Part shown: positions 1 through 64,000 of the stretch, piece by piece
Numbering within the stretch: position 1 is the stretch's first letter
Layout: the number at the start of each line of letters is the position of its first letter
Origin: Lutibacter sp. B1
GTDB taxonomy: Bacteria > Bacteroidota > Bacteroidia > Flavobacteriales > Flavobacteriaceae
Reading direction: 5' to 3'
Assembly (NCBI RefSeq): GCF_012524075.1
Contig: NZ_JAAZUI010000012.1
Span: 1 to 64,000 of the forward strand
Length of the DNA stretch: 64,000 nucleotides
Notes under the pieces: generated by a model
The model's database searches: none
Seen by the model: the letters and a program-made list of their open reading frames with translations, nothing else
Told to the model about the DNA's origin: nothing
Made by a program: the position numbers and the translations under genes

Positions 1-458
1 AAACCCAGATTTGTGTGGTCCATCAAATCCGAAACGCCAGCAGGTACGTTGTTTGGAAAGACAAAAAAGCATTTACAAGGGATATGAAACATATTTACAA
101 TGCACCCACAAAAGAAGCCGCCAGGGCCGCTTTGGACGATTTTGCAGCCGCATGGGAAGATAAATATTCCTACGCCATTAAAAGCTGGAAAGACAATTGG
201 GAAGACCTGACCGTATTTTTTGAATTTCCCCTGGAAATCAGAAAAATAATCTACACAACGAACATTATTGAGAATCTGAATGGGAAAATCCGAAAGTACA
301 CCAAAAACAAACTTTCATTCCCTTCTGATCAATCTGTAATGAAATCCGTATATTTGGCTTTGAGAGAAGCTGCCAAAAAATGGTCAATGCCAATCCAAAA
401 TTGGGGCATTATCCTAAATCAGTTCCTTGTCATATTTGAAAAAAGGGTCCAGCTATAA
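1..458 (+). CDS. IS256-family (mutator type) transposase, C-terminal part, cut by window edge
   Basis: DDE transposase that would catalyse cut-and-paste or copy-out movement of its insertion sequence. The frame is open to the left edge, where codons read [11 protein letters not shown], the conserved VHQIRN segment of IS256-type enzymes. The visible ~150 residues also hold the [16 protein letters not shown] segment, which in this family lies around the last catalytic Glu, and a C-terminal W-P-I-x-x-W region. The protein ends normally at 458, so this is the intact 3' end of the gene and not a visible fragment, but whether the 5' part is intact cannot be seen. Codon use and base composition are less AT-biased than the neighbours, as expected for a mobile gene. 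Confidence 0.88.
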
Positions 459-487
459 TTAGCTAAACCCTCGATATTTTATACTTA

Positions 488-509
488 CTCACTTTGTGAA
501 ACAGTGTCC
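488..509. mobile_element. Probable right terminal inverted repeat of the IS256-family element
   Basis: The sequence ACTTTGTGAAACAGTGTC lies 30-50 bp after the transposase stop and resembles IS256-family ends, which read GACACTGTTTCACAAAGT when written inward. It abuts the T-run just downstream of the DUF349 gene (which ends at 516 on the other strand), so the element seems to have landed in that gene's terminator region. The left end and the 8-9 bp target duplication lie outside the window. Confidence 0.5.
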
Positions 510-515
510 TTTTTT

Positions 516-2414
516 TTAATAGTTTAATTGTTTTAAGTAGTCGAGTTTGGCTTTCCAAAGTTCTAATTTCTCTTTATATTCATCAATATGACCTCTAACA
601 TTCATTACTAAAGGATTTTTATCAGACACGTTGGAAATAAAACCAATATTATTTTCTAATTGCTGAATTTCTCTAATTGTTTCGTCAATTTTCTTTCTTA
701 CAAAAAGTTGTTCAGAATCTAATTTTCTATAATTTTTTTGATCTAAATAACTATTAACTAAGTTTTCAAACTTAATCATTTCTACCTCTTTTTTATCAAT
801 TGGGCTCGAATCTATAATTTTATCTAATAGTTTATTGAATTTAGCTTCAATATGTCTCATTTCATACGGAACTCTACCTAAGTTACGCCAAGTTTCAATA
901 TATTCTTTTAAACTTTCTAAAGTAAATTCATTTTTTTTCTCAACCTTCTCTTTAAGTTGCTTTAATAAAGCTTTCTTTTTATTAAAAACTTCAAGTTCCT
1001 CTTTATTTCCTTCATCTTGTTTATTGTGAAGCCTATCAAAATAATGATTACATGCATCTTTAAACTCTTTCCACAGTTTGTCAGAATATTTACGCGGTAC
1101 ATGTCCAATAGTTTTCCAATCTGCCTGAATTTTTTTCATTATTTCAGTTGCAGTATCCCAATCTTCACTATCTTTAAGTTCAATAGCTTTTTCAATTAAA
1201 GCTTTCTTTTTATTTAAATTTTCTAAATGTTGTTTTTTAACATCTTTAAAAAATTGATTTTTTTCAGTATTGAATTTTTTTGTAGCTTCTTTAAATTTGT
1301 TCCAAACATCATCATTTTTAGATCTTGGTACCTTCCCTAAACTAAAAAATTTATTACGCAACTCTTCAATATCCTTTATACTTTTTTGCCAATCAATTCT
1401 TGTATGATTTTTAGAAGTATCATATGCTTTAATTTGATTGATAACTTCTAACTTTTTTTCAATATTTTTCTCGTATTTTGATTTAAGGTCTTTAAAAAAT
1501 TCATGCCTCTTATCATGAACTTTTTTAGTAGCTGCGCTAAAACGCTCCCAAACTTCTTCTCTAAATTCACTAGCAACAGGTCCAACCTCTTCTTTCCATA
1601 ACTTATGCAATACCTGTAATTCTTTAAATGCAACATTTACATCTTCAAGTTCAGCTAGTTCTTCAGCCTTTTCAACTAATTTCTGTTTTTCTTCTAAATT
1701 ATGTTTAAAATCCAGTTCTCTTAAATCATTATTTAAATGTAATAAATCATAAAAGCGTTCTACATGATGATGATATGTTCTCCAAGTATCATTATATTTA
1801 GCTCTTGGAATAGGGCCTATTTCTCTCCAACGTGCTTGAATATCCTTAAACATTTTATACATAGTTGCTCCATCGGCATTATCTATCAAATCTTTAAGTT
1901 CTTCTATTAAATCAAGTTTCGCTTGTAAATTTTCCTTTAGTTTATTTTCTTGATTAGAAAAGAATTCATTTCTTTTAACTTTGAAGTCGTAAAGAATACT
2001 ATTATATGTAGTTTTTAAAGGATTTTTATATTGAAAATCAACAATATTACCTCCTTCTTCTAAAAATTTTTCTTTTTCTTTTCTAAGTAACGTCCCAAAC
2101 TTAACATTAAAAACACTTTTAATATTATTTACATTATTTTGGATACTTTGTACCGGTTTATTTTTTACTAAATTACTTAATTCGTTAACTAAATCCTCCA
2201 GCGTAAAACTGCTGTAATCAAGCATTTCTTCATCTTGAAAATCAACATTTTCTGAACTTTCAGCAATTTTACTTTCAATTTCATCAATAGCTTGATTAGA
2301 CGATACGATTTTTACTTCATCTAATTCATTCTTTTTTGATGTTTCAGTTTTTTTTGTATGGTCTGGATTAGAATTATTATCTTCTACTGGTAATTTATTA
2401 TTGTTGTCTAACAT
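516..2414 (-). CDS. DUF349 repeat protein
   Basis: A 632-residue, charged, mostly helical protein made of several tandem DUF349 units (about 70-75 residues each), recognisable by repeated W-x-x-I-G-x-[VI]-P-R and F-x-x-x-x-x-x-F-[FY] patterns, for example WREIGPIPRAKYNDTW near residue 195 and WKTIGHVPRKYSDKLW near 435. The first ~100 residues are acidic and low-complexity, with no signal peptide, so it is probably cytoplasmic. The function of the family is not established; DUF349 proteins are common in Bacteroidota. It is leftward, downstream of aroE with 130 bp between them, and an IS element sits immediately beyond its stop codon. Confidence 0.85.
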   Translation of the reverse strand: MLDNNNKLPVEDNNSNPDHTKKTETSKKNELDEVKIVSSNQAIDEIESKIAESSENVDFQDEEMLDYSSFTLEDLVNELSNLVKNKPVQSIQNNVNNIKSVFNVKFGTLLRKEKEKFLEEGGNIVDFQYKNPLKTTYNSILYDFKVKRNEFFSNQENKLKENLQAKLDLIEELKDLIDNADGATMYKMFKDIQARWREIGPIPRAKYNDTWRTYHHHVERFYDLLHLNNDLRELDFKHNLEEKQKLVEKAEELAELEDVNVAFKELQVLHKLWKEEVGPVASEFREEVWERFSAATKKVHDKRHEFFKDLKSKYEKNIEKKLEVINQIKAYDTSKNHTRIDWQKSIKDIEELRNKFFSLGKVPRSKNDDVWNKFKEATKKFNTEKNQFFKDVKKQHLENLNKKKALIEKAIELKDSEDWDTATEIMKKIQADWKTIGHVPRKYSDKLWKEFKDACNHYFDRLHNKQDEGNKEELEVFNKKKALLKQLKEKVEKKNEFTLESLKEYIETWRNLGRVPYEMRHIEAKFNKLLDKIIDSSPIDKKEVEMIKFENLVNSYLDQKNYRKLDSEQLFVRKKIDETIREIQQLENNIGFISNVSDKNPLVMNVRGHIDEYKEKLELWKAKLDYLKQLNY

Positions 2415-2462
2415 ATAAAAATGTTTAATGTTCGTTTAATTATACTATATAATTGCTTTATA

Positions 2463-2490
2463 AATAGCGTTTTATAAATAAAACACTATT
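2463..2490 (-). terminator. Hairpin between aroE and the DUF349 gene
   Basis: AATAG-x-GTTTTAT / ATAAAAC-x-CTATT inverted repeat with a two-base loop; read on the minus strand the mismatch becomes a T-G wobble, giving a 13-bp stem. No clean T-run follows, so it may be a weak terminator of aroE or a leader structure of the DUF349 gene. Confidence 0.35.
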
Positions 2491-2544
2491 TCTTTATAAG
2501 ATGTTAATTTTTTACAAAAGTTGCGTAAATTTAAGTAATTCTTT

Positions 2545-3291
2545 TTATGAATTCCATATTTCCCATGACTTTTCAGCTTGCAATTCCAACATCTCGAGTC
2601 CATTTTTTGTAATAGCTCCTCTTTTTTTTCCTTCTTGCAAAAACTTAGTCTCTTCCGGGTTATATATTAAATCATAAAGTAAATGTTTATTATTTATAAA
2701 TTGAAATGGAATATTTGGGGCATCGTCTATATTGGGGTATGTTCCAAGTGGGGTACAATTTATAATTACAGTATATTCTTCAATTATATCTTTATTTAAA
2801 ACTGAATACAAATAAACATTTTCTGCTACTTTTCTAGAAACAAATTTAAATTGAATATTTAACATTTCCAAAGCAAAGGCAACTGCCTTTGAAGCTCCTC
2901 CGGTTCCTAATATTAGTGCTTTATTATGATGATTTTTCAGTAATGGTTTAATTGACTCCACAAAACCATAAGCGTCTGTATTATAACCAATTAATTTATT
3001 ATCATTGGTTACTTTTATTGTATTCACCGCTCCTATTTTTTGTGCATCAACATCAACTTCACCTAAATATTTTATAATTGATTCTTTGTAAGGAATTGTA
3101 ACGTTTAAACCTTTAAAATCATCTTTTTTTTGATATAAAATAAATGGAAATTCTTCAATTTCAGGAATATCAAAATTGAAGTATTTATATTTTGTTAATC
3201 CTAACTTTTGAAATTTTTCAGAAAAATATTTTCTTGAAAATGAGTAGGATATGTTTCTCCCTATCAAGCCAAATTTAAAACGATTATTCAT
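2545..3291 (-). CDS. aroE: Shikimate dehydrogenase (NADP+)
   Basis: Reduces 3-dehydroshikimate to shikimate in the cytoplasmic route to aromatic amino acids. The substrate-binding S-x-S lies in ISYSFS (residues 14-19), the catalytic Lys is K69 in NVTIPYKE, the N-T-D of GYNTDAYG (around 104) follows, and the nucleotide-binding loop GTGGASK is at 129-135. At 248 residues it is somewhat shorter than the usual ~270. Its ATG overlaps the stop of the upstream DUF368 gene by 8 bp, so the two are translationally coupled in a leftward operon TPR-DUF368-DUF368-aroE. Confidence 0.92.
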   Translation of the reverse strand: MNNRFKFGLIGRNISYSFSRKYFSEKFQKLGLTKYKYFNFDIPEIEEFPFILYQKKDDFKGLNVTIPYKESIIKYLGEVDVDAQKIGAVNTIKVTNDNKLIGYNTDAYGFVESIKPLLKNHHNKALILGTGGASKAVAFALEMLNIQFKFVSRKVAENVYLYSVLNKDIIEEYTVIINCTPLGTYPNIDDAPNIPFQFINNKHLLYDLIYNPEETKFLQEGKKRGAITKNGLEMLELQAEKSWEIWNS

Positions 3292-4309
3292 CTATATATT
3301 CTTTACGTTCAGTTCCATACTTATCAAGCAACAATATAATTGCTGCTCCAACTAAAATAAAAAAAACTGCAATCCAAGTTTCCTTTTGGGCAAAATCAGG
3401 AAAATACCTGCTGAAATTTTGAATTACTTTATCTCCATTAACATCATATACAAAATTGCCATTTACAACTTTGTAAACTTCTTTTTTCCATGGCCATACT
3501 ATACCTAAAGAACCTGTAATAAAACCTATGATGGTTGCAGTTACCAAATGATGCCACCTTTTAAGTACAAAACCTAATATATGAGATATAAAAACCAATC
3601 CAAATGCTGATCCTCCGGCAAATGTTGCTATTATTTTAAGGTACCTTATTCTTTCAACATTATCTATAAAGCTAAAATTCAATATAAGGATTTCCGACAA
3701 GGTTTTGTATAGCATTGTTACAGAATCAACCAATAACAACACGTAATTTCCCATTAAAATTAATATGAATGATCCTGACAAACCCGGTAATGTCATTCCT
3801 GAAACACCTATAATTCCGCAAATAAAAACAAACCACAAATTGTCATTTTCTTTCGCAGGATTCATAAAACTTATAGCTATACCTAATACCATACCCATTA
3901 TCATTAAAACAACATTTTTAGCTCTCCAATCATTAAAATCTTTAGAGATATAGAATATTGAGCCTAAAATCATCCCAAAAAATGAGCTCCAAACATATAA
4001 TTCGTAATTTGTTAGTAAATAATCTAATACCAATGAAACACTAAAATAACTAAAAACACTTCCACCTATAACCAGTAATAAAAAAGTACCATTAACATAC
4101 TTATAAAAACTTTTAAATCTTCCGTTTATAAGTAATAAAAAAGCTTTGTAATTAATTTTTTTGAAAGAATATATTAATTCTTCATAAAATCCTAACACAA
4201 AAGAAACTGTACCTCCAGATACTCCGGGAACTTTATTTGCGGCTCCCATTGCCAATCCTTTAATAAAAAGGAAAAACTTATCTGAAAATGTGCGTTCTCT
4301 ACGTGCCAT
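3284..4309 (-). CDS. DUF368 integral membrane protein (PopT type)
   Basis: A 341-residue polytopic membrane protein of the DUF368 family, whose characterised members (PopT) recycle undecaprenyl phosphate across the inner membrane for cell-wall and glycan synthesis. The internally duplicated signature is clear: AANKVPGVSGGT near residue 24 and TLPGLSGSFILILMG near 172, each followed by hydrophobic segments. The C-terminus carries a predicted extracytoplasmic loop (EVYKVVNGNFVYDVNGDKV) and a last transmembrane helix. It is the second of two adjacent family members, 7 bp downstream of the first, and overlaps aroE. Substrate assignment is from family knowledge only. Confidence 0.85.
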   Translation of the reverse strand: MARRERTFSDKFFLFIKGLAMGAANKVPGVSGGTVSFVLGFYEELIYSFKKINYKAFLLLINGRFKSFYKYVNGTFLLLVIGGSVFSYFSVSLVLDYLLTNYELYVWSSFFGMILGSIFYISKDFNDWRAKNVVLMIMGMVLGIAISFMNPAKENDNLWFVFICGIIGVSGMTLPGLSGSFILILMGNYVLLLVDSVTMLYKTLSEILILNFSFIDNVERIRYLKIIATFAGGSAFGLVFISHILGFVLKRWHHLVTATIIGFITGSLGIVWPWKKEVYKVVNGNFVYDVNGDKVIQNFSRYFPDFAQKETWIAVFFILVGAAIILLLDKYGTERKEYIDE

Positions 4310-4316
4310 TACTTAT

Positions 4317-5243
4317 TTAGTTATTTATACTATTTGCAAGTTTTTCTAATATCAAAATTACTGCAAATCCTAATATAGACAACATTAAAGCTGTTGTTAA
4401 TTGCGGATTTCCATCGAATGACAATGGAGAAACACTAACTTCTTTTATTACTATGGTTTTATCTCCAAACATTTTTGTTTCTAATACTTTTTTCCATGGC
4501 CAAATTTTATTTAAAGAACCTAAAATAAAACCTGTTAAAATTGCTAAAGTAAAATTTCGGTAATGACTAAATAACCATTTCAATATTTTAGAAAAACTTA
4601 ATAATCCAACTATTGCTCCTGCAGCTAACACCGCTAATAATTGCAAGTTTTTAGTGTGTACTGCGTCCAAAACAGGTTTATATGCACCTAACAAAACCAA
4701 TATAAAAGCACCAGAAATACCTGGTAAAATCATTGCACATATTGCTAAAGCACCCGCTAAAAACAAGAATAAAGGTGATGAATTTTCAGAAATTAAAGGT
4801 TGTAATGTAGTTATATAATATGCCAATATTGCACCTGCCAACAACAAAATTACAGTAACTATATTCCACTTTGTAATTTGTTTTGCAACATATAAGATAC
4901 TCGCCAACACTAAGCCAAAAAAGAATGACCAAACTAAAATTGGTTTATGCTCTAATAACCAAGAAATTAATTTTGCCAATGAGATTATGCTAATAAATAT
5001 ACCTGACAATAATGCTATTAAAAAATTACCATTTATTGCTTCCCAAGCCGCTTTAATACCTTTTGATTTCAGGAGTTTTAAAGTAGCAATATTTATGGAA
5101 CTTATTGAGGTTAACAACTCCTCATAAATACCTGAAATAAAAGCTATTGTACCTCCAGACACACCCGGAACTACATCAGCAGCTCCCATAGCAACTCCTT
5201 TAAGGGTAATTACTATATAATTAATAAATTTTCGCTGTTGCAT
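4317..5243 (-). CDS. DUF368 integral membrane protein (PopT type), first of tandem pair
   Basis: A 308-residue polytopic membrane protein paralogous to the one directly downstream. The signatures GAADVVPGVSGGT (near residue 21) and ILPGISGAFILVLLG (near 168) are the two halves of the family's inverted-topology repeat. As for its neighbour, a role in returning polyprenyl phosphate carrier across the membrane is likely by family, though the two paralogues may differ in substrate or orientation. Start ATG at 5243 is preceded by an AT-rich leader with no Shine-Dalgarno, as is usual in this phylum. Confidence 0.85.
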   Translation of the reverse strand: MQQRKFINYIVITLKGVAMGAADVVPGVSGGTIAFISGIYEELLTSISSINIATLKLLKSKGIKAAWEAINGNFLIALLSGIFISIISLAKLISWLLEHKPILVWSFFFGLVLASILYVAKQITKWNIVTVILLLAGAILAYYITTLQPLISENSSPLFLFLAGALAICAMILPGISGAFILVLLGAYKPVLDAVHTKNLQLLAVLAAGAIVGLLSFSKILKWLFSHYRNFTLAILTGFILGSLNKIWPWKKVLETKMFGDKTIVIKEVSVSPLSFDGNPQLTTALMLSILGFAVILILEKLANSINN

Positions 5244-5290
5244 TTATGGCTAAATATTTTCCCACAAATGTAGCATTTTTAAAATGAAGT

Positions 5291-6676
5291 TTATTTGAAA
5301 TTACTTATAATATCCTTTACTTGATTCATTTGATAAACTTCAGGAAATAATTCTTTAACAATCGAATTATATTCAAAATCTATAGCCAATCCTTCAAGTA
5401 AATGTTCCGTTCCTTTTTCAGCATTTTTCAACTTAAAATATAAAGCACTTAGCCTATATTCTATTTCAGCAAAATCTTTAAAATATGCTTTTGCTTTTAA
5501 AAGATTTGTAAGCGCATCTTCATAATCGCCAATAAAACATAATACATCACTTAAACCAACCCAAATTGTTAAATCGTAATCTTGCAACATTAAACAACGC
5601 TGAAATGCTTTTATTACTTCTTCAAAAAAGTTAAGTTTTAAATTAATCTCGGCATACTTTCTCCAATACAATGTGTTTTCTTCGTCAATCTCAATAGCTT
5701 TATTGATATTATATAATGCTTTTCTATATTTTTTTTGTTTGATATTTAAATTTGTAATAGCAATCCAACCTTTATCTAATAAAGGATCTTCGTGAACTGC
5801 TTTTTGATAATATTGTATTGCCAGCGATAATTTATTTAATTTTTCGTAGCACTCTCCTATTCTTAAAAAAGCAAAAGAAGTAGGGTCATCCAACTCAATT
5901 GTTGTTTTGTAATTATCAATAGCTTCATCAAATCGATTTAATTGCTCTAATGTTTTGGCTTTTTCAAGATATGCTCCAACAAAATATTCATCAATTAAAA
6001 CAGCATAATCAAAAGCCCTGTAAGCTTCTTCAAATTTGTCTAAAATAAAATATTGTCTTCCTAATTGATGCCAAGCAACTTCACTATACGGATCTGTATC
6101 AATATAATTATTTAAATATTCAACCGCTTCTTCATGTTGATTTTGCATATCAAAACAATATATTACATTGTAGAGTGATGAATAATCTTCAAAATCAACT
6201 TCTAAACATTTTGCAAAATTTAATCTTGCTTTATCAAAATCATCTAAAAACAAATATTCCATACCAATCATAGACAAAATATCTGCTTCATCATCTGTAT
6301 AACTTAAAGCTAATTTTAATGAATTTATAGCATTGTTGTGATCGTCTTTTTTTGAATAAATACTTGCTTGTTGTACATATATTTCTTCATTAGTAGGTTC
6401 TATGGCTTGCAAATCTTTTAACAAGGCAGAAGCTTTGTCTAATTCGTTATCAAAAATTAATAATTCGGCCTGTAATAATTTTAGCATAATTGAATTTGGA
6501 TGCTGCTTTAAACCAAGGTTTATAGCTTTTTTTGCTAATGCGTTCTTCCCTGAATCTATATAATAATGTATAATCTCTTCAAACTCAACCGAGTCGAAGA
6601 AATAAACATTATTCGTTTTTAACATAGATTCAAATTTTGATAGTGGTAAATTGTTTTCTTTTGGAGTTAAAGACAT
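5291..6676 (-). CDS. Tetratricopeptide repeat protein
   Basis: A 461-residue soluble protein with about ten TPR-like helix pairs covering residues ~20-440 (for example GAYLEKAKTLEQLNRFDEAIDNYKT). No signal peptide or membrane segment is visible, so it probably acts in the cytoplasm as a scaffold. TPR proteins bind other proteins; the partner cannot be deduced. It is the first gene of a leftward run continuing into the two DUF368 genes (48 bp gap) and is divergent from pyrR across 136 bp. Confidence 0.8.
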   Translation of the reverse strand: MSLTPKENNLPLSKFESMLKTNNVYFFDSVEFEEIIHYYIDSGKNALAKKAINLGLKQHPNSIMLKLLQAELLIFDNELDKASALLKDLQAIEPTNEEIYVQQASIYSKKDDHNNAINSLKLALSYTDDEADILSMIGMEYLFLDDFDKARLNFAKCLEVDFEDYSSLYNVIYCFDMQNQHEEAVEYLNNYIDTDPYSEVAWHQLGRQYFILDKFEEAYRAFDYAVLIDEYFVGAYLEKAKTLEQLNRFDEAIDNYKTTIELDDPTSFAFLRIGECYEKLNKLSLAIQYYQKAVHEDPLLDKGWIAITNLNIKQKKYRKALYNINKAIEIDEENTLYWRKYAEINLKLNFFEEVIKAFQRCLMLQDYDLTIWVGLSDVLCFIGDYEDALTNLLKAKAYFKDFAEIEYRLSALYFKLKNAEKGTEHLLEGLAIDFEYNSIVKELFPEVYQMNQVKDIISNFK

Positions 6677-6779
6677 AATGAAGATTATATAATTACTACT
6701 TTAATAAAAGTACAAGACTAATTTTTAAAATTAATAGCAACATATAAATGTTTTTAACAAATTAATTAACAAAATACAT

Positions 6780-6787
6780 TATATTTG
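6780..6787 (+). promoter_or_regulatory. Candidate -7 box of the pyrR-pyrB promoter
   Basis: TATATTTG matches the Bacteroidota -7 consensus TAnnTTTG and lies 26 bp before the pyrR ATG, leaving a leader too short for a PyrR-type attenuator. The -33 element is not convincing. Confidence 0.45.
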
Positions 6788-6812
6788 TATTACAAACAAT
6801 GTTTGGTATACA

Positions 6813-7352
6813 ATGAGTAAAAAAATACTACTTAGCTCAAAAGAAATTCATATTATACTACATAGGTTAGCGTGTCAGTTAATTGAAAATCATAACAATT
6901 TCGAAAACACCGTACTAATAGGACTACAACCTAGAGGTATATTTTTAGCTGAACGTTTAGTTGCTATTTTAAAAAATGACTATAATGTTTCTAATGTTGA
7001 ATTAGGGCAATTAGACATTACCTTTTATAGAGATGACTTTAGAAGGCGTGAAGCACCCTTACAAGCTAATAAAACAACTATTAATTTTATTGTTGAAGAT
7101 AAAAATGTAGTATTTATTGACGATGTTCTTTTTTCAGGAAGAAGTATTCGATCAGCTTTAACAGCCATCCAATCATTTGGAAGACCAAGTAAAATTGAGC
7201 TTTTAGTACTGGTAGACAGAAGGTTTAGTCGTGATTTACCAATTCAACCTGATTACAGAGGTAGGCAGGTTGATGTTATTAATAAAGAAAAAGTTACAGT
7301 TCATTGGAAAGAAAAAGACGGTAAAGATGCCGTTTATATAATAAACAATTAA
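6813..7352 (+). CDS. pyrR: PyrR: uracil phosphoribosyltransferase / pyrimidine operon regulator
   Basis: A 179-residue type I phosphoribosyltransferase. The PRPP loop is FIDDVLFSGRSIRSAL at about residues 107-122, and GLQPRGIFLAERL near 42 is the conserved flexible-loop strand of PyrR. Family members convert uracil plus PRPP to UMP and, in Firmicutes, bind pyr mRNA leaders. Here the leader is very short, so RNA-binding attenuation of this operon is not supported. pyrB follows after 4 bp, so the two are surely co-transcribed. Confidence 0.92.
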   Translation: MSKKILLSSKEIHIILHRLACQLIENHNNFENTVLIGLQPRGIFLAERLVAILKNDYNVSNVELGQLDITFYRDDFRRREAPLQANKTTINFIVEDKNVVFIDDVLFSGRSIRSALTAIQSFGRPSKIELLVLVDRRFSRDLPIQPDYRGRQVDVINKEKVTVHWKEKDGKDAVYIINN

Positions 7353-7356
7353 TCTC

Positions 7357-8289
7357 ATGAGTCAATTAAGCGTACAACACCTTTTAGGCATAAAGCATAT
7401 AAACAAAGCTGATATTGATTTAATTTTTAAAACTGCCGACCACTTTAAAGAAGTAATTAACAGACCCATAAAAAAAGTACCCTCTCTAAGAGATATTACA
7501 ATAGCCAACTTATTTTTTGAAAACAGTACGCGCACAAGGTTATCTTTCGAATTAGCAGAAAAACGTTTATCTGCCGATGTGGTTAACTTTTCAGCTGCTC
7601 AATCTTCAGTAAAAAAAGGTGAAACACTAATTGATACTGCAAATAATATTTTATCAATGAAAGTTGATATTATAGTAATGAGACATCCTGATGTTGGCGC
7701 TTGCGATTTTTTATCAAAACATGTTAATGCACGAATAGTTAATGCAGGAGATGGTACACACGAACACCCAACTCAAGCATTGTTAGATTCTTTTTCTATA
7801 CGTGAAAAATTAGGCAGTGTAAAAGGTAAAAAAATTGTGATTGTTGGAGATATTTTACATTCTCGTGTAGCATTATCTAACATCTATGCCCTTAATTTAC
7901 AAGGCGCCGAAGTTAAAGTTTGTGGTCCAAAAACATTAATACCAAAGTATATTGAAAGTTTAGGTGTTGGCGTAGAATACAATATTAAAAAAGCATTAGA
8001 ATGGTGTGATGTTGCTAATGTTTTAAGAGTTCAAAATGAACGTATGGAAATAAATTATTTTCCTTCAACCAGAGAATATTCTCAATTATTCGGAATAAAT
8101 AAACAATTATTAGACTCACTTGGCAAGAAAATTGTTATTATGCATCCTGGACCAATAAATAGAGGTGTAGAATTAACAAGTGATGTTGCTGATGCTGATC
8201 AATCTATTATTTTAAATCAGGTTGAAAATGGTGTTGCAATTCGTATGGCTGTAATCTATTTATTAGCTCAACAAATTCAACATAAATAA
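7357..8289 (+). CDS. pyrB: Aspartate carbamoyltransferase catalytic subunit
   Basis: Condenses carbamoyl phosphate and aspartate in the second step of pyrimidine synthesis. The carbamoyl-phosphate site FENSTRTRLSFE (residues ~53-64), the HPTQALLD motif (~134) and the MHPGPINRGVE segment (~260) are all present, and 310 residues is the normal length. No pyrI regulatory subunit is found nearby. It is preceded by pyrR and followed, 2 bp after its stop, by a small conserved protein. Confidence 0.95.
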   Translation: MSQLSVQHLLGIKHINKADIDLIFKTADHFKEVINRPIKKVPSLRDITIANLFFENSTRTRLSFELAEKRLSADVVNFSAAQSSVKKGETLIDTANNILSMKVDIIVMRHPDVGACDFLSKHVNARIVNAGDGTHEHPTQALLDSFSIREKLGSVKGKKIVIVGDILHSRVALSNIYALNLQGAEVKVCGPKTLIPKYIESLGVGVEYNIKKALEWCDVANVLRVQNERMEINYFPSTREYSQLFGINKQLLDSLGKKIVIMHPGPINRGVELTSDVADADQSIILNQVENGVAIRMAVIYLLAQQIQHK

Positions 8290-8291
8290 AA

Positions 8292-8624
8292 ATGATAATT
8301 AATAAAACTGAAAAATACACACATATAAAACCTGGTCAATATTCTGTAAATCAATTCATAACAAAACTACAAAATAAACAACCAGAATTTATTGAAGAAC
8401 ATATCATTATAGATTTTTCTGAAAAAATTAACATCAATATTAAAGAAATTTTATTATTTTTGAATATGAGTGTGCTCCACTACCAGAATGATAAAAGCTT
8501 TGTGATTGTATGTAATGGTATAAATATAAGCGATGTCCCTGAAGAAATTAATGTTGTTCCAACATTTGTTGAGGCATTAGATGTTCTTGAAATGGAAGCC
8601 ATTGAACGTGATTTAGGATTTTAA
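8292..8624 (+). CDS. Small conserved protein, possibly STAS-like fold
   Basis: A 110-residue cytoplasmic protein without signal peptide. The order of alternating strands and helices (HIIIDFSE, ILLFLNMSVLHY, SFVIVCNG, PTFVEALDVLEMEAIERDLGF) looks like a STAS or anti-sigma-antagonist fold, but the conserved phosphorylatable Ser/Thr loop is not obvious. In flavobacteria such proteins often sit directly before ribonuclease Z, and I recall they are sometimes misnamed after it. Function unknown. It is cotranscribed with pyrB (2 bp upstream) and with the sorting-domain protein 13 bp downstream. Confidence 0.65.
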   Translation: MIINKTEKYTHIKPGQYSVNQFITKLQNKQPEFIEEHIIIDFSEKININIKEILLFLNMSVLHYQNDKSFVIVCNGINISDVPEEINVVPTFVEALDVLEMEAIERDLGF

Positions 8625-8637
8625 AACCAATAGCTTA

Positions 8638-8997
8638 TTGATGAAAAAATTACTTTTAATAACTTTTTTACTGTTATTTACTTATTCTTTTGCACAACAA
8701 AAGGAAAAAAATATTCAGGCTGATGATACTAAACCTCCTGTAACTTTATCATCAATATCAGCCTATCCAAATCCTTTTTCTGTAAATACAAGCATAAATT
8801 TTAATTCTACAAAAGTCCAACATATTGAATTTACGGTAAAAAACTTATTGGGAAAAACTGTTTATAAGGAACTGATCAACTCAAAATCAGGATATAACAC
8901 TATTCAATTTAATCGAAATGATTTAAGTAAAGGTATGTATATTTATACACTGCAAACTGAATCTGAGATTGTTTCTAAAAGACTCGTAATTAGATGA
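8638..8997 (+). CDS. Small secreted protein with T9SS type A sorting domain
   Basis: A 119-residue protein with an N-terminal signal peptide (MKKLLLITFLLLFTYSFAQ) and, directly after a short linker, a C-terminal Por-secretion domain (AYPNPFSVNTSINF ... GMYIYTLQTESEIVSKRLVIR). It consists of little except the sorting domain, so it has no recognisable effector module. Type IX secretion would carry it across the outer membrane. Its stop overlaps the rnz start by 4 bp (ATGA). Confidence 0.82.
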   Translation: MMKKLLLITFLLLFTYSFAQQKEKNIQADDTKPPVTLSSISAYPNPFSVNTSINFNSTKVQHIEFTVKNLLGKTVYKELINSKSGYNTIQFNRNDLSKGMYIYTLQTESEIVSKRLVIR

Positions 8998-9911
8998 GTT
9001 TAAAACTCACTATTTTAGGATGCCATTCTGCCACACCACGTGTAAATGCTCACCCAACATCACAATTTTTAGAAATAAAAAATCATCATTTTTTAATTGA
9101 TTGTGGAGAAGGAACTCAAGTTCAATTAAGAAAGTATGGTGTTAAATTCACAAAAATTAAACATATATTTATTTCTCATTTACATGGGGATCATTTTTTT
9201 GGTTTAGTTGGTCTAATTTCAACCTTTAGACTTCTTAACAGAAAAACAGAATTACATATATATGCTCCAAAAGGATTAAAGGAAATAATTACTTTACAAT
9301 TAAAAATTTCAAATTCGTGGACTAACTATCCTTTGATTTTTCATCAATTAGAATCTAACAACAGTGAACTTATTTTTGAAGATGAAAAAGTTGAAGTTTA
9401 TACAATACCATTAAACCATAGAGTTTACACAAATGGATTTCTTTTTAAAGAAAAAGTTGGAGCACGTAAATTAAATACAAATGCAATAAAAAAATTTGAT
9501 GAAATTGATATTTGTGATTATCAAAACATAAAAAATGGAAAAGATTTTGTTTTAAGTAACGGCTTAATTATAAAAAACAAAGAATTAACAATTGATCCAC
9601 CTAAACCACTAACTTACGCCTATTGTAGTGATACCTCATTTAAACCTGATATTACTCCTGTAATTTTTAATGTAAACTGCTTATACCATGAATCAACTTT
9701 TTTAAAAGACAAAGAAAATTTAGCAGAAAGCACAAAACATACAACAGCAGAGCAAGCTGCAAACATAGCTAAACTTGCTCAAGTAAAACAATTAATACTT
9801 GGACATTTTAGTAGCAGATATAAAGATAAAGAGAAATTTAAAGAAGAAGCGCAAGAAATTTTTGAAAATACTATTTTAGCTGAAGAAGGTAAAGTTTATA
9901 AAATAGAATAA
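8994..9911 (+). CDS. rnz: Ribonuclease Z (tRNA 3'-endonuclease)
   Basis: A metallo-beta-lactamase-fold enzyme that trims the 3' trailer of tRNA precursors. The zinc motif FISHLHGDHFFGL is at about residues 58-70, the early FLIDCGEGTQVQLRKYG strand is typical, and the later HES (near 227) and LILGHFSSRY (near 265-275) supply further metal ligands. The length, 305 residues, fits the short-form bacterial RNase Z. It is the last gene of the rightward run that begins with pyrR; no clear terminator follows. Confidence 0.93.
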   Translation: MSLKLTILGCHSATPRVNAHPTSQFLEIKNHHFLIDCGEGTQVQLRKYGVKFTKIKHIFISHLHGDHFFGLVGLISTFRLLNRKTELHIYAPKGLKEIITLQLKISNSWTNYPLIFHQLESNNSELIFEDEKVEVYTIPLNHRVYTNGFLFKEKVGARKLNTNAIKKFDEIDICDYQNIKNGKDFVLSNGLIIKNKELTIDPPKPLTYAYCSDTSFKPDITPVIFNVNCLYHESTFLKDKENLAESTKHTTAEQAANIAKLAQVKQLILGHFSSRYKDKEKFKEEAQEIFENTILAEEGKVYKIE

Positions 9912-9926
9912 CTGAACAATTTCAAA

Positions 9927-10076
9927 CTAACTAATGTAGTTTTTTAAAAATTCTTTTAATGGCATAGGTTCTAACTTTCTTGATCTGTAGTGTTCCACAT
10001 AAATTTCATAATTCTTTCTGGCAAAATTTTGTATTGCTTCAGAAGTGTGAGACTCCATTATAGATATCGTTTTCAT
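9927..10076 (-). CDS. Short hypothetical protein (49 aa)
   Basis: A 49-codon open frame on the minus strand with ATG at 10076 and TAG at 9927-9929. The product is soluble and charged: MKTISIMESHTSEAIQNFAR at the start and a KLEPMPLKEFLKNYIS end. The base composition at third positions and the sensible amphipathic helix pattern look coding, while the rest of this 435-bp gap is far more AT-rich. There are no recognised domains or membrane segments, and it stands alone between rnz and a regulator. It could be a real small protein or the remnant of a larger gene. Confidence 0.45.
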   Translation of the reverse strand: MKTISIMESHTSEAIQNFARKNYEIYVEHYRSRKLEPMPLKEFLKNYIS

Positions 10077-10169
10077 AATAAAAATATTTGGGGTTGAGTT
10101 AATTACAGAATCGATATTAAATTCTTACGACAGTAAATTTATAAAAAAATAAATAAATAAAACAAATAT

Positions 10170-10232
10170 ATTTACCTTTTATTTGATTTTTTATACCATT
10201 TATTTAATTTTTATAACCATTTATTTAATATG
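10170..10232. repeat. Three 21-bp tandem repeats upstream of the LuxR-type gene
   Basis: Units start at 10170, 10191 and 10212 with exactly 21-bp spacing and share the core ACC(A/T)TTTATTT(A/G)AT. A period of two helical turns puts every core on the same DNA face, as in arrays of regulator sites. The array lies 115-177 bp before the start of the PAS/LuxR gene and 94 bp before the 49-codon gene on the other strand. The remainder of the 10077-10346 gap is A/T-rich with nothing else recognisable. Confidence 0.5.
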
Positions 10233-10346
10233 CAATAAACTTATTATATATAAAATTCAACATTTAAATCTGATTTACTTATAAGAAAAAAATTTATATA
10301 TATTTATATAACTTTTTAATAGTATTAGTTTTAATTAAATTATATT

Positions 10347-11117
10347 TTGAAGAACTTCTCAATACATACACTTTATAAAGAAATTTTTGAAACTTATAGT
10401 TCAACTAAAATTGAAAAACATATAAAAAAAATAATTGAACTCGATTTTTATTACCCATATAACACAACTTTCTTTTGCATAACAAATACTGTAGATCAAA
10501 AATTTGAATATATCAGCAAAAATTTTTCTTCTTGTTTGGGCTTAAACAGTAAAAAAATGATGGATGAAGGAATGGATTACTTTTGGTCTCGTTTTCATCC
10601 TGATGATATTGAAGTTTGGATTCAATCTTTAAAACATCTAATGGAATTCACTATGAATGAATTAGGTGATGAAAAACGTAGAAGAATGAGTTATACCTGG
10701 AATTATCGTTTAAAAAATGGCAACAATAAGTATGTGAATATTATCCAAAATACTACCCCTTTACAATTTGATGAATTTAATAAACCTGTAATAGGTTTAG
10801 CACATTATACAGTTTTAGATAGTAGAATTAAAATGGACATCTGTGCTTCTGCAAAGTATTTAAATGACAAAGACGAATACCAAACATTATTTTTTTCCAA
10901 TTTATCTAATAAAAACCTTTTAGATATGATTAGTAACAGAGAAAGAGATATTATGCGTTTATTGCTTTTAAAACAAACTAGTAGTGAAATTGGTGAGAAA
11001 CTTTTTATAAGTAAACATACTGTAGATACTCACAGAAGAAATATCTTAAAAAAATTAAACCTAAATTCTACAGGAGAATTAATAAGTTATTTTAAAAACA
11101 ACCCAAGCTTTATATAG
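10347..11117 (+). CDS. PAS-like / LuxR-type helix-turn-helix transcription factor
   Basis: A 256-residue regulator. Residues ~35-165 form a PAS-like sensor (FFCITNTVDQKFEYISKNF ... FWSRFHPDDIEVW ... WNYRLKNGNNKYVNIIQN), a common flavobacterial arrangement. Residues ~195-250 are a GerE/LuxR DNA-binding domain (SNRERDIMRLLLLKQTSSEI, then SKHTVDTHRRNILKKLN). No membrane segment or receiver domain with phosphorylatable Asp is visible, so the signal is probably sensed in the cytoplasm by the PAS fold. The start is a TTG; no ATG is available before residue ~70 and a stop codon lies 15 bp upstream. Tandem hairpins follow the stop. Confidence 0.8.
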   Translation: MKNFSIHTLYKEIFETYSSTKIEKHIKKIIELDFYYPYNTTFFCITNTVDQKFEYISKNFSSCLGLNSKKMMDEGMDYFWSRFHPDDIEVWIQSLKHLMEFTMNELGDEKRRRMSYTWNYRLKNGNNKYVNIIQNTTPLQFDEFNKPVIGLAHYTVLDSRIKMDICASAKYLNDKDEYQTLFFSNLSNKNLLDMISNRERDIMRLLLLKQTSSEIGEKLFISKHTVDTHRRNILKKLNLNSTGELISYFKNNPSFI

Positions 11118-11130
11118 TTAATAATAAAAA

Positions 11131-11187
11131 ATTACTCAATATGAGTATTGAATAGTAATTATTTGATAACTAAATTAGCTATCAAAT
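11131..11187 (+). terminator. Two tandem hairpins after the LuxR-type gene
   Basis: Hairpin 1 (11131-11159): ATTACT-CAATA, loop TGAG, TATTG-AGTAAT with a three-base bulge. Hairpin 2 (11161-11187): an almost perfect 13-bp inverted repeat, ATTTGATAACTAA facing TTAGCTATCAAAT. Neither has a long T-run, so they may stabilise the 3' end or terminate weakly. Confidence 0.4.
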
Positions 11188-11446
11188 AAATAGGTTATTA
11201 TAAAATTGCTAACTTATAGAGAAAGTAAATTATGTATTAATATGCTCAGATAGTTAAATAAAACGGAACTAGTTTTAATTATTTTGAATGAATTAAACTT
11301 TTGTTGCTGTTAAAACGTTTTTTTTACTATCCCACAAAACTACTACCAAATAATACAAATAATATTCCCACATTATTATTTAAAATCTCTAAATAATAAC
11401 CTATTTTATTTTTACATTCTACTAAAAAACCAATTAATATGTTTTA

Positions 11447-11618
11447 TTAATTAACTAATTTTTAACACAATACATATCATAAAAATAAACCTTTTACCGT
11501 TGAAATTAAAACATTGGTGTATAAAAATATTAAAAGGATATTGTAATTATTTGAATTAGTTAACTAGTACCTTTTAAAAAAAAGCCTCTAAACTTTTCAA
11601 GTTTAGAGGCTTTTATAT
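11447..11618 (+). ncRNA. Candidate structured small RNA, copy A
   Basis: Part of a two-copy family (other copy at 50831-51000). The outer helix is TTAACTAATT (11451-11460) with AATTAGTTAA (11554-11563). The inner helix is ACAATA (11467-11472) with TATTGT (11539-11544). The apical part is variable. A strong GCCTCTAAAC hairpin terminator follows at 11581-11614. Block 11447-11475 matches the other copy in 28 of 29 positions and block 11526-11563 in 37 of 38. The two differing bases (11468 C and 11543 G here) pair with each other and are T and A in copy B. Known flavobacterial RNA families such as 6S-Flavo or Flavo-1 are possible identities. I see nothing in 11188-11446. Confidence 0.6.
11581..11614. 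terminator. Bidirectional intrinsic terminator
   Basis: AAGCCTCTAAAC / GTTTAGAGGCTT stem with a TTTTCAA loop and T-runs on both strands. It serves the RNA candidate on the plus strand and the TPR gene that ends at 11635 on the minus strand. Confidence 0.88.
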
Positions 11619-11634
11619 TTTATTTAATTATTAT

Positions 11635-12915
11635 TTATTCTTTTATAGAATCATATACAGCTTTTATCTCATTGTATTTATCAGTCATATCAAGATTTTG
11701 ATATAATCCCATTAAAGTTTGTATAACACTAATATTTGAACCATTAAATTCATAAGCTTTTTCATAAAATGGCACTGCTTCTTTATAAATTTCTAATTGT
11801 TGCGCTTGCAATCTATCATATTTAGCAAAGTCTGATAAACTATTATTCATTTCTTCAATAATAGGCTCAGCTTTATCAATAATTGCAGCACCAATGTTAT
11901 TATAGGCATCTCCATAGTCCGGCTTTAACTCTATAGCTTTTTCAAAATATTTTATAGCTTCATCGGTATTTTTTTGTTCCATATTCATTACACCAACATT
12001 ATAAAACAAAGTAGGATCTGTTGGATTAATATTGATAGCTTCTTCTAATTTTTCTTTAAACATATCTTTATTATCCATTTTATAATAAAGATTAGCTTCA
12101 TCTATCAATAATGAATAACTCTCAGGAAATTCTTCTCTACCTTTTGCAATAATTTCTAAAGCCTTGTCAGTATCACCTAATTCAGAATAATTTAATGCTA
12201 AATTTTTAAAGATGCTTTCTCTTCTGGAATCTTTTTGTTCAACTTTAGGATTTTCAGCTAAACCTAATTTAACTTGTAAATCCATACTTTTTTTGTCATT
12301 ATACGTTACTTCTTTACCTGTAGCTTTATTTGTTGCAATATAAACAGTAGAAATTCCTGTATAATTTAAATCTAAAAGTTCTTCGTATAGTTTTTTTGAA
12401 GTTTCAAAATCTTTACCAAAATAGTAAACTAAAGCAGCATTATCCAAAAATGAAGTATCCTTTGGGCTTAACGCATAAACTTGTTGAAAACCTTTTGCCG
12501 CTTTTATATAATCAGCAGGTTCTTTTGTTTCAACAGCATATTCGTAATCATCAGAAGCTTTAGTCGCTACATTAGTAATTAAACTGTTAATCAACTCTGC
12601 TATTTCGTTAGAATATTTTTGGCTTTTGGTTTGTTTCTCATAATCGATTAATTCATTAAAAGCAGCACCTACTTTATCATAATCTATTTGACCTGATCCA
12701 TTTTTATACAAAGCTTTACCTTTTAAGTAGTAAAATTTTGCTTTTGTTTTTTGGTCTGCATTTGCAATTAAGCTTTCAGCTGAATTTATAGCCGATAACG
12801 CTGCAGTAAAGTCATTGGCTTTGATAGCTTTTTCTGCTGTTTTTAATTCACTCTTTTGTCCGAATACTGTCATACCGACAAATAAAGCAGACATAACTAA
12901 TATTTGTTTTCTCAT
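11635..12915 (-). CDS. Exported tetratricopeptide repeat protein
   Basis: A 426-residue TPR protein with an N-terminal signal peptide (MRKQILVMSALFVGMTVFGQ). I start it at the ATG at 12915, because longer frames run back into gyrA and would put 30 Lys-rich residues ahead of the signal peptide. TPR units are clearest from ~275 to 400, for example DPTLFYNVGVMNMEQKNTDE and KPDYGDAYNNIGAAIIDKAE. It is probably periplasmic and of unknown partner. It lies 10 bp downstream of gyrA and is likely co-transcribed, an arrangement I recall as common in flavobacteria. Confidence 0.82.
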   Translation of the reverse strand: MRKQILVMSALFVGMTVFGQKSELKTAEKAIKANDFTAALSAINSAESLIANADQKTKAKFYYLKGKALYKNGSGQIDYDKVGAAFNELIDYEKQTKSQKYSNEIAELINSLITNVATKASDDYEYAVETKEPADYIKAAKGFQQVYALSPKDTSFLDNAALVYYFGKDFETSKKLYEELLDLNYTGISTVYIATNKATGKEVTYNDKKSMDLQVKLGLAENPKVEQKDSRRESIFKNLALNYSELGDTDKALEIIAKGREEFPESYSLLIDEANLYYKMDNKDMFKEKLEEAININPTDPTLFYNVGVMNMEQKNTDEAIKYFEKAIELKPDYGDAYNNIGAAIIDKAEPIIEEMNNSLSDFAKYDRLQAQQLEIYKEAVPFYEKAYEFNGSNISVIQTLMGLYQNLDMTDKYNEIKAVYDSIKE

Positions 12916-12925
12916 TTTAATTGAT

Positions 12926-15454
12926 TTATTCTTGGTTTTTATTTTCTTCATTATTATTTTCAATTTCCGTATTATTTTCAATTTCCGTGCCATTTTCATT
13001 TTCATCCATCACTTCATCTTCATGCATTACTTTTGCTACCGCAGCTATAGAGTCGTTTTCTTTAATATTAATCAGTTTTACACCTTGCGTTGCACGTCCC
13101 ATTATTCTAAGGTCTGTAACTGCTAACCTGATTGTAATTCCTGATTTATTAATAATCATCAAATCATCTTCATCAGTCACATTTTTTATAGCCACTAAAT
13201 TACCTGTTTTTCCCGTAATATTAATAGTTTTTACACCTTTTCCTCCACGATTTGTAATTCTATAATCATCTAAACTGGATCTTTTACCATAACCATTTTC
13301 AGAAACAACCAAAATGTTACTTTCATCATCATTTACAGCTATCATTCCAATAACTTCATCTTTTTTATTTGCTAAAGTAATACCTCTTACACCCGAAGCA
13401 TTTCTACCCATAGGTCGTGTTTTACTTTCTTCGAACCTAATTGCTTTACCAGATTTAACTGCCAACATTACTTGACTATCGCCTGTTGTAAGTTTAGCTT
13501 CTAATAATTCGTCATCTTCTTTAATAGTAATTGCATTTATACCATTTGTTCTTGGGCGAGAATATTGTTCTAACGAAGTTTTTTTAACTTGACCTTTTTT
13601 AGTAGCCATAATTACATAATGGCTATTTACATATTCTTCATCTTTCAAATCTTCAGTTACAAGAAATGCCTTAACCTTATCATCTTGTTCTATATTTATT
13701 AGATTTTGAATTGCTCTACCTTTTGAATTTTTGCCTCCTTCAGGTATTTCATAAACACGCATCCAAAATACTTTTCCTTTTTGAGTGAAGAAAAGCATAT
13801 ATTGATGATTGGTTCCGACAAATAAATGTTCTAAGAAATCTTCATTACGAGTTGTTGCTCCTTTTTGCCCTCTTCCTCCTCTATTTTGAACTTTATACTC
13901 ATCAAGATTAGTTCTTTTAACGTAACCGGCATGAGATATAGTTACCACTACGCTAGAGTTTGGAATCATATCTTCTATTGATAAATCTCCTCCGGCATAT
14001 TCAATTATAGATCTACGGTCATCACCATATTTATCTTTTATAGCAATAAGTTCTTCTTTTATAATCTCATATCGTCTATCTTCATTAGATAAGATATCTT
14101 TTAAATCAGCAATTAATTTAATAATATCTTCATACTCTGATCTAAGTTTATCTTGCTCCAGACCTGTTAATTGGCGTAAACGCATTTCAACTATAGCCTT
14201 AGCTTGAATTTCACTTAACTCAAATCTTTCTATCAAACTATCTCTTGCTTCGTCGGCATTAGAAGAAGCTCTAATTATTTTTATAACCTCATCAATATTA
14301 TCACTAGCTATAATTAAACCTTCTAAAATATGAGCTCTTGACTCAGCTTTTTTAAGTTCAAATTCTGTTCTTCTAACTACAACTTCATGTCTATGTTCAA
14401 CAAAATAATGAATTAATTGCTTTAAGTTTAATTGTCTTGGTCTACCATTAACAAGTGCAATATTATTTACACTAAATGAAGTTTGTAAAGCTGTGTACTT
14501 ATATAATTTATTTAAAACTATGTTTGGTATTGCATCTCTTTTTAACACATATACTACACGCATTCCATTTCTATCAGACTCATCACGTATATTAGCAATT
14601 CCTTCTAGTTTTTTTTCATTTACCAATTCAGCAGTTTTTTTAATCATTTCTGCTTTATTTACCTGATAAGGAATTTCTGTAACAATAATACATTCTCTAC
14701 CATTAACTTCTTCAATAGTTGCCTTAGCACGCATTATAATTCTTCCTCTTCCGGTTTCAAAAGCTTCTTTAACACCTTCGTAGCCATAAATTATACCTCC
14801 GGTTGGAAAATCAGGAGCTTTTACATATTGCATTAATTCAGAAATTTCAATATTTCTATTATCAATATATGCTAAAGTTCCGTTTATAACTTCTGTTAAA
14901 TTATGAGGTGCCATGTTAGTTGCCATACCTACAGCAATACCTGAAGCTCCATTTACCAATAAATTTGGAATACGTGTTGGTAAAACAGTAGGTTCATTTA
15001 ACGTGTCATCAAAATTCAATTTATGATCTACAGTATCCTTTTCAATATCAGAAAGCATTTCTTCCGAAATTTTCTGCATACGCACCTCTGTATAACGCAT
15101 TGCTGCCGGGCTATCTCCATCTACAGACCCAAAGTTACCTTGACCGTCAACCATCATATAACGCACACTCCAATCTTGAGCCATACGCACCATAGAATCG
15201 TAAACAGAAGTATCTCCATGTGGATGATATTTTCCTAAAACTTCCCCAACAACCCTGGCTGATTTTTTATAAGATCCTGTAGCTTTAATTCCTAATTCAT
15301 GCATTCCGTATAACACTCTTCTATGTACTGGTTTTAAACCATCTCGCACATCTGGTAATGCTCTTGAAACAATCACTGACATTGAATAATCAATGTATGC
15401 AGATTTCATTTCATCTTCAATATTAATTGGTATCAGTTTTTCTCCGTCTGCCAT
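12926..15454 (-). CDS. gyrA: DNA gyrase subunit A
   Basis: Breakage-reunion subunit of DNA gyrase, which introduces negative supercoils. The catalytic Tyr lies in [12 protein letters not shown], the quinolone-resistance region reads [17 protein letters not shown] (Thr at the position of E. coli Ser83, Asp87 retained), and the GyrA box [10 protein letters not shown] is present, distinguishing it from ParC. Six beta-pinwheel blades follow to about residue 810. The C-terminal tail is acidic and low-complexity with repeated TEIENN units, which may modulate supercoiling activity as acidic tails do in other gyrases. Length is 842 residues. It is divergent from clpC. Confidence 0.97.
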
Positions 15455-15584
15455 ATAATTTTAATTTTATTTTAGTGTCAAATTTTAACAAAGCAATATA
15501 CAATATTTCACTTTTTTACAACCAATTTAAAGGTATGTTTTTATAATTTTTATCAACAATTACGCACTTCAATAACACCCTTAT

Positions 15585-15609
15585 AACACTCTGGTTTTCA
15601 GTGTTTTTT
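15585..15609 (+). promoter_or_regulatory. Terminator-like hairpin in the clpC upstream region
   Basis: AACACT / AGTGTT six-bp stem with a nine-base loop followed by six T, about 105 bp before the clpC ATG. In a divergent gap it cannot end a coding transcript, so it could be an attenuator or chance. Confidence 0.25.
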
Positions 15610-15712
15610 ACATTCAAAAATTACCTGTTTTAATAAAATTCAGAAAAGTGATTTCGTTTTTATATAAAAAAAAGAAAAAAATCAGTTAATTTTACAATAT
15701 AAACATATAAGA

Positions 15713-18247
15713 ATGGACGAAAATTTTTCACCAAAAGTTAAAGATGTAATTGCTTACAGCAAGGAGGAAGCCCTACGCTTAGGGCATGATTTTATTGGTA
15801 CAGAACACCTAATGTTAGGTATGTTAAGAAAGGGAGATGGAAAAGCTATTGAAATATTAAATTCTTTAGATATTAACTTAGATCACTTACGTAAAAAAAT
15901 TGAAGGTTTAAGTCCTATCAACCCTACTATTGAAACCACTACTGAGAAGAAAAGCTTACACTTAACAAGACAAGCCGAAAAAGCGCTAAAAACCACTTTT
16001 TTAGAAGCTAAATTATACCAAAGTGAATCCGTAAATACTGCTCATTTATTGTTATGTATTTTACGAAATGAAAATGATCCTACTACAAAATTATTACACA
16101 ATTTTGATGTTACTTATGAAGATGTTAAAACTATATTTAAACAACTTTATTTTGACGAAGAAATAAATTTACCAAGAGCTGAAGATACTTCTGATGACGA
16201 TTTTGATTCTCCAAAATCGAATCCGTTTGAACAACCTAAAGGTGGTAAAGTTGCACCTAAAAAATCCAGAACTCCTGTTTTGGACAATTTTGGACGTGAT
16301 TTAACCCGTTTGGCAGAAGAAGGAAAATTAGACCCTGTTGTTGGTAGAAAAAAGGAGATAGAACGCGTATCACAAATTTTAAGTCGCAGAAAAAAAAACA
16401 ACCCAATGTTAATTGGAGAACCGGGTGTTGGTAAATCTGCTATAGCTGAAGGTTTGGCATTACGTATTATTCAACGTAAAGTTTCTCGAATTTTATTTAA
16501 TAAACGTATCGTTTCATTAGATTTGGCAAGTTTGGTTGCTGGTACAAAATATCGCGGACAGTTTGAAGAACGTATGAAAGCCCTTATGAATGAGTTAGAA
16601 AAAAATGATGAAATAATTTTATTTATTGATGAAATCCACACTATTGTTGGTGCCGGTGGAGCTACAGGTTCTTTAGATGCTTCAAACATGTTAAAACCAG
16701 CTTTGGCTCGTGGAGAAATTCAATGTATTGGTGCCACTACTTTAGATGAGTTCCGTACAAATATTGAAAAGGATGGAGCCCTTGAACGCAGATTTCAAAA
16801 AGTGATTGTTGAACCAACTTCTGTTGAAGAAACAATTCAAATTCTGCACAATATAAAAGATAAATATGAAGATCATCATAATGTTGATTTTACTGACCAA
16901 GCAATTGAAGCTTGTGTAAAATTAACTAATAGATATATGACGGATCGATTTTTACCGGACAAAGCTATTGATGCTATGGATGAATCTGGTTCTCGTATAC
17001 ATATCACAAATATAATTGTTCCAAAAGAAGTACTTCAACTTGAAGCTGAATTAGAAAAAATAAGAGAAGATAAAACTGCTGCTGTAAACGGCCAGAAATA
17101 TGAAGAAGCAGCTCGTTTACGAGACGATGAAAAACGTGTTGAAACTTTGTTGCAAACTGAACAACAAAAATGGGAAGAAGCTTCAAAATTACACAGAGAA
17201 ATTGTTACCGAAGATAATGTTGCCGAAGTTGTTTCTATGATGACCGGTATACCTGTAAATAGAGTTGCTGAAGCCGAAAGCCATAGATTACACGATTTAC
17301 CAAATCTTATAAAAGGTAAAGTTATAGGCCAAGATGAAGCTGTATCTAAAGTTGTAAAAGCCATCCAACGTAACAGAGTTGGACTTAAAGACCCTAACAA
17401 ACCTATTGGTTCTTTTATCTTTTTAGGTCAAACCGGTGTTGGTAAAACTCAACTTGCAAAAATACTGGCAACTGAATTGTTTGACAGTGAAGATGCTTTA
17501 GTTAGAATTGATATGAGCGAATACATGGAAAAATTCGCTATTTCTAGACTTATTGGAGCTCCTCCAGGTTATGTTGGTTACGAAGAAGGCGGACAACTTA
17601 CTGAAAAAATAAGAAGAAAACCTTATGCTGTTGTTCTTTTAGATGAAATTGAAAAAGCACATCCCGATGTTTTTAATATGTTATTACAAATTTTGGATGA
17701 CGGACATATAACTGACAGCCTTGGAAGAAAAATTGATTTTAGAAATACAATTATTATTATGACATCTAACATTGGTTCTCGTCAATTAAAAGATTTTGGA
17801 ACAGGTGTTGGATTTGGCACTGCAGCAAAAACTGCTCAAGCTGATGATAATGCCAAAAAAGTTATTGAAAATGCTCTTAAAAAATCTTTTGCACCTGAAT
17901 TTTTAAATAGAATTGATGATGTAATTGTATTTAATGCTTTAGAACGAGAAGATATTCATTCAATAATTGACATAGAGTTAAACAAACTTATCAAACGTAT
18001 AGAAGATTTAGGTTACAATTTAACTTTAACTGATAACGCTAAAGACTATATTGCCGATAAAGGTTTTGATAAACAATATGGGGCACGACCTTTAAAACGT
18101 GCTATTCAGAAATATATTGAAGATGCCTTGGCTGAAGAAATTGTTAACTCTAAACTTAGTGAGGGAGATTCTATTTTTATGGATTTAGATGAAGATAGTA
18201 ACGAGCTTACAATTAAAATAAGTAAAGGAAAAGATAAGGTTGAGTAA
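15713..18247 (+). CDS. clpC: ATP-dependent Clp protease ATP-binding subunit ClpC
   Basis: Hsp100 unfoldase that feeds substrates to ClpP. Two Clp-N repeats cover residues ~1-145. The first AAA+ domain has Walker A GEPGVGKSA (~229) and Walker B LFIDEIHT. A UVR-type segment (GQKYEEAARLRDDEKR, ~460) sits in the short middle domain, which marks ClpC against ClpB. The second AAA+ domain has GQTGVGKTQLAK (~570) and VVLLDEIEKAHPDV. Length is 844 residues. It stands alone, divergent from gyrA; its stop codon lies inside the loop of its own terminator. Confidence 0.95.
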   Translation: MDENFSPKVKDVIAYSKEEALRLGHDFIGTEHLMLGMLRKGDGKAIEILNSLDINLDHLRKKIEGLSPINPTIETTTEKKSLHLTRQAEKALKTTFLEAKLYQSESVNTAHLLLCILRNENDPTTKLLHNFDVTYEDVKTIFKQLYFDEEINLPRAEDTSDDDFDSPKSNPFEQPKGGKVAPKKSRTPVLDNFGRDLTRLAEEGKLDPVVGRKKEIERVSQILSRRKKNNPMLIGEPGVGKSAIAEGLALRIIQRKVSRILFNKRIVSLDLASLVAGTKYRGQFEERMKALMNELEKNDEIILFIDEIHTIVGAGGATGSLDASNMLKPALARGEIQCIGATTLDEFRTNIEKDGALERRFQKVIVEPTSVEETIQILHNIKDKYEDHHNVDFTDQAIEACVKLTNRYMTDRFLPDKAIDAMDESGSRIHITNIIVPKEVLQLEAELEKIREDKTAAVNGQKYEEAARLRDDEKRVETLLQTEQQKWEEASKLHREIVTEDNVAEVVSMMTGIPVNRVAEAESHRLHDLPNLIKGKVIGQDEAVSKVVKAIQRNRVGLKDPNKPIGSFIFLGQTGVGKTQLAKILATELFDSEDALVRIDMSEYMEKFAISRLIGAPPGYVGYEEGGQLTEKIRRKPYAVVLLDEIEKAHPDVFNMLLQILDDGHITDSLGRKIDFRNTIIIMTSNIGSRQLKDFGTGVGFGTAAKTAQADDNAKKVIENALKKSFAPEFLNRIDDVIVFNALEREDIHSIIDIELNKLIKRIEDLGYNLTLTDNAKDYIADKGFDKQYGARPLKRAIQKYIEDALAEEIVNSKLSEGDSIFMDLDEDSNELTIKISKGKDKVE

Positions 18248-18264
18248 TTCTCAACCTTTTTTTT
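18236..18264 (+). terminator. Intrinsic terminator of clpC
   Basis: AAGGTTGAG / CTCAACCTT stem with a T8 run. The clpC stop codon TAA (18245-18247) is in the loop, so coding sequence forms the left arm. Confidence 0.88.
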
Positions 18265-18312
18265 GAAAAAAATTAGCTATTTTTAAAGAAGATATTTAAC
18301 AATTCTATAATT

Positions 18313-18705
18313 ATGAGATCTTCAACAAAAATTTGGTTAGGTATATTTACTTTTTTACCTTTTATTTTATTTATAGTTTTCTTTATTTTCTTTTTTATTT
18401 TCTTTTTAGAGAATATAATCGAACTGGAAAATCATCAAAATGAATTTCCTATAGAGTTCATACAATCACTATTTGGAATTATTACGTTAATAATTATTGC
18501 CGGTTTAACAAGTTTAGGGATTAAAATCTACTATATTGTTCACACTATCAACAATCCTGAAAACGAAACCAATAAAAAAATAATGTGGACTTTAATTTTA
18601 GTTTTTGCAGGAATTATAGGTTCTGTTGTGTATTATTTCATAGAAATTTTACCTCTAAAACCAAAATTAACTGAGAGTAATCCTTTAACAAAACCCATTC
18701 CGTAA
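18313..18705 (+). CDS. Small integral membrane protein
   Basis: A 130-residue protein with three hydrophobic segments at roughly 8-33, 50-73 and 90-113; the last, following INNPENETNKKIMWTLILVF, resembles the short phospholipase-D-nuclease N-terminal (PLDc_N) type of membrane module. Function unknown. The gene begins 65 bp after clpC, past its terminator, and its last 73 bp overlap the 3' end of the convergent glycosyltransferase gene. Confidence 0.65.
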   Translation: MRSSTKIWLGIFTFLPFILFIVFFIFFFIFFLENIIELENHQNEFPIEFIQSLFGIITLIIIAGLTSLGIKIYYIVHTINNPENETNKKIMWTLILVFAGIIGSVVYYFIEILPLKPKLTESNPLTKPIP

Positions 18706-19616
18706 CCTAAAAACTGAATAACGGTTGTAATTAAACTTAAAAAAGCAACTGCTAATGACCTGCTCTTTATTAATGAGTCAATAAAAAGCACCAAAAAATA
18801 GATTAAAAAAGCTATAGCAAACAACTGAAAATCAAAAATTAGAAGTATTAACGATATAGCCAACATCAGTATAAAAAAAGTTGGAAACCAATAGGTTATT
18901 TTTGCTGTTTTAGGATATTTTTTATTTAATAGAGGTCTTGCTTTACCAAATGAAAAAATTTGTTTAAAAAACTGTTTTAAAGTGGTTCTGCGTTTATGGT
19001 AAACATATGCTTTTTCAATAAACTGAGTTTCAAAATTATGTGCCCATAATCTAAAAGTTAAATCAATATCTTCACCTATTTTCATTGAGCTAAAACCCTT
19101 GGTGATTTCAAAAGCATTTTTGGACATACCAAAATTAAAACTTCGAGGCTGAAATTTATCAACCGCCTTTTTATTCCCTCTAATTCCTCCTGTAGTAAAA
19201 AAGGAAGTCATACTATAATTAATAGCTTTTTGAATTTTTGTAAAAGATTCATCTGCTGCATCAGCTCCACCAAAAGCATCGGTAAAATTTTGTGATAATG
19301 CCTTATCAACTTCAGTTAAATATTGGGGCGGAATTATACAGTCGGAATCAAAAACGATATAATAATTACCGGAAGATCTTTCCATTCCAAAATTTCTACT
19401 TGCCCCTGCACCACTATTTTCTTTAAAAAAATATTTTAAATTTAATTTATCAGAATATTTTAAAACTATTTCATCAGCCTTTAAAGTTGACCCATCTTCA
19501 ACAATAATAACTTCAAAACTATCGGTATATGTTTGCTTAGTTAAACTTAATAACAGTTCATCAATTTCTTGAGGGCGATTATAAACAGGAATGATAATAG
19601 AAAATTGGAACTCCAC
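18633..19616 (-). CDS. Family 2 glycosyltransferase, membrane-anchored
   Basis: A 327-residue GT-A fold glycosyltransferase. The N-terminal catalytic domain shows FSIIIPVYNRPQEIDELL (nucleotide-sugar strand), VIIVEDGST, the D-x-D-like FDSDCIIPP near residue 96, and IGEDIDLTFRLW (the E-D acid-base motif) near 182. Two to three transmembrane helices follow from ~245 to 315, so it acts at the cytoplasmic face of the inner membrane. The acceptor (glycolipid, polysaccharide or glycoprotein) cannot be told. It stands alone, with an intrinsic terminator of the acyl-CoA dehydrogenase gene upstream. Confidence 0.85.
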   Translation of the reverse strand: MEFQFSIIIPVYNRPQEIDELLLSLTKQTYTDSFEVIIVEDGSTLKADEIVLKYSDKLNLKYFFKENSGAGASRNFGMERSSGNYYIVFDSDCIIPPQYLTEVDKALSQNFTDAFGGADAADESFTKIQKAINYSMTSFFTTGGIRGNKKAVDKFQPRSFNFGMSKNAFEITKGFSSMKIGEDIDLTFRLWAHNFETQFIEKAYVYHKRRTTLKQFFKQIFSFGKARPLLNKKYPKTAKITYWFPTFFILMLAISLILLIFDFQLFAIAFLIYFLVLFIDSLIKSRSLAVAFLSLITTVIQFLGYGMGFVKGLLSVNFGFRGKISMK

Positions 19617-19675
19617 TCATAGATTTTTAATAAATTCAAAGTTAAGTTAATTTGGGTAAATATGACAAACCAATC

Positions 19676-19712
19676 TTAAAAGAAAAGACCTACTTAAATA
19701 TAAGCAGATCTT
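19676..19712 (-). terminator. Intrinsic terminator of the acyl-CoA dehydrogenase gene
   Basis: Read on the minus strand: AAGATCTGCTTA, loop TATT, TAAGTAGGTCTT, a 12-bp stem with two G-U pairs, then TTTTCTTTT. Confidence 0.7.
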
Positions 19713-19731
19713 ATTTATATTTATTGATAAT

Positions 19732-21465
19732 TTAAAGTTGTTCTTCTAAAACTTTTTCTTCTTCAAGTTTATATAACTCCAGATTTTCAATTTCAAAATT
19801 ATTGATATAATCATACATTTCATTATTCTCAGAACTAACTAAATTAACATATAATTTAGCTGATTTACTAAACTTCTCATCACGCTGAGCATTTAGTACC
19901 AATAAATATCCCATAATGATATTACCTGCCATTTCTACCAACCTTCTTGAATGAAAATCTAATAACTCTTGATTATGAGTTTCTATCACTTTAGTAGAAG
20001 TTTCTTCATATTTAGAAGTCATTTCTTGTAGCTTTTCCTTTAAAATTTGATTTTCTTCAGAAACCTCAGCATCATAACTTCTAATTTGTTCTAAGAAAAC
20101 TGATGTTGTTACACCTTTAATAGCTGCAACCGCCTGTAATTGTGTAGTGCCTTCATAAATAGAAGTAATTCTAGCATCTCTATAAATCCGTTCTATAGGA
20201 AAATCTTGCATAAAACCTGTTCCTCCATGAATTTGCAATGAGTCATAGGCTATTTTATTACAAGCTTCACTTGCTGTAAGTTTAATTAATGGAGTAAATA
20301 CATTTGATAATTTCATATAATGTTTCATTTCCATTCTTTCCTCTTTCTCTAAAGGTCTATCATTCATAACATCTTCATACACTTTAGAAATATCTACAAA
20401 TCTTGTAGTTTCATACAATAATGAACGTAGAGCATCTATGCGAATTTTCATATTGGTAATCATCTCATAAACAGCAGGGAATTTCACAATTACTTTACCA
20501 AATTGAGCTCTTTCTTCAGCATATTTTAAAGCTTCTCGATAAGCAGCATCAGCAATACCTACTGATTGAGCACCAACACCCAAACGAGCAGAATTCATTA
20601 AAGCCATTACATATTTAATTAATCCGAATCTTTCCTTCCCAACCAATTCTGCTGGAGCGTCTTTAAAAACTAACTCACAAGTTGGTGAGCCTTTTATTCC
20701 TAATTTCTTTTCTAAGTGTCTTACCTCTACCGCATGGTCATTGCGATCATAAATAAACATTGATAGTCCTCTCGCATCAGTAGTACCTTCTTCTGATCTT
20801 GCCAAAACTAATGAAATATCTGCATCTCCATTGGTTATAAATCTTTTTACTCCATTTAGTTTCCAAGTATTCTCCTTTTCATCGAATGTGGCTTTTAGTT
20901 TTACAGATTGTAAATCAGATCCTGCATCAGGTTCTGTTAAAACCATAGCTGCAGTTGCTCCATCTCTATTAAAACGTGGTAAATATTTTTCTTTTTGCTC
21001 TTCTGATCCAAATTCATAAATTGTTTCAGCACAATCTTGCAATCCCCAAATATTAGCAAATCCGGCATCAGCTCTTGCCACCATTTCTGCCGCCATTACA
21101 TAAGGAAGTAGTGGAAAATTAAGTCCATCATATTTTCTTGGCAAAGACATCCCAATTAAACCTGCATCGTACAAAGCTTTATAATCGGCAGTAGTTCCTT
21201 TTGCATATACAACTTCATTATTTTCTATATGAGGACCTTCAACATCAACAGACTCTGCATTACTTGAAATGGTATTGGCACAAATATCTCCTACAATTTC
21301 TAATATTTTTTCATAGGTATCGATAGCATCTTCATGATTTAAAGGAGCATAATCATACATTTCTGATTCCGTAAAATTTCGTTCTTTTAATTTTACAATC
21401 TTTTTAACGATTGGATGCTCTAAATGAAATTTAAAATCGGGCGTATCTGTAAAAAAATTATCCAT
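19732..21465 (-). CDS. Acyl-CoA dehydrogenase family protein
   Basis: A 577-residue FAD-dependent acyl-CoA dehydrogenase, longer than classic ~380-residue members, with an extended C-terminal helical domain (after ~440) like that of very-long-chain or flavobacterial variants. Signatures are AMVLTEPDAGSDLQSVKL (~180) and the FAD-binding QIHGGTGFMQDFPIERIYRDARI near 415. Electrons would pass to the electron transfer flavoprotein encoded just upstream (etfB-etfA), and the three genes read leftward in that order. A 172-bp gap holding an inverted-repeat element separates it from etfA. The specific acyl substrate is not deducible. Confidence 0.9.
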   Translation of the reverse strand: MDNFFTDTPDFKFHLEHPIVKKIVKLKERNFTESEMYDYAPLNHEDAIDTYEKILEIVGDICANTISSNAESVDVEGPHIENNEVVYAKGTTADYKALYDAGLIGMSLPRKYDGLNFPLLPYVMAAEMVARADAGFANIWGLQDCAETIYEFGSEEQKEKYLPRFNRDGATAAMVLTEPDAGSDLQSVKLKATFDEKENTWKLNGVKRFITNGDADISLVLARSEEGTTDARGLSMFIYDRNDHAVEVRHLEKKLGIKGSPTCELVFKDAPAELVGKERFGLIKYVMALMNSARLGVGAQSVGIADAAYREALKYAEERAQFGKVIVKFPAVYEMITNMKIRIDALRSLLYETTRFVDISKVYEDVMNDRPLEKEERMEMKHYMKLSNVFTPLIKLTASEACNKIAYDSLQIHGGTGFMQDFPIERIYRDARITSIYEGTTQLQAVAAIKGVTTSVFLEQIRSYDAEVSEENQILKEKLQEMTSKYEETSTKVIETHNQELLDFHSRRLVEMAGNIIMGYLLVLNAQRDEKFSKSAKLYVNLVSSENNEMYDYINNFEIENLELYKLEEEKVLEEQL

Positions 21466-21513
21466 TTTGTATATTTTTATATTTTCAAAGAACTATCTAA
21501 AACCAAAAATTTT

Positions 21514-21592
21514 CGTCAACCTGAATTTATTTCAGGTTCTCATTAAAATTGGTAAAAATATCGTGAGATTCTGAAACAAGTTCAGAATGACG
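21514..21592. repeat. 79-bp inverted-repeat element (REP/MITE-like)
   Basis: Two ~28-bp arms face each other: CGTCAACCTGAATTTATTTC... on the left and ...AAGTTCAGAATGACG on the right, with a short unique centre. Each arm also holds its own small palindrome, CCTGAA/TTCAGG and TTCTGAA/TTCAGAA. The arm sequence (GTCA-x-x-CTGAA-x-TTGTTTCAG type) resembles dispersed intergenic repeats I have seen in flavobacterial genomes. It sits between etfA and the acyl-CoA dehydrogenase gene. Confidence 0.6.
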
Positions 21593-21636
21593 TCTCTTAA
21601 TTATTTTAGAGTTTCTCTTTAATTATAGTTATTATT

Positions 21637-22656
21637 TTATTTTGCGTTCTTTTTATAATACTTTATCATTTTAGGAACTACTTCTCCTAAATCTCCTTCA
21701 ATAACATAATCTGCTAATTTATTAATTGGTGCATCAGGATCATTATTAATAGAAATTATCATAGATGCATCTTGCATACCTGCTGTATGTTGTATTGCAC
21801 CGGAAATTCCTGCAGCGATATACAATTTTGGTCTAACCGTAGTTCCTGTTTGTCCAATTTGACGATTATGATCTATAAAGCCTGCATCAACAGCAGCTCT
21901 GGAACCCCCTACTTCTCCACCTAACAAATCAGCTAAATCTTTTAAATGCTGAAAATTTTCTTTAGAACCAACTCCATAACCACCTGCAACAATAATTGGT
22001 GCTTCTTTAAGATTTACATCTGATTCTTCTATATGTCGTTCAATAATTTTTACAATAAAATCTTCATCTTTTACTATTGAATTTACATCAATATTTATAA
22101 TTTCTGTTGAGTAATCTGCATCAAAAATTTCTTTTTTCATAACACCTTCTCTAACTGTAGCCATTTGCGGATGCATATCCCAATTGATAATATTAGCCAT
22201 AATACTTCCTCCAAAAGCTGGCCTTATTGCATACAACAAATCTTTATACTCTTTCTTTTCTTTTTTAACGAAATGATCTCCAATATCTAGAATTGTGCAA
22301 TCTGCCGTAAGTCCACAATTTAATACAGAAGCTATTCTTGGTGCTAAATCTCTACCGACGGATGTTGCTCCAAACAATACAATTTGAGGATTTTGCTTTT
22401 TTAAAATTTCTGTTGCTAAAGCAGCGTGTGGTAATGTTCTATAAGGTTCTAAACGCTCATCGTCTGCAACATATAACTTATCTACACCATAAGGTGCTAT
22501 TTGTTTTGAAATATCTTTTAATTTTGATCCAAATACCATTGCTTCTAACGGACATCCTAACTTTTGGGCTAATCTTTTTCCTGCTGATAATAACTCTTGA
22601 CTTATTTCTGCTACTTTTTTATTTTCTACTTCGCAGTATACAAATACACTTTTCAT
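21637..22656 (-). CDS. etfA: Electron transfer flavoprotein alpha subunit
   Basis: Carries the FAD that takes electrons from acyl-CoA dehydrogenases and passes them to ETF:quinone oxidoreductase. The C-terminal FAD domain is typical: IVAGGYGVGSKENF, GGSRAAVDAGF near 240, then HNRQIGQTGTTVRPKLYIA and GISGAIQHTAGM. The N-terminal ETF-fold domain covers ~1-180. Length 339 is close to normal. It follows etfB by 28 bp, and the acyl-CoA dehydrogenase gene lies beyond it. Confidence 0.95.
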   Translation of the reverse strand: MKSVFVYCEVENKKVAEISQELLSAGKRLAQKLGCPLEAMVFGSKLKDISKQIAPYGVDKLYVADDERLEPYRTLPHAALATEILKKQNPQIVLFGATSVGRDLAPRIASVLNCGLTADCTILDIGDHFVKKEKKEYKDLLYAIRPAFGGSIMANIINWDMHPQMATVREGVMKKEIFDADYSTEIINIDVNSIVKDEDFIVKIIERHIEESDVNLKEAPIIVAGGYGVGSKENFQHLKDLADLLGGEVGGSRAAVDAGFIDHNRQIGQTGTTVRPKLYIAAGISGAIQHTAGMQDASMIISINNDPDAPINKLADYVIEGDLGEVVPKMIKYYKKNAK

Positions 22657-22684
22657 TTTTAACTATTTTAAAGTTATAGCACTC

Positions 22685-23560
22685 TTAACCAATCGTATGA
22701 TGCTCAATTAGTTCTTTAATCATATTCTCTATATCAACATCTGAATCACTTAATATTTTAGCTTCACTTGATGTTAATACAACACTTTCTACACTTTTTA
22801 CTTTGGTAGGAGAACCCGATAAACCTATTTTATCCATATCAGCATTAATATCTTCTACACTCCATTCAGGAATAGTTAAATGAGGTCTTTTTTGATGCAA
22901 CGAAATTAACATCTCATCTGCTGATCTAAGTTCTGTTTCTGTTCTTGCATATTTATATTTCATCACTTTTTTTGCATGTCTTGATCTGCAATCCGGAGAA
23001 GAACCATGAACCGTCATTAAACAAGGAAAAGTTGAAGAAACAGTTTCAACTCCTTTTTCTAAACGTCTTTTTGCTATAATCTCCTTATCTCTAATTTCTA
23101 AAATTTCTTCTACGTAGGTTACTTGCGGTATTTTTAATTTATCAGCACATTGCGGACCAACTTGCGCAGTATCTCCATCAATGGCTTGTCTACCACCAAG
23201 AATAAGATCGAAAGGAGCTAATTTATTTATACCTTTTACAAGTGTGTAGCTTGTTGCTAATGTATCAGCTCCACCAAACCGTTTGTCAGAAATCATAATT
23301 CCATTATCGGCTCCCCGGTAATAACCTTCTCTAATAATATCTGCTGCGCGTTTTGGTCCCATTGTTAATACAATAACTTCTGAGCCTGCTACTCTATCTT
23401 TAATATTTAATGCAAGTTCTAACGCATGTAAATCATCCGGATTGAAAATTGTTGAAAGTTTACCTCTGTTAACTGTACCATCAGGTTTCATGGCATCAGG
23501 ACCTACATTTCTTGTATCTGGCACTTGTTTTGCCAGTACTATAATTTTAAGTGGTCTCAT
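22685..23560 (-). CDS. etfB: Electron transfer flavoprotein beta subunit
   Basis: Partner of EtfA, binding AMP structurally. Visible features are the start KIIVLAKQVPDTRNVGPDAM, NPDDLHALELALNIKD, VLTMGPKRAADIIREGYYRG and the GADTLATSYTLVKGI / GRQAIDGDTAQVGPQ region conserved in EtfB. The length is 291, with an insertion relative to the ~255-residue mitochondrial form, as is common in bacteria. First gene of the etfB-etfA-acyl-CoA dehydrogenase unit; it is separated from the fabI terminator by a 135-bp AT-rich leader. Confidence 0.95.
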   Translation of the reverse strand: MRPLKIIVLAKQVPDTRNVGPDAMKPDGTVNRGKLSTIFNPDDLHALELALNIKDRVAGSEVIVLTMGPKRAADIIREGYYRGADNGIMISDKRFGGADTLATSYTLVKGINKLAPFDLILGGRQAIDGDTAQVGPQCADKLKIPQVTYVEEILEIRDKEIIAKRRLEKGVETVSSTFPCLMTVHGSSPDCRSRHAKKVMKYKYARTETELRSADEMLISLHQKRPHLTIPEWSVEDINADMDKIGLSGSPTKVKSVESVVLTSSEAKILSDSDVDIENMIKELIEHHTIG

Positions 23561-23696
23561 AGAATAATATTACTTGTATATATTTAATTCTATCAAAATT
23601 AAAATATTTAATTCTGGAAAAACGTGATAATACTCATACTTCTAAAATTTAATTTTATATAGTGTAGGTAACCTAAATTCAATTTTATAAGCGCAC

Positions 23697-23735
23697 AAAA
23701 AAAGCGAGAATTTTAAAAATTCTCGCTTTTTTTTA
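23697..23735 (-). terminator. Intrinsic terminator of fabI
   Basis: GCGAGAATTTTTAAAATTCTCGC-type 10-bp stem with A-run and T-run on both sides, 20 bp beyond the fabI stop; usable in both directions. Confidence 0.88.
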
Positions 23736-23754
23736 ATTTATAAAGTACTTAAAT

Positions 23755-24618
23755 CTACTTTTTTGTACTCTTTTTTGGTTCTTCAACTCCTAATTCTTCA
23801 GAAATTTCTTTTTTCATAAATTCATCCATTATAGCTGTGCTAACTCCCATATTAGAAAATCCTCCATCATGAAATAAGTTTTGAAGTGTTACTTTTTTAG
23901 TAAGATCTGAAAATAAACTTATTGTATAATCTGCACATTCTAAAGCAGAAGCATTCCCTAATGGAGACATCTTATCCGCAAAGGCTAAAAAACCATCAAA
24001 ACCTTTTACACCACTTCCGGCAGTAGTTACAGTTGGTGATTGTGAAATTGTATTTACTCTTACTTTTTTATCACGCCCAAAGAAATACCCAAAACTACGA
24101 GCAACAGATTCTAAATACGCTTTGTTATCAGCCATATCATTATAATCCGGAAATACTCTTTGAGCTGCCATATACGTTAAAGCTACAATACTTCCCCATT
24201 CACTCATAGCATCTTTTTTATATAACATACTCATCAATCTATGAAAAGATAGCGCAGATACATCCCAACCTGTTTTTGTAAAATTATAATCTTGATTTGT
24301 ATAATGATTTCCTCTACGAACATTTACTGACATACCAATTGAATGTAATACAAAATCAATTTTACCTCCTAAAATTTCCATTGATTTATCTATTAAATCC
24401 TCAAGATCCATCATTGACGTTGCATCTGCAGGAATTACTATAGATCCGGTTTTTTCAGCCAATTCAGAAATAGTTCCAAGTCTTAAAGCAACTGGAGCAT
24501 TTGTTAAAACAAATTTCGCTCCTTCTTCATGAGCTCTTTCTGCAACTTTCCATGCTATAGATTTTGAATCTAAGGCTCCAAATATAATTCCTCTTTTACC
24601 TTTAAGTAAGTTATACAT
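23755..24618 (-). CDS. fabI: Enoyl-[acyl-carrier-protein] reductase
   Basis: NADH-dependent short-chain dehydrogenase that completes each round of type II fatty acid elongation. The start KGKRGIIFGALDSKSIAWKVAE holds the FabI-type nucleotide loop, HSIGMS near residue 92 and the catalytic Y-x6-K in YNDMADNKAYLES near 158-165 are present, and ALTYMAAQRVFPDY precedes it. The length of 287 and a Lys-rich tail (EEPKKSTKK) are slightly unusual against the ~262-residue E. coli enzyme. It follows recN by 53 bp. Confidence 0.9.
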   Translation of the reverse strand: MYNLLKGKRGIIFGALDSKSIAWKVAERAHEEGAKFVLTNAPVALRLGTISELAEKTGSIVIPADATSMMDLEDLIDKSMEILGGKIDFVLHSIGMSVNVRRGNHYTNQDYNFTKTGWDVSALSFHRLMSMLYKKDAMSEWGSIVALTYMAAQRVFPDYNDMADNKAYLESVARSFGYFFGRDKKVRVNTISQSPTVTTAGSGVKGFDGFLAFADKMSPLGNASALECADYTISLFSDLTKKVTLQNLFHDGGFSNMGVSTAIMDEFMKKEISEELGVEEPKKSTKK

Positions 24619-24671
24619 AATCGTATTTTATTTAGTTTTTAGTTTTAATTGGTCGCAAATATAGTAATTTC

Positions 24672-26324
24672 TTAATTTAACAGTTGTTTTGCGTGCTCAA
24701 TTGCTGTCTCGGTAATATCTTTTCCACTTAACATTTCTGCAATTTCATTAACACGCTCATTATCCGTTAAATATTTTAATTTTGTAACTATGTTATTATC
24801 AATATCTTCTTTATACACTTTATAATGTTGCACTCCTTTTGCAGCAATTTGAGGTAAATGCGTAATTGTTATTACCTGCATATTCTCGCTCATTTGTTGC
24901 ATAATCTCAGCCATTTTTTGAGAAACATCACCAGATACACCACTATCAATTTCATCAAAAATAATAGTTGGTAAGTTTAAATATTCTGATAAAATTGCTT
25001 TTACAGCCAACATTATTCTAGACATTTCTCCGCCAGAGGCTATCTTTTTTAATTCGCCAAAATTTGTTCCCTTATTTGCTGATATTAATAATTGCAATTC
25101 ATCCTTCCCATTAGAAAAATAGTTATGTGTATGATTTAAATTGAATTTAAATCGGGTATTTTCCATTCCTAAATTTATAAGAATATCTTCCAGTTTTTTT
25201 ATCAATACAGGAATCGCTTTTTTACGTTCATCAAAAATTATTTTGGCTAATTTATCAATTTTTACGGCAACCTTTTTTACTTCATTTTCTTTTGCTGAAA
25301 TTATGGCTGAAGAATTTTCTACAGCATCAACTTTTATTGAAAGTTCTTCTTGAACAGCTAATAATTCTGAAATAAACGAAACAGAATGTTTTTTTTGTAA
25401 ATTATAAATTAACTGCAATCTATCATTTAACTTTTCTAATTCAACCGGATCAAAACTTACATTTTCATTTAAGTTCTCAACTTCATTGGCAATGTCTTCA
25501 AACTCTATTTTTAAACTAACAATTCTATCACTTAACTCTTTATATTCGTTTGAATAAGCTGCAATTTTATGCAAATTACCCGAAAAAGAATGCAATAATG
25601 CTTGTAAACCAATTTCATCATTAAAAGCTAAGGCCTGAGCTTCTGCTAAATTGAGTTTAATTTCTTCAATATTATTTAGTTTATCTAAAGATTGCTCAAT
25701 TTCTTCCTGTTCATCAACTTGTAAATTTGCAGTTTCTAACTCTTTAAACAAATGCAAATTATACTCGTATTGCTCTTGCTCTTTTTCCTGATTTATTTTA
25801 AGATTTCTTAATTCTTTTGATAATTTATTGAATAATTGCAATCCTCTTTGATACGATTCAATTTTTGCAGAATTATTAGCGAGTGCATCAATAATTTTAA
25901 ACTGAAAATTAACATCAGATAACTGTAATGTTTGATGTTGCGAATGCACATCAATTAATTTTTCACTCAAATCCTGTAAAACCTGAATTGTTGTAGGTGT
26001 ATCGTTTATAAATGCTCGTGATTTTCCGCTTGGTAAAATTTCACGTCGAATAATAGTGTCTTTTTCAAAATCAATATCATTTTCATTAAAAAACGACTCT
26101 AACTTATAATTTGAAATTTGGAATTGCGCTTCAATTATACATTTTTTGTCGTTATATTTTAATGAAGTAGAATCTGCTCTTTTCCCTAAAACCAAACCTA
26201 AAGCACCCAATAAAATAGATTTACCGGCGCCTGTTTCTCCTGTAATAATAGATAAATTATCTTTAAAATTGACTGATAAACTTTCTATTAATGCAAAGTT
26301 TTTTATGGAAAGATTTGTAAGCAT
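24672..26324 (-). CDS. recN: DNA repair protein RecN
   Basis: SMC-like ATPase of double-strand-break repair. Walker A ITGETGAGKSILLGAL is at about residues 28-43; coiled coils run from ~155 to 365; the signature FGELKKIASGGEMSRIMLAVK is near 420 and Walker B TIIFDEIDSGVSGDVS near 455. Length 550 is normal for the family. It leads into fabI and is preceded 23 bp upstream by the porD-like gene, so a long leftward operon bamD-rpoZ-coaBC-porD-recN is likely. Confidence 0.95.
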   Translation of the reverse strand: MLTNLSIKNFALIESLSVNFKDNLSIITGETGAGKSILLGALGLVLGKRADSTSLKYNDKKCIIEAQFQISNYKLESFFNENDIDFEKDTIIRREILPSGKSRAFINDTPTTIQVLQDLSEKLIDVHSQHQTLQLSDVNFQFKIIDALANNSAKIESYQRGLQLFNKLSKELRNLKINQEKEQEQYEYNLHLFKELETANLQVDEQEEIEQSLDKLNNIEEIKLNLAEAQALAFNDEIGLQALLHSFSGNLHKIAAYSNEYKELSDRIVSLKIEFEDIANEVENLNENVSFDPVELEKLNDRLQLIYNLQKKHSVSFISELLAVQEELSIKVDAVENSSAIISAKENEVKKVAVKIDKLAKIIFDERKKAIPVLIKKLEDILINLGMENTRFKFNLNHTHNYFSNGKDELQLLISANKGTNFGELKKIASGGEMSRIMLAVKAILSEYLNLPTIIFDEIDSGVSGDVSQKMAEIMQQMSENMQVITITHLPQIAAKGVQHYKVYKEDIDNNIVTKLKYLTDNERVNEIAEMLSGKDITETAIEHAKQLLN

Positions 26325-26347
26325 TCTTGTTATTTAATGTTAAGAAT

Positions 26348-27235
26348 TTACTTTATTTCATTCCACTTAGAAGCGTTTATTGGTGAAATTTTTAATAAGT
26401 CTTCTTTTAGGGTGAATGTTTCATATCTTGGGCCGTCAGAAAAAATATCAACAATTTCATCAGCTTTAGAATCCATAAATACACGTAATAAAAATGCATT
26501 AGGACGCGTATTATAAATTGCTTTTAAGGTTTCTATTGACTTCGCAATGTTTTGCTTAGCTACTTTTTTATCATTACTCATAGCATCAAGTCCTTTAATA
26601 TGATAACTGTAAATTGTGTTTCTAAACAAACTATACGTTGGAGACAAAACATTGTCAATTAAAGTAAATCTTGTGTTTGTACCATCATTTTGGTTCCATC
26701 CTACATAACCACTTTGTTGTGCTTGTACAACTATATTTTGCGCTCTTGTAAAAAATGGGCTTCCACCATTTAATACAAAAGTATCAGCATCCATACCTAA
26801 AATGGTATAAACATAAAATGATACTACAGACACTAAATTAGATTCAAAAGAGTTTTGATTGAATTGTAACGGTTCAAACTCTATATATTGAAAAGAAAAA
26901 TTATCATCTTTAAAATTAAAAACCGGAGTTAAATAAGTTGAATTATAAACCGGACGCGATGATTGAATTTGAATATGACCTTTGTAATCATTCCCATTTT
27001 GTTCTAAAATGGTTAGTGTTAAATTACAATGTATACGTTCTTGAGGTTTGTAATTGTAATTTGTCCAATGTTTTTGATTTACAAATTCGTTTAACGAATT
27101 TTGCAGCGTAGTAAATATTTGTTTATTAGACCCCGGAATTTTATCGGCATTTACTGTAATTGTACAATTTAACTCCTGTGCATTTAACTGAACAGCCACA
27201 AAAAAGACGAGTACTATTTGAACTATTTTACGCAT
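26348..27235 (-). CDS. porD: DUF4835 protein, PorD-like type IX secretion protein
   Basis: A 295-residue exported protein with signal peptide MRKIVQIVLVFFVAVQLNAQ and the DUF4835 pattern (LNCTITVNADKIPGSNKQIF, FYVYTILGMDADTF, GGSPFFTRAQNIVVQAQQSGY). I recall this family as PorD, linked to type IX secretion and gliding, but the assignment is from memory and the molecular role is unclear. It overlaps coaBC by 8 bp, and the cluster with recN, coaBC, rpoZ and bamD is a conserved flavobacterial arrangement. Presence of a T9SS cargo at 8638 agrees with the organism having this secretion system. Confidence 0.8.
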   Translation of the reverse strand: MRKIVQIVLVFFVAVQLNAQELNCTITVNADKIPGSNKQIFTTLQNSLNEFVNQKHWTNYNYKPQERIHCNLTLTILEQNGNDYKGHIQIQSSRPVYNSTYLTPVFNFKDDNFSFQYIEFEPLQFNQNSFESNLVSVVSFYVYTILGMDADTFVLNGGSPFFTRAQNIVVQAQQSGYVGWNQNDGTNTRFTLIDNVLSPTYSLFRNTIYSYHIKGLDAMSNDKKVAKQNIAKSIETLKAIYNTRPNAFLLRVFMDSKADEIVDIFSDGPRYETFTLKEDLLKISPINASKWNEIK

Positions 27236-28442
27236 AAATTTTATTCAAAATTTCATTAAATATATCGGTAGCCACTTCAGCCTTAGATTTCAGACCAAAT
27301 TCCGAAATTTTTTCGACTTTATCAATTATAGCAACTTTATTTGTGTCTTCTTTAAAACCAGCACCTTTGTCTTGAAGTGAATTCAATACAATTAAATCTA
27401 AATTCTTATTTTTTAATTTTGTAAGAGCATTTTTAATTTCGTTATCAGTTTCTAAAGCAAAGCCAACCAAAAACTGTTTTTCTTTAATTTTACCTAGTGA
27501 CGCCAAAATATCTTGTGTTTTAACTAACTCTATTGTAAACGTATCTTCCGATTTCTTTATTTTATTTTGAGCTGTATATTTTGGCTTATAATCAGAAACT
27601 GCGGCAGAAAGAATTGCCACATCAACTTTCGAATATATTTTATGTACTTCGCTATACATTTCATCGGCGCTTACTACATCAATTCGATGAATTAATGAGT
27701 GAGAGATTTTCTCGTTTGAAGGACCTGTTATCAAGTAAACCTCTGCTCCTAAATTAGCTGCTGCTTTAGCGAGTTCAAATCCCATTTTACCGGAAGAATG
27801 ATTTCCAATAAAACGTACAGGATCTATAGCTTCATAAGTTGGCCCGGCTGTAATTAAAACTTTTTTATTCAATAATGGCAAACTGTTTAAAATATCATTT
27901 TCAATAAAAGAAATGATATTTTCAGGTTCTTCCATACGTCCTTCACCCACTAAACCACTTGCAAGTTCACCACTTGAAGGTGGTATAAAAACATTGCCAA
28001 AACTTTGCAATTTTTGAATACTTTGCTTAGTTGCAGGGTGCTGATACATATCTAAATCCATTGCAGGTGCAAAATACACTTTACACTTTGCTGATAAATA
28101 TGTGGCTAACAATAAATTATCGCAAACACCATTTGCCATTTTTGAAAGTGTGTTTGCTGTAGCCGGAGCAACAACCATATAGTTGGCCCATAAACCTAAA
28201 TCTACATGGCTATTCCACTCTTCATTTTCTTCATCTCCTTTGTCAAAAAAAGTAGAATATACCGGATTTTTAGATAATGTTGATAATGTAAGTGATGTAA
28301 CAAAGTCTTTTGAAGCAGGTGTCATTACTACTTTTACCTGCGCACCTGCTTTAACAAAAAGTCGTACCAAATGTGCCGTTTTATAAGCAGCAATACCGGC
28401 TGTAACACCTAAGAGTATATTTTTACCGCTTAAAACAGACAT
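27228..28442 (-). CDS. coaBC: Bifunctional phosphopantothenoylcysteine decarboxylase / phosphopantothenate-cysteine ligase
   Basis: Carries out two consecutive steps of coenzyme A synthesis. The N-terminal CoaC flavoprotein (residues ~1-180) has GKNILLGVTAGIAAYKT and NPVYSTFFD..HVDLGLWANYMVVAPATANTLSKMANGVCDNLL with the PxMxxxM-like FAPAMDLDMY. The C-terminal CoaB domain has KKVLITAGPTYEAIDPVRFIGNHSSGKMG (~215). Length 404 is normal. The start codon is adjacent to the rpoZ stop, and it overlaps the next gene by 8 bp. Confidence 0.95.
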   Translation of the reverse strand: MSVLSGKNILLGVTAGIAAYKTAHLVRLFVKAGAQVKVVMTPASKDFVTSLTLSTLSKNPVYSTFFDKGDEENEEWNSHVDLGLWANYMVVAPATANTLSKMANGVCDNLLLATYLSAKCKVYFAPAMDLDMYQHPATKQSIQKLQSFGNVFIPPSSGELASGLVGEGRMEEPENIISFIENDILNSLPLLNKKVLITAGPTYEAIDPVRFIGNHSSGKMGFELAKAAANLGAEVYLITGPSNEKISHSLIHRIDVVSADEMYSEVHKIYSKVDVAILSAAVSDYKPKYTAQNKIKKSEDTFTIELVKTQDILASLGKIKEKQFLVGFALETDNEIKNALTKLKNKNLDLIVLNSLQDKGAGFKEDTNKVAIIDKVEKISEFGLKSKAEVATDIFNEILNKIYA

Positions 28443-28769
28443 TTATTTTTGTGGTTCTTCAGGGTTTCTGTGATAAATTTTACCTTCCAACCATTCTTCA
28501 ACAGCAATTGCAGTAGGCTTTGGTAATTTTTCATAGAATTTAGAAACTTCTATTTGTTCTTTATTTTCAAAAACCTCATCTAAACTATCAGTATAAGTAG
28601 CAAATTCTTCTAATTTTTCAATTAGTTCATTTTTTAAATCACCGTTAATTTGTTGAGCTCTTTTAGCTATTATTGTTATAGCTTCATAAATGTTGTTTGT
28701 TGGGGCTTCAATCTTATTTTTGTCATAAGTTATAGTAGTTGTAGCCGCATTTGAGTTTTTATAATCCAT
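28443..28769 (-). CDS. rpoZ: DNA-directed RNA polymerase omega subunit, Bacteroidota type
   Basis: A 108-residue protein of the Rpb6/omega family as found in Bacteroidota, which helps assemble beta-prime. The conserved segment is APTNNIYEAITIIAKRAQQI near residues 22-41, followed by the helical LKNELIEKLEEFATYTDSLDEVFENKEQIEVS and a short tail. It is too short for other functions and sits at its usual place between bamD and coaBC, overlapping bamD by 11 bp and touching coaBC. Confidence 0.85.
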   Translation of the reverse strand: MDYKNSNAATTTITYDKNKIEAPTNNIYEAITIIAKRAQQINGDLKNELIEKLEEFATYTDSLDEVFENKEQIEVSKFYEKLPKPTAIAVEEWLEGKIYHRNPEEPQK

Positions 28770-29586
28770 CAGTTTCAGTTTTTAATGCTAGTAAAGAGTT
28801 TAATTCTTTTTCTAAGTTTTCTTTTAATTCTTCAGTTTCTTTCAAATATTCAGAATCAGGAAAATTTCTTTTAAATCTTTCGTGAAATTTTATTGCTTCT
28901 TTTAGTCTTTCTTCCTTTTTAATAATAATACTGTTTATACCTAATTTATACGAAGCTAAAAACTTGTAATATAATGCATCTTCTTTAAAAGATGTACCTA
29001 AATAATCAGACATTAAATTATCAAATGCAACAATTGCAGCAATATAATCTTCAGTATGATAATATTGCTTTGCTATTTCAAAAGATTTTTTTTCTAATTT
29101 ATATGTTAATTCTTTTATAAACTTATTTGCTTCAGGAATTTTATCTGAGCTTGGGTATTTATAAATAAAATTTTGTAATGCTGTAAGTGCTTCTTTAGTA
29201 TCCTTTTGATCTAAACTATATACAGGAGAAGCTAAATAATAACTATGAGCTGATAAAAATGCTGCTTCTTCAATTTTTGAACTTTTAGGATAGTTTTTTA
29301 CAAACTTATCAAAATAATATGCCGATAAGCTATATTGTTTTGTATTGTAATGAGATTGCGCTACCATATATTGAATACGCTCCATTTGAGGTTTTCCTCT
29401 ATAACTTGGCGTAATTTTTTCGAACAATTGAATGGCTTTATTAAACTTTTGCTCTTCGTATAATTTAGTAGCAAATTGATACTGTTTTTCAACAGTACCT
29501 TTATTTAATACCTTTTGATATTCACTACAAGAAGAAAAACCTGTAGCAATCAATAAAATGAAAATATAAATTTTAATTTTTCGCAT
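28759..29586 (-). CDS. bamD: Outer membrane protein assembly factor BamD
   Basis: Lipoprotein of the BAM complex that inserts beta-barrel proteins. The signal peptide ends in the lipobox GFSSC (Cys around residue 20), followed by five TPR-like helix pairs (for example LYEEQKFNKAIQLFEKITPSY, SHYNTKQYSLSAYYFDKFVKNYP, TEDYIAAIVAFDNLMSDY). Length 275 is typical. It is the first gene of the leftward bamD-rpoZ-coaBC-porD-recN cluster, and its stop overlaps rpoZ. Confidence 0.93.
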   Translation of the reverse strand: MRKIKIYIFILLIATGFSSCSEYQKVLNKGTVEKQYQFATKLYEEQKFNKAIQLFEKITPSYRGKPQMERIQYMVAQSHYNTKQYSLSAYYFDKFVKNYPKSSKIEEAAFLSAHSYYLASPVYSLDQKDTKEALTALQNFIYKYPSSDKIPEANKFIKELTYKLEKKSFEIAKQYYHTEDYIAAIVAFDNLMSDYLGTSFKEDALYYKFLASYKLGINSIIIKKEERLKEAIKFHERFKRNFPDSEYLKETEELKENLEKELNSLLALKTETDGL

Positions 29587-29609
29587 TTTGCAAAATTAGT
29601 TATTTATTA

Positions 29610-29647
29610 TGGATTATTAAAATGATTTTTTTATCATAAACAATCCA
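29610..29647 (-). terminator. Possible hairpin after the ferritin gene
   Basis: TGGATT / AATCCA and ATGAT / ATCAT nested stems with internal loops in the 121-bp gap between ferritin and bamD. Weak, no T-run on the minus strand beyond the loop; low-confidence terminator. Confidence 0.25.
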
Positions 29648-29707
29648 CAAAAATAACTAGCTGATTACAATAAAGTTTACCTTACAATCTTAATTGTTTG
29701 TTAATTA

Positions 29708-30226
29708 TTACGCTGTAGGTGGAGCAACCGAACTATCAACTTGAAGATTTTTTATATCATTATCAAATAAATACAATCCTCCTTTATCGTCGCCAATTAA
29801 ATTTATTTTATCTAAAATAGTTCTTGCTTGCGCTTCTTCTTCAATTTGCTCTGCTACATACCATTGTAAAAAGTTGTGTGTAGCATAATCTTTTTCTTCT
29901 AAAGCAATATGAACAAGTTCATTTATTGATTGAGATACAAACACCTCATGTTTAAATAGCGTTTCAAACATTTCTTTGATAGATCCAAACTCTATAGCCG
30001 GCGCACTAAGCTCTGAAACTATGGCATGCCCTCCTCTTTCATTTATGTATTTGAAAAATTTCAACATATGCATTCTTTCTTCGTCTGATTGATTATACAT
30101 AAATTGAGAAACACCTTCTAAACCTTTAACTTCTGACCAAGATGCCATTGCTAAATATATTTGAGAAGATTCGGCCTCTATTTTTATTTGCTTATTTAAA
30201 GCTGATTGCATTTTTTCCGATAACAT
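29708..30226 (-). CDS. ftnA: Ferritin
   Basis: A 172-residue iron-storage protein of the non-haem ferritin family, expected to assemble as a 24-mer and oxidise Fe(II). Ferroxidase ligands are visible: Glu in QIKIEAESSQIYLAM (~17), E-x-x-H in DEERMHMLKF (~50-53), and the later E-Q-I-E-E-E-A segment (~127-133). The four-helix-bundle pattern is intact. It stands as a single leftward gene between dapA and bamD; its leader shows no obvious Fur site. Confidence 0.92.
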   Translation of the reverse strand: MLSEKMQSALNKQIKIEAESSQIYLAMASWSEVKGLEGVSQFMYNQSDEERMHMLKFFKYINERGGHAIVSELSAPAIEFGSIKEMFETLFKHEVFVSQSINELVHIALEEKDYATHNFLQWYVAEQIEEEAQARTILDKINLIGDDKGGLYLFDNDIKNLQVDSSVAPPTA

Positions 30227-30278
30227 AATTGTAGTAGATTTTTATGGTTAATAATTATAATAACTCGAAGTAAAATTA

Positions 30279-31154
30279 CTAATAAATATCAATATACTTA
30301 TTTATTTTTTGCTGTAATAAATCTGAAGCCTTTACCAAAGGCAAACGCACATTTAAAGAACAAATATTTATTTTACTTAATAATGCTTTAATTCCTGCCG
30401 GATTTCCTTCTTCAAAAATATAATCAATACTATCCATTACTTTATAATGTAGTTTGTATGCTTCATTTACATTTCCGCTTAAACCTTGCTGTATCATTTC
30501 AGAAAAATCTTTTGGCAACCCTTGACCTATTACTGAAATTACACCTGCACCACCTGCTAAAACCATTGGTAAAGCAATCATATCATCTCCTGAAATTACC
30601 ATGAAATCTTTTGGCTTGTGTTGAATTAAACGCATCGCTTGCACAATATCACCTGCGGCTTCTTTAACTGCAACTATATTTTTAAAGTCGTTTGCCAATC
30701 TAATTACAGTAGTTGCTTCAATATTCTTACCTGTTCTTCCCGGAACATTGTAAATAATAATTGGCTTCGAACTTGCTTCAGCTATTGCTTTAAAATGTTG
30801 GTAAATTCCTTCTTGTGAAGGTTTATTATAATATGGAGAAACAGATAATATTGCCGTAAAAGCCGATAAATCTGTAGTTTGTACTTCATTTACAACGGCA
30901 GCAGTATTATTACCTCCAATACCTAGAACTAAAGGTAATCTCCCATTGTTTACTTTTATTATTGTATTTTTTACTTGTTCTTTTTCTTCTGCTGTTAAAG
31001 TTGCCGGCTCACCGGTAGTTCCTAAAACAACTAAGTAATTTATACCATTTTCTATTTGAAAGTTCACTAAACGTTCTAAACCTTCAAAATCTACTGATTT
31101 ATCTTCGTTAAAAGGTGTTACCAATGCTACTCCAGTCCCTAACAATTCTTTCAT
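30279..31154 (-). CDS. dapA: 4-hydroxy-tetrahydrodipicolinate synthase
   Basis: Condenses pyruvate with aspartate semialdehyde, first committed step of lysine and diaminopimelate synthesis. Key residues: [13 protein letters not shown] (substrate T-T-G-E loop, ~45), the Tyr in [10 protein letters not shown] (~133) and the Schiff-base Lys in [11 protein letters not shown] (~162). Length 291 is normal. A 53-bp gap separates it from the upstream DUF6913 gene on the same strand. Confidence 0.95.
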
Positions 31155-31207
31155 TTGTTTAAAATTATATTGTTTTTAATTGTAAAATGTAACCTTTGGA
31201 GGTTTCA

Positions 31208-31732
31208 TTATATTTTACCTAAAATCTTTAAATATTTTTTTAATTCTTTATTAAACAAACTTATATCTATTGAATTACAGCTTATTAATAAATCGTACAA
31301 ACGATTATCTAAATGCGAAAATCCAACTTTAAAAGCTGCTTTATACTGCAATAATAATGTGTTGGTATATATATTATCAACTTTACTATAATTAATTAAC
31401 AAATCGCATGTATTTGTTAAAATATTTTTCAGTTTTTCTGATTTTACTTTGCCGTACCAACCAAAATCTTTAGGTGTTATTATTTCTTCAGTTACTTGAT
31501 CTTTACTAATCGATTTACTAAAAACAACTATTCTTAAATCATTTTCTGAAACCTGAAACAACGCTAACAACTCTCTTTTAATTTGATCTTTTTCAGAACC
31601 ATCATCATCTAAAAAAATAAGTATTTTTTTTACTTTTTCTGAACTGATATTATTTGAATTGTTTTGTACCTCAACCACCCTTTTGTTAAAAAAAATTTGA
31701 TTGCTTTTTCGTTTAAATCCTGTAAAAATCAT
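31208..31732 (-). CDS. Conserved flavobacterial protein (DUF6913-like)
   Basis: A 174-residue soluble protein without signal peptide: a short basic start (MIFTGFKRKSNQIFFNKRVV), then an alpha/beta part with ILIFLDDDGSEKDQIKREL and RIVVFSKSISKD, and the motif DFGWYGKVKSEKLKNILTNTCDLLINY followed by KVGFSHLDNRLYDLLI. I recall such proteins next to dapA in many flavobacteria and annotated as DUF6913; function unknown. It is divergent from the 5'-nucleotidase pair across 52 bp and probably cotranscribed with dapA. Confidence 0.7.
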   Translation of the reverse strand: MIFTGFKRKSNQIFFNKRVVEVQNNSNNISSEKVKKILIFLDDDGSEKDQIKRELLALFQVSENDLRIVVFSKSISKDQVTEEIITPKDFGWYGKVKSEKLKNILTNTCDLLINYSKVDNIYTNTLLLQYKAAFKVGFSHLDNRLYDLLISCNSIDISLFNKELKKYLKILGKI

Positions 31733-31784
31733 CTATATTTACCCTTGAGTCACAAAATTAATTAAAATCATTAGTATTTCAACA

Positions 31785-32537
31785 ATGAAAAAAATTATAA
31801 TTTCATTTTTCGCAATTATACTTTTAGTTGCCTGCAAAAATGAACCTCCATATATTGTTAAGATTGAAGGAAAACAACTTCCTGTAAATGAAGATATTAA
31901 TTCAAAAAATGAGATTGAAGAATATATAAAACCTTATAAAGAAAAGGTTGAAAAAGAAATGAGTACAGTTTTAAGCTATACACCAATTGAATTAAACAGA
32001 ATAGATGGAGAACTTGAAAGCTCTTTAGGAAATTTATTGGCCGATATGTGCTACCAAAGAGCAAATCCTGTATTTAATTCAAGAACCGGTAAAAATATTG
32101 ATTTTGCAATGTTTAATTACGGTGGCATCCGATCCGGAATTTCACAAGGTAATATTACCGTAGAAAATGCTTTTAATTTAATGCCGTTTGAAAACACGCT
32201 AGTTGTAGTTGAACTTACTGCCGAAAAAATTAAAGAACTTGTTAATTATCTTATACTTGCAAAAAGAGCTCACCCAATTTCTAAACAACTAAATCTAGCT
32301 GTTAAAAAAAATGGATATACACTAAAAATTAACAGTAAAACTATTGATGATACTAAAACCTATTTTGTGTTAACTTCTGATTATTTGCAAAATGGTGGAG
32401 ACCGTATGGATTTTTTTAAAAATCCTGTAAACCTTTACACGCTCGACTATAAAGTACGAAATGCCATTATTGATTATTTTAAAGAAACAGATACTGTTAA
32501 AGTTAAATTAGACGGCAGATTACGTAATGAAAAGTAA
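31785..32537 (+). CDS. 5'-nucleotidase C-terminal domain lipoprotein
   Basis: A 250-residue exported lipoprotein: signal peptide with lipobox LLVAC (Cys ~19), then the substrate-binding C-terminal domain of the 5'-nucleotidase family (ESSLGNLLADMCYQRAN, FAMFNYGGIRSGISQGNITVENAFNLMPFENTLVVVEL, TSDYLQNGGDRMDFF). The catalytic metallophosphatase half is absent here and is encoded by the next gene 4 bp downstream, so the enzyme is split, with the C-terminal module encoded first. The two products probably assemble in the periplasm to hydrolyse nucleotides. Confidence 0.85.
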   Translation: MKKIIISFFAIILLVACKNEPPYIVKIEGKQLPVNEDINSKNEIEEYIKPYKEKVEKEMSTVLSYTPIELNRIDGELESSLGNLLADMCYQRANPVFNSRTGKNIDFAMFNYGGIRSGISQGNITVENAFNLMPFENTLVVVELTAEKIKELVNYLILAKRAHPISKQLNLAVKKNGYTLKINSKTIDDTKTYFVLTSDYLQNGGDRMDFFKNPVNLYTLDYKVRNAIIDYFKETDTVKVKLDGRLRNEK

Positions 32538-32541
32538 TATT

Positions 32542-33456
32542 ATGAAAAGAAGAAATTTTATACAAAAATCAACAGCTGTAACTGCTTTTTTAACTTTAGG
32601 CGGATTTTCATTACAATCTTTTGCTGAAAAAAGCACCAAACATATCACTATTTTACATACTAACGATGTACATAGCCATATTGAACCTTTTCCAATAAAT
32701 GACTCACGTTACCCAAATCAAGGAGGTGTTGCTCGTAGAGCTACATTAGTTGAAAGCATTCGAAAAGAAAATCCGAATACCTTATTATTAGATGCCGGTG
32801 ATATTTTTCAAGGTACACCTTATTTTAATTTTTATGGAGGTGAACTTGAATTTAAATTGATGAGTATGCTAAATTACGATGCTGCCACCATTGGTAATCA
32901 CGATTTTGACAATAGTATTGATGGCCTTTATGCTCAATTACCACATGCTAAATTCGATTTTTTATCAGCTAATTACAACTTTAAAAATACAGTACTAGAC
33001 ACACATGTTAAACCGTATAAAGTTTTTGTAAAAGAAGGAATTAAAATAGGTGTTTTTGGACTGGGAATTGAACTTAAAGGTTTAGTTGACCCTAAAATGT
33101 ATAAAGAAACTAAATATTTGGATCCAATAGAAATTGCTCAAGACATTACCCAAACTTTAAAAGTTGATGAAGATTGTGATTTAATAATTTGTTTATCACA
33201 TTTAGGCTACAATTACAAACAAGAACATCAAAAAATTGGAGATTTAACTTTAGCATCTAAAACCAAAGATATCGATTTAATTATTGGTGGTCATACACAC
33301 ACATTTTTACCAAAACCAACAGTTACAAAAAATATTGTTGGAGAAAATGTATTGGTTAATCAAGTTGGATGCTACGGAATTAATTTAGGCAGAATTGATT
33401 TTTATTTTGATAAAGATTACAATAAGGCAAGTAAAGGAAAAAGTATAATTGTTTAA
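32542..33456 (+). CDS. Metallophosphatase, catalytic half of split 5'-nucleotidase
   Basis: A 304-residue calcineurin-like phosphoesterase. All metal motifs are present: LHTNDVHSH (~40), LLDAGDIFQGTPYFN (~76), TIGNHDFDN (~107), CLSHLG and IIGGHTHTFLP (~247). I prefer the ATG at 32542 over one 15 bp earlier, because it begins with KRRNFIQKSTAVTAFLTLGG, a twin-arginine-like signal, and avoids overlap with the previous gene. The companion substrate-binding domain is the preceding lipoprotein. The pair is followed 17 bp later by guaC, tying purine nucleotide salvage together. Confidence 0.87.
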   Translation: MKRRNFIQKSTAVTAFLTLGGFSLQSFAEKSTKHITILHTNDVHSHIEPFPINDSRYPNQGGVARRATLVESIRKENPNTLLLDAGDIFQGTPYFNFYGGELEFKLMSMLNYDAATIGNHDFDNSIDGLYAQLPHAKFDFLSANYNFKNTVLDTHVKPYKVFVKEGIKIGVFGLGIELKGLVDPKMYKETKYLDPIEIAQDITQTLKVDEDCDLIICLSHLGYNYKQEHQKIGDLTLASKTKDIDLIIGGHTHTFLPKPTVTKNIVGENVLVNQVGCYGINLGRIDFYFDKDYNKASKGKSIIV

Positions 33457-33473
33457 AACAACTGATATAGAAA

Positions 33474-34514
33474 ATGCGTATAGAAACCGATTTAAAATTG
33501 GGCTTTAAAGATGTTATGATCCGCCCAAAAAGATCAACATTAAACTCAAGAGCCGAAGTAACATTAGATAGAGATTTTACTTTTTTACACAGTAAATACC
33601 AATGGAACGGAGTTCCTATTATGGCTGCTAATATGGATACCGTAGGAACTTTTGAAATGGCAAAAGCTTTAGCAAACCACAAACTATTTACTGCAATTCA
33701 TAAACATTACTCGTTGCAAGAATGGAAAACTTTTATGCAATCTGTTAATGAAGAATTTATGGATTATATTGCTGTGAGTACAGGTACCGGAAGTACTGAT
33801 TCTGAAAAGTTAACCGCTATTTTTAATCAAAGTCCACAATTAAAATTTATTTGTATTGATGTTGCCAACGGCTATTCCGAACACTTTGTAAACTTTTTAA
33901 AAAGAACACGAGAACAATATCCTGATAAAATTATTATGGCAGGAAACGTAGTTACAGGTGAAATGGTTGAAGAATTATTATTAGCCGGAGCAGATATTGT
34001 TAAAGTTGGTATTGGTCCGGGATCTGTTTGTACTACACGTGTTAAAACAGGTGTTGGTTACCCTCAACTTTCTGCAATTATTGAATGTGCAGATGCAGCA
34101 CATGGTTTAGGCGGTCAAATTGTTTCTGATGGAGGATGCAAAATCCCCGGTGATATAGCCAAAGCATTTGGTGGTGGTGCCGATTTTGTTATGTTAGGCG
34201 GTATGTTTGCCGGACATAATGAAAGCGGAGGTGAAACTATTGAAATTAATGGCGAAAAACATAAACAATTTTATGGTATGAGCTCTGAAACAGCGATGAA
34301 TAAGCATGTAGGTGGTGTTGCAGATTACAGAGCTTCCGAAGGTAAAACTGTACAAATACCTTATCGTGGTGAAGTTGAAAATACAATACAAGATATTTTA
34401 GGCAGTTTACGCTCAACATGTACTTATGTTGGTGCAAAACGTTTAAAAGAACTAACTAAAAGAACTACTTTTATTAGAGTTCAGGAACAGCATAACGAAA
34501 TTTTTTCAAAATAA
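33474..34514 (+). CDS. guaC: GMP reductase
   Basis: Converts GMP to IMP with NADPH in purine interconversion. The IMPDH/GMPR barrel is evident: [21 protein letters not shown] at the start, the catalytic Cys in [20 protein letters not shown] (~185) and the [21 protein letters not shown] phosphate loop (~240). Length 346 and lack of a CBS domain distinguish it from IMP dehydrogenase. Directly downstream of the split 5'-nucleotidase and followed by a strong terminator. Confidence 0.94.
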
Positions 34515-34536
34515 AATTACCATAATCATAATATTC

Positions 34537-34569
34537 AAAAGCTTTCTTAAAAAATAAGAAAGCTTTTTT
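34537..34569. terminator. Bidirectional terminator between guaC and yhhN-like gene
   Basis: AAAAGCTTTCTTA / TAAGAAAGCTTTTTT stem with short A-rich loop; A- and T-runs on both sides serve the convergent genes. Confidence 0.9.
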
Positions 34570-34595
34570 GTTATAAGCAAATATGATATTTTAAT

Positions 34596-35264
34596 TTAAA
34601 TTATGTGTTTCAAACTCTTTGATTCCAAAATCATTGAACGGAAAATTAAATACTGAGCCAATATATAAGTAACCATTACCAAAACTTCAAATAAATGTGT
34701 TGAATGATAAAATTTATTAATTGCTAATGTAGCATCAGAAATAATAAAAACCAATGCTCCTAAAAACATAAAAAGCGATTTTGCAGATGTTGTATTCAAA
34801 TAATCTAACAAAGAAACCATTCCAAATATTGAAATTGTTAAACCATAAACAATAACAGGCAACAGCATATCACCAAGTGAATTTTTTAAGGTTAAAATCA
34901 GAGTCAATAAAAATAATAAAAATGGAATTGTAGAGATTATAACTTTTAAAAGTGTTGAATTTTGAATGCGATTCAGTACAATTTTTATAAAAAGAAAATG
35001 TGCCAGTAAAAATGAAACCAAACCTACTATAAAATACATTTCACCTTTGTACATTAAAAAAACATCTCCTAAAAAACATAGTAGTAAGGCTAAAATATAC
35101 AACTTGTATTTCTTATCTACTTTTAAAACATACATAACAATAAGAGACAGCAGTATAAATGGTTTAGAAAAATGAATAAGCGTTTGATTATTAAAAATAA
35201 TTCCTGCTACGTCTAAAACAGAAAATAAGAAAAATAAAAAAGTTGCAATTTTAATTTTACTCAT
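34596..35264 (-). CDS. YhhN / TMEM86-family membrane protein (lysoplasmalogenase-like)
   Basis: A 222-residue protein with about eight hydrophobic segments. The family motif FLGDVFLMYKGEMYFIVGLVSFLLAHFLFI (two nearby conserved Asp/Gly positions) near residue 65 and ALVFIISDATLAINKF near 175 identify YhhN. Characterised animal members (TMEM86B) hydrolyse lysoplasmalogen; the bacterial substrate is uncertain. It starts 6 bp after the twelve-haem cytochrome gene and is probably co-transcribed with it, though a functional link is not evident. Confidence 0.78.
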   Translation of the reverse strand: MSKIKIATFLFFLFSVLDVAGIIFNNQTLIHFSKPFILLSLIVMYVLKVDKKYKLYILALLLCFLGDVFLMYKGEMYFIVGLVSFLLAHFLFIKIVLNRIQNSTLLKVIISTIPFLLFLLTLILTLKNSLGDMLLPVIVYGLTISIFGMVSLLDYLNTTSAKSLFMFLGALVFIISDATLAINKFYHSTHLFEVLVMVTYILAQYLIFRSMILESKSLKHII

Positions 35265-35270
35265 AGTTAA

Positions 35271-37166
35271 TTAGTCCCAAGTTGGTAAAATACATTGTTT
35301 ATCTAACTTTTTCAACAAAGGATTAATTCCGTCAATTAAACTTTGTTGCATTACTTTAGAATCATCTTTATGGCATTGTAAACAAGCACCAACTAAAAGC
35401 AATTGTTGTTGTTCTTTAACAGTAAAAGGTCTAAAATCTGTCCTGGTAGAGTTTACTACATCTTTACCAACTTCAATTAAAAATGGTACCCAAGCATCTT
35501 CCGGTAAATTATCATTTGGATTGTTTGCATATTCCGGGGTAAACTCCCATTTTCCTTCTCCATTTGCTATACTATAAATTAATTCACCTTTGCCATAACC
35601 TAAAGTTGCTGAATTTGAATGGCACGATTTGCAATCTCTAACTTTTTTTATGGTAGTATGTGGCGAATTTGGTGCATACAATCTATGAAAAGAAACATCT
35701 TCGCCTATTTCTTTACCATGATAACTTCCTTTATCAATAGTCAAAATCATACCGGGAACTGCCGGTTCAATATGTTTTCCTTCATTATTTTCACGAACTC
35801 CCATTGCTGGTAGCGATGATGAAAACTCAGCCACAAATTCTTTCCATTGCCCTTTTCCGTATTTTTTATCCAATAAATCAAAAGCTCTAGGCTCGTTTTT
35901 ATCAAACTCGTTATGGCAACCAATACAACGTGAAGTCCATGATGAATGACACGTTGAACAACTCACATTTTGATGTGCGTTATCACGTGAACAAATTTCA
36001 GATTGAGGCTTTAACTCGTGTAATTTACCATCTTTCTTTCCTATTAAAAACGCATTTCCTAATGAATCAACAAACGTATTTACCAATGGATGTCCGTCTT
36101 TTTCAACAGCAATAATTGGTTTATTCGTATGCTTATACTCTCTATGTGTAAAAACCAATAAACTTTCAATATCTAAAGAATCGTACGGAATTGTAGTTGG
36201 TTTATTTTTAAAATGACAGTCTGAACATTGCAATTTAACCACTTGTTCTTCATGGGCATATTGTTTTCCATCACCCATAACTTCATGAGATGAATGGCAA
36301 TCAATACACAACAAACCTTTGGTATGATGTACATCTTCCTCAATATACTTATACACTCTTTTATCTTCTAAAACTCTATACCCTTCTATAGTGTTAATTT
36401 CACCTTCATCTAAAAGTGTTTCTTGCCAACCCTCATAATTAGTTGAAATTCTACTCGATCGGCTATGACAACCAAAACAATGCTCGTTAGTTACAAATAC
36501 ATCTGTTGAAGGATGAAATTTCGGAAGTGTTTTTTTATCCGATTTTAGATATTCAGCTAAATCGTTTTTAGAATTTTCCGAATAATTTAAATGACAAGCA
36601 TTGCAACCTCCTCCTCTACTTAACTGATTAATAGCTCCAAATTCTTTTTTTTCTGCGCCTAAATGGCAGTTAGCACATAAATCTCGTAAATGTTTATCGG
36701 AAGCAGAGTATTGAATATCTTTAATATGATAATGATAATTGGGAGAATCAGCTTCTCCAAAAATATATTTATCAACTGCTACAATACCACTATTAGTTGT
36801 CATTAAAGAATTTTCTATTTTGTGAAGCTCATTTGGATGACACTTCCCACAAGTTTCTTTAGCATCAGATAAATTTCCCGGAATTAGAACCATTCCCTTA
36901 TGAGATTCTTCCATATCTAACGTATTGGTTTGCCCTAAATGACAGCTTGCACAACCAATTAACTCGGGATTATGATATTTAGAAAACCCTTTTGTATTTT
37001 GATGACATACCAAACAAGATTCTTTATCACCACTTTCAACTTTGGTATATTCATCATCTGTAATAAAACTGGTATCAAAAGAATTTTTATTCTTTAAAAA
37101 AAACAAAGTAATGATTATTAAACCAATCACTAAAAAAAGCCACAATCTAGAATCTTTTATTTTCAT
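35271..37166 (-). CDS. Membrane-anchored dodecahaem cytochrome c
   Basis: A 631-residue multihaem cytochrome with twelve CxxCH motifs (CLVCH, CASCH, CGKCH, CANCH, CNACH, CFGCH, CIDCH, CSDCH, CSTCH, CIGCH, CKSCH, CLQCH). A single N-terminal hydrophobic segment (WLFLVIGLIIITLFFL, residues ~9-24) would anchor it in the inner membrane with the haems in the periplasm. I do not recognise a named family; spacing of haems 1-5 and 6-12 suggests two lobes. It is divergent from the PsrA-type operon over 239 bp, so an electron-carrying role to or from the reductase or the quinone pool is an inference. It could alternatively be a reductase or sulfur-compound oxidase. Confidence 0.85.
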   Translation of the reverse strand: MKIKDSRLWLFLVIGLIIITLFFLKNKNSFDTSFITDDEYTKVESGDKESCLVCHQNTKGFSKYHNPELIGCASCHLGQTNTLDMEESHKGMVLIPGNLSDAKETCGKCHPNELHKIENSLMTTNSGIVAVDKYIFGEADSPNYHYHIKDIQYSASDKHLRDLCANCHLGAEKKEFGAINQLSRGGGCNACHLNYSENSKNDLAEYLKSDKKTLPKFHPSTDVFVTNEHCFGCHSRSSRISTNYEGWQETLLDEGEINTIEGYRVLEDKRVYKYIEEDVHHTKGLLCIDCHSSHEVMGDGKQYAHEEQVVKLQCSDCHFKNKPTTIPYDSLDIESLLVFTHREYKHTNKPIIAVEKDGHPLVNTFVDSLGNAFLIGKKDGKLHELKPQSEICSRDNAHQNVSCSTCHSSWTSRCIGCHNEFDKNEPRAFDLLDKKYGKGQWKEFVAEFSSSLPAMGVRENNEGKHIEPAVPGMILTIDKGSYHGKEIGEDVSFHRLYAPNSPHTTIKKVRDCKSCHSNSATLGYGKGELIYSIANGEGKWEFTPEYANNPNDNLPEDAWVPFLIEVGKDVVNSTRTDFRPFTVKEQQQLLLVGACLQCHKDDSKVMQQSLIDGINPLLKKLDKQCILPTWD

Positions 37167-37305
37167 AAAAATGTTTCAAACAAATTTACAACATTTTAAA
37201 AAAGTATTTACAATTATACCAACTACAAAAAAATATTTTTAGGATATAAACAGAAAATTAAAACAATTATATAGTGATTTTTTTTATTTAAAATGATTAT
37301 TAAGT

Positions 37306-37319
37306 GTAACCAATGTTAC
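37306..37319. promoter_or_regulatory. GTAAC-N4-GTTAC palindrome upstream of psrA
   Basis: GTAACCAATGTTAC, a 5+4+5 palindrome in the cytochrome/psrA divergent gap. The same arrangement occurs upstream of the tandem-rhodanese unit at 43815-43828. Candidate regulator site. Confidence 0.45.
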
Positions 37320-37335
37320 CTTACGATATTGGTAT

Positions 37336-37353
37336 TTATGACATTTATCATAA
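37336..37353. promoter_or_regulatory. Crp/Fnr-type operator candidate upstream of psrA
   Basis: TTATGACATTTATCATAA has TGA-N6-TCA spacing, the core geometry of Crp/Fnr sites, with perfect 6-bp arms. It lies 53 bp before the psrA ATG. The 17 bp from 37335 to 37351 recur exactly, in reverse, at 43859-43875. Confidence 0.6.
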
Positions 37354-37405
37354 TCTAAACTTTAACGAGTAAATACCTTTACGTCAGAAATAAATTAATA
37401 AACTT

Positions 37406-39649
37406 ATGACTACTTCAAGAAGAAAATTTATAAAAATTTCTGCTTTAGGTTTAGGTGGTGTAGCAGCTTCTACAACTGCACTAAATATGTTTGGCGCAAA
37501 TTCATATTTAGACGAGTTGGTTAAAGAAAATATTGCTAAAAAATTCAAGAGAACCCCTACCTATTGCGAAGTTTGTTTTTGGAAGTGTGCTGCTTGGACC
37601 TATACAGATGAAGAGGGAGCAATTAAAAAAATTATAGGTAATGATGATGATCCACATTGTTACGGACGTTTATGCCCTAGAGGTACTGGCGGAGTTGGTA
37701 TGTATAATGATGAAGACCGACTAAAAACACCTTTAATTAGAACCACCGTAAATGGTGAAGAAACTTTTAGAGAAGCTAGTTGGGATGAAGCCCTAGATTT
37801 GATAGCCTCAAAATTTAAAAATATAAAAGAAACCTATGGTGCTGAATCATTTGCTCTTATTAAACACGGAGCACCTGGAGCACACTTAGAACACTTATTT
37901 AAAGCTTATGGGTCAGACACCATTGCCGAACCGGCTTATGCGCAATGTAGAGGACCACGTGAAACTGGTTTTGCTTTAACTTTTGGATCATGGGTAGGTT
38001 CACCAGAACCAACTGATATAAGAGACACCAAATGTTTGGTGCTTATTGGTTCGCATATAGGTGAAAACATGCATAATTCACAAGTTCAGGAAATGTCTGA
38101 CGCTATTGATAATGGAGCTACTATTATTACTGTAGATCCAAGATTTTCAACTGCAGCCAGTAAATCTAAATTTTGGTTACCAATAAAACCGGCTACTGAT
38201 ATTGCATTAATGCTTTCTTGGATGAATGTTTTAATTGAAGAAGACATTTATGATAAAGAATATATTAAAAAATACGCTACCGGTTTTGATGAATTAAAAA
38301 ATCATGTAAGTCAATATACTCCTGAATGGGCATACGGAATAACCGGAATTAAACCTGAAGAAATTAGAGAAACTGCAAGAGCAATGGCACATGCAGCACC
38401 TTCTGTAATTATACATCCCGGACGACATGTTGTTTGGTATGGTGATGATTCTCAAAGAGCTAGAGCAATGGCAATTTTAAATGCTTTATTAGGTTCTTGG
38501 GGACGTAGAGGAGGTTTCTACTTTAAAGAAAGTATAAAAGTTCCTAAATACCCACATCCTGAATTCCCGGAACCAAAATGGGGTTGGAAAGAAATTGGAG
38601 CTAAATATCCTTTAGCTCAAATGGGAATTACAACTGAAGTTTTACAAGCGGCATTACCAAGTGAAAATAATGAATATCCTGTAAAAGCAATGATGATTGC
38701 CGGTACAAATATTACTAAGTCTATTCCTAATAAAAAATTATTGGAAGAAGCAATTGATGCTTTAGAGTTTTTGGTAGTAATTGACACTATGCCAATGGAC
38801 GTTACCGGTTATGCTGATGTTGTTTTACCTGAATGTACTTATTTAGAACGTTACGATGGTATTCGATCTGCAACAAACAGAGAGCCTTCCATAGCTGTTA
38901 GAGTTCCTGCAGTTGAACCAAAATACGATTCAAAACCAGTTTGGTGGATTTCTAAACAAATTGGAGAACGTTTAGGTTTAGGTGAATACTTTAATTATGA
39001 TGATTTTAAAGAAGTGATAGATTGGCAATTGAAAAAAATGGGAACTTCTTTAGAAGAAATGGAAAAAATTGGCGTTAAAAATTTTCCTCGTACATCCGGA
39101 CCACTTTATTTAAATGAAAATGAAACTTATACATTCCCTACTGCAAGTGGTAAAATCGAATTATATTCACATGAATTAAAAAACTTAGGCTTTGATCCAA
39201 TGCCTAATTATACTAAACATCCGGAACCACCTCAAGGTTTTTACAGATTAAATTATGGTAGAGCTCCTATGCATACTTTTAGTAGAACAGCTAATAACCC
39301 TAATTTAAATGATTTGAAAAGTGAAAATAATCTATGGGTAAATCCAAAAGTAGCACGAATACTTGGTTTAAAAACAGGTCAAGCAGTATGGTTAAGAAAT
39401 CAAGATGATGTTACTTCAACTTTTTCAATAAAAGTGAGAATTACAGAAAGAGTTCGTTGGGATTCTGTATATATGGTTCATGGTTTTGGACACGATAATA
39501 AAAAATTGAGCCGAGCTTATGGAAAAGGTATTAACGATACTCAATTAATTTCAAAAGTAGCAATTGATCCTATTATGGGAGGTACTGGTATGAGAGGAAA
39601 TTTTGTAACAATTTTAACTGAAAACCCACATAAAAATATTGAGATATGA
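37406..39649 (+). CDS. Tat-exported molybdopterin oxidoreductase (PsrA/PhsA type)
   Basis: A 747-residue catalytic subunit of the DMSO-reductase superfamily, predicted to reduce polysulfide, sulfur, thiosulfate or tetrathionate in the periplasm. A twin-arginine signal (TSRRKFIKISALGLGG) begins it. The proximal [4Fe-4S] ligands are C54, C57, C61 and C90 (C-x2-C-x3-C-x28-C), and the probable Mo ligand is C181 in YAQCRGPRETG, Cys as in PsrA/PhsA rather than Ser or Sec. Later segments TYLERYDGIRSATNREPSIAV and PTASGKIELYSHELK are typical. psrB overlaps by 4 bp. Arsenate or tetrathionate reductase are alternatives, but the rhodanese and YeeE/YedE neighbours favour a sulfane-sulfur substrate. Confidence 0.88.
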   Translation: MTTSRRKFIKISALGLGGVAASTTALNMFGANSYLDELVKENIAKKFKRTPTYCEVCFWKCAAWTYTDEEGAIKKIIGNDDDPHCYGRLCPRGTGGVGMYNDEDRLKTPLIRTTVNGEETFREASWDEALDLIASKFKNIKETYGAESFALIKHGAPGAHLEHLFKAYGSDTIAEPAYAQCRGPRETGFALTFGSWVGSPEPTDIRDTKCLVLIGSHIGENMHNSQVQEMSDAIDNGATIITVDPRFSTAASKSKFWLPIKPATDIALMLSWMNVLIEEDIYDKEYIKKYATGFDELKNHVSQYTPEWAYGITGIKPEEIRETARAMAHAAPSVIIHPGRHVVWYGDDSQRARAMAILNALLGSWGRRGGFYFKESIKVPKYPHPEFPEPKWGWKEIGAKYPLAQMGITTEVLQAALPSENNEYPVKAMMIAGTNITKSIPNKKLLEEAIDALEFLVVIDTMPMDVTGYADVVLPECTYLERYDGIRSATNREPSIAVRVPAVEPKYDSKPVWWISKQIGERLGLGEYFNYDDFKEVIDWQLKKMGTSLEEMEKIGVKNFPRTSGPLYLNENETYTFPTASGKIELYSHELKNLGFDPMPNYTKHPEPPQGFYRLNYGRAPMHTFSRTANNPNLNDLKSENNLWVNPKVARILGLKTGQAVWLRNQDDVTSTFSIKVRITERVRWDSVYMVHGFGHDNKKLSRAYGKGINDTQLISKVAIDPIMGGTGMRGNFVTILTENPHKNIEI

Positions 39650-40179
39650 GATATGCAATGGTAATTGACACTTTAAAATGTGTTGGATGTAGCGATTGTG
39701 TAGTTGCTTGTCAAACAGAAAACGATGTCCCAATTGGGTATTGTAGAGATTGGATTACAGAAACCGTAAATGGTGCATATCCAAATATCGAATTAGAATT
39801 AAAATCTGAACGTTGTAATCATTGTGAAAATGCTCCTTGTGTTAGATGTTGCCCTACGGGTGCAAGCCATATAATTGATGGAGGTATCGTTTTAGTAACA
39901 GCTGATGAATGTATTGGTTGTGGTGCATGTATAGAATCTTGTCCTTACGATGCACGTTTCCAACATCCTGATGGATATGTAGATAAATGTACATTCTGTC
40001 ATCATAGATTAGAAAAAGGACAACTACCTGCTTGTGTTTCAGTTTGTCCAACAAAATGTATGTATTTTGGAGATTTAGATAATCCTAACAGTGAAGTTTC
40101 ACAATTATTAAAAAACAGAAAACATAAAACATTAGCTCCTGAAGCAGGAACTAATCCTCATGTTTTTTATTTAATTTAA
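39646..40179 (+). CDS. Four-cluster ferredoxin subunit (PsrB type)
   Basis: A 177-residue electron-transfer subunit linking the Mo subunit to the membrane subunit. Four cysteine groups are visible: CVGCSDCVVACQTEN, CNHCENAPCVRCCP, CIGCGACIESCP and CTFCHHRLEKGQLPACVSVCP, giving four [4Fe-4S] clusters as in PsrB, PhsB and DmsB. There is no signal peptide; it would travel with the Tat-exported partner. It overlaps psrA by 4 bp and precedes the membrane subunit by 11 bp. Confidence 0.93.
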   Translation: MRYAMVIDTLKCVGCSDCVVACQTENDVPIGYCRDWITETVNGAYPNIELELKSERCNHCENAPCVRCCPTGASHIIDGGIVLVTADECIGCGACIESCPYDARFQHPDGYVDKCTFCHHRLEKGQLPACVSVCPTKCMYFGDLDNPNSEVSQLLKNRKHKTLAPEAGTNPHVFYLI

Positions 40180-40190
40180 AAATTTAAATT

Positions 40191-41132
40191 ATGCAAGAAG
40201 AATTATTTACAAGCGGACGTAATATTCCAAATATTGACCCATCACTAAATATTTGGCATTGGCCCATTTCAGTATATTTATTTTTAGGAGGTTTAGCAGC
40301 AGGACTATTATTTTTTGCAGGATTAGTAACTTTATTAAATAAAGAAAAAGATTATCCTACTACAGTAAAATATGCATCATTAGTATCTCCAATAGCTTTA
40401 ACTTTAGGATTGTTGGCTTTATTTTATGACCTAACTCATAAATTTTATTTTTGGAGACTGTACACAACTATAAGATTAGAATCTCCAATGTCTTGGGGAG
40501 CTTGGGTTTTACTTATAATTACACCATTATCCTTTTTATGGGTATTTAGTTATTATTCTGAAGTATTTACAAAATGGCCTTTGAAATATGATTTTTTAAA
40601 GAATTTAGAGCGTTTTTTAAGTAAAAATAGAAAATATATAGCAATGGCTTTAGTTCCTTTATCAATAGTATTAGGAATTTATACAGGTATTTTATTATCT
40701 GCCTTTAACGCAAGACCATTATGGAACAATGCTATTTTAGGGCCTTTATTTTTAACATCAGGACTATCAACAGGAGCAGCAACTATTATTTTATTAACTA
40801 AAAATGCTAAAGAAAAACACTTATTCAGTAAAATAGATTTAGTATTGATAATTATAGAATTAGGCCTTATTGTACACATGATTATGGGAATGTATGCAGG
40901 CTCACAAGTTCAATTGGAAGCTATGGAATTATTGGTAGGTGGCGAATTTACTCTAATGTTTTTTGGCTTTGTAGTACTACTTGGTTTATTAATACCTGCA
41001 ATTTTAGAATTAACTGAAATAATAGGTTATAAAATTCCTGTGGCAATACCTGCTATTCTTATATTAATTGGAGGATTGGTATTTAGATTTGTTATGGTAG
41101 AAGCCGGACAAATAACTCGTTACCTTTATTAA
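40191..41132 (+). CDS. NrfD/PsrC-family membrane subunit
   Basis: A 313-residue integral membrane protein with eight to nine hydrophobic segments. WHWPISVYLFLGGLAAGLLFFAGL near the start and the following acidic/histidine residues are typical of NrfD/PsrC quinol-interacting subunits; a YDLTHKFYFWRLYTTIRLESPMSWGAWVLL segment near 85-115 is the best conserved region. It probably takes electrons from menaquinol and hands them to the ferredoxin subunit. It is the third gene of the psrABC-like set. Confidence 0.9.
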   Translation: MQEELFTSGRNIPNIDPSLNIWHWPISVYLFLGGLAAGLLFFAGLVTLLNKEKDYPTTVKYASLVSPIALTLGLLALFYDLTHKFYFWRLYTTIRLESPMSWGAWVLLIITPLSFLWVFSYYSEVFTKWPLKYDFLKNLERFLSKNRKYIAMALVPLSIVLGIYTGILLSAFNARPLWNNAILGPLFLTSGLSTGAATIILLTKNAKEKHLFSKIDLVLIIIELGLIVHMIMGMYAGSQVQLEAMELLVGGEFTLMFFGFVVLLGLLIPAILELTEIIGYKIPVAIPAILILIGGLVFRFVMVEAGQITRYLY

Positions 41133-41145
41133 AACAACATAAATC

Positions 41146-41673
41146 ATGAATTTAGAAAATCAAAATAAACACACATATTGGAATCCATATTTTGGAGGAT
41201 TTCTATTCGGTTTAGTCATCATATTCACTTTTTATATGACTGGTAGAGGTTTAGGAGCAAGTGGAGCCATGAAAAGTACTGTTGTTGCAGTTGTAGATAC
41301 CGTAGCACCTACACATGCCGAAAATAATGAATATTACAGCAAATTTATTAGTGAAGATAAATCGCCTCTTGATACTTGGTTAATTTTTGAAGTAATAGGT
41401 GTATTACTTGGTGCATTTATATCTGGAGGATTATCAGGCAGAATAGGTTGGAGAGTTCAACATTCACCAAAAATAACATCAAAAAGAAGACTTATTTTCG
41501 CTTTAATTGGTGGTATTTTGTTTGGACTAGGAGCTCAAATTGCTCGTGGTTGTACTAGTGGTGCCGCTTTAAGTGGCTTAGCTGTTCTTTCAACAGGAGG
41601 TATAATAACTATGTTAGCTATATTTGGAACAGCTTATTTAGCAGCATATTTTTTTAGAAAAAACTGGATTTAA
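41146..41673 (+). CDS. YeeE/YedE-family transporter half, first of pair
   Basis: A 175-residue membrane protein, half of the usual ~350-residue YeeE/TsuA fold, with the signature GLGAQIARGCTSGAALSG (C136), equivalent to the Cys motifs of the thiosulfate channel TsuA. Two to four transmembrane segments flank a periplasmic-looking loop at ~45-75. Family knowledge: TsuA/YeeE passes thiosulfate by relay of conserved Cys residues. The leader ATTAAAACAACATA recurs before the second half-gene, as would be expected after a gene duplication or a shared translation signal. The pair probably forms one transporter for sulfane sulfur. Confidence 0.87.
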   Translation: MNLENQNKHTYWNPYFGGFLFGLVIIFTFYMTGRGLGASGAMKSTVVAVVDTVAPTHAENNEYYSKFISEDKSPLDTWLIFEVIGVLLGAFISGGLSGRIGWRVQHSPKITSKRRLIFALIGGILFGLGAQIARGCTSGAALSGLAVLSTGGIITMLAIFGTAYLAAYFFRKNWI

Positions 41674-41691
41674 TTAATTAAAACAACATAT

Positions 41692-42282
41692 ATGGGACCT
41701 TTAATTCCAAACGGTATAATTCCAATAGAATGGGATAGCATAATTGCAATTTTAATAGGTATAGCCTTTGGGTTTATACTTGAATCTTCAGGATTTTCTT
41801 CTTCCAGAAAGCTTGCAGGTGTATTTTACGGCTATGATTTTGCGGTATTAAAAGTATTTTTTACAGCAGGTATTGTAGCATTAATCGGTATTTATTATAT
41901 GGATTATTTAGGATTTTTAGACGTAGCTCAGCTATACGTTCATCCAACATATTTATGGGGTGCAATAATTGGTGGTGTTATTATGGGAGTAGGATTTGTG
42001 GCCGGAGGTTTTTGTCCCGGCACAAGTTTATGTGCAGTAGCAATTGGTAAAATTGACGCAATAATATATGTGTTAGGTATCATGATAGGTGTATTTATTT
42101 TTTCTGAATTTTACCCTCTTTTTGATGAATTATACACAGGCTCTTTCTTAGGAAATATAACACTCGTAGATTCTTTGGGTGTATCGCCATATTGGCTTAT
42201 ATTTATTTTCGCAATAATCGCAATAATTGCTTTTGTAGTTGCAGATTTTGTTGGAAAAAAAATAAAAAAAGTATTTTATTAA
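41692..42282 (+). CDS. YeeE/YedE-family transporter half, second of pair
   Basis: A 196-residue membrane protein, complementary half to the preceding gene. Signature Cys are in GFVAGGFCPGTSLCAVAIG (C108 and C114), and an ESSGFSSSRKLAG motif sits near residue 31. The pair resembles the YeeE/YedE pairs often found beside rhodaneses in Bacteroidota and Proteobacteria, which are proposed to move sulfite, thiosulfate or persulfide sulfur. It follows the first half by 18 bp and precedes the anchored rhodanese by 16 bp, supporting transfer of sulfur between these proteins. Confidence 0.87.
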   Translation: MGPLIPNGIIPIEWDSIIAILIGIAFGFILESSGFSSSRKLAGVFYGYDFAVLKVFFTAGIVALIGIYYMDYLGFLDVAQLYVHPTYLWGAIIGGVIMGVGFVAGGFCPGTSLCAVAIGKIDAIIYVLGIMIGVFIFSEFYPLFDELYTGSFLGNITLVDSLGVSPYWLIFIFAIIAIIAFVVADFVGKKIKKVFY

Positions 42283-42298
42283 TTAAAACTATAAATAA

Positions 42299-42961
42299 AT
42301 GATTAATAGAAATTTAGTAAAAGTTTTATCTTTTAGATATCCAATTATAGCAGCTATATTTTTAATTCTTGCCGGTGGTTTAGTATTATTACCTAAATAT
42401 GAAAAACAAAAGGGAATAGCACCACAAGAATTATTAAATAAATCAACTAGTCCGGAAAGATATATTTCAACAGACCAATTAGCCGATATCATCATAAATC
42501 AAGATCCTTCTTATATATTTGTTGATGTTAGAGATGAAGAAAGTTTTAACAAATACACTTTACCAAACGCAGTTAATATACCTCTTAAACAATTATTTGA
42601 TGAAGATTTAGTTATGTACTTAAATCAAGATCAATTTGATGTTGTTCTTTTTTCTAATGATAATTTTTATGCAGATCAAGCATGGATACTTTGCAATCGT
42701 TTAAAATATAAAAACCTTCATGTTTTAAAAGGAGGATTAAACGAGTGGTATAATACAATTATAAACCCGCCTTTTCCTAATGAAAATATGCCGGCTCAAG
42801 ATTTTGAATTGTTTTCTGCAAGAAAAGCTGCAAGTATGTATTTTGGTGTAGCATATCCGGAACAAGCAAAAAAAGAGGTTAAAGCCCCAATAAAAACAGC
42901 ACCTAAAAAAATAGTTCCTGTTAAAAAGAAAAAGAAAATGCCTGTTGAGGGTGGTTGTTAA
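42299..42961 (+). CDS. Membrane-anchored rhodanese-fold protein lacking catalytic Cys, GGC tail
   Basis: A 220-residue protein with an N-terminal transmembrane anchor (residues ~12-31) and one rhodanese domain (~55-155). The usual catalytic Cys loop reads VVLFSNDNFYADQ, so Ser119 replaces Cys, and the only other internal Cys is C132 in a helix. After a Pro/Lys-rich linker it ends KKIVPVKKKKKMPVEGGC, identical in its last 18 residues to the next protein. A C-terminal Gly-Gly-Cys on a flexible arm is reminiscent of SoxY, which carries sulfur on such a Cys. I infer a sulfur carrier rather than an enzyme. Confidence 0.82.
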   Translation: MINRNLVKVLSFRYPIIAAIFLILAGGLVLLPKYEKQKGIAPQELLNKSTSPERYISTDQLADIIINQDPSYIFVDVRDEESFNKYTLPNAVNIPLKQLFDEDLVMYLNQDQFDVVLFSNDNFYADQAWILCNRLKYKNLHVLKGGLNEWYNTIINPPFPNENMPAQDFELFSARKAASMYFGVAYPEQAKKEVKAPIKTAPKKIVPVKKKKKMPVEGGC

Positions 42962-42987
42962 TTTTCAACTATTATAAAATAACATTT

Positions 42988-43605
42988 ATGAAAGAATTAG
43001 AAAAAACCAAAAGGTTATCGATTGCAGCAGTAATTTCAATATTGGTGGTATTAATTGGTCTGTTAACTTTTAAAAGACCAAAAATTGTTTACAATGTAAA
43101 TGCTGCAACTACCATAGAAAAAATTACAAATCCCGATTATTTAATCTCTTTAAATAACATTAATAATCCTGATTATATTTTAATTGATGTTAGAAACAAA
43201 TTTGAGTTTGATAGAGGTCATTTGGAAAATGCAATTAATATTGATGCTTCTGAAATTTTAGAAGATGAGAATTTGAAAATTTTTAATGAGTTAAAAAAAG
43301 ATAACAAAACAGTGTTATTATACGGTAAAAATCCAAATGAGGCTATTCCGCCTTATATGCTTCTTTATCAATTGGGCTTTGACAATCTCAAAATTCTAAC
43401 TGTAGAGAATAGTTACCAACAAAATAAACTTGTTACAAAAAATATAGAAATTGAAAAATCTGTTGCAGATATCAATGCTTTTATTCAGGAATCTATAAAA
43501 AAAGCTGAAGTACAACCTAAACCACAACCTAAGGTAGTAAGTACTCCAAAAAAAATAGTTCCTGTTAAAAAGAAAAAGAAAATGCCTGTTGAAGGCGGTT
43601 GTTAG
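42988..43605 (+). CDS. Second membrane-anchored Cys-less rhodanese-fold protein, GGC tail
   Basis: A 205-residue paralogue of the preceding protein: transmembrane anchor ~10-27, rhodanese fold ~45-140 with ILIDVRNKFEFDRGHLENAINI, and the catalytic loop replaced by VLLYGKNPNEA (Tyr112 at the Cys position). The terminal Cys205 of the MPVEGGC tail is the only cysteine in the whole protein. I take the ATG at 42988, since the longer frame begins with TTG inside the previous gene. It is the last gene before a strong terminator, closing the psr operon. Confidence 0.82.
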   Translation: MKELEKTKRLSIAAVISILVVLIGLLTFKRPKIVYNVNAATTIEKITNPDYLISLNNINNPDYILIDVRNKFEFDRGHLENAINIDASEILEDENLKIFNELKKDNKTVLLYGKNPNEAIPPYMLLYQLGFDNLKILTVENSYQQNKLVTKNIEIEKSVADINAFIQESIKKAEVQPKPQPKVVSTPKKIVPVKKKKKMPVEGGC

Positions 43606-43618
43606 TTTTAATTATTTT

Positions 43619-43653
43619 AAAAAGCTGTTTTAAATTTAAAACAGCTTTTTTTT
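43619..43653 (+). terminator. Intrinsic terminator of the psr operon
   Basis: AAAGCTGTTTTAAA / TTTAAAACAGCTTT perfect 14-bp stem followed by T8. The rest of the gap to 43948 holds the promoter region of the next unit. Confidence 0.92.
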
Positions 43654-43814
43654 ATGAAATTAACAAAATTTACATCTAAAAATTGCTAAAAATTCCACGA
43701 AACCACTCCCGTAAATCTAAACTCATGTTTCTGTTTCATTAAACATCAAAAATATTTAAGATAAAAACATCTTTATATCTACCTTAACTATCTGTTTTTC
43801 TGATACTTACATGT

Positions 43815-43828
43815 GTAACAAAAGTTAC
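43815..43828. promoter_or_regulatory. GTAAC-N4-GTTAC palindrome upstream of the tandem-rhodanese unit
   Basis: GTAACAAAAGTTAC, same arms and spacing as at 37306-37319. Its centre lies 44 bp before the centre of the operator candidate at 43857-43874, versus 32 bp in the psrA region. Confidence 0.45.
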
Positions 43829-43856
43829 TAAAAAGAACAAATATATATTGGTTTTT

Positions 43857-43874
43857 ACATGATAAATGTCATAA
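43857..43874. promoter_or_regulatory. Crp/Fnr-type operator candidate upstream of the tandem-rhodanese unit
   Basis: ACATGATAAATGTCATAA, TGA-N6-TCA spacing. Positions 43859-43875 are the exact reverse complement of 37335-37351 near psrA, including the asymmetric central six bases. It lies 73 bp before the rhodanese ATG. Confidence 0.6.
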
Positions 43875-43947
43875 AAACAGCATTTATCCGTGACTAACTT
43901 TAATAGTGAAAACAACATTATTTATTTACTATTAATAATTTAACAAA

Positions 43948-44937
43948 ATGAAAAAATTAACATCATATTTAGTATTACTTTTTATAGCTGCTACAATATT
44001 TAGTAGTTTTAAAAACACAGAAAAACAAACAAACGAACCTTCTTCAGAATTTGAACTTTTAGTTCAATATTTAGAGGAAAACGGAAACTTCATTAACAGC
44101 ACTTCTGCACCGGCAATAATTCAACCAGAAGAAATTAAAAAGAATCTTAAAAATAAAAAATATTTAGTATTAGATATAAGAAGTGAAAGCTGGTTTGAAT
44201 ATGCTCATATCCAAAATGCTGTAAATATTGAAGGTTCTGAAATACTTAACTATTTTGAAACAGAAATTGATCCTTCAAAATTTGAAAAAATTACCATAGT
44301 ATGTTACTCAGGTCAATCTGCAGCATATTATACAAGTCTTCTAAGATTATATGGTTATGATAATGTATATAATTTAAAATGGGGAATGAGCTCTTGGAAT
44401 GAAGAACTTGCAGAAAATATTTGGATTAAAAACTCAAAAAGCGACTATGTAAATGACCTTGAAACAACTGCCAATCCTTTACCTGAAAAAGGAGCATTTC
44501 CAGTGTTAGAAACCGGTAAAACTGAAGCTAAAGACATTTTAAAAGAACGTGTAAAATTAGCTTTTGAAAAACCTTATAAAGAATTTATAGTTAAAGCTGA
44601 TAGTGTATTTCAAAGTCCTTCAGATTTTTATATTGTTAACTATGTAGATGAAGAAAAATACAACTTTGGACATATTAAAGGTGCTGTTAGATATGAACCA
44701 AGTTCATCTTTAGCACCTACAACAGATTTATACACTTTACCAGCTGATAAAAATATTGTAGTTAATTGTACAACAGGACAATCTGCAGCTTATGTTGTTG
44801 CTTATTTAAACGTGTTAGGCTACAACGTTTCAAACTTAGCTTACGGATCAAACAGTTATATGAATTCAGTTTTAACTGAAAAAGGTTGGGATGGTTTCTC
44901 TACCGATGAAATTAAAAATTACCCAGTAATAGAATAA
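43948..44937 (+). CDS. Exported tandem rhodanese (two intact active sites)
   Basis: A 329-residue sulfurtransferase with signal peptide (MKKLTSYLVLLFIAATIFSS) and two rhodanese domains. Catalytic loops are CYSGQSA (C119) and CTTGQSA (C274), both with the cradle Cys and conserved Gly-Gln. An extended linker (~155-215) separates them. Location is periplasm or outer face. It would move sulfane sulfur to or from thiosulfate, polysulfide or a protein acceptor. It opens the second unit of the sulfur island (two tandem rhodaneses, porin, regulators), 47 bp before its paralogue. Confidence 0.9.
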   Translation: MKKLTSYLVLLFIAATIFSSFKNTEKQTNEPSSEFELLVQYLEENGNFINSTSAPAIIQPEEIKKNLKNKKYLVLDIRSESWFEYAHIQNAVNIEGSEILNYFETEIDPSKFEKITIVCYSGQSAAYYTSLLRLYGYDNVYNLKWGMSSWNEELAENIWIKNSKSDYVNDLETTANPLPEKGAFPVLETGKTEAKDILKERVKLAFEKPYKEFIVKADSVFQSPSDFYIVNYVDEEKYNFGHIKGAVRYEPSSSLAPTTDLYTLPADKNIVVNCTTGQSAAYVVAYLNVLGYNVSNLAYGSNSYMNSVLTEKGWDGFSTDEIKNYPVIE

Positions 44938-44983
44938 AAAGACCTCAAAGTCATAATTAAACAAACCTAAACAAAATAAAATC

Positions 44984-45979
44984 ATGAAAAAAATATCATT
45001 ATTACTAATAGGATTATTATTAGTTCCAACGCTTTTCTTAACATCATGTGATGAAGGTGATGATATTGGAGTAGATGTAGCTCCCTCCTTTACGTTAATG
45101 AAAGATTATCTAATTAATAATAATTTAGATATAGATAAAATCGTTAAAAATACTGATGGCGCAATGTTTGTTGCCGGTGCACCTGCTGAAGCAGATTTAC
45201 AAACATTTTTAGACAAATATTATATAATTGACATTAGAAGTGCTTCAGATTATGAAAAAGGACATATTCAAGGTGCAAAAAATGTGGCCTTTGGTAATAT
45301 TTTAGATGAAGGTGCTGCAGCAGGAAGTAAACCCGTTTTAGTTGTTTGTTATACCGGACAAACTGCTTGTTATGCAACAGCTTTAATGCGCATGTATGGT
45401 TATACAGATACACAAGCTTTAAAATGGGGTATGTCTGGATGGAATGAAACTACCGCAGGCTCATGGAATAATAATATTGGAAATGAAGCTGATGGCCATG
45501 CAAATTGGACTTATGGAGCAGAACCTTCAAAACAAGTATTTAGTGATCCTTCAATTAGTAGTTTATCAACTAGTGGAGCTACAATTGTAAACAACAGAAT
45601 AGAAGATGTTGTTGCAGAAGGTTTTAAAACCGTAAAAGGTACTGATGTACTAAATTCGCCAACCAGTTATTATATCAATAATTATTTTTCTGCTACTGAT
45701 TATGCTTCATTTGGCCATATAGACGGATCTTACAGAATTAACCCATTAACATTAGCTGACAATAGTTATAAAAATTTAGATCCTTCGGCTAAAGTAGTAA
45801 CTTATTGCTATACAGGTCAAACTTCAGCAGTAGTAACAGCTTGTTTAAGAGTATTAGGCTATGATGCTTATAGCTTAACTTTTGGTGTAAATGGTTTATA
45901 CAATTCAAATTCTGCTTGGGCATCTAACCAATGGGGAGGCGATAGTAATCCAAAAAATTTACCGTTAGTAGTTAACTAA
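44984..45979 (+). CDS. Lipoprotein tandem rhodanese (two intact active sites)
   Basis: A 331-residue lipoprotein: signal with lipobox FLTSC (C22), then two rhodanese domains with catalytic loops CYTGQTA (C122) and CYTGQTS (C275). The first 20 residues after the lipid Cys are acidic (DEGDDIGVD). It is paralogous to the upstream gene, giving four intact rhodanese active sites in this unit against none in the two anchored proteins of the psr operon. Followed by a large stem-loop before the porin gene. Confidence 0.9.
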   Translation: MKKISLLLIGLLLVPTLFLTSCDEGDDIGVDVAPSFTLMKDYLINNNLDIDKIVKNTDGAMFVAGAPAEADLQTFLDKYYIIDIRSASDYEKGHIQGAKNVAFGNILDEGAAAGSKPVLVVCYTGQTACYATALMRMYGYTDTQALKWGMSGWNETTAGSWNNNIGNEADGHANWTYGAEPSKQVFSDPSISSLSTSGATIVNNRIEDVVAEGFKTVKGTDVLNSPTSYYINNYFSATDYASFGHIDGSYRINPLTLADNSYKNLDPSAKVVTYCYTGQTSAVVTACLRVLGYDAYSLTFGVNGLYNSNSAWASNQWGGDSNPKNLPLVVN

Positions 45980-46010
45980 AATCTATATCTATAAAATAAG
46001 TAATAATCTT

Positions 46011-46102
46011 AAAGCCCTAAAAAATTACATCAAATGCTAAATACTTAAATATTTAATGATGTTTTTTATACCAATAAGTAATACAAATTTTTTAGGGCTT
46101 TT
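46011..46102 (+). terminator. Large stem-loop with 16-bp outer stem before the porin gene
   Basis: AAAGCCCTAAAAAATT (46011-46026) pairs perfectly with AATTTTTTAGGGCTTT (46086-46101), enclosing 59 nt that contain an inner ACATCA / TGATGT stem (46027-46032 with 46057-46062). A T-run completes a terminator, and the porin ATG follows after only 16 nt, so it may act as a partial terminator or processing site. Confidence 0.7.
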
Positions 46103-46117
46103 TATAAAATAAAAAAA

Positions 46118-47176
46118 ATGAGAACAAAATTAATTATCCTTTTTACGTTAATATTCGTTTTTCAAATTAACGCAACTTTTGCTCAAGGATGTGAAGATAC
46201 ACCTCCTCCTACAAAAAAGACAAAAAAAGCTGATAGTGATGAGGTTACATATCCTACAGTAACAGTTTTTGGATATTTTCAACCTCAGTACAACTACTAC
46301 TCGGGTGATATTGAAGATGAAAACACATTTAATTTCAAAAGAGCCAGATTTGGTATTAGAGGTAGAGTAAGCGAAGATTTTTCATACTATGTTATGGTAG
46401 AAACAAGCGATTTTATTTCTTCTGACGGTGATGTTTATCTAATGGATGCATTTATAACTTATGATAAATATGATTGGTTAAAAGCATCATTAGGTTCTTT
46501 TAAACAACCTTTCGGACTTGAAGTTACAACTGCATGTCACGGTTTAACAACAATAAACAGATCAATTGTTGCTGATCAATTAGTAGCACCTCAAAGAGAT
46601 TATGGTTTAATGTTATTAGGTAAAGACCCTTCTAAAAAATTCAGCTACTCATTGGCTTTAATGAATGGTAGAGGTTTAGGCACAAAAGATAATAATGAGA
46701 AAAAAGATTTTATTGGTAGATTAACTTATAAATTCTTTGATTTTGTTGAAGTTGGTGGTAGTTTTAGATATGGATACCCTAACAATCAAGATGATGACCG
46801 AACAACATTTGGTGGAGATGTAGTAGTAACTTATAAAGGTTTAAAAGTACAAAGTGAATATATTCATGATGAAGGTGATTACAACAGAGCTGCCGGTGGT
46901 GGTTGTGGATCTACTCCTGTAGAACTTGGAGAAAAAAGACAAGGTGCTTATGTAATGGCTTCGTATGATGTAAATGAAAAATTTCAACCTGTATTTAAAT
47001 ACGAATATTTTGATGCTGATACCGATATTAAAAAATTAGGTTATCAAGAAATGATGACCATCGGTATAAATTATTTCTTTAATAAATCTACAAGATTACA
47101 AATAAACTATCAAGACAATATTGAAGGAGGAAGTTATGACAATGCCCTATTAATGCAAATGCAAGTTAAATTCTAA
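46118..47176 (+). CDS. Outer membrane porin (phosphate-selective porin O/P family)
   Basis: A 352-residue beta-barrel porin with signal peptide MRTKLIILFTLIFVFQINATFAQ, a Lys/Pro-rich start (GCEDTPPPTKKTKKADSD), and the OprO/OprP-like pattern VFGYFQPQYNYYSG, FNFKRARFGIRGRVSEDFSYYVMVETSD, LGSFKQPFGLE. It ends in F (MQMQVKF) as outer membrane barrels do. A periplasmic-or-surface loop GGGCGSTPVEL contains a second Cys motif. In this context it may admit a sulfur-oxyanion or thiosulfate; the selectivity cannot be read from sequence. It is followed by a strong terminator. Confidence 0.85.
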   Translation: MRTKLIILFTLIFVFQINATFAQGCEDTPPPTKKTKKADSDEVTYPTVTVFGYFQPQYNYYSGDIEDENTFNFKRARFGIRGRVSEDFSYYVMVETSDFISSDGDVYLMDAFITYDKYDWLKASLGSFKQPFGLEVTTACHGLTTINRSIVADQLVAPQRDYGLMLLGKDPSKKFSYSLALMNGRGLGTKDNNEKKDFIGRLTYKFFDFVEVGGSFRYGYPNNQDDDRTTFGGDVVVTYKGLKVQSEYIHDEGDYNRAAGGGCGSTPVELGEKRQGAYVMASYDVNEKFQPVFKYEYFDADTDIKKLGYQEMMTIGINYFFNKSTRLQINYQDNIEGGSYDNALLMQMQVKF

Positions 47177-47201
47177 GCAATAAATAATTAAATTTATTAA
47201 T

Positions 47202-47235
47202 AAAAAAACTCTTGGTAGGTACCAAGAGTTTTTTT
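47202..47235 (+). terminator. Intrinsic terminator of the porin gene
   Basis: ACTCTTGGT / ACCAAGAGT stem with AGGT-type loop and flanking A7 and T7 runs. Confidence 0.9.
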
Positions 47236-47249
47236 AATGTCTTTTTTTG

Positions 47250-47257
47250 TATTTTTG
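47250..47257 (+). promoter_or_regulatory. Candidate -7 box upstream of the first Crp/Fnr gene
   Basis: TATTTTTG fits TAnnTTTG and lies 36 bp before the ATG, just after the porin terminator. The upstream -33 element is not obvious. Confidence 0.4.
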
Positions 47258-47292
47258 TAAAACACCGTTTTTTACAATTAAATAAATAAGAT

Positions 47293-47946
47293 ATGACTGG
47301 CGATAAAGAAATTATAAGGGAAAAATTGAATGATTATTATTCTGAAATTTTTGAAAAAGAACTTATTGATGAAATTGTAAGTATTGCTAAATACAAAACA
47401 ATTCCTGCCGGTGGAATTTTAATTGATATTGGAGATAATATGACACATGTTCCTTTAATTTTAGAAGGCGCTGTTAAAATTATTAGAGAAGATAAAAATG
47501 GTGATGAAATTGCTTTATACTTTTTAGAAAAAGGTGATACTTGTGCAATATCTTTTATCAATTGTATTAACAGAAGTAAAAGCATGTTTAGAGGCGTTGT
47601 TGAAAAAGATACAGAAGGTGTTTTTGTACCGGTAGAAAAAGTTGATGAATGGCTTAAAAATTATGAATCTTGGCGACATTTTATTATTGACAGTTATCAC
47701 ATTCGTTTAATTGAAATGGTTGAGTCTATAGATTGTTTGGCCTTTATGAAGTTAGATAACAGGTTGCTTAAATATTTAACCGATAAAGTACAGATTATGA
47801 AAGATAATACATTGGTTATTACACATCAAGAAATTGCCGATGATATAAATACTTCGAGAGTTGTTGTTTCTCGTTTACTTAAACAACTGGAAAACGAGGG
47901 GAAAATTAAAATTAGAAGAAATAAAATTATTATTGATAGTATCTAA
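47293..47946 (+). CDS. Crp/Fnr-family transcription regulator 1
   Basis: A 217-residue regulator: cyclic-nucleotide-binding-fold sensor (~10-125), dimerisation helix (~128-150) and Crp-type HTH (ITHQEIADDINTSRVVVSRLLKQLENEGKI, ~175-205). It lacks FNR iron-sulfur cysteines at the N-terminus, but has C84 and C91 in DTCAISFINC, conserved in its paralogue, which may sense redox state or persulfide. In the recognition helix Val replaces the Glu that contacts the operator in E. coli Crp and Fnr. It is the likely regulator of the neighbouring sulfur operons. Confidence 0.9.
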   Translation: MTGDKEIIREKLNDYYSEIFEKELIDEIVSIAKYKTIPAGGILIDIGDNMTHVPLILEGAVKIIREDKNGDEIALYFLEKGDTCAISFINCINRSKSMFRGVVEKDTEGVFVPVEKVDEWLKNYESWRHFIIDSYHIRLIEMVESIDCLAFMKLDNRLLKYLTDKVQIMKDNTLVITHQEIADDINTSRVVVSRLLKQLENEGKIKIRRNKIIIDSI

Positions 47947-47972
47947 CACTATTTTAACTTATTACTATACCA

Positions 47973-50661
<2,689 letters not shown>

Positions 50662-50830
50662 TTATAATTCTCATCAATTTATACTTACTTTCAAATTTGT
50701 TTTCAAACAAAAAAACAATACAACTTTAGCACTAATCTTTTTTTACGGATGAATATAACTGTAGGAATATCTTAATTGATTTTAGATATGCTTACCTCAC
50801 ATATTTTCAATTAAACAGATTTACTGAAAT

Positions 50831-51000
50831 TTAATTAACTAATTTTTAACATAATACATGAAACAATACATCAAATAGTGCGTCTTTATATAAAGACAAT
50901 TATGAAAACTATAACAATATTAAAAGGATATTATAATTATTTGAATTAGTTAATAGTACCCTTTAAAAAAGCCTCTTAACTTGCATTTAGAGGCTTTTTG
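50831..51000 (+). ncRNA. Candidate structured small RNA, copy B
   Basis: Second copy of the element at 11447-11618. Outer helix TTAACTAATT (50835-50844) with AATTAGTTAA (50944-50953); inner helix ATAATA (50851-50856) with TATTAT (50929-50934), where the pair 50852 T and 50933 A replaces the C-G of copy A. A palindrome GTCTTTATATAAAGAC (50883-50898) would form the apical hairpin. A terminator follows at 50965-50999. It lies between the divergent starts of ligA and the aspartyl-protease gene, where no coding transcript would need terminating. 50641-50830 shows nothing else. Confidence 0.6.
50965..50999. terminator. Intrinsic terminator of RNA copy B
   Basis: AAAAGCCTCT / AGAGGCTTTTT stem with a loop of twelve bases and T5; the stem sequence equals that of the copy A terminator. 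Confidence 0.75.
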
Positions 51001-51066
51001 TTTTAATTTAAAATATAATAAAACTAATTTTAAGTAGCATTTACTAACTGATATTTCATTAAAATT

Positions 51067-52026
51067 ATGCCAAGAATTACTTTAACTATATTCATTTTTT
51101 GTATGTGTTATGCAAATGGTTTTGCAGACAACATTAATAATATAGTTTTTCCAAAGGCAGAAATTTTAAACAAATATACAGCAAGAATACCTTTTAAACT
51201 CATAGATCATTTAATTGTTGTTGAAGCCGAAGTGTTAAATAAAAAAGGAAATTTTATAATAGATACAGGCTCTCAAAATCTAGTACTTAATAAAGTGCAT
51301 TTTCCATTACAGTATACTTTAAATAAAAAAAACAATAAAACTTCAGGAGTAATCCGGATTATTGACGATCCGCTTGAAAAAAAACTTAGTGAATTTAAAT
51401 TACAAAACTTTAGTTTAAAAGATCAAAATTCTGACATAATAGATTTATCTCATATAGAGAAAACCAAAAAGATGAATTTATTAGGAATAATTGGGTACAG
51501 TATCTTAAAAGAGTATGAGGTTTTTATTGATCTTCATTTAAATCAAATTACTTTAACTAAAACCGATAAACAGGGTAACAAATTAGATTCTAAAGTTTAT
51601 CTGGAGAAAATTGTAGATAGTATCGATTTTAAATTGAAAAAACATACTATTGTAATTAATGGAGTTGTTAATAATCAAAAAGTTAAACTTGGATTAGATA
51701 CTGCTGCTGAGTTTAATCAGATAAACAAAAGCGTGAATAAAAAAGTGCTAAAACAATTTTTTCCAAAAAAACGAATTAATTTAGTAGGTGCTAGCAATAA
51801 AAAAATAGAAGTTATGGCAGGGAATTTGTTTAACTTAAAACTGAGCGAAACCATATATTTTGGACCTATGAAAACTGTTTTAACAAACCTTAGTAAAATG
51901 TATGAAGTATATGGAACATCACTTGATGGTGTTTTAGGTTATGAATTTTTTAAATATAAAAGAACCATAATTAATTATCAAAAAGAAAAACTTTATTTTA
52001 TAGATTATCCTCGTATTAGACAGTGA
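51067..52026 (+). CDS. Exported retropepsin-like aspartyl protease
   Basis: A 319-residue protein with signal peptide (MPRITLTIFIFCMCYANGFA). Two aspartyl-protease half-sites appear: NFIIDTGSQNLVLNK near 72 (D-T-G) and KLGLDTAAEFNQI near 219 (D-T-A), with a GVLGYEFFKYKRTIINYQKEKLYF C-terminal strand pair like that of other Bacteroidota aspartyl proteases. Substrate unknown. Its stop overlaps the next gene by 4 bp, so the two act together or at least share a transcript. Confidence 0.82.
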   Translation: MPRITLTIFIFCMCYANGFADNINNIVFPKAEILNKYTARIPFKLIDHLIVVEAEVLNKKGNFIIDTGSQNLVLNKVHFPLQYTLNKKNNKTSGVIRIIDDPLEKKLSEFKLQNFSLKDQNSDIIDLSHIEKTKKMNLLGIIGYSILKEYEVFIDLHLNQITLTKTDKQGNKLDSKVYLEKIVDSIDFKLKKHTIVINGVVNNQKVKLGLDTAAEFNQINKSVNKKVLKQFFPKKRINLVGASNKKIEVMAGNLFNLKLSETIYFGPMKTVLTNLSKMYEVYGTSLDGVLGYEFFKYKRTIINYQKEKLYFIDYPRIRQ

Positions 52027-52988
52027 AAAAAATAATAGTACATAGTATCAATTTCTTATTTCTTTTTATAAGCTTATATGCTTTCGCCCAAAACGAAACA
52101 CATAAAGGCTACAGAATTGAAGGTGATGAAATTGTATTTACTTTTAATAAAAGTGATTATAAAAAAATTACATCTGATGGCTTTGGTAACAAACAAGATT
52201 TTGATGATTTAAAAATAGACAACGTAGTAGTTTCAGGTAAATTCAACAATTGGTCTAAAAACAAATGGAGAATGGCCAAAGTTAATAACAACACTTACGA
52301 ACTAAGAAAAAAACTTAGCGATTTTACCGATGAGTTTTCATGGGAGTTCAAATTTGTAATAAATAATTATTACTGGGCTGAACCTTCTAAAGATGATATA
52401 AATATAACCAGAGCTACAAAAGATGGATTTTATCTAAATACTTATAATCTACATTTTTTAACAAACTATCCTGACAAAAATGGAAATGCTCATTTTAAAC
52501 TCAAAGGGTATAAAAACGCTAAAAAAGTGATACTTTCCGGCACATTCAACAGATGGAATGAAGAATTATTTAAAATGAATAAAACCGAAGAAGGCTGGGA
52601 ATTAACATTGCTATTAAAACCGGGTGAATATGAGTATAAATTTATAGTAGATGGTAATTGGATGGAAGATCCAGATAATCCGCTAAAAAAACGTAACGAA
52701 TTTAATGGTTTTAATTCATTAATTAATATAAATAAATTGATAACATTTAAACTCGACAATCATTTAAATGCAAAAAAAGTTATCCTCTCAGGGTCATTTA
52801 ACAATTGGGATGAAAATAATTACTCAATGCTTAAAACAAAAAGCGGGTGGGAATATAGTATCAAGCTTAGTGGTGGAAAACATCATTATAAATTTATTGT
52901 TGATGGGAATTGGATTGTAGACCCTAAAAATTCAGTAAAAGAATATGATTATGATGGCAATATTAATTCTGTATGTATAATTAAATAA
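52023..52988 (+). CDS. Exported protein with three glycogen-binding (AMPK1_CBM) modules
   Basis: A 321-residue protein with GTG start and signal peptide ending ISLYAFAQ. Three E-set carbohydrate-binding modules follow at about 60-125, 150-230 and 240-321, each with SGxFNxW and YxFKFxxxxxWxxDP patterns (VVVSGKFNNW, VILSGTFNRW, VILSGSFNNW). Such modules recognise alpha-glucans or act as protein docking sites. No catalytic domain is present. It is co-encoded with the aspartyl protease and followed by a bidirectional terminator. Confidence 0.82.
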   Translation: MKKIIVHSINFLFLFISLYAFAQNETHKGYRIEGDEIVFTFNKSDYKKITSDGFGNKQDFDDLKIDNVVVSGKFNNWSKNKWRMAKVNNNTYELRKKLSDFTDEFSWEFKFVINNYYWAEPSKDDINITRATKDGFYLNTYNLHFLTNYPDKNGNAHFKLKGYKNAKKVILSGTFNRWNEELFKMNKTEEGWELTLLLKPGEYEYKFIVDGNWMEDPDNPLKKRNEFNGFNSLININKLITFKLDNHLNAKKVILSGSFNNWDENNYSMLKTKSGWEYSIKLSGGKHHYKFIVDGNWIVDPKNSVKEYDYDGNINSVCIIK

Positions 52989-53014
52989 AAAAACACCTAA
53001 AAAGGTGTTTTTTT
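52987..53014. terminator. Bidirectional intrinsic terminator
   Basis: AAACACC / GGTGTTT stem with TAAAAA loop, flanked by A- and T-runs between convergent genes. Confidence 0.88.
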
Positions 53015-53057
53015 ATACTATTCTAAATTGATTTTTGTAAAAACGAGAGTGTAATTT

Positions 53058-54065
53058 TTACCAACGCATAATAACACTTCCCCACGTAAATCCACTACCA
53101 AATGCAGCTAAAACTACAAGGTCATTATCTTTTATTTTACCTTGTTCCCAAGCTTCTGTAAGTGCTATAGCTATAGAAGCAGCTGTTGTATTTCCATACT
53201 TCATAATGTTATTAAAAATTTGATCGTCAGACAATCTAAATTTCTTTTGAACAAATTGTGAAATACGTAAATTAGCTTGGTGTGGAATAAACATATCAAT
53301 ATCCGTATCCTTTAAACCATTACTTTGCAAGCCTTCCATAATTACTTCTGAAAAACGAACAACTGCATTTTTAAATACAAATGTACCATTCATATATGGG
53401 AAATACGACTCGTCATTTTCATCATTAGCTTCCAAAATTTCAGGTACCCAATGTCTAATACTTGGAGCCAATACGGTTAATTCTTCAGCATGTTTACCTT
53501 CAGAATGCAAATGAGATGATAAAATACCTTTTGTATTGTCTTCAGTTCTACTTAAAACAACCGCTCCTGCACCATCGCCAAAAATTACCGAAACACCTCT
53601 ACCTCTTGTTGTCTTATCTAAACCACCAGAGTGAAATTCTGAACCAATAACCAACACATTTTTATACATTCCGGTTTTTATAAATTGATCAGCTACAGAA
53701 AGCCCATAAATAAAACCTGAACATTGGTTTCTAACATCAAGCGCACCAATAGTTTTCATATCAAGCATTTCTTGTACTTGAACTCCACAACCTGGAAAAT
53801 AATAATCCGGACTCAATGTTGCAAAAACAATAAAATCTATATCGTCTTTTGTAAGCCCCGATCTCTCAATTGCAATACGAGCAGCCTTAGCTCCCATAAC
53901 TGCTGAGGTATCTTCACTTCCCTCTGTAATCCATCTTCTTTCTTTAATACCTGTTCTTTCTTGAATCCACTCATCACTAGTTTCCATAAATTTGGTCAAA
54001 TCTTCATTTGTCACAATATTGTCCGGAACGTAATAACCAAGACCTGTAATCTTCGAATTGTACAT
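53058..54065 (-). CDS. 3-oxoacyl-ACP synthase III family protein
   Basis: A 335-residue thiolase-fold enzyme with the full KAS III triad: Cys in DVRNQCSGFIYGL (~114), His in FIPHQANLRISQ (~254) and Asn in YGNTTAAS (~286). It starts fatty acid or related chain synthesis from acyl-CoA and malonyl-ACP. It differs in length and context from housekeeping FabH, standing alone and divergent from htpG, so it may make a secondary lipid such as a flavobacterial pigment precursor or branched chain; this is uncertain. Confidence 0.85.
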   Translation of the reverse strand: MYNSKITGLGYYVPDNIVTNEDLTKFMETSDEWIQERTGIKERRWITEGSEDTSAVMGAKAARIAIERSGLTKDDIDFIVFATLSPDYYFPGCGVQVQEMLDMKTIGALDVRNQCSGFIYGLSVADQFIKTGMYKNVLVIGSEFHSGGLDKTTRGRGVSVIFGDGAGAVVLSRTEDNTKGILSSHLHSEGKHAEELTVLAPSIRHWVPEILEANDENDESYFPYMNGTFVFKNAVVRFSEVIMEGLQSNGLKDTDIDMFIPHQANLRISQFVQKKFRLSDDQIFNNIMKYGNTTAASIAIALTEAWEQGKIKDNDLVVLAAFGSGFTWGSVIMRW

Positions 54066-54199
54066 AAATTTTAATATTTGTTATAAAAAATCAAACATAC
54101 TAAAAACTTCATATTTCCACAACATTTAAATTATTAATATATCAATTTTCAATAAAGATAAAACTTCTTTTTTACGAATATGCTTATTTTCCTAAAAAA

Positions 54200-54215
54200 T
54201 TATGTCATAATGTCA
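54200..54215. promoter_or_regulatory. Tandem TGTCA motif upstream of htpG
   Basis: Two octamers, TTATGTCA and TAATGTCA, are directly repeated with 8-bp period about 70 bp before the htpG ATG. Possible stress-regulator site. Confidence 0.3.
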
Positions 54216-54285
54216 CAGTTACAAGTTTGGTATTTTTTTTGACTAAACAAATACATTAAATTATAAATTAAAAAAAATAAAAAAT

Positions 54286-56175
54286 ATGGCAACTGGAAAT
54301 ATTAATGTAACGGCAGAAAATATTTTTCCTGTTATTAAAAAATTCTTGTATTCTGATCACGAAATATTTTTACGTGAATTAATTTCAAACGCAACCGATG
54401 CTACTTTAAAGCTAAAACACCTTTCTACTTTAGGAGAAATTAAAGGAGATATTGGTAACCCAATAATTGAAGTTAAAGTTGATAAAGACAAAAAGGAAAT
54501 TAGAATTATTGACCAAGGAATTGGTATGACTAGTGAAGAGGTTGAAAAATACATTACTCAAATTGCTTTTTCCGGAGCTGAAGAATTTGTAAAACAATAC
54601 AAAGACAAAGTAGAAGATTCTGGAATTATTGGTCATTTTGGTTTAGGTTTTTACTCTTCTTTTATGGTAGCCGGCAAAGTTGAAATTTTTTCAAAATCGT
54701 TTAAAGAAGGATCAAAAGCAGTACGTTGGGAATGTGATGGAAGTCCACAATATATAATAGAAGAAACTTATAAAACAGACAGAGGAACTGAAATAGTTTT
54801 ACATATTGATGATGATTCAACTGAGTTTTTAGAAGAACATAAAATCACAGAGCTTTTAAATAAGTATAATAAATTTATGCCTATTCCAATTAAATTTGGA
54901 ACTCGCGAAGAAACATTGCCTTTACCCGAAGATGCAGATAAAGAGGCTAAACCTGAAAAGATTACTGTAGATAATATTGTAAACAATCCAAACCCGGCTT
55001 GGACTAAAAACCCAAGCGATTTAAAAGATGAAGATTATAAAGCTTTTTATAGAGAATTGTACCCAATGCAATTTGAAGAACCTTTATTTAATATTCATTT
55101 AAATGTTGACTATCCTTTTAACTTAACAGGAATTTTATATTTTCCTAAACTAAATAAAAATTTAGATCCAACTAAAGACAGAATTCAACTATATCAAAAT
55201 CAGGTTTTTGTAACTGATAATGTTGAAGGTATTGTGCCAGACTTTTTACAAATGCTACGTGGTGTTATTGATTCACCGGATATTCCTTTAAACGTTTCAC
55301 GTTCCTATTTACAAGCGGATGGTGCGGTTAAAAAAATATCAAGTTACATTACAAGAAAAGTAGCCGATAAACTAATTAGTTTATTCAAAAATGACCGTAA
55401 AGGTTTTGAAGAAAAATGGGATGATATTAAAGTTATTATTGAGTACGGAATGCTTTCTGAAGAAAAATTCTTTGAAAAATCTGACAAATTTGCATTGTAC
55501 CCAACTGTAAATAAAGAATATTTTACTTTTTCTGAATTAGAAGAAAAAATAAAACCACTTCAAACAGATAAAGACGATAAACTGGTAATTTTATATGCTT
55601 CAAATGAAAAAGCGCAACACAGTTATATTGAAGCTGCTAAAGAAAAAGGTTACGAAGTTTTATTGTTAGATTCTCCAATTGTTTCTCATTTGCTTCAAAA
55701 ACTAGAAACTTCTAAAGAAAATATACACTTTACACGTGTTGATGCTGATCATATTGATAATTTAATTAAAAAAGACGAAGATAAAATCAGTAAACTTTCT
55801 GATGAAGAAAAAGAAACATTAAAACCAATTATTGAAGAAATTATTCCTAAAGAAACATATACTGTTCAAATGGAGTCTATGGATTCAAGTGCAAATCCGT
55901 TTATTATTACACAACCAGAATTTATGCGACGTATGAAAGAAATGCAAGCTACAGGTGGTGGCGGATTTATGGGAATGGGAAATTTCCCTGAAATGTATAA
56001 TTTAGTAGTTAATACCAATAACGATTTGGTTGTTGAAATTTTAAACACTAAAACCAAAAAGAAACAAGAACGTTTAATAAAACAAGCTTTTGATTTAGCT
56101 AAATTATCTCAAAACCTATTACATGGCGAAGAGTTAACTAATTTTATTAAACGTAGTTTTGAAATGATAAAATAG
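54286..56175 (+). CDS. htpG: Chaperone HtpG (Hsp90)
   Basis: Dimeric ATP-dependent chaperone. GHKL ATPase motifs are clear: ELISNATDATLKL near 28, IIDQGIGMT near 78 and GIIGHFGLGFYSSFMVA near 115. Middle and C-terminal domains follow, with a long charged stretch at ~465-520. Length 629 is typical. Single gene, divergent from the KAS III gene, with its own terminator; likely heat-responsive. Confidence 0.96.
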   Translation: MATGNINVTAENIFPVIKKFLYSDHEIFLRELISNATDATLKLKHLSTLGEIKGDIGNPIIEVKVDKDKKEIRIIDQGIGMTSEEVEKYITQIAFSGAEEFVKQYKDKVEDSGIIGHFGLGFYSSFMVAGKVEIFSKSFKEGSKAVRWECDGSPQYIIEETYKTDRGTEIVLHIDDDSTEFLEEHKITELLNKYNKFMPIPIKFGTREETLPLPEDADKEAKPEKITVDNIVNNPNPAWTKNPSDLKDEDYKAFYRELYPMQFEEPLFNIHLNVDYPFNLTGILYFPKLNKNLDPTKDRIQLYQNQVFVTDNVEGIVPDFLQMLRGVIDSPDIPLNVSRSYLQADGAVKKISSYITRKVADKLISLFKNDRKGFEEKWDDIKVIIEYGMLSEEKFFEKSDKFALYPTVNKEYFTFSELEEKIKPLQTDKDDKLVILYASNEKAQHSYIEAAKEKGYEVLLLDSPIVSHLLQKLETSKENIHFTRVDADHIDNLIKKDEDKISKLSDEEKETLKPIIEEIIPKETYTVQMESMDSSANPFIITQPEFMRRMKEMQATGGGGFMGMGNFPEMYNLVVNTNNDLVVEILNTKTKKKQERLIKQAFDLAKLSQNLLHGEELTNFIKRSFEMIK

Positions 56176-56194
56176 TTTATCGCTATAAAACTTT

Positions 56195-56226
56195 AAAAAA
56201 GCCTTAACACTTGTTAAGGCTTTTTT
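56195..56226 (+). terminator. Intrinsic terminator of htpG
   Basis: AAAAAAGCCTTAAC / GTTAAGGCTTTTTT stem with ACTT loop. Confidence 0.9.
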
Positions 56227-56303
56227 AATTATTTTTACACTGAAAATTAGCATTTTAAAATAATTGGCATTTTTTTTGCGAGCTGTTACATTAAATTTAA
56301 AGT

Positions 56304-57002
56304 ATGAAAAACTTACTTAAAATAGCACTTTTTATTACCACAATATACTTATTGCCGGTAAATTCATTTTCACAAATTGATAGTAGCAAAACTGCAAAAA
56401 AACCACAAGAAATTGATAATGAACTAACTACAGTTAAAAGTAACAATCAATTAAATGCAAAATCTTTAAATACAAAAGTACCTAACAGTTCTAATATAGA
56501 TCTAAATTCGAACAATAAACTAAATGAAAATGCTGTTGTAGAACAATTGAAAAAGAGCAATACTAATTCGAATAATTCAAACTTTTTAATGGAAACTTTA
56601 CCAGAAGATAGAGATATTATAGGTAAAAAATATTGGAAAGGTCAAGATGTAACCAATAAAAGATTAGAAAGTAATTTAGGTTTAGGAACTATTTACAGCA
56701 CATCAAAAACAGTTAGAATAGAATGTAGAGACCATAGCTATGTTGATGGAGATATTATTAAAATTTTTATAAATGAAAAACCTATTGATTCTAAAATTGC
56801 TTTAAAAGGAAATTATTATGTGCTTTACGTTAATTTAGAGCAAGGTTATAATAGAATTGATTTTCAGGCTATGAATCAAGGATTATCTGGTCCAAATACT
56901 GCCGAACTGAATGTTTATGACGATAAAGGGAATTTAATTTCTGCTAAAGAATGGAATTTACCAACCGGTTATATTGCTACACTAGGAATAATTAAAAAAT
57001 AA
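56304..57002 (+). CDS. Secreted hypothetical protein
   Basis: A 232-residue protein with signal peptide (MKNLLKIALFITTIYLLPVNSFSQ), an Asn/Ser/Lys-rich low-complexity region at ~25-95, then a compact domain from ~100 (GKKYWKGQDVTNKRLESNLGLGTIYSTSKTVRIECRDHSYVDGDIIKIFIN) whose strand pattern resembles a small beta-sandwich. No catalytic motif is recognisable. It lies 9 bp before the NUDIX gene. Confidence 0.7.
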   Translation: MKNLLKIALFITTIYLLPVNSFSQIDSSKTAKKPQEIDNELTTVKSNNQLNAKSLNTKVPNSSNIDLNSNNKLNENAVVEQLKKSNTNSNNSNFLMETLPEDRDIIGKKYWKGQDVTNKRLESNLGLGTIYSTSKTVRIECRDHSYVDGDIIKIFINEKPIDSKIALKGNYYVLYVNLEQGYNRIDFQAMNQGLSGPNTAELNVYDDKGNLISAKEWNLPTGYIATLGIIKK

Positions 57003-57011
57003 TTTTTTAAT

Positions 57012-57395
57012 ATGATTTTAGCTGCTTCAGGAGTTATTTTACAAGAAAAAAAAATTCTACTGTTACAACGTTCAAATTACACACAAAATTATCCCGGCTA
57101 TTGGGGTTGCCCCGGAGGCAGAGCTGAAAAAGGTGAAACAGCCGAGCAAAATGTTATACGAGAAGTAAAAGAAGAATGTAATTTAGATTTTACACCAACA
57201 TCTATATTAAAAACCGGTATTTGGCAAGACAGGGAATACTACAGATTTTTAGGTAAATGGAGCGGAACTATAAAAGTACAAGAAGAAGAAGTTATTGATT
57301 TTAACTGGTTTACATATAATGAAGCTATAAAATTGAACCTTTCTTTTGATTATAGAGATGTGATAGAACTTCTATATACAAAAAACTTGCTGTAA
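57012..57395 (+). CDS. NUDIX hydrolase
   Basis: A 127-residue Nudix protein: GCPGGRAEKGETAEQNVIREVKEECNLDF fits G-x5-E-x7-R-E-x-x-E-E-x-x-L with Asn in place of the usual Gly. Short length and the MutT-like start (ASGVILQEKKILLLQRSNY) suggest pyrophosphohydrolase action on a nucleotide derivative; the exact substrate is unknown. Probably cotranscribed with the preceding secreted protein. Confidence 0.85.
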   Translation: MILAASGVILQEKKILLLQRSNYTQNYPGYWGCPGGRAEKGETAEQNVIREVKEECNLDFTPTSILKTGIWQDREYYRFLGKWSGTIKVQEEEVIDFNWFTYNEAIKLNLSFDYRDVIELLYTKNLL

Positions 57396-57533
57396 TATAA
57401 TTATTAAAACAGCAGATATACCTTAAAAATAGTTTTCCTAATTTTAGAACAATTAAAAGTGTAACTTTTGCTTTTTAGCTTCGTCTTTAATTAAAAAGCG
57501 CTATACTTTTTTAGTAATCAAAAAATTAAAATT

Positions 57534-58433
57534 ATAAAAACTATTCATTCACATATTGTTCCAAAAGGTATTAAAAATATACGCTTACAAGATTATGCTT
57601 TCAAAGTTTTTGAAAATCAAATACCATCTAAAAGTGGTATAAAAAAAGCTATTAAACGTGGAGAAATATTTGTTGAAGGAAAAGTAGCGCAAACAGGTAC
57701 TTGGATTAATGAAGGACAATTTTTAGAATTGTACGAAACTTCTGCCAATCTGCCTAAAGTATATGAATTTAAGTTAGAGGTAGTATTTGAAGACAATCAT
57801 TTAGCTGTAATTAACAAGCCTGCAGGTATTTCGGTAAGTGGAAATAAATTTAAAACCATATACAATGCACTGCCTTTTAATTTAAGCAAAAGTTCTGAGA
57901 TTGATGTACTTTCTTGGCCTACACCAGTGCATAGACTCGATAATCAAACATCCGGAATTCTCTTAATCGCAAAAACCAAAACAGCACAAATTGAATTAGG
58001 TAAACAATTTGAGAATCAAATAATTCAAAAAAAATATGGTGCAATTGTTATAGGTGAAGTATGCGGAAATACTTTTATAAACTCTCCAATTGAAAATAAA
58101 AATGCCGAAACAAATTTTGAGATTATTGAAACAATAAAATCTTTAAAATTTAATAAATTAACCAGTTTAAAAGTATATCCAAAAACAGGGAGAACTCATC
58201 AAATACGTATTCATTTGGCCTCAATTGGACATCAAATTTTAGGAGACAAACTCTATGGTAATAAGGAAATGATACACAAAGGGAAAGGACTATTTTTATG
58301 TGCCAATGAAATTAAATTTTTACATCCAAAAACCTTTAAACCAATTCATATTAAAATTGATATTCCAAATAAATTCAAATCAATGCTAATTCGAGAAAAA
58401 AGACGATGGAATACTTATAATTTAACTAAATAA
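57534..58433 (+). CDS. RluA-family pseudouridine synthase with S4 domain, no ATG/GTG/TTG start
   Basis: An RNA pseudouridine synthase. The N-terminal S4 RNA-binding domain is coded from ~57580 (IRLQDYAFKVFENQIPSKSG, IKRGEIFVEGKVAQTGTWIN), and the catalytic Asp lies in PVHRLDNQTSGILLIAKT. Between the in-frame stop at 57492-57494 and the S4 domain there is no ATG, GTG or TTG; the first canonical start (TTG 57729) would remove the S4 domain. By alignment from memory to homologues beginning M-K-x-I-x-SHIVPKGI, the start corresponds to the ATA at 57534, with ATT at 57525 and 57531 as alternatives. Possibly a non-canonical start, or a mutated gene that is poorly expressed. Confidence 0.75.
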   Translation: MKTIHSHIVPKGIKNIRLQDYAFKVFENQIPSKSGIKKAIKRGEIFVEGKVAQTGTWINEGQFLELYETSANLPKVYEFKLEVVFEDNHLAVINKPAGISVSGNKFKTIYNALPFNLSKSSEIDVLSWPTPVHRLDNQTSGILLIAKTKTAQIELGKQFENQIIQKKYGAIVIGEVCGNTFINSPIENKNAETNFEIIETIKSLKFNKLTSLKVYPKTGRTHQIRIHLASIGHQILGDKLYGNKEMIHKGKGLFLCANEIKFLHPKTFKPIHIKIDIPNKFKSMLIREKRRWNTYNLTK

Positions 58434-59213
58434 CTCATTTAAAACTTTAGCTAACCTAATTCCTCCTTTTTGTAATTGAGAACGTACTAAACCAAAATTT
58501 TCGTACATATATCCATAACCTAATTTTTCTCCAATTTCAACAGAGCCATAAACTTTTATTGCAAAAGTTTGTGTTTCGTTTACCCAATCTTCGATTGTTC
58601 CTTCTTGTAAATATTTAACTTGTTCTTTTGAAATTACATCTGTATTATCAGCTAATTCAGTATACGTCATTTGATAATGATTAATCATTTTAGAATCCCA
58701 AACTGAATGTAAATTGGTTCCATCATCAAACCAACGAACCTGAATAGTATTTCCTCCCTTATCTTCAGCTCTTCCAACATGCATAGGCTGATGCAAATCT
58801 CCAATTAAATGCACTAACATTTTCAAGTAAAATACTTTATCTTCTTTACTTGAATTTTCATCTAAAATTACTTTTTTACAGGCTTCAATTCCGGTAACCA
58901 AATCTCCTTTTGGGTTCTTTTCAGAATCTTGATATGTAACACCAAAAGGCATATTTACATAATGCCAAGTGTAAAATTCATTATATCGTTTATCAGATTT
59001 TATATCGTCAGCAAAAGTTGAAACAAATGCCAAACTTTGACCATCTAATAATTCAGCAATTTTTCTTTTTGTTTTTCCTTTTAAATAGTCTTCAGCAATT
59101 TTACCAATGGTTCTGTGTCCTGTTTGTCCCCAATCCGGATTATTATAAGCAACCATCAAATTACTAAACCCAATAAATAAAGCTGTCAAAAATATATACT
59201 TCGTTAATTTCAT
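58422..59213 (-). CDS. S1/P1 nuclease
   Basis: A 263-residue exported zinc-dependent nuclease of the S1/P1 family that degrades single-stranded nucleic acids. The signal peptide (MKLTKYIFLTALFIGFSNLMVA) would expose a mature start near WGQTGHRTIGKIAEDYL (Trp ligand). HLIGDLHQPMHVGRAEDKGGNTIQVRW (~139) supplies the zinc-binding His/Asp. Periplasmic or secreted. The 3' end overlaps the convergent pseudouridine synthase by 12 bp. Confidence 0.9.
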   Translation of the reverse strand: MKLTKYIFLTALFIGFSNLMVAYNNPDWGQTGHRTIGKIAEDYLKGKTKRKIAELLDGQSLAFVSTFADDIKSDKRYNEFYTWHYVNMPFGVTYQDSEKNPKGDLVTGIEACKKVILDENSSKEDKVFYLKMLVHLIGDLHQPMHVGRAEDKGGNTIQVRWFDDGTNLHSVWDSKMINHYQMTYTELADNTDVISKEQVKYLQEGTIEDWVNETQTFAIKVYGSVEIGEKLGYGYMYENFGLVRSQLQKGGIRLAKVLNELFS

Positions 59214-59327
59214 CTCTTTTAGTTTTCAGCTAAGTTAAAAATAAACTTTGTTAAATATTTTGTAAATTATAATTAATTTTTTATATCTTTATAATATCAT
59301 TTTGATATCAATTAAAAAACCAATATC

Positions 59328-60188
59328 ATGACACAAGAAAAAATTATTAAATTATCAAATGGCTACCTTATGCTGTTTATAATAGTATTATTAATTGCAG
59401 GTGGAGTTTACAGTTTAGTTCATTCAATTTTTTGGCTGTTTGCCATCTTGTTAGTTTTAGCAATAATTATTTTGCCGGGTTTCTTTTTAGTAAACCCAAA
59501 CACTTCAAAAGTTATATTGTTGTTTGGAAAATACATAGGTACCGTTAAAGAAAACGGATTTTATTGGGCAAATCCTTTTTATACCAAAAGAAGTATTTCA
59601 CTTAGAGCTAGTAATTTTGATAGTGAACGTGTAAAAGTTAACGACAAACTGGGAAATCCTATTATGATTAGCACCATTTTAGTTTGGAAAGTAAAAGACA
59701 CTTTTAAAGCTGCTTTTGATGTTGATAATTATGAAAATTTTGTTCGTGTACAATCTGATGCCGCTGTTAGAAAATTAGCAAGTTTATACCCTTATGATAA
59801 TTTTGAAGATGATGGTAAAGAAGAAGAAATTACACTTAGAGCCAGCGTAAACGAAGTTAGTGAGGCATTAGAAAAAGAACTTTCAGAACGCTTAGATATG
59901 GCTGGAATTGAAGTTTTAGAGGCTCGTATTGGTTATTTAGCTTATGCACAAGAAATTGCAAATGCTATGTTAAAACGTCAACAAGCTACTGCTATTATTG
60001 CTGCCCGACATAAAATTGTTGAAGGAGCAGTTAGCATGGTAGAAATGGCTCTTGATGTTTTAAATAAAAAGCAGATTGTTGATTTAGATGAAGAAAGAAA
60101 AGCCGCAATGGTTAGTAATTTAATGGTAGTGCTTTGTTCAGATAAAGACACTACGCCAATTGTAAATACAGGAACTTTAAACCACTAA
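59328..60188 (+). CDS. SPFH/Band 7 domain membrane protein
   Basis: A 286-residue protein with an N-terminal double hydrophobic hairpin (~10-52) and an SPFH domain (~60-255; SKVILLFGKYIGTVKENGFYWANPF, ISTILVWKVKDTFKAAFDV, LEKELSERLDMAGIEVLEARI). It scaffolds membrane microdomains. The next genes are a 22-codon ORF, a DUF4177 protein, a hydrolase, a ribbon-helix-helix protein and an epimerase, all rightward with short gaps. SPFH-plus-small-protein operons occur in other bacteria, but the role of the set is unknown. Confidence 0.87.
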   Translation: MTQEKIIKLSNGYLMLFIIVLLIAGGVYSLVHSIFWLFAILLVLAIIILPGFFLVNPNTSKVILLFGKYIGTVKENGFYWANPFYTKRSISLRASNFDSERVKVNDKLGNPIMISTILVWKVKDTFKAAFDVDNYENFVRVQSDAAVRKLASLYPYDNFEDDGKEEEITLRASVNEVSEALEKELSERLDMAGIEVLEARIGYLAYAQEIANAMLKRQQATAIIAARHKIVEGAVSMVEMALDVLNKKQIVDLDEERKAAMVSNLMVVLCSDKDTTPIVNTGTLNH

Positions 60189-60192
60189 AAAA

Positions 60193-60261
60193 ATGATTTA
60201 TTATATTATTAGTATTGTAATTTATATAATTACTTTAATACCTGTTTATTTATTCTTATAA
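60193..60261 (+). CDS. Tiny hydrophobic ORF (22 aa)
   Basis: ATG 60193 to TAA 60259-60261, starting 4 bp after the SPFH stop. The product MIYYIISIVIYIITLIPVYL plus two residues is one membrane segment. It could be a real small membrane peptide or chance in AT-rich DNA; no RBS supports it strongly. Confidence 0.35.
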   Translation: MIYYIISIVIYIITLIPVYLFL

Positions 60262-60272
60262 ATATTAAAAAG

Positions 60273-60440
60273 ATGAAAGAATATAAAATAGTAAAGAAAA
60301 GTTTATGGAGTAAAGATGTTGATTTTACAGAAAAATTAAATCAATTAGCTCGTGAAGGATGGGAAGTAAAAAGTGCTATTAGTAATGGTCAAGGAGGCTT
60401 TTCAAAAGTACTTTTAGAAAGAAATAAAAATAGAATTTAA
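60273..60440 (+). CDS. DUF4177 small protein (55 aa)
   Basis: ATG at 60273, preceded by TTAAAAAG. The product begins MKEYKIVKKSLWSKDVDF and contains NQLAREGWEVKSA and a FSKVLLER end, the usual layout of DUF4177: an amphipathic strand pair with the conserved L-N-x-x-G-W-E-V. It lies between the SPFH gene and the hydrolase gene and is too short for most ORF callers. Function unknown. Confidence 0.75.
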   Translation: MKEYKIVKKSLWSKDVDFTEKLNQLAREGWEVKSAISNGQGGFSKVLLERNKNRI

Positions 60441-60462
60441 TTTCATATTAAAAAACCAACTA

Positions 60463-61410
60463 ATGAAAAGATATTTATCCGTACTATTTTTCATATTACC
60501 ACTATTCAGTTTATTTGCACAAGAAAAAAATTACAATGAGCAGGAAGTAAGTATACCCACTAAAACTGTAAAAATAACCGGAACTCTTTTATCACCAAAA
60601 GGAATTGAAAAACCATCATTAGTTATACTTATACCAGGTTCTGGACCAACAGACAGGGATGGAAATAATTCGATGATGAGAAATAATTCTCTAAAATTTT
60701 TAGCCGAAAATTTAGCTGATAATAACATTGCATCGTACAGATTTGATAAAAGTGTTCTTTCAATAGATAAAAATGACACTATTGCTGTTAAAAAAGTAAC
60801 ATTTAGTTCTTTTATAAATGAAGCCAAAGAAGTAGTATCTTATTTTAAAAATTCAAATAACTACTCTAACTTAATTGTTGCAGGTCACAGCCAAGGAAGT
60901 TTGGTAGGAATGGTTGCATCTCAAAATAATGTTGATGGCTATATTTCATTAGCCGGGGCAGGAAGAACAATTGATGAAGTTTTGGTAGAACAAATTGAAA
61001 AGCAAGCTCCTTTTTTAAAAGAAGAATCCGTTAGAATTGTAACCGAATTAAAAAAAGGAAATACGGTAGAAGATTTCAATCCTATGCTAATTTCATTATT
61101 TAAAAAACAAGTACAACCATTTTTAAGTGAATGGATGCAATACAATCCGCAAAATGAAATAAAAAAACTAACTATTCCTGTTTTAATTATTAATGGCTCT
61201 AAAGATATACAGGTTAATACAACTGAAGCAGAATTATTACATCAATCAAACCAAAATTCTAAATTGTATATTATTGAAAACATGAATCATTTATTTAAAG
61301 AAGTAAAAGGTGATATTAACGAAAATATACAAACTTATAATAACCCTAATTTACCTGTAATGGTTGAATTAATAAATATAATTTCGACCTTTGTAAATGA
61401 AATAAAATAA
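60463..61410 (+). CDS. Exported alpha/beta hydrolase
   Basis: A 315-residue alpha/beta-fold hydrolase with signal peptide (MKRYLSVLFFILPLFSLFAQ). PGSGPTDRDGN near 55 is the oxyanion strand, GHSQGSLVGM near 143 holds the nucleophilic Ser, and the catalytic Asp/His are probably in INGSKDIQVN (~246) and MNHLFKE (~274). Esterase or lipase-like; substrate unknown. It sits in the SPFH operon. Confidence 0.83.
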   Translation: MKRYLSVLFFILPLFSLFAQEKNYNEQEVSIPTKTVKITGTLLSPKGIEKPSLVILIPGSGPTDRDGNNSMMRNNSLKFLAENLADNNIASYRFDKSVLSIDKNDTIAVKKVTFSSFINEAKEVVSYFKNSNNYSNLIVAGHSQGSLVGMVASQNNVDGYISLAGAGRTIDEVLVEQIEKQAPFLKEESVRIVTELKKGNTVEDFNPMLISLFKKQVQPFLSEWMQYNPQNEIKKLTIPVLIINGSKDIQVNTTEAELLHQSNQNSKLYIIENMNHLFKEVKGDINENIQTYNNPNLPVMVELINIISTFVNEIK

Positions 61411-61413
61411 AAC

Positions 61414-61581
61414 ATGTCTAAGAAAAAAGCATTTGCATTACGAATAAATGAAGATATGCTCAAAGCAATTGAGAAATGGGCTGCTGATGAGTTTCGTTCA
61501 ACTAACGGACAGTTAGAATGGATGCTAAACAAGTGCTTAAAAGACGCAAAAAGATTACCGAAAAAAACAAACTCAGAATAA
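61414..61581 (+). CDS. Arc-type ribbon-helix-helix DNA-binding protein (55 aa)
   Basis: ATG at 61414, 3 bp after the hydrolase stop. The product begins MSKKKAFALRINEDMLKAIEK, then has FRSTNGQLEWMLNKCLK and a basic tail, fitting the Arc/MetJ ribbon-helix-helix fold. Such proteins dimerise to bind DNA; this may regulate its own operon. No toxin gene is adjacent, so a toxin-antitoxin role is not supported. Confidence 0.78.
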   Translation: MSKKKAFALRINEDMLKAIEKWAADEFRSTNGQLEWMLNKCLKDAKRLPKKTNSE

Positions 61582-61584
61582 TAA

Positions 61585-62505
61585 ATGTACAAAATCGAAG
61601 AACTTGATAACGAAAATCCTCTTTTAAATCAAGTTATAATCAAAAACGATACATTGAATTTTCAAAGTTCAATCTATCCAAATTTAGGTGCCTCACTTCA
61701 AAAATTATCTTTTAGTGATGTTGATATTATAGATGGAATTGAAAACAATAACATCGGGTTAAATACTTACAGGTCAAAATTTAATTCATCGTTACTGTTC
61801 CCCTTTCCTAATAGAATTTCTAACGGAAAATACACTTTTAAAACTGTCAACTATAAATTAGCGTGTAACGAAACCGCATTAAATAACACTTTACACGGCT
61901 TTGTTTACAACAAAAGTTTTAAAGTAAAAAATACTGAAGTTTCAAAAGAAATTGCTTCTGTTATATTTTCTTATACCGATGAAGGTAAATCTAAAGGATT
62001 TCCTTTTTCGTATCAATTAGATGTAACCTATACTTTTACAAAAGAAAAAATGAGCGTTAATTTTACTGTTTTTAATAATGGTGATAAATCGTTCCCCTTT
62101 GGTATTGGCTGGCATCCTTATTTTAAAACTTCAAATTTAGGTGAGAGTATACTTAATTTTAATGCTGACAATCAATATTCTTTAGATGAAAAAATGATTC
62201 CTCAAAATGAAATTCCATTAAAATTCAAAACACCTCTTTTACTTAAAGATATGTTTTTAGACGACTGCTTTATTACAAAACAATCCACATCTTCTTTAAA
62301 AACAAATAATTACGCTATTGAAATAGACTTTTCATCAAAAACACCCAATAGTTTTTTACAAGTATATACTCCTCCTACAAGAGATAGCATAGCTATAGAG
62401 CCTATGACGTGTGCACCGAATAGTTTTAATAACAAAAACGGTTTATTGGTATTAGAGCCTAAAAAAAGTTACGACTGGAAAATTGATATGAAATATTCGT
62501 TTTAA
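61585..62505 (+). CDS. Aldose 1-epimerase family protein
   Basis: A 306-residue GalM-like enzyme that interconverts sugar anomers. Probable catalytic residues: His in TLHGFVYNKSF (~108) and GIGWHPYF (~181), and Glu in LVLEPKKSYDW (~297). No signal peptide, so cytoplasmic. It may act on glucose-6-phosphate or hexoses. It ends the SPFH operon, with a terminator after it. Confidence 0.85.
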   Translation: MYKIEELDNENPLLNQVIIKNDTLNFQSSIYPNLGASLQKLSFSDVDIIDGIENNNIGLNTYRSKFNSSLLFPFPNRISNGKYTFKTVNYKLACNETALNNTLHGFVYNKSFKVKNTEVSKEIASVIFSYTDEGKSKGFPFSYQLDVTYTFTKEKMSVNFTVFNNGDKSFPFGIGWHPYFKTSNLGESILNFNADNQYSLDEKMIPQNEIPLKFKTPLLLKDMFLDDCFITKQSTSSLKTNNYAIEIDFSSKTPNSFLQVYTPPTRDSIAIEPMTCAPNSFNNKNGLLVLEPKKSYDWKIDMKYSF

Positions 62506-62508
62506 GAT

Positions 62509-62547
62509 AAAAAAAGGCTGTTTGAAAATTTCAAACAGCCTTTTTTA
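62509..62547. terminator. Bidirectional intrinsic terminator
   Basis: AAAAGGCTGTTTGAAA / TTTCAAACAGCCTTTT stem flanked by A6 and T6 runs, between convergent epimerase and S46 peptidase genes. Confidence 0.93.
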
Positions 62548-62564
62548 TTAAAATTAAATCTTTT

Positions 62565-64000
62565 TTATTTCTTTGGATGAACTAATTTCATTTCATCAAT
62601 TAAATTGGTTGCACCGGCGTATTTATCAATAATAAATAACACATATCGAAGATCAACCATAATACTTCTAACAATATCAGCATCAAAGTATAAATCACTC
62701 ATTGTGCCTTCCCAAGTAGTATCAAAAGCCAATCCGATTAAATTACCTTCACCATCAACCACCGGACTTCCCGAGTTACCACCTGTCATATGATTTGTTG
62801 ATAAAAAGTTTACAGGCATTTTACCGTTTTCGCCATATTGCCCAAAATCTTTTGCTTTATATAAATCTTGTAATTTTTGCGGTACATCAAACTCATAGTC
62901 GCCAGGTACATATTTTTCCATTACTCCTTTTAAAAATGTTTGTGTAGTATAATAAACACCATCTTTTGGCTCGTAACCTTGCACCATTCCGTAATTAACT
63001 CTCAACGTACTGTTAGCATCCGGAAAAAATCGTTTATTAGGAAAAACTTCCATTAACGCTTTCATATATTGTTTTTGTACTGCAGCTAATTGCAAATTCA
63101 ACTCCTGATATTTTGGCTCTATATTATTGTAAAATATTTCGTGTAATTCTTTACCAAATACATAAGCCTTATCGTTATTCAATTTTTGAATAACCTCTTC
63201 GGCTGAACCAGACAATAATTCTTTTGCGCCTTCTAAACTTGTTAATTTAGTACTGCTGTAAATATCATTTGTTAGAGCCGTAAAGTTAACATCTTTCATA
63301 TTTTGTGGAAGATATTCTTTTGGAGCCTTTTCAGCATATAAACTAACTAATTTTTCAAAAACAGGCTTATCTACCAATACACTATAGTTTTTAAATTTAT
63401 CATCAAGACTTTCTAAAACATAACTTCTTCTACCTTCAAAAGCTTGTTCACTTCCTTTTAAATACGCTTGTTCTAATTGAAAAGCGTTAAATGTTACACT
63501 TAATAATTCAACATTTCTATAAGCAATCTCAATCCAATAATCACGCGCTAAGGATACACTTTCGATTTCTTTATATAATTTCTCAAAATCCGATAATAAA
63601 GTACTATAACCTACTAAATCTTTTTCTTCAACTATTTTGGTAAATTCTTTTTCTAGCTCTTTTTTCTTTTCAATAGCATTTGTTTGTTTAATTCCCTGAT
63701 CTTCACCTATCCATTTCTTCCAATAATTAGCAATTGAAGCAAATTTTGAAGCATATTTTATTTTAATGTCAGCATCTTTTCTCATGAAAGAATCCACAAT
63801 TTTTAAGGCATTTTCTCTCACTTCAATTTTTGCAGGATTCAATACATTTACTATTTGATCTACACCAACAGCAGGCAAATATTCATTGGTACGTCCTGGA
63901 AAACCAAATACCAAAGTAAAATCTCTTTCTTCAACACCATCTAACGAAATTGGTAAATAATGGTTTGGTTTATACGGTACATTGTCTTTTGAATAAGCGG
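62565..64000 (-). CDS. S46-family dipeptidyl-peptidase, C-terminal part (cut by right edge)
   Basis: Periplasmic serine peptidase that removes dipeptides from oligopeptides. The frame runs to the window end (YSKDNVPYKPNHYLPISLDG ahead of FGFPGRTNEYL). The catalytic Ser is in TGGNSGSPVVDGEGNLIGLAF. The residue 18 positions after the Ser is Thr (AFDTTWEG); by my recollection of P. gingivalis numbering this is the S1 position that is Gly673 in DPP7 and Arg673 in DPP11. Specificity is therefore unclear. About 475 residues are visible of an expected ~700; the N-terminal catalytic His and signal peptide lie outside. Confidence 0.92.
   Translation of the reverse strand, partial: AYSKDNVPYKPNHYLPISLDGVEERDFTLVFGFPGRTNEYLPAVGVDQIVNVLNPAKIEVRENALKIVDSFMRKDADIKIKYASKFASIANYWKKWIGEDQGIKQTNAIEKKKELEKEFTKIVEEKDLVGYSTLLSDFEKLYKEIESVSLARDYWIEIAYRNVELLSVTFNAFQLEQAYLKGSEQAFEGRRSYVLESLDDKFKNYSVLVDKPVFEKLVSLYAEKAPKEYLPQNMKDVNFTALTNDIYSSTKLTSLEGAKELLSGSAEEVIQKLNNDKAYVFGKELHEIFYNNIEPKYQELNLQLAAVQKQYMKALMEVFPNKRFFPDANSTLRVNYGMVQGYEPKDGVYYTTQTFLKGVMEKYVPGDYEFDVPQKLQDLYKAKDFGQYGENGKMPVNFLSTNHMTGGNSGSPVVDGEGNLIGLAFDTTWEGTMSDLYFDADIVRSIMVDLRYVLFIIDKYAGATNLIDEMKLVHPKK

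Follow-up and report, generated by a model that had tools for sequence, protein, structure and literature searches.

SoxY is a sulfur carrier with a Cys in a C-terminal GGCGG arm, and Sud is a periplasmic polysulfide-sulfur transferase that is found beside polysulfide reductase and uses a normal active-site Cys. The import of sulfur to the cytoplasm is, according to PMC11582611, poorly understood. In TsuA, which is a YeeE, the cysteine relay runs in the order C293, C91, and C22 and continues to C17 of YeeD, the "fourth cysteine" (PMC11073785). SoxY has been described as having a swinging arm (PMC11237559; the term GGCGG was not found in the available part), and protein thiosulfonate transfer is carried out by DsrE3A/TusA (PMC4175335). 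The available text of PMC11582611 mentions no rhodanese arm for the transporters PmpA/PmpB and SoxT, and the C-terminal Cys arm reported here is not described in the available parts of PMC11582611, PMC11073785, PMC13047784, PMC12998232, PMC11237559, and PMC4175335. Within a partial coverage of the open-licence literature, we found no description of pseudo-rhodaneses with a C-terminal Cys arm.

Here, we analyze two neighboring genes of Lutibacter sp. B1 that encode such proteins, referred to as A and B, and that lie in a stretch of 64,000 nucleotides (hereafter, the window). Across relatives, the Cys at the chain end is near-invariant, the arm carrying it is variable, the predicted rhodanese fold lacks the catalytic Cys, and the N-terminal half of the split transporter YedE is fused to the protein or encoded next to it.

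Protein A (220 aa; 42299..42961 including the stop codon, + strand) begins with a predicted transmembrane helix (residues 4-29; 42308..42385, +) that is supported by the AlphaFold2 model, hydropathy, and an N-in charge pattern. Protein B (205 aa; 42988..43605, +) starts at the ATG at 42988, while the open reading frame listing begins at an upstream TTG at 42955, and its AlphaFold2 model contains a helix at residues 2-27 (42991..43068, +). The rhodanese domain is the only Pfam domain in either protein (PF00581; 52.0 bits for A and 49.8 bits for B; cut-off, 22.2), and the NCBIfam matches of both are all far under the cut-offs. AlphaFold2 predicts a rhodanese core for A and B (51 and 45 sequences, respectively), in which pLDDT is mostly 90-97 in the folded blocks (mean pLDDT of the models, 85 and 84), and the best PDB matches of both models in Foldseek are mostly rhodaneses or rhodanese-like proteins; a weak profile match (E 0.0026) is to 1qxn, which we take to be Sud. 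Alignment to catalytic controls places Ser119 of A (codon 42653..42655, +; loop VVLFSNDN) where rhodaneses have their catalytic Cys, and the active-site loop of B (VLLYGKNP) is likewise free of Cys, with Tyr112 (codon 43321..43323, +; invariant in 27 rows) as the corresponding residue. Thus, neither protein has the catalytic Cys in the loop that is expected of an active rhodanese. The CPxP motif of YeeD/TusA is also absent from both, the predicted fold being that of rhodanese, and the Sox models had no match among the ten window proteins scanned.

The last 18 residues of A and B, KKIVPVKKKKKMPVEGGC, are identical and encoded by DNA that differs by two silent bases (42905..42958 in A and 43549..43602 in B, both +). 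They end in Cys220 in A, which has one further cysteine (Cys132), and in Cys205 in B, which has no other; in A, the final GGC is invariant in alignments A4 and A6. AlphaFold2 models both tails as low-confidence coil. A preliminary description of this DNA had stated that both proteins are anchored and rhodanese-fold, that both lack the catalytic Cys and share an identical tail, and that Cys205 is the sole cysteine of B; the domain scores, the predicted folds and N-terminal helices, and the sequences themselves confirm these points. Across the whole genome, DNA that would encode EGGC with a TAA or TAG directly behind it is found in three places, namely A, B, and one place that is out of frame inside another gene; a third EGGC gene was, therefore, rejected.

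The terminal Cys is retained in close and distant relatives. Among 60 genomes searched (the strain's own, 36 of the same genus, and 23 of the same order), 39 matched at E<=0.001, with ordinary rhodaneses among the matches. In the 30 same-genus loci read, the window included, all 29 complete A and all 27 complete B copies end in EGGC, and the remaining copies are interrupted by contig ends. Ser119-Asn120-Asp121 in A, Tyr112 in B, and the terminal Cys are invariant in these rows, and the latter is the only invariant cysteine of either protein. A profile scan of genome contigs provided 160 relatives, of which we analyzed the best 80 (hereafter, the named loci; Lutibacter, Polaribacter, Winogradskyella, Maribacter, other Flavobacteriaceae, Bacteroidales, and Saprospiraceae). 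In these best 80 of 160, GGC followed by 0-2 residues is kept by all 82 complete A-type proteins (79 A and three Saprospiraceae lipoproteins that score alike with the A and B profiles), and the terminal Gly-Gly-Cys is kept by 68 of the 72 B-type proteins (tailless in L079, L082, L097, and L107). In 80 related loci, 392 other + strand ORFs of at least 200 aa were examined, and none terminates in Cys.

A phylum-wide profile search of 395 Bacteroidota genomes matched 61. Besides the genome that holds the window, these comprise two family members and 58 genomes of the same phylum, which were read as outside the window's class. In the 64 loci read from this sample (30 + 34; the window's own ORF was dropped, and four ORFs derive from two family members), 63 of the 65 matching ORFs end in Cys plus 0-1 residues and 62 in Gly-Cys plus 0-1; those lacking the terminal Cys are a prematurely ending 134-aa ORF (L192) and, in L197, an ordinary rhodanese. 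Because 49 of the 66 match rows in this search stop at profile position 205 of 216 or earlier, ahead of Gly-Gly-Cys, the tail did not drive these matches. The preliminary description had named Cys-free tails in most relatives as a finding that would speak against it, and such tails are not the rule in the relatives read. Chance or a one-off duplication as the source of the terminal Cys was rejected based on the same-genus, named-locus, and other-ORF counts together with the tail-free counts given below.

Around the constant Cys, the tail differs by lineage (KKREGC, VRMGC, KRVLGGC, and SGGCG). The A proteins of five loci end in GGCG (L128, L129, L130, L132, and L133; four are labelled Saprospiraceae), a relative in L223 ends in SGGCGG, and the tail ends are acidic in L126, L136, and L221. 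The Lys-rich character that had been ascribed to the tail, therefore, holds for the window proteins but not across relatives, and we rejected it as a defining part. A flexible arm tipped by the Cys, as had been proposed, is consistent with the near-invariant Cys and the coil predicted for the tail. Outside the phylum, Gemmatirosa (Gemmatimonadota) encodes a pseudo-rhodanese ending in RLRRRGC (PF00581, 56.7 bits), and its locus contains YedE_N and, as judged by eye, a YedE_C half and an upstream rhodanese. A plasmid search with A matched this Gemmatirosa protein and a rhodanese-like protein of Hydrogenophaga.

Loss of the catalytic Cys and gain of the terminal Cys go together, with exceptions. 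At the catalytic column, the 83 A-type rows have Ser in 80, Gly in three, and Cys in none, while all five controls have Cys; the 75 rows filed as B include two with Cys, which come from double rhodaneses truncated at contig ends and are, thus, not B. Profile A9, which ends before the tail, was run on 395 genomes of the window's class, and 58 of these matched at 1e-14, most of the matches being ordinary rhodaneses with low scores. We sorted the 40 matching ORFs in 30 loci by reading the alignment rows (row L241 is misaligned and was classed by its CGNGG motif; one Cys-bearing frame running off its locus was left out). A Cys lies within the last three residues in 12 of the 13 ORFs without the catalytic Cys, the window's two included (the exception is a 172-aa ORF in L220), and in 0 of the 26 complete ORFs with the catalytic Cys (Fisher p about 3e-9, ignoring relatedness). 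The preliminary description had suggested such a correlation, which holds in this comparison but is not strict. The 70 rhodanese ORFs longer than 300 aa in the 80 named loci are mostly double rhodaneses and all have the C-x-[S/T]-G loop, and five of them carry the tail, compared with all 82 A-type and 68 of the 72 B-type proteins of these loci. These are rhodaneses with intact Cys loops in L126, L128, L129, and L132 and one with one of two loops intact in L082. Proteins combining a normal catalytic Cys with the tail, which had been listed as counterevidence, thus exist as a minority. L126, L128, L129, and L132 each have three neighboring proteins with a common tail, one of which is the intact double rhodanese; L154 and L156, which lie outside the A9 set, also combine the tail with a Cys at this place in the loop. 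We, therefore, rejected that the tail strictly replaces the catalytic Cys.

The genes around A and B in the window are those expected from the preliminary description, i.e., a complex of a molybdoenzyme, an iron-sulfur protein, and an NrfD-type protein, a YeeE/YedE pair, and four intact rhodanese sites. They encode, all on the + strand, a PsrA/PhsA-type molybdoenzyme with a Tat-like N-terminus as judged by eye (37406..39649), a PsrB/NrfC-type iron-sulfur subunit identified by family scans (39646..40179), and an NrfD/PsrC-type membrane subunit (40191..41132; PF03916, 173.9 bits). The molybdoenzyme scores 466.5 bits with the PhsA model (NF012032), under the equivalog cut-off of 694 bits, and is, thus, a PhsA relative. 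Next are YedE_C (41146..41673; 87.7 bits) and, directly upstream of A, YedE_N (41692..42282; 58.6 bits), the C- and N-terminal halves of a split YeeE/YedE transporter that both exceed the PF04143 cut-off of 27. Downstream of B, two double rhodaneses (43948..44937 and 44984..45979; PF00581, 105.2 and 87.6 bits) have intact catalytic loops (CYSGQ, CTTGQ, CYTGQ, and CYTGQ) and lack the Cys tail. In addition, a divergent multihaem gene shows similarity to ExtM from selenite/tellurite operons (237 bits against a cut-off of 800), weak matches of YedE include putative selenium transporters, and Crp/Fnr-like genes are located downstream in the window.

In the named loci, the recurring order is PsrA-PsrB-NrfD-YedE_C-YedE_N-A-B, usually with the divergent multihaem gene upstream, and catalytic rhodaneses, a porin, and Crp-like genes are found in only part of these loci. 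YedE_N is present at the site in 62 of the 64 loci L135-L198, the exceptions being L136 and L197, and 31 ORFs of the phylum sample encode a single protein in which a pseudo-rhodanese follows the N-terminal half of YedE. This fusion, in which the counterpart of A in other classes is joined to YedE_N, ties the arm to sulfur transport. Among 14 larger regions hand-chosen from the phylum-search loci (8 fused and 6 standalone), all eight fused loci encode an 8-haem cytochrome, a protein starting with FxRFWHW, YedE_C, and the fusion, and the standalone loci have PsrABC in five of six and a rhodanese in one of six, which resembles mercaptopyruvate sulfurtransferase (72 bits; cut-off, 250). The octaheme protein of L205 has eight CXXCH motifs and exceeds the cut-off of TIGR04315, the octaheme tetrathionate reductase family (588 vs 375 bits), and this locus also matches PF01292 (b561; 100.2 bits; cut-off, 30.1); in the seven other fused loci, the octaheme protein was judged by eight CXXCH and position alone. 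A neighboring rhodanese in L211 resembles ExtH (54 bits; cut-off, 200). Apart from L134-L136, which are Flavobacteriaceae loci, neither the 30 loci covered by the B-profile scan nor the 14 larger regions showed a B-type copy.

YedE is present at most of these loci but is not a constant partner. Genome G697 (99% complete; locus L136) has no PF04143 match genome-wide and keeps PsrB-NrfD-A-B with matching tails (VEVEEGGC), and in Robertkochia (L112), YedE is absent at the site and present elsewhere in the genome, and the A and B tails are kept. Because the tails persist in both cases, YedE cannot be the only partner, and we rejected it as such. Of the partners put forward previously, the YedE pair, the PsrA-type enzyme, and rhodaneses are indeed nearby, but the set is wider, with the octaheme protein replacing PsrABC in some loci, and the four rhodanese sites of the window do not generalize, as many named loci have no catalytic rhodanese nearby.

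The channel cysteines of YedE are retained. Cys136 of YedE_C corresponds to C293 by alignment to TsuA and is retained in 88 of the 89 rows without a gap (the remaining row has X). Cys108 of YedE_N, which we take to be C91 by profile position and motif rather than by direct alignment, is kept in all 123 rows. These 123 rows all have Ser, Gly, or Thr at the residue presumed, from manual alignment to a piece of TsuA, to correspond to C22. We analyzed 30 fused proteins, excluding one of 461 aa. Six hydrophobic segments are present in 26 of them, and the last loop between segments is positive in 27; the six segments and the positive last loop place the rhodanese domain of the fused proteins outside. 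The N-flank of the helix is more positive in 76 of 83 A rows. Thus, the domain and arm of A and of the fused form are predicted, with good support, to face the periplasm. In B, this holds for only 21 of 75 rows, so that charge does not indicate on which side of the membrane B lies. A cytoplasmic location of B, which charge would permit, is disfavored by the tailed lipoproteins; variants resembling a lipobox, which add to the case for a periplasmic location, are found in A of L112 and in the tailed proteins of L128, L129, and L132 (L058, which resembles an ordinary transmembrane segment, is picked up by this pattern as well).

The tails drift between species, and those of A and B do so together within genomes. 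We compared them in the 68 of 80 named loci in which both proteins are complete and end exactly in GGC (12 were dropped). Of the 12 residues before GGC, 9.85 agree between A and B of the same genome, whereas between genomes with A bodies 60-70% identical, 7.0 agree between A and B and 7.1 between A and A. None of 5000 shufflings of partners within clusters reached the observed sum (670 vs 504, sd 11), and 241 of 272 positions in the last four residues agree, compared with 141 (sd 6.5) after shuffling; in effect, the shuffling took place within one cluster of 59, the other nine being single. The same codon is used at 566 of 862 same-residue positions vs 503 expected (sd 13). A-B identity is at background ~19 codons upstream and 35% in the 30 bases past the stop codon, and all 27 A-B pairs analyzed have some matching residues encoded by different codons. 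The match, thus, appears to combine some gene conversion or shared codon history with retention of residues where codons differ. Because the codon excess points to gene conversion in part, covariation alone is no proof of a common partner; that the A and B tails have a partner in common is a reasonable inference.

We consider it somewhat probable that A and B are anchored pseudo-rhodaneses in which the Cys at the tip of the arm functions as a periplasmic sulfur carrier between neighboring enzymes and the split YedE. We infer from the conservation and genomic context that the terminal Cys carries sulfane sulfur or thiosulfate; it would take up these groups as a persulfide or thiosulfonate, the source being the periplasmic redox enzyme or the rhodaneses, and the arm would present the sulfur to YedE at its initial channel cysteine, Cys136 of YedE_C (TsuA C293). 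Alternatively, the exchange between the arm and YedE may run in the opposite direction. Because the order in TsuA starts at C293, an arm on the outside would precede this residue; the arm Cys may, thus, be the entry cysteine ahead of a three-cysteine relay of TsuA type. We rejected the idea that the arm replaces a missing first channel Cys, as the relay opens with C293, and C22, which lies on the cytoplasmic side, is its third cysteine (PMC11073785). In this model, the rhodanese fold would be retained as a scaffold or binding module and not as an enzyme. In loci without YedE, the arm may serve the Psr complex alone, in the way that Sud serves polysulfide reductase.

The same features may fit an arm for assembly or tethering, the Cys forming an A-B or A-A disulfide or docking in a pocket of YedE or PsrA without handling substrate sulfur. 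A and B tails that match within each genome, a predicted coil that ends at the Cys, and the trios of tailed neighbors in L126, L128, L129, and L132 are what a common docking site would predict. However, the terminal Cys is equally constant beyond L134-L136, where no B-type copy was seen in the 30 scanned loci and 14 larger regions, the Cys stays while the tail varies widely by lineage, and the identified neighbors are mostly enzymes for sulfur compounds; we regard this explanation as unlikely. A common tail that arose only by recent gene conversion and has no function of its own would agree with the nearly identical tail DNA in the window and the excess of shared codons (566 vs 503 expected, sd 13). 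The limits of the similarity, which stops at the stop codon and ~19 codons upstream, and the differing codons for matching residues in 27 of 27 pairs speak against it, it is already contradicted by the terminal Cys of relatives with a single copy at the locus, and we consider it extremely improbable.

The carrier reading also has to be weighed against other uses of a terminal thiol. The Cys could be a sensor through which YedE or Psr is informed of sulfane sulfur or the redox state in the periplasm, and there is a precedent for a YeeE-like protein as a signal unit in SoxT1B, which signals to SoxR (PMC11582611, available in part). The Crp/Fnr-like genes downstream in the window would suit such a pathway, but they were not found in many named loci, and in the eight fused loci, the fusion is part of a transporter and lies beside cytochromes. 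We see little chance that this is the function. Similarly small, in our judgment, is the chance that the C-terminal thiolate and carboxylate serve the neighboring reductase by binding Se, Te, As, or a metal. The ExtM-like multihaem gene, the ExtH-like rhodanese of L211, and the selenium-transporter-like weak matches of YedE all point in this direction and are all far below their cut-offs, whereas the octaheme protein of L205 is above the cut-off in the tetrathionate reductase family.

More tentatively, and with some doubt, we suggest that rhodaneses without an active site, in which the arm-tip Cys is the periplasmic entry point of a split YeeE/YedE, could be a new class of protein sulfur carriers. 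In that case, the channel would be supplied through one interchangeable arm by three unrelated enzymes, a Psr-type molybdoenzyme, an octaheme cytochrome, and a rhodanese. Tails of neighboring proteins would then be kept alike by plugging into the same site, and some lineages would have added the arm to working rhodaneses too. The family offers a candidate feeder, with a single candidate residue, for a YeeE/YedE-type importer. It is found in cultured marine flavobacteria (Lutibacter, Polaribacter, Maribacter, and Winogradskyella) and fused to the transporter elsewhere, and proteins that match the general rhodanese profile alone could be re-annotated. The proteins look like pseudo-enzymes whose reactive residue has shifted from the active-site loop to the end of the chain.

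A and B share their fold and the conserved D-x-R and GG-x-x-W residues with ordinary rhodaneses, e.g., PspE, but have no catalytic Cys and have the C-terminal Cys arm instead. Like Sud, they are rhodanese-fold proteins encoded next to a Psr-type enzyme; they differ in lacking the active-site Cys and in being membrane-anchored. Within the YeeE family, whose members PmpA/PmpB and SoxT are split or full, YedE_C and YedE_N match split halves with Cys of the C293 and C91 types and, as in PmpAB, have no Cys at the presumed C22 position (PMC11582611, in its available part). In the YeeE(TsuA)-YeeD system, too, a Cys-bearing partner that is sometimes fused extends the cysteine relay of the channel (PMC11073785, in its available part). 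However, YeeD belongs to the TusA family, has a CPxP Cys, acts on the cytoplasmic side, and is joined after the C-terminus of YeeE, whereas the family described here has a predicted rhodanese fold and a terminal Cys, is fused after the N-terminal half of the transporter, and probably faces the periplasm. Compared with SoxY, the proteins have in common a Cys near the C-terminus, a Gly-rich arm that is probably flexible, and a proposed role as a periplasmic carrier. Next to the GGCGG motif of SoxY, the window proteins end in GGC, the A proteins of five loci in GGCG, and the L223 relative in GGCGG. A and B combine a predicted rhodanese fold with a transmembrane anchor, and their Cys is usually the last residue; the resemblance to SoxY would, thus, be convergent at most.

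Among the relatives, the terminal-Cys tail of the Cys-less rhodaneses A and B varies in sequence. At three loci (L082, L079, and L097), the tail is gone from B and retained on A; at L082, a different rhodanese carries a QEGGC end, as if the tail had shifted. At the Psr-A-B locus L136, the tails of A and B have jointly turned acidic (VEVEEGGC), and no match to PF04143, the domain of the split YeeE/YedE transporter, was found in its host genome G697. The double rhodaneses at L070 (11613-12635) and L075 (9776-10798) end in APGCD, which represents another near-terminal Cys.

Three genomes have two separate family loci each, i.e., G462 (L155 and L184), G499 (L160 and L189), and G658 (L157 and L176); in G462 and G499, the A-type protein is standalone at one locus and fused to YedE_N at the other. 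In the Lutibacter sp. B1 genome itself, YedE-type halves are matched by one further pair of hits, away from the window locus (G000:C183:73734-74340).

Two tandem Crp/Fnr-like regulators (47293-47946 and 47973-48629), assigned by eye and alike in length and sequence, follow the A/B locus. In the named loci (best 80 of 160 relatives), PsrA often has as its upstream neighbour a multihaem cytochrome gene. In the window, this gene is divergent (35271-37166, minus strand), and its product, which scores 237 bits against the ExtM model, well below the cut-off of 800, has a likeness to ExtM of selenite/tellurite operons.
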